Source: Anaerobacillus sp. (GTDB lineage Bacteria > Bacillota > Bacilli > Bacillales > Anaerobacillaceae). Taken from it: 9,181 bases of DNA. Every line of letters begins with the position of its first letter. Position 1 is the first letter of the stretch. The position numbers were made by a program, and so were the translations under genes. Shown one piece after another: positions 1 through 9,181 of the stretch. The stretch lies in assembly GCA_007118195.1 (NCBI GenBank), contig SKSA01000233.1, positions 1-9,181 of the forward strand, written 5' to 3'. Under the pieces are notes generated by a model. The model did not search any database and was not told the DNA's origin. It worked only from the letters and a program-made list of their open reading frames with translations.

Positions 1-1979
1 AGGCCATAACATACCGATAATCCTAACCCTGTTCCTTTTCCTAACGGTTTTGTCGTATAGAAAGGGTCAAACACTTTGGACAAGTTTTCTTCCGCAATTC
101 CTTCCCCTGTATCTGAAATGGAAATCACTACATGGTTAAACCGTTCCACGAATTTCGTTTCAATACTAAGAGTTCCTTCGCTTTCTTCCATCGCGTCAAT
201 CCCATTATTCATGATATTAACAAATACTTGCATAAGGTTTAGAGCATCTCCTTTAATAAAAGGGAGATCAGATTTAAGATTGGTTTCTAATTGAATTTGT
301 TTCTTTTTTAAGGCGTGGCCTACGAGTTCGATACTGCTTTGAACGACTTCATTCACATCAATATCCTGTATACTCCATTCCGATTTCCGTGAAAAGTTTA
401 GTAAGTTCCTCGTTATTTTTTTACAACGATCCGTGTTTTCATCAATGATCTTTAAATATTGTTGAAGTTCATCAGCTTCGACCGTCTCTTCCTCTTCCAT
501 ACGATCGAGTAAATCTTCTGCATATACTTTTATTGTTGCTAATGGATTGTTCACTTCATGAGCAAAGCTAGACGCCATTAATCCAAGCGCACTTAATTTA
601 TCCGCTTGAATAAGCGCTTCTTCCATTTCTTTTTCTTCAGTAATATCTTCAATGACAATGAGTGATTCTTCATTTGCTGAATGTTTTAAGGGATAAACAC
701 GGTGTCTAAAAATCTTTTTTCGACCTTTTTCATCCTTTTTGACTAAATACTCGTTAATGTCTTTTCCGTTGTTTTCTAAAATACCTGGGCAATCGCAACA
801 AGGCTCTTCTTTATTATTAAATAGTTTATAACAAGGTAAAGCTTCATTCGTATTCAGCCAACCTTTTAACGTTTCATTCGTCCACGTCACTTGATAATCA
901 GACCTTACTACAGCTAAACCTGCGCCAATACTACTAACAATAATATTTAATCTTTCTTTTTCTTGCAGTAGTTGATCTGTTTTTTCCGAAATTTCTTGAC
1001 TCATTTCATTAAAACTTTTCGCCAATTCACCAAATTCATCTTTACGATAAACGTTAATCTTTCGTTGCTCAGCGCCATGTTTGATATTTTTCATCGCCCT
1101 CTGTAAAATTTCAATCGGATGAACGAAGTATAAACCAGCATAGATACTAATAACACTTATTAAAGCAATAATAAAGAGCGCAACAAAGATACTATTCCAA
1201 ACTAACCTGTACATCGGAGCAAATAAATCTTCAGTCGGTTGCTCCAGTACTAAATGCCATTGGAGATCTTTTAAATCGGTTGATTTGCGAATCACTTCTT
1301 CCCCTTTTTGTACGAAAAAGTCTTCTTGTTGCCAAAGCTGCGTATAGTCTTGATGGGCAATAATTCGATCAAAAGAATCGACCATAAAAACATAACCTGG
1401 CTCGTTTAGGTAATATGATGATATTTCACCAATTAGCTTTTGTAACTGTAATGTCACACCAACTGTTGCTTGTTGTTCCTTCGAATGTTCATCAGCGATT
1501 GGTAATGCAACTTTCATCACTGGTTGTCCATAAATGTTAAATTGTACTTCACTTAACATGAGAGGATTTCTTATTGTCGCTTGGCGCATTGAAGGGGGAA
1601 ACCAACTCTGTTTTTCTTCTAATTTATTTAATTGGTAACGCGATACTCTCTTCGACACTAATCCTGCTTCATCTAAAACAACAATTTCTTCAATCAAAGC
1701 GTTCTCTTTCAGTATGCTATATAGAAGACCTCGTTCTTCATCGATGTTTGAAATTTGAGCAAGCATATGAACAAGCTGAAATGTTTGCTCCATTTCCAAG
1801 TTAATTTGGTTTGCAAAATTATTAAGTAAGAGTGTTTGTCGCTCCCCAATCCTTTCTTCCATATCTCCTTGAACTTGCACAAGGTAATAGCTTGTCATAA
1901 AAATCAAGGGGATCGTTGACATAATGATCCCAAATAGAAGAACTTGATTTCTTATTTTTAAAAAAGGGGATATTTTCAC
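1..1979 (-). CDS. Sensor histidine kinase with Cache, HAMP and PAS domains (3' end outside window)
   Basis: A membrane sensor kinase that autophosphorylates a histidine and passes the phosphate to a response regulator not seen here. I translated 659 codons without a stop; the C-terminal tail lies beyond the left edge. Order: TM1 (about residues 12-34); extracellular Cache-like domain (about 35-258, with GYVFMVDSFDRIIAHQD, typical of dCache); TM2 (about 261-284); HAMP (to about 340); PAS (about 355-455) holding Cys383, Cys394, Cys395 and Cys397; H-box FAHEVNNPLATIK with His474; N-box around Asn592; G1 DTGEGIA with Asp623; G2 GKGTGLGLS near 647-655. The AHEVNNP form resembles NtrB/DctB-type kinases, so an NtrC-like partner is possible (inference). 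The GTG start overlaps the TGA of the upstream binding-protein gene (1976-1978), and a GGGGGG ribosome site lies about 7 bases before it, supporting this start and translational coupling. The signal sensed is unknown. Confidence 0.93.
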   Translation of the reverse strand, partial: MKISPFLKIRNQVLLFGIIMSTIPLIFMTSYYLVQVQGDMEERIGERQTLLLNNFANQINLEMEQTFQLVHMLAQISNIDEERGLLYSILKENALIEEIVVLDEAGLVSKRVSRYQLNKLEEKQSWFPPSMRQATIRNPLMLSEVQFNIYGQPVMKVALPIADEHSKEQQATVGVTLQLQKLIGEISSYYLNEPGYVFMVDSFDRIIAHQDYTQLWQQEDFFVQKGEEVIRKSTDLKDLQWHLVLEQPTEDLFAPMYRLVWNSIFVALFIIALISVISIYAGLYFVHPIEILQRAMKNIKHGAEQRKINVYRKDEFGELAKSFNEMSQEISEKTDQLLQEKERLNIIVSSIGAGLAVVRSDYQVTWTNETLKGWLNTNEALPCYKLFNNKEEPCCDCPGILENNGKDINEYLVKKDEKGRKKIFRHRVYPLKHSANEESLIVIEDITEEKEMEEALIQADKLSALGLMASSFAHEVNNPLATIKVYAEDLLDRMEEEETVEADELQQYLKIIDENTDRCKKITRNLLNFSRKSEWSIQDIDVNEVVQSSIELVGHALKKKQIQLETNLKSDLPFIKGDALNLMQVFVNIMNNGIDAMEESEGTLSIETKFVERFNHVVISISDTGEGIAEENLSKVFDPFYTTKPLGKGTGLGLSVCYG

Positions 1980-2974
1980 CTAGTATCCCCCCTAATTTTT
2001 TCAGCCAAATTTAAAATATCCACATTTAGTTCGATATTTAAAGCTTTTTGAGTGTCTTCATTTACAAAAAACTCGATCGAATCAGGAAGCTCGACGGGGA
2101 GTGCAGCAGGGTCATTTCCTTGTAAAATAAGACTCACATGCCTAGCTGCTTGATAGCCTTGTCCAAAATAGGAAGAACCGTAACCAAATAAGTAACCTGC
2201 CTCTACTTCATGATCATAAAGCGCCATCGAAGGTAGTTGCCACCTTAATAATAATTTAGCAATCATATCTGCCATTGCTTCAATTTGATAACTTGGTAAA
2301 ATCATCAAGCCATCACTATCTAATAAGTGACTCTCCAACATTTCTAAAGAAGGATCCGCATGAAAATCATAAGGAAAGATATCGACATTTAATTTCTGTG
2401 CAGTTTCTTTTACTATTTTTAAACTCATTGCACTTATATCGATATTGCTATTATATAAAACAACGACTCTTTCCATTTCAGGGACAAGGTCTACAAACAT
2501 TTCTAGTCGTTTAGCTGATAAATTCATATGAAAATTATTAACACCTGTAAACGTTGACCCTGGTGCGTGATACTCTTCGATTAAACCTAGTTCAATCGGA
2601 GCTGCAATGCCAACAAATACAACGGGAACGTTCTTTTTAGATTGATTCATTACTTCTTGTACTTGTTGTGTTTCAATCCCACCTAAAGTAACAATTAAAT
2701 CTAAATTATCCTCTACTAATTCTTTCGCACCTAGTTGCATTCGAGCGACGTCATCTTTCGCATCTTTCATAATAAAATCAAACTTTTCAATTTGATAACC
2801 TAATTGAATTAATCCACTTTTCATCCCTTCTAACTTTTCAAAACGATTTTCTCCGGTCATTAAGACACCAATTCGATATTTATTTTCAACCCCTAGATTA
2901 TCGAGATAAATAAATATGGTAAAAAACATAATGATCGAAGCGAAGATCCATATCATAATTCCAAGCTTTTTCAT
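1976..2974 (-). CDS. Membrane-anchored ABC_sub_bind-family periplasmic-type binding protein
   Basis: A 332-residue extracytoplasmic binding protein of the ABC_sub_bind type (Pfam PF04392, COG2984), usually linked to amino-acid or similar small-molecule uptake. An N-terminal hydrophobic segment (about residues 5-24) is followed by YRIGVL, the usual first strand. Further family landmarks are DLIVTLGG (about 93-100), VPVVFVGIAAP and GLIEEYHAPGSTFTGV in the first lobe, and VVVLYN and GLMILPS in the second. There is no lipobox cysteine at the end of the hydrophobic segment, so it is more likely an uncleaved anchor than a lipoprotein. An AGGAG site (2983-2987) stands 8 bases before the ATG. The downstream kinase start overlaps its stop codon, and no permease or ATPase gene is adjacent. 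I infer that it captures a ligand for the kinase. A transport role with components elsewhere remains possible. Confidence 0.88.
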   Translation of the reverse strand: MKKLGIMIWIFASIIMFFTIFIYLDNLGVENKYRIGVLMTGENRFEKLEGMKSGLIQLGYQIEKFDFIMKDAKDDVARMQLGAKELVEDNLDLIVTLGGIETQQVQEVMNQSKKNVPVVFVGIAAPIELGLIEEYHAPGSTFTGVNNFHMNLSAKRLEMFVDLVPEMERVVVLYNSNIDISAMSLKIVKETAQKLNVDIFPYDFHADPSLEMLESHLLDSDGLMILPSYQIEAMADMIAKLLLRWQLPSMALYDHEVEAGYLFGYGSSYFGQGYQAARHVSLILQGNDPAALPVELPDSIEFFVNEDTQKALNIELNVDILNLAEKIRGDTR

Positions 2975-3038
2975 CGTGATAACTCCTAAATAAAATAATT
3001 TTTATCATATCACTTTTTTTAATGTGTGTATGATCGTA

Positions 3039-3067
3039 TCTATAGTTGTCTCTTTATTGTAACTTAA
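3039..3067 (-). promoter_or_regulatory. Possible promoter of the binding-protein/kinase unit
   Basis: On the minus strand TTAAGT (3062-3067) and TATAGA (3039-3044) are 17 bases apart, a weak sigma-A-like pair. It lies between the rex terminator and the binding-protein ATG. An alternative is TTACAA with TACGAT at 18 bases in the same stretch. A promoter is expected here because the rex transcript terminates just upstream, but the exact boxes are uncertain. Confidence 0.3.
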
Positions 3068-3083
3068 ATTTTCTTAACCTATC

Positions 3084-3111
3084 AAAAAAACCACGAGAGA
3101 TACTCGTGGTT
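3084..3111 (-). terminator. Intrinsic terminator of the moaC-rex transcript
   Basis: Read on the minus strand, CCACGAG (3103-3109) and CTCGTGG (3091-3097) form a perfect 7-bp stem with a 5-base loop, extendable by two A-T pairs. It is followed by seven T (3084-3090). The hairpin starts at the rex stop codon (3110-3112). There is no matching T run on the plus strand, so it acts on the rex transcript only. It separates rex from the binding-protein/kinase unit downstream. Confidence 0.9.
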
Positions 3112-3745
3112 ACATTGGATAATGCTTAAGAAAATAAATTAATGATTGCAATTCAACCGACAAATCAATGTGATGTACCCTTACATTTTTAGGAACCGAT
3201 AACCTTGCAGGTGTAAAGTTTAAAATTCCTTTCACACCACGCGCGACAAGCCGGTCGGCTACTTTTTGTGCTACCGCTGACGGAACGGTTAAAATAGCTA
3301 CCGAAATACTTGGATCTAACTTTTCTTCTAAGTCATCTAAATGATAGATCGGAACACTACCTAGTTCTGTACCAATTTTACTTTCGTCTACATCAAAAGC
3401 CATTTCAATTTTCGTACTATTATTTTTTGAAAAATTATAATTTAAAAATGCAGTACCTAAATTACCGACACCTATTAATGATACTTTTGTTACTTCATCT
3501 TGGTCTAACGTTTTCCTAAAGAAGGACAATAGATAGTTTACGTTATATCCGTAACCTTTTTTTCCTAGTGCACCAAAGTATGAAAAGTCTCGTCTAATCG
3601 TTGCTGAATCTACCTTCACCGCTTCACTTAACTCGGAAGATGATACCCGGTGCTTACCTGACGCTTGTAAATTTTCTAAAAACCGATAATACAAAGGTAA
3701 GCGTTTTGCTGTTGCTTGAGGTATTTTTGTTTGATCGATATTCAT
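3110..3745 (-). CDS. rex: Redox-sensing transcriptional repressor Rex
   Basis: Rex is a dimeric repressor that reads the NADH/NAD+ ratio: NADH releases it from operators at fermentation and respiration genes. The 211-residue protein has an N-terminal winged helix (about 1-80), including [19 protein letters not shown], which carries the recognition helix and wing. A Rossmann domain follows, with the dinucleotide motif GVGNLG at 92-97. From memory the sequence is close to B. subtilis Rex almost throughout, but it stops at KHYPM, a few residues before the B. subtilis end. An upstream in-frame extension to 3952 exists, but MNIDQ at 3745 matches the family N-terminus and has GGAGG (3752-3756) 6 bases before it. 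It follows moaC by 218 bases. A promoter overlapping a Rex-like operator in that gap suggests self-repression. In B. subtilis tatAY-tatCY follow rex; here they do not. Confidence 0.97.
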
Positions 3746-3845
3746 TATCTGCCTCCAACCTGTACCTATCTGGATAAAGGGCAAAACTAAACTAATGGGT
3801 TGAGAAAAACACCCCATTTTTCTATTCTCATCATTTTTTGTTACA

Positions 3846-3863
3846 TTGTATACCATTTCACAC
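3846..3863 (-). promoter_or_regulatory. Candidate Rex operator overlapping the rex promoter
   Basis: On the minus strand the 18-mer GTGTGAAATGGTATACAA resembles the Rex operator consensus of Firmicutes as I recall it (TTGTGAA, four A/T, TTCACAA), agreeing at 13 of 18 positions. It includes an extended -10, TGGTATACA (3847-3855), so bound Rex would block the promoter. No good -35 is seen at 16-18 bases, as is common with extended -10 promoters. The position about 100 bases before the rex ATG suits an autoregulated internal promoter. One half-site is clearly degenerate, so binding is a prediction. Confidence 0.45.
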
Positions 3864-3963
3864 AAGCATTTTAGAAAAACTTGGCTTTCCGCCAAATCCT
3901 TGCAACATAAATATCTTTTACTCCCGACCTTTTTCCCCTTTATACGGTACAAATAATCTTTTT

Positions 3964-4458
3964 TTAATCTAATGGTTTCTCCCTTTTGAAATCCCCGCTT
4001 TTCCCACCTGTTTTCTCTACTAAATATGTAGGGCCGATAACCATCCCTTTATCAACCGCTTTACACATATCATAAACAGTTAAAGCAACTGCAGAAGCTG
4101 CCGTTAGCGCTTCCATCTCTACTCCGGTACTTCCTTTTGTTTTTACTTTCACAAAAATATTAAGCATATGACTATCTTCTTTTTCGGACCATTCAAATGT
4201 TACGTCAACACCTGTTAATGCTAACGGGTGACACATCGGAATCCAGTCAGCAGTTCTTTTAGCAGCCATTACCCCAGCCACTTGAGCAACACCTAAAACA
4301 TCGCCTTTGCCAATAGAGCCTTCCTGAATTTTCTCAAAAATCACTTTGTTAACTTCCACACTCGTTCGTGCTAAAGCTGTTCTTACTGTCTCATTCTTTT
4401 CTGAAATATCTACCATTTTTGCGCGACCCTGTTCATTAAAATGCGTAAACGATGACAT
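3964..4458 (-). CDS. moaC: Cyclic pyranopterin monophosphate synthase MoaC
   Basis: MoaC works with the radical-SAM enzyme MoaA in the first stage of molybdenum cofactor synthesis, rearranging the MoaA product into cyclic pyranopterin monophosphate in the cytoplasm. The 164-residue protein has near-normal length. Expected active-site residues are present: Lys51 in [10 protein letters not shown], His77 in MCHPL, Glu114 and Glu116 in [11 protein letters not shown], and Asp130 and Lys133 in YDMCKAVDK. The ATG at 4458 is preferred because AGGGGA (4468-4473) lies 9 bases before it; a TTG two codons upstream is only 3 bases from that site. No terminator separates it from rex, so read-through into rex is likely. 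No other moa or moe gene is in the window. Pairing moaC with a redox regulator is a conserved Bacillus arrangement. Confidence 0.97.
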
Positions 4459-4482
4459 AATCAAATGTCCCCTTTCATTTCA

Positions 4483-4519
4483 TACATATATATTGTACAC
4501 CATTTTGTCAAATTTGTAA
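4483..4519 (-). promoter_or_regulatory. Putative moaC promoter
   Basis: On the minus strand a perfect -35, TTGACA (4506-4511), is followed 17 bases later by TATGTA (4483-4488). A competing reading is TTACAA (4514-4519) with TACAAT (4492-4497) at 16 bases. Both put the start 25-40 bases before the moaC ATG. The stretch 4492-4505 is nearly identical to 3845-3858 at the rex promoter (13 of 14 bases), which favours TACAAT as a shared functional part. Confidence 0.45.
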
Positions 4520-4725
4520 CCGTTTCAAAAGTTGTAACGTAAATGTAATATCCTTCTTACTTCGTACCCAATTCATGTTATAAAGTTTATTTCATGATGT
4601 TATTACACTTCTGTATCTACTTGCAACCGTTTTGCTTGAGCTTCTGTTTCGCAAAATCAACTAAGTTTACTCAAAGCCATTAACTGAAAATGTGATTTAT
4701 ATACGCTGTTTCATTGCTTGTCCCG

Positions 4726-4753
4726 TTGCGATTCGGTACACTAATTGTATAAT
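4726..4753 (+). promoter_or_regulatory. Promoter of the ABC-F gene
   Basis: TTGCGA (4726-4731) and a perfect TATAAT (4748-4753) are 16 bases apart. Transcription from here would give a leader of only about 30 bases before the ATG at 4793. That leaves no room for the long attenuator leader found before some antibiotic-inducible ABC-F genes, so expression is probably constitutive. Confidence 0.6.
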
Positions 4754-4792
4754 TATAATTTTTATTGCCACTTTAGGTTAGGATGATGAATA

Positions 4793-6721
4793 ATGATACT
4801 TTTGCAATGCGTTCAATTGACGAAAAATTTTGGTGCTGAACCAATATTATCGAATATAAAACTAGAAGTCCAATCCAAAGATCGTGTAGCGATTGTTGGT
4901 CGCAATGGAGCTGGGAAATCAACATTACTAAAAATAATTGCAGGAAAGCTTTCTTATAATTCCGGGGACATTGTTATTCCAAAAGATGTCACGATGGGGT
5001 ATTTAGCCCAAGATACTGGTTTAGAATCAGAGCGATCGATTTGGGATGAGATGCTATTTGTTTTTGATCACCTTATTACAATGGAAATGGAATTACGAAA
5101 CCTCGAAACTAAAATGTCGGATCCTGATTATATCAACGATGAAAGTAACTATGAAAAACTTTTAAATGAATACGATCTTCTCTCAGAAACTTTTAAACAA
5201 AAGGGCGGTTATCAATATGAAGCGGATATTCGCGGCATTCTTTCTGGGTTGAATTTTTCTGATAAAGATTATTCTACAAAAATATCAACGTTAAGTGGCG
5301 GACAAAAAACACGACTTGCATTAGGAAAGTTGTTATTAACTCGCCCCGACCTACTTATTTTGGACGAGCCGACGAACCACTTAGACTTAGAAACACTTGC
5401 ATGGCTCGAACAATATTTACTTCATTATGATGGTGCTATTTTGATCGTTTCTCACGACCGCTATTTTTTAGATAAAGTGACAAACATTGTTTATGAAATT
5501 TCTCGTACAAAAGCAACTAAATTTGTCGGAAACTATAGTTACTATTTAGAAGAAAAAGCAAAACGCTATGAACTAGAAATGAAACAATACGAAAAACAAC
5601 AAGATGAAATTGATAAGCTTCAAACTTTTGTGCAAAAAAATATTGCTAGAGCTTCAACTACAAAACGTGCTCAAAGTAGACGTAAGCAATTAGAACGAAT
5701 GGAAAAACTTGATAAACCTCAAGGAGATGAAAAATCAGCAAATTTCTCTTTTGAAATTAAAAAGCAAACCGGAAATGATGTCCTTAGAGTCGAACAACTT
5801 TCTGGCGGGTACTCCCCTCGTGAGATATTATTTGAAAATTTTAATTTAGCGATAAATCGCGCAGAAAGCATTGCCTTACTCGGACCAAACGGAATTGGTA
5901 AATCGACTCTTTTAAAAACAATTACTAAGGAAATAGAGCCTTTAGCAGGGTCCATTAAATACGGCAGCAATGTCGCCATTGGCTATTACGATCAAGAACA
6001 AGCAAAGCTCACCTCGAATAAACAAGTTTTATACGAGCTTTGGGATGAGTATCCGTTAACTCCTGAAAAAGAAATTCGTACAATTTTAGGGAACTTTCTT
6101 TTTAGCGGTGACGATGTGCTGAAAAATGTTTCTGATTTAAGTGGCGGTGAAAAAGCACGAGTTGCATTAGCAAAATTAATGATGCAAAAAGCAAATTTCC
6201 TAATCTTAGACGAACCTACAAACCATCTTGATTTAGATAGTAAAGAAATACTAGAGAGTGCCTTATTAGATTATCCTGGGACCATATTGTTTGTATCGCA
6301 TGACCGCTATTTCGTTAACCGTATGGCCACTCGTGTCGTCGAAATGGCAAAAGAAGGCCTAATTGATTATATCGGTGACTACGATTATTACATTATGAAA
6401 AAACAAGAAAACTTCGAACGAGAGCAGCTTAAAGAAACGGAAGAAGAAAAGATTGAACAACTAGAAGATCAACCAAATAAACAATCCTTTTTACAAGATA
6501 AAGAAGCGAAGCGAAAAGAACGTCAACGCTTGAGACGCCTTGAAGAAATCGAACAAAATGTAGAACAGCTAGAACTCTCTGTAGCAGAAAGAGAAGACGC
6601 CCTATGTGATCCTGAAATTTACCAAGATCACACTCGGGTTAGTGAATTAAACAACGAAATAGAAAAGCTAAAAAAAGAACTAGATGACTTAATGGAAGAA
6701 TGGACGGAATTAGAAGTTTAA
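4793..6721 (+). CDS. ydiF: ABC-F family ATPase, YdiF type
   Basis: ABC-F proteins are soluble twin-ATPase factors that act on the ribosome, not transporters. The 642-residue protein has ABC1 with Walker A GRNGAGKST (36-44), signature LSGGQ (167-171) and Walker B LLILDEPTNHLD (187-198). A charged linker (about 245-320) corresponds to the P-site tRNA-interacting motif, including the KNIARASTTKRAQSRRKQLE segment. ABC2 has GPNGIGKST (364-372), LSGGE (449-453) and LILDEPTNHLD (470-480). A coiled-coil C-terminal tail covers about 540-640. There are no membrane segments. Both catalytic glutamates are present. The start MILLQ and the overall length match B. subtilis YdiF as I recall it; a weak AGGATGA site precedes the ATG. 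It diverges from moaC, a conserved neighbourhood. Whether it affects antibiotic tolerance cannot be told; a housekeeping translation role is more likely than a dedicated resistance factor. Confidence 0.93.
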   Translation: MILLQCVQLTKNFGAEPILSNIKLEVQSKDRVAIVGRNGAGKSTLLKIIAGKLSYNSGDIVIPKDVTMGYLAQDTGLESERSIWDEMLFVFDHLITMEMELRNLETKMSDPDYINDESNYEKLLNEYDLLSETFKQKGGYQYEADIRGILSGLNFSDKDYSTKISTLSGGQKTRLALGKLLLTRPDLLILDEPTNHLDLETLAWLEQYLLHYDGAILIVSHDRYFLDKVTNIVYEISRTKATKFVGNYSYYLEEKAKRYELEMKQYEKQQDEIDKLQTFVQKNIARASTTKRAQSRRKQLERMEKLDKPQGDEKSANFSFEIKKQTGNDVLRVEQLSGGYSPREILFENFNLAINRAESIALLGPNGIGKSTLLKTITKEIEPLAGSIKYGSNVAIGYYDQEQAKLTSNKQVLYELWDEYPLTPEKEIRTILGNFLFSGDDVLKNVSDLSGGEKARVALAKLMMQKANFLILDEPTNHLDLDSKEILESALLDYPGTILFVSHDRYFVNRMATRVVEMAKEGLIDYIGDYDYYIMKKQENFEREQLKETEEEKIEQLEDQPNKQSFLQDKEAKRKERQRLRRLEEIEQNVEQLELSVAEREDALCDPEIYQDHTRVSELNNEIEKLKKELDDLMEEWTELEV

Positions 6722-6724
6722 AAT

Positions 6725-6888
6725 TAGTTTTGAGTTTTGAGTGAAGAGTGTTGAGTTATTTGTGGGCTATGCTCCGAAGTGAAAAAAATTGTTGAACAGA
6801 CGTTCACATGATAGGAGACTGCCTCGAAGCGTACCATTCACCAACTCAAAACTCAACATTCAAAACTCAACACTATAAATCAAAACTA
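6725..6888. repeat. 164-bp inverted-repeat element built of 7-bp units
   Basis: The gap between two convergent genes is bounded by TAGTTTTGA (6725-6733) and its exact complement TCAAAACTA (6880-6888). Inner perfect arms are AGTGTTGAGTT (6747-6757) with AACTCAACACT (6864-6874), collinear with the ends, and TGAGTTTTGAGT (6731-6742) with ACTCAAAACTCA (6844-6855). Each arm is a run of variants of a 7-base unit, TTTTGAG or TGTTGAG. The 85-base core (6758-6842) has no ORF of note and a small TGAAC/GTTCA hairpin. There is no transposase. The right end supplies the stop codon (TAG, 6886-6888) of the membrane-protein gene. It may be a dispersed MITE-like or palindromic repeat and could help end transcription from both sides, though no T run follows either arm. 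Confidence 0.75.
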
Positions 6889-9024
6889 CCCTTCTTCTAA
6901 CGCCCAGTAATAACTCGTACACACGATGATGAACATTGAAGTCGCTGCGGCTACTACCCCTGAATCATTTAATAGGAGCAAAGAAATGGAAGCAACGACT
7001 CCTGTTTGAATTAAAACTCGCTTTACTTCATTACGTACAATATTTTTCCCCCGCCATAAATACAAAGCAATTAAAAGATAAGTCGTCACAAATAACTGTG
7101 TCCAATTACTATAGCGGAAGATTTTCCAATTCATCTCTAACTTTCGTTTGATGATATCAAAAATATACGTAAAATCACCGCTAAATAACTTCGAAAATGC
7201 GTAACTAATATGAGACTCCTTCCCATTCAACTGTGTAAAAAACAAAATGACTAACACGATGGGCACAACGAAACTAACGATCATCAATAATTTGCGCCAC
7301 TGAAAACTAGAAAAGAAATAACGATAATAAAAAAAGCCAAACATGATCCCCACAGATAGCGTTGCCCCTGCATTTGCCCCTAAAAAAGTTGAACTTAAAA
7401 TGACAACTTTACCAAAAGCGAGAACGATTAATACTAACCACTTATTCATGAAGCGGTGCTGTAATAAAAGCAACCCAGAAATCAAGTAAATACCCGCAAA
7501 CTCATTACCGATTCCGTAATACCTAGCACCGATAATCGGATCATAACCTAAATAAGAACGCTGCATAAAATAGTTACCTAAAAATAAATCCAACGTAATA
7601 CTAATAAAAAGAGCTCCACTTATCTTCAATATAGGATGATGTACAAACTTCACTAATAAGTACCCCGTCAAAAAGCTACACAAAATAAGTAACAGCAAAT
7701 AAACATTCGGCTGTACATAATTCAATAAATATGGAGTTATTAAAAACCATAACGGAGAACTAATTCCACCAATGAGAAGTATTTGAGCGACACTCTTCCA
7801 CGTCTCTTTTTTATCCTTAATTAAAATGATCAAACCCACAATGATTAATAGTAGTACAAGCAAAGTAATATAGCTAGATAAGACCATATTTCTCGTTTTA
7901 AAAATAAGAAACATTAAATCGAGTTTTTTTAATCCTTCCTCTAAAACCGATGTACTAATGGCCTCTTTTTGCAACGACTTTCCTATTAATTGTTTCGGTT
8001 GTGGAATTTGATAAACGTTTAAAACCGTAGGAACAATATCTAAATTACTAATCACAAAATCCTGTCTCGTTGTATGTGATCGCAAAAGAATGTTCTGATT
8101 TAGTGCATCTTTTTCCCAATAAAAAAATGGAGCGAGACGCTCTTTATTTTGATAAGCATCACTGTGGACCATTGGGGATAACAACATTAAGTTTTCTACA
8201 TGACCTTCTGTTAATAACTTTTCTACAAACGATTCTAAGTTTCGTAAGCTTAACTCATACCGCTCAACGAAAAAACGTTCGGTCATATTCTCTTTTTGTT
8301 TATATAAACGGAATATGTCCCCCCATTCAATCACAGTAAAACTTGGTTCATTTTTTCCATGAATGATCGACAACCATTGAGTGAGGTTATCCACATCCAT
8401 TTCTACTCCTGACGGCGCACTTTTACTTTTTTTTGTTGCGTCTAAAAGGAAACCATCAGTTAACCCCTCATTATCCATCGTAAAAAGTGGACCGTAACGC
8501 ACACTTTCATCATGTACGTCACTATTTCCGAAAACGTAACGGCTAACACCATTTTTCTTCAAGGTTTCACCTAGGATGCTTATCTCAGCTTTATTTTTAT
8601 CCACAAGCTTATGAAATAATGGGTGAAAAACCACATCTTTTTCCACAACATTCCCAGTCCATTGTTGAAAAAGATCTTCTACGAAAACGTTATCAACAAG
8701 TTCTCCACTTGTATAAGCGTTCCAACCTTCCACACCTAATGCTCGCATACCTGCACTTAAACTAACTGTATTATTTAAATAAGAATAAGGGCCATCCGGA
8801 CGAATGTTTACCCCGGCCATTCCACTAGTTTTCCACAGCTGTAAAAACTGTCCATTCTCTTTCAACCATTTGACTTCTTGAAACGAAAAATCTGGAACAA
8901 TAATTAACGTCAACTGTTGGTTTCCTTCATATTCTTGCTTTCCTTCATATGCTTGCACAGCTTTTCCACAAAGTATTAACAAAACTATTATAAAAATAAG
9001 ACTCGTTTTCTTAATCATCTTCAT
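6886..9024 (-). CDS. Exported alkaline-phosphatase-fold-like ectodomain fused to a polytopic membrane domain
   Basis: A 712-residue protein of unknown function. A signal sequence (1-25, hydrophobic core then AVQA before Tyr26) is followed by an extracytoplasmic domain (about 26-375). This domain has sulfatase/alkaline-phosphatase-like landmarks: IIVPDFS with Asp45, YLNNTVSLSAG (82-92) where a nucleophile Thr86 or Ser88 would lie, and SNLDIVPTVL (326-335) before IGKSL (347-351), like the C-terminal part of that fold. The DHG-type metal motif is not visible; LLSPMVHSD (281-289) stands in about that place. About ten membrane segments follow (roughly 380 to 707), with conserved-looking polar stretches GARYYGIGNEFAG (499-511) and FLGANAGATL (547-556). 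Start choice rests on a weak GGTGGA site (9035-9040) 10 bases upstream. It stands alone, convergent with the ABC-F gene. Envelope polymer work or sensing is possible, but this is a guess. Confidence 0.85.
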   Translation of the reverse strand: MKMIKKTSLIFIIVLLILCGKAVQAYEGKQEYEGNQQLTLIIVPDFSFQEVKWLKENGQFLQLWKTSGMAGVNIRPDGPYSYLNNTVSLSAGMRALGVEGWNAYTSGELVDNVFVEDLFQQWTGNVVEKDVVFHPLFHKLVDKNKAEISILGETLKKNGVSRYVFGNSDVHDESVRYGPLFTMDNEGLTDGFLLDATKKSKSAPSGVEMDVDNLTQWLSIIHGKNEPSFTVIEWGDIFRLYKQKENMTERFFVERYELSLRNLESFVEKLLTEGHVENLMLLSPMVHSDAYQNKERLAPFFYWEKDALNQNILLRSHTTRQDFVISNLDIVPTVLNVYQIPQPKQLIGKSLQKEAISTSVLEEGLKKLDLMFLIFKTRNMVLSSYITLLVLLLIIVGLIILIKDKKETWKSVAQILLIGGISSPLWFLITPYLLNYVQPNVYLLLLILCSFLTGYLLVKFVHHPILKISGALFISITLDLFLGNYFMQRSYLGYDPIIGARYYGIGNEFAGIYLISGLLLLQHRFMNKWLVLIVLAFGKVVILSSTFLGANAGATLSVGIMFGFFYYRYFFSSFQWRKLLMIVSFVVPIVLVILFFTQLNGKESHISYAFSKLFSGDFTYIFDIIKRKLEMNWKIFRYSNWTQLFVTTYLLIALYLWRGKNIVRNEVKRVLIQTGVVASISLLLLNDSGVVAAATSMFIIVCTSYYWALEEG

Positions 9025-9054
9025 AACAAACTAATCCACCATTAATTTTCTGAC

Positions 9055-9147
9055 ATATCCACATTATCAACAACTTTACCCACATATTAAACATTGCTAC
9101 TAAACGTTTATCAAAAGTTATTCACATATCCACCCGAGTTATCCCCA
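9055..9147 (+). promoter_or_regulatory. Cluster of DnaA-box-like 9-mers
   Basis: Compared with TTATCCACA, five 9-mers match at 8 of 9: ATATCCACA (9055), TTATCAACA (9064), TTACCCACA (9076), TTATTCACA (9118) and TTATCCCCA (9139). Two match at 7 of 9: TTATCAAAA (9108) and ATATCCACC (9126). All seven lie on the plus strand within 93 bases, spaced 8-13 bases apart except for one gap of 32. By a hand estimate even one 8-of-9 match is unlikely in this length by chance. DnaA, the replication initiator and a transcription factor, is the obvious ligand. No dnaA, dnaN or parAB genes are near, so this is more likely a non-oriC DnaA-binding cluster than the chromosomal origin. Confidence 0.7.
9086..9114 (-). 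promoter_or_regulatory. Probable promoter of the membrane-protein gene, inside the DnaA-box cluster
   Basis: On the minus strand TTGATA (9109-9114) and TTTAAT (9086-9091) are exactly 17 bases apart, each one base from consensus. Transcription would start near 9079, about 55 bases before the ATG. The DnaA-like box at 9108 overlaps the -35 and the box at 9076 covers the start point, so DnaA bound here would be expected to repress. Confidence 0.5.
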
Positions 9148-9181
9148 ATATTTTTATTAACACGATTCTCCCTTATTCGAC

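What the first reader, a model, noticed from the sequence alone, without database searches (positions are those of the whole stretch)
9055..9147. Dense one-strand cluster of DnaA boxes away from any visible origin gene
Five 8-of-9 and two 7-of-9 matches to TTATCCACA lie in 93 bases, all in the same orientation. I recall that B. subtilis has several DnaA-box clusters outside oriC that help control initiation, one of them near gcp (tsaD). That gene lies beside ydiF, the neighbourhood seen here. This may be the equivalent cluster, displaced by the inserted membrane-protein gene, and would be a conserved replication-control site.
Basis: partly seen in the sequence, partly recalled or inferred. Interest (0 to 1): 0.75.

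Follow-up and report, generated by a model that had tools for sequence, protein, structure and literature searches.

The report
Ancient fixed-geometry DnaA-box array beside tsaD
Far from the replication origin gene and likely right beside the gene tsaD, this bacterium carries a row of binding motifs for the replication starter protein DnaA; most sampled relatives keep such a row after tsaD, usually with the same orientation and spacing, so it is likely a site that holds DnaA and would help prevent chromosomes from being copied again too soon.

Summary
Window 9055-9147 holds five one-mismatch and two two-mismatch DnaA boxes on one strand; 2,000 Markov windows never gave more than two one-mismatch boxes in 93 bp.

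The window is a whole contig of an Anaerobacillus-like draft genome. In relatives the next gene is tsaD (gcp). An array (>=4 same-strand boxes in 200 bp) follows tsaD in 90 of 109 order loci, in 41 of 44 families, and in 8 of 20 loci from other orders of the class. Boxes usually run opposite to tsaD with the layout A-22-B-9-C-42-D-12-E-9-F. In 7 genus genomes the D-E-F triplet occurs once in each of 6, always in this gap. It is the counterpart of the B. subtilis gcp/ydiF cluster, a strong DnaA site in vitro (PMC4447404).

One correction: the membrane-protein gene was probably not inserted; it sits in the same place in other orders and was likely lost in ydiF-only genomes.

Most likely function: a DnaA-sequestering site copied early on one replichore. 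Binding and function are untested here. New here: depth of conservation, the geometry, and persistence with or without the neighbouring gene.

The parts
9055..9063 (+). DnaA box F (ATATCCACA); 30 bp lie between it and the start codon of the 712-aa gene
9064..9072 (+). DnaA box E (TTATCAACA), directly abutting F
9076..9084 (+). DnaA box D (TTACCCACA), 12 bp from E start to start
9108..9116 (+). two-mismatch box-like site (TTATCAAAA); not part of the conserved template
9118..9126 (+). DnaA box C (TTATTCACA), 42 bp from D start to start as in the template; across 99 fitted loci C is 8 perfect, 67 one-mismatch, 11 two-mismatch
9126..9134 (+). degenerate box (ATATCCACC) one base off template position B
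9139..9147 (+). DnaA box (TTATCCCCA), 84 bp from F; same letters at the same offset from F in A. arseniciselenatis (L003)
   Evidence: register set by hand on box F
9154..9162 (+). two-mismatch box (TTATTAACA) at the offset of TTATTCACA in L003
   Evidence: register set by hand on box F
9163..9181 (.). end of contig; by the L003 layout two further boxes (about 9196 and 9205 in extrapolated coordinates), a terminator and tsaD would follow
   Evidence: tsaD is on contig C56
6886..9024 (-). gene X: 712-aa uncharacterised protein (N-terminal secretion signal and polytopic membrane part judged by eye); the array lies just upstream of it
4793..6721 (+). ydiF-type ABC-F ATPase, converging on gene X
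8387..8970 (+). six further <=1-mismatch boxes inside the coding sequence of X (8387, 8597, 8639, 8690, 8829, 8962); several coincide by eye with conserved residues, not counted as part of the array

Best explanation
This is an array of DnaA-box motifs that likely lies just after tsaD, as its counterparts in relatives do, and it likely binds the initiator DnaA and would hold back re-initiation of replication, like the B. subtilis gcp/ydiF cluster. Shown by sequence: the boxes, their single orientation here, and in relatives the place after tsaD, the usual orientation and spacing, and a position of tsaD 0.22-0.57 Mb from dnaA on the side downstream of dnaA. Inferred: two strong boxes (A, B) anchor DnaA, and weaker co-oriented boxes load more ATP-DnaA cooperatively. 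Because the site lies near oriC it is copied soon after initiation. The number of arrays then doubles, free ATP-DnaA falls, and a second firing of oriC is delayed. In genomes with gene X, DnaA on the array probably also affects transcription of X, but this cannot be the whole function, since most genomes without X keep the array.
For: Cluster far beyond chance. tsaD neighbourhood in four named relatives. Of 109 order loci, 88 have >=4 same-strand boxes in 200 bp opposite to tsaD and 3 have >=4 along it (one counted in both), 90 in all; 41 of 44 families have the array in at least one locus; the control motif never exceeds 2. 676 boxes opposite to tsaD against 137 along it, control motif 33 in all, over the first 1,000 bp of 116 loci, two near-duplicates included. 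Spacing peaks at 9, 12, 21/22, 31, 42, 51, 54, 63 bp. 88 of 117 loci, window included, score >=9 on the template; outside the tsaD cluster nothing in 1.18 Mb of G006 exceeds 7. Independent test: in 20 loci of other orders the template beats 2,000 of 2,000 random geometries of the same span. D-E-F triplet once in each of 6 of 7 genus genomes, control 0. In 17 of 22 genomes where it could be measured, dnaA and tsaD are on one strand and tsaD lies 216-565 kb downstream of dnaA. The own DnaA has the stretch GRDHTTVIHAHEKI (that this is the box-recognition signature is recalled). Own-genome boxes also cluster at tsaC(ywlC), yyzF-rlmH and sda-yqeH loci, three further B. subtilis DnaA sites. B. subtilis: apparent Kd 0.15 uM for ATP-DnaA at gcp/ydiF and a 16-fold ATP preference at 55 nM (PMC4447404 passages); deleting six clusters causes early initiation (PMC5295017, PMC13220808 passages).
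Against: No binding or replication data for this organism. 19 of 109 order loci lack an array of >=4 boxes in the stretch read (11 of them where neither X nor ydiF was detected; one has only 73 bp) and 12 of 20 loci from other orders do not reach 4, so it is dispensable in some lineages. Of the 9 other-order loci with X only 5 reach 4 boxes. In B. [quoted passage not shown] subtilis; about 10-fold overproduction of DnaA did not cause over-initiation (PMC13220808). The template was read from the order loci, so only the test on other orders is independent. In the window only C, D, E and F match it; A and B do not. The junction with tsaD is not assembled. At least two loci have the array inverted, so orientation is not absolute.
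Confidence: 0.75

Rival explanations
1. The array is mainly an operator of gene X: DnaA bound just upstream of X switches X on or off with replication status, as at sda.
For: 30 bp separate box F from the X start codon. A terminator-like hairpin follows tsaD in L003, so X probably needs a promoter inside the gap. All 15 of 15 order loci with X have the array.
Against: 68 of 76 loci with ydiF and no X keep the array, and 69 of 76 score above 5 on the template. In B. subtilis the site lies between two 3' ends (PMC4447404), and gcp/ydiF is not in the list of directly DnaA-regulated gene sets in PMC8203912. The only promoter-like match in the window gap is at the shuffled expectation.
Confidence: 0.12
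2. A passive titration sink (a weaker form of the best explanation, overlapping with it): only the number of boxes matters, and spacing is kept by common descent alone.
For: A single cluster at various places partly relieved the early initiation of the six-cluster deletion (PMC5295017 passage).
Against: Inter-box columns carry 0.31 bits on average against 0.97 in boxes, so the sequence between boxes has drifted, while spacing and the strong/weak identity of boxes persist. A pure sink would tolerate indels.
Confidence: 0.25
3. The boxes are a chance or compositional cluster without function.
For: Genome-wide, boxes are no more frequent than the reversed control motif.
Against: Markov maximum 2 against 5 observed; array after tsaD in 41 of 44 families; D-E-F triplet found only here in 6 genus genomes.
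Confidence: 0.01
4. A cryptic or former replication origin.
For: Dense DnaA boxes.
Against: The clusters near dnaA in five genus genomes have boxes on both strands and score 6-7 on this template against 12; dnaA is on another contig (C301). No unwinding element was tested for.
Confidence: 0.02

Closest known systems
B. subtilis gcp/ydiF DnaA-box cluster (PMC4447404, PMC5295017 passages; the original deletion study, Okumura 2012, is not held and known here only through citing papers)
   Same: Same place just after tsaD (in relatives), dense DnaA boxes, oriC-proximal.
   Different: Here gene X lies between the array and ydiF, so the array is upstream of a gene rather than between two 3' ends. 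I did not have the B. subtilis sequence, so its geometry was not compared directly.
E. coli datA and DARS1/2 (non-coding DnaA-regulating loci; PMC13220808 passages)
   Same: Works-like analogy only: chromosomal loci outside oriC that act on DnaA; gcp/ydiF in B. subtilis prefers ATP-DnaA.
   Different: No nucleotide-switching activity is known to me for the Bacilli arrays; PMC13220808 states that B. subtilis lacks IHF, datA and DARS. Not filed as a member.
sda / yqeG DnaA-regulated promoter site
   Same: DnaA boxes upstream of a gene; the own genome has a counterpart at sda-yqeH (L198).
   Different: The tsaD array persists in most genomes without the downstream gene X.
oriC of the same genus
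   Same: Same box consensus.
   Different: Boxes on both strands, beside dnaA, low score on this geometry.

Membership tests
B. subtilis-type extra-oriC DnaA-box cluster (gcp/ydiF) | several DnaA boxes clustered in an intergenic region outside oriC | tested here: met
B. subtilis-type extra-oriC DnaA-box cluster (gcp/ydiF) | lies just downstream of tsaD (gcp) | tested here: met
   met in relatives; in the own genome inferred across a contig break
B. subtilis-type extra-oriC DnaA-box cluster (gcp/ydiF) | oriC-proximal position | tested here: met
   in relatives: 216-565 kb from dnaA in 17 of 22 genomes examined, two of these assuming circular contigs; the other 5 had the genes on different contigs or an unknown contig length. 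Of the 17, G010 and G106 have no array in the stretch read and G024 has 3 boxes. Own genome too fragmented to test.
B. subtilis-type extra-oriC DnaA-box cluster (gcp/ydiF) | bound by DnaA in vitro and in vivo | not testable with these tools
   -
B. subtilis-type extra-oriC DnaA-box cluster (gcp/ydiF) | deletion with the other clusters causes early initiation | not testable with these tools
   -
E. coli datA / DARS | promotes ATP hydrolysis on DnaA, or ADP release | not testable with these tools
   -
E. coli datA / DARS | IHF (or Fis) site within the locus | not tested
   PMC13220808 states that B. subtilis lacks IHF
chromosomal origin (oriC) | beside dnaA | tested here: not met
   dnaA on contig C301
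chromosomal origin (oriC) | box arrangement like the genus oriC | tested here: not met
   five dnaA loci are mixed-strand and score 6-7 against 12
DnaA-regulated promoter (sda type) | promoter overlapped by DnaA boxes | tested here: inconclusive
   one promoter-like match, at the shuffled expectation

The most novel reading that the evidence does not exclude
The tsaD array is a geometry-coded DnaA machine of the Bacilli, the missing counterpart of datA/DARS: its A-22-B-9-C-42-D-12-E-9-F layout assembles a defined ATP-DnaA oligomer that changes DnaA's nucleotide or filament state after each passage of the fork, rather than merely soaking up DnaA.
Probability: 0.22. Interest if true: 0.88.

Novelty: new member of a known kind. 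Interest (0 to 1): 0.62.

Why it matters
Extra-oriC DnaA-box clusters have been studied in B. subtilis. A 2026 review (PMC13220808, passages) says it remains unknown whether B. subtilis has regulators that balance DnaA-ATP and DnaA-ADP. Spacing kept to the base across families and orders, with a recurring code of strong and weak boxes, makes a sharp prediction: spacing matters. That is directly testable with a handful of mutants in a laboratory B. subtilis strain. The comparison also offers a history for the B. subtilis site between two gene ends: it likely once lay upstream of gene X, which was lost while the array stayed.

Tried and rejected
Insertion of the membrane-protein gene as cause of displacement: judged less likely. 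Chance cluster: rejected. Cryptic origin: rejected on context and strand pattern. Known RNA: no Rfam match in the window. A variable-gap three-box pattern was ill chosen: it missed the window's own cluster and in some genomes hit no more often than its control. A score above 5 on the geometry template (99 of 117 loci) proved too lax, since 7 occurs elsewhere in G006 and in the rest of the window; I rely on >=9. The periodicity near 10.75-11 bp had no null and is not used as evidence. Function of gene X: no Pfam or NCBIfam match, no PDB sequence match; source names are hypothetical protein, 'Phosphoglyceromutase', 'O-antigen polymerase' or a photosystem name (which scored 7,997 candidates); no structure prediction was run. 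Literature on conservation of these clusters outside B. subtilis: none seen in the listings (several lists capped); two key papers, known by recall or citation, are not held, so no claim of absence from print is made beyond those searches.

Full report
What is there. The window is the whole of contig C229 in a 2.70 Mb, 393-contig draft genome that is 62% complete. Its right end carries, on the + strand, one-mismatch DnaA boxes at 9055, 9064, 9076, 9118 and 9139 and two-mismatch boxes at 9108, 9126 and 9154. They lie upstream of a 712-aa gene (6886-9024, minus strand; here called X), which converges on a ydiF-type ABC-F gene; moaC and rex lie further left. The gene order recalls the B. subtilis ydiF region (recalled).

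Chance. Boxes with at most one mismatch are not enriched genome-wide: 370 + 365 against 399 + 403 for the reversed motif. Five on one strand in 93 bp has an expected count of about 6e-7 per genome under a uniform rate, and 2,000 Markov windows never exceeded 2. In 1.18 Mb (27%) of the single-contig relative G006 the tsaD cluster is the only place with >=4 same-strand boxes in 93 bp. The other two places with >=4 boxes in 200 bp, both mixed-strand, are just upstream of dnaA and at a locus whose ORFs resemble the own htrA-yyzF-rlmH locus.

The missing neighbour. Relatives with X are Anaerobacillus arseniciselenatis, A. alkalilacustris, Alteribacter natronophilus and Evansella clarkii. In the two Anaerobacillus loci the ORF lists show tsaD immediately before the gap, and tblastn finds it in all four. 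NCBIfam TIGR03723 confirms the L003 protein as TsaD. In the own genome tsaD lies at the very start of contig C56, with 57 bp beyond its stop; the join to 9181 is inferred from these relatives. By the L003 layout two more boxes should lie in the unassembled piece.

Conservation. I read the stretch after tsaD in 109 loci of the order. One search found TsaD in 119 of 120 genomes; the own genome is cut by its contig end and nine were not fetched. 88 loci have >=4 same-strand boxes in 200 bp opposite to tsaD and 3 have >=4 along it (one locus has both), 90 in all; the control motif never exceeds 2. 41 of 44 families have an array in at least one locus. By neighbour: X 15 of 15, ydiF 68 of 76, neither seen 7 of 18. 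Two loci (L074, L104) fit the layout as whole-unit inversions. In 20 loci from other orders 8 reach >=4, 4 have 3, and 8 have 0-2.

Geometry. Same-strand spacings pile up at 9, 12, 21/22, 31, 42, 51, 54 and 63 bp. Read along tsaD this is A-22-B-9-C-42-D-12-E-9-F. 88 of 117 loci, window included, score >=9 on this template; outside the tsaD cluster nothing in the scanned part of G006 exceeds 7. The template came from the order loci, so the independent test is the other orders: mean best score 6.65, against a mean of 4.58 and a maximum of 6.05 for 2,000 random geometries. Box columns carry 0.97 bits on average and the others 0.31. Among sites with <=2 mismatches in 99 fitted loci, A is perfect in 39 of 61, B in 50 of 79, C in 8 of 86 (67 have one mismatch), D in 16 of 72, E in 12 of 72 and F in 2 of 42. 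So A and B are strong, the rest weaker, and A and F are not universal. The window matches at C, D, E and F; B is degenerate and one base off, and A is absent. In the 7 genus genomes the D-E-F triplet with <=3 mismatches occurs once in each of 6 and not in G003, always in this gap, with no control hit.

Place on the chromosome. In 17 of 22 genomes looked at, dnaA and tsaD are on one contig and the distance can be measured. In all 17 they are on the same strand and tsaD lies 216-565 kb downstream of dnaA; two distances (G006, G051) assume a circular contig. G010 and G106 among them have no array in the stretch read, and G024 has three boxes.

Gene X. X has no family match and no PDB sequence match. 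In 9 of 20 loci of other orders X again follows tsaD, on the same strand; 5 of these 9 have >=4 boxes, 3 have three and one has two. The 19 X copies sampled in this order form one side of a branch (100/98), with the 8 from other orders and 5 more distant ones outside, where several forks are unresolved. The simplest reading is that tsaD-array-X is old and X was lost in the ydiF-only genomes. Most of those genomes kept the array, so its function does not depend on X. Repeated transfer of X to the same spot is not formally excluded.

Mechanism. Shown in B. subtilis by others: gcp/ydiF is among the eight high-affinity DnaA regions in vitro, with apparent Kd 0.15 uM for ATP-DnaA against 0.33 uM for ADP-DnaA, and 16-fold more DNA recovered with ATP-DnaA at 55 nM (PMC4447404 passages). 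Removing six clusters causes early initiation, strongly only when all six are gone (PMC5295017 and PMC13220808 passages); [quoted passage not shown] subtilis. Inferred here: strong boxes anchor and weak co-oriented boxes extend an ATP-DnaA assembly; early duplication of the site lowers free ATP-DnaA after initiation. Exact spacing suggests a defined assembly rather than a loose sink; that step is untested.

The network. The own genome has further box clusters at a TsaC-type (ywlC)/acetyltransferase-like/spoIIR locus (L197), an htrA-like/yyzF/rlmH locus (L196) and an sda-yqeH locus (L198, three boxes). These match three more regions of PMC4447404 Table 1. With gcp/ydiF, four of the six high-affinity regions in that table that are not at dnaA appear to be shared with this distant genus.

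Noticed in passing
L197 (own genome C390) 1012-1343: Mixed-strand DnaA-box cluster between a TsaC-type threonylcarbamoyl-AMP synthase gene and an acetyltransferase-like gene (below model cut-offs), near spoIIR: looks like the counterpart of the B. subtilis ywlC cluster.
   Followed up: partly
L196 (own genome C260) 1734-2013; G006 about 285,592-285,747: DnaA-box cluster around yyzF between an htrA-like gene and rlmH (yydA), the likely counterpart of the B. subtilis yydA cluster, seen in both genomes.
   Followed up: partly
L198 (own genome C329) 1920-2017: Three DnaA boxes between an sda gene (PF08970) and yqeH: likely counterpart of the sda/yqeG site.
   Followed up: partly
window right end; L197: Two of the DnaA-box clusters sit beside genes of the same tRNA modification (t6A): tsaD (in relatives) and tsaC. 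Chance or a link between translation state and replication is open.
   Followed up: no
L074 148-316 and L104 126-239 (bases counted after the tsaD stop): The array appears inverted as a unit with its internal geometry kept, which suggests that orientation relative to tsaD is not essential.
   Followed up: partly
bases -150 to -153 relative to box D in order loci: A single opposite-strand DnaA box recurs on the tsaD-proximal side of the array (29 boxes at these four offsets among 85 anchored loci, 16 of them perfect).
   Followed up: partly
window 6886-9024: Gene X belongs to an unnamed family of about 700-aa proteins found in many alkaliphile-named Bacilli, with distant relatives in Clostridium, Thermohalobacter and Natroniella records; some sources name it phosphoglyceromutase.
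   Followed up: partly
window 3-2974: A sensor histidine kinase gene, cut by the contig end, follows an ABC substrate-binding protein gene (PF04392), a possible sensor pair.
   Followed up: no
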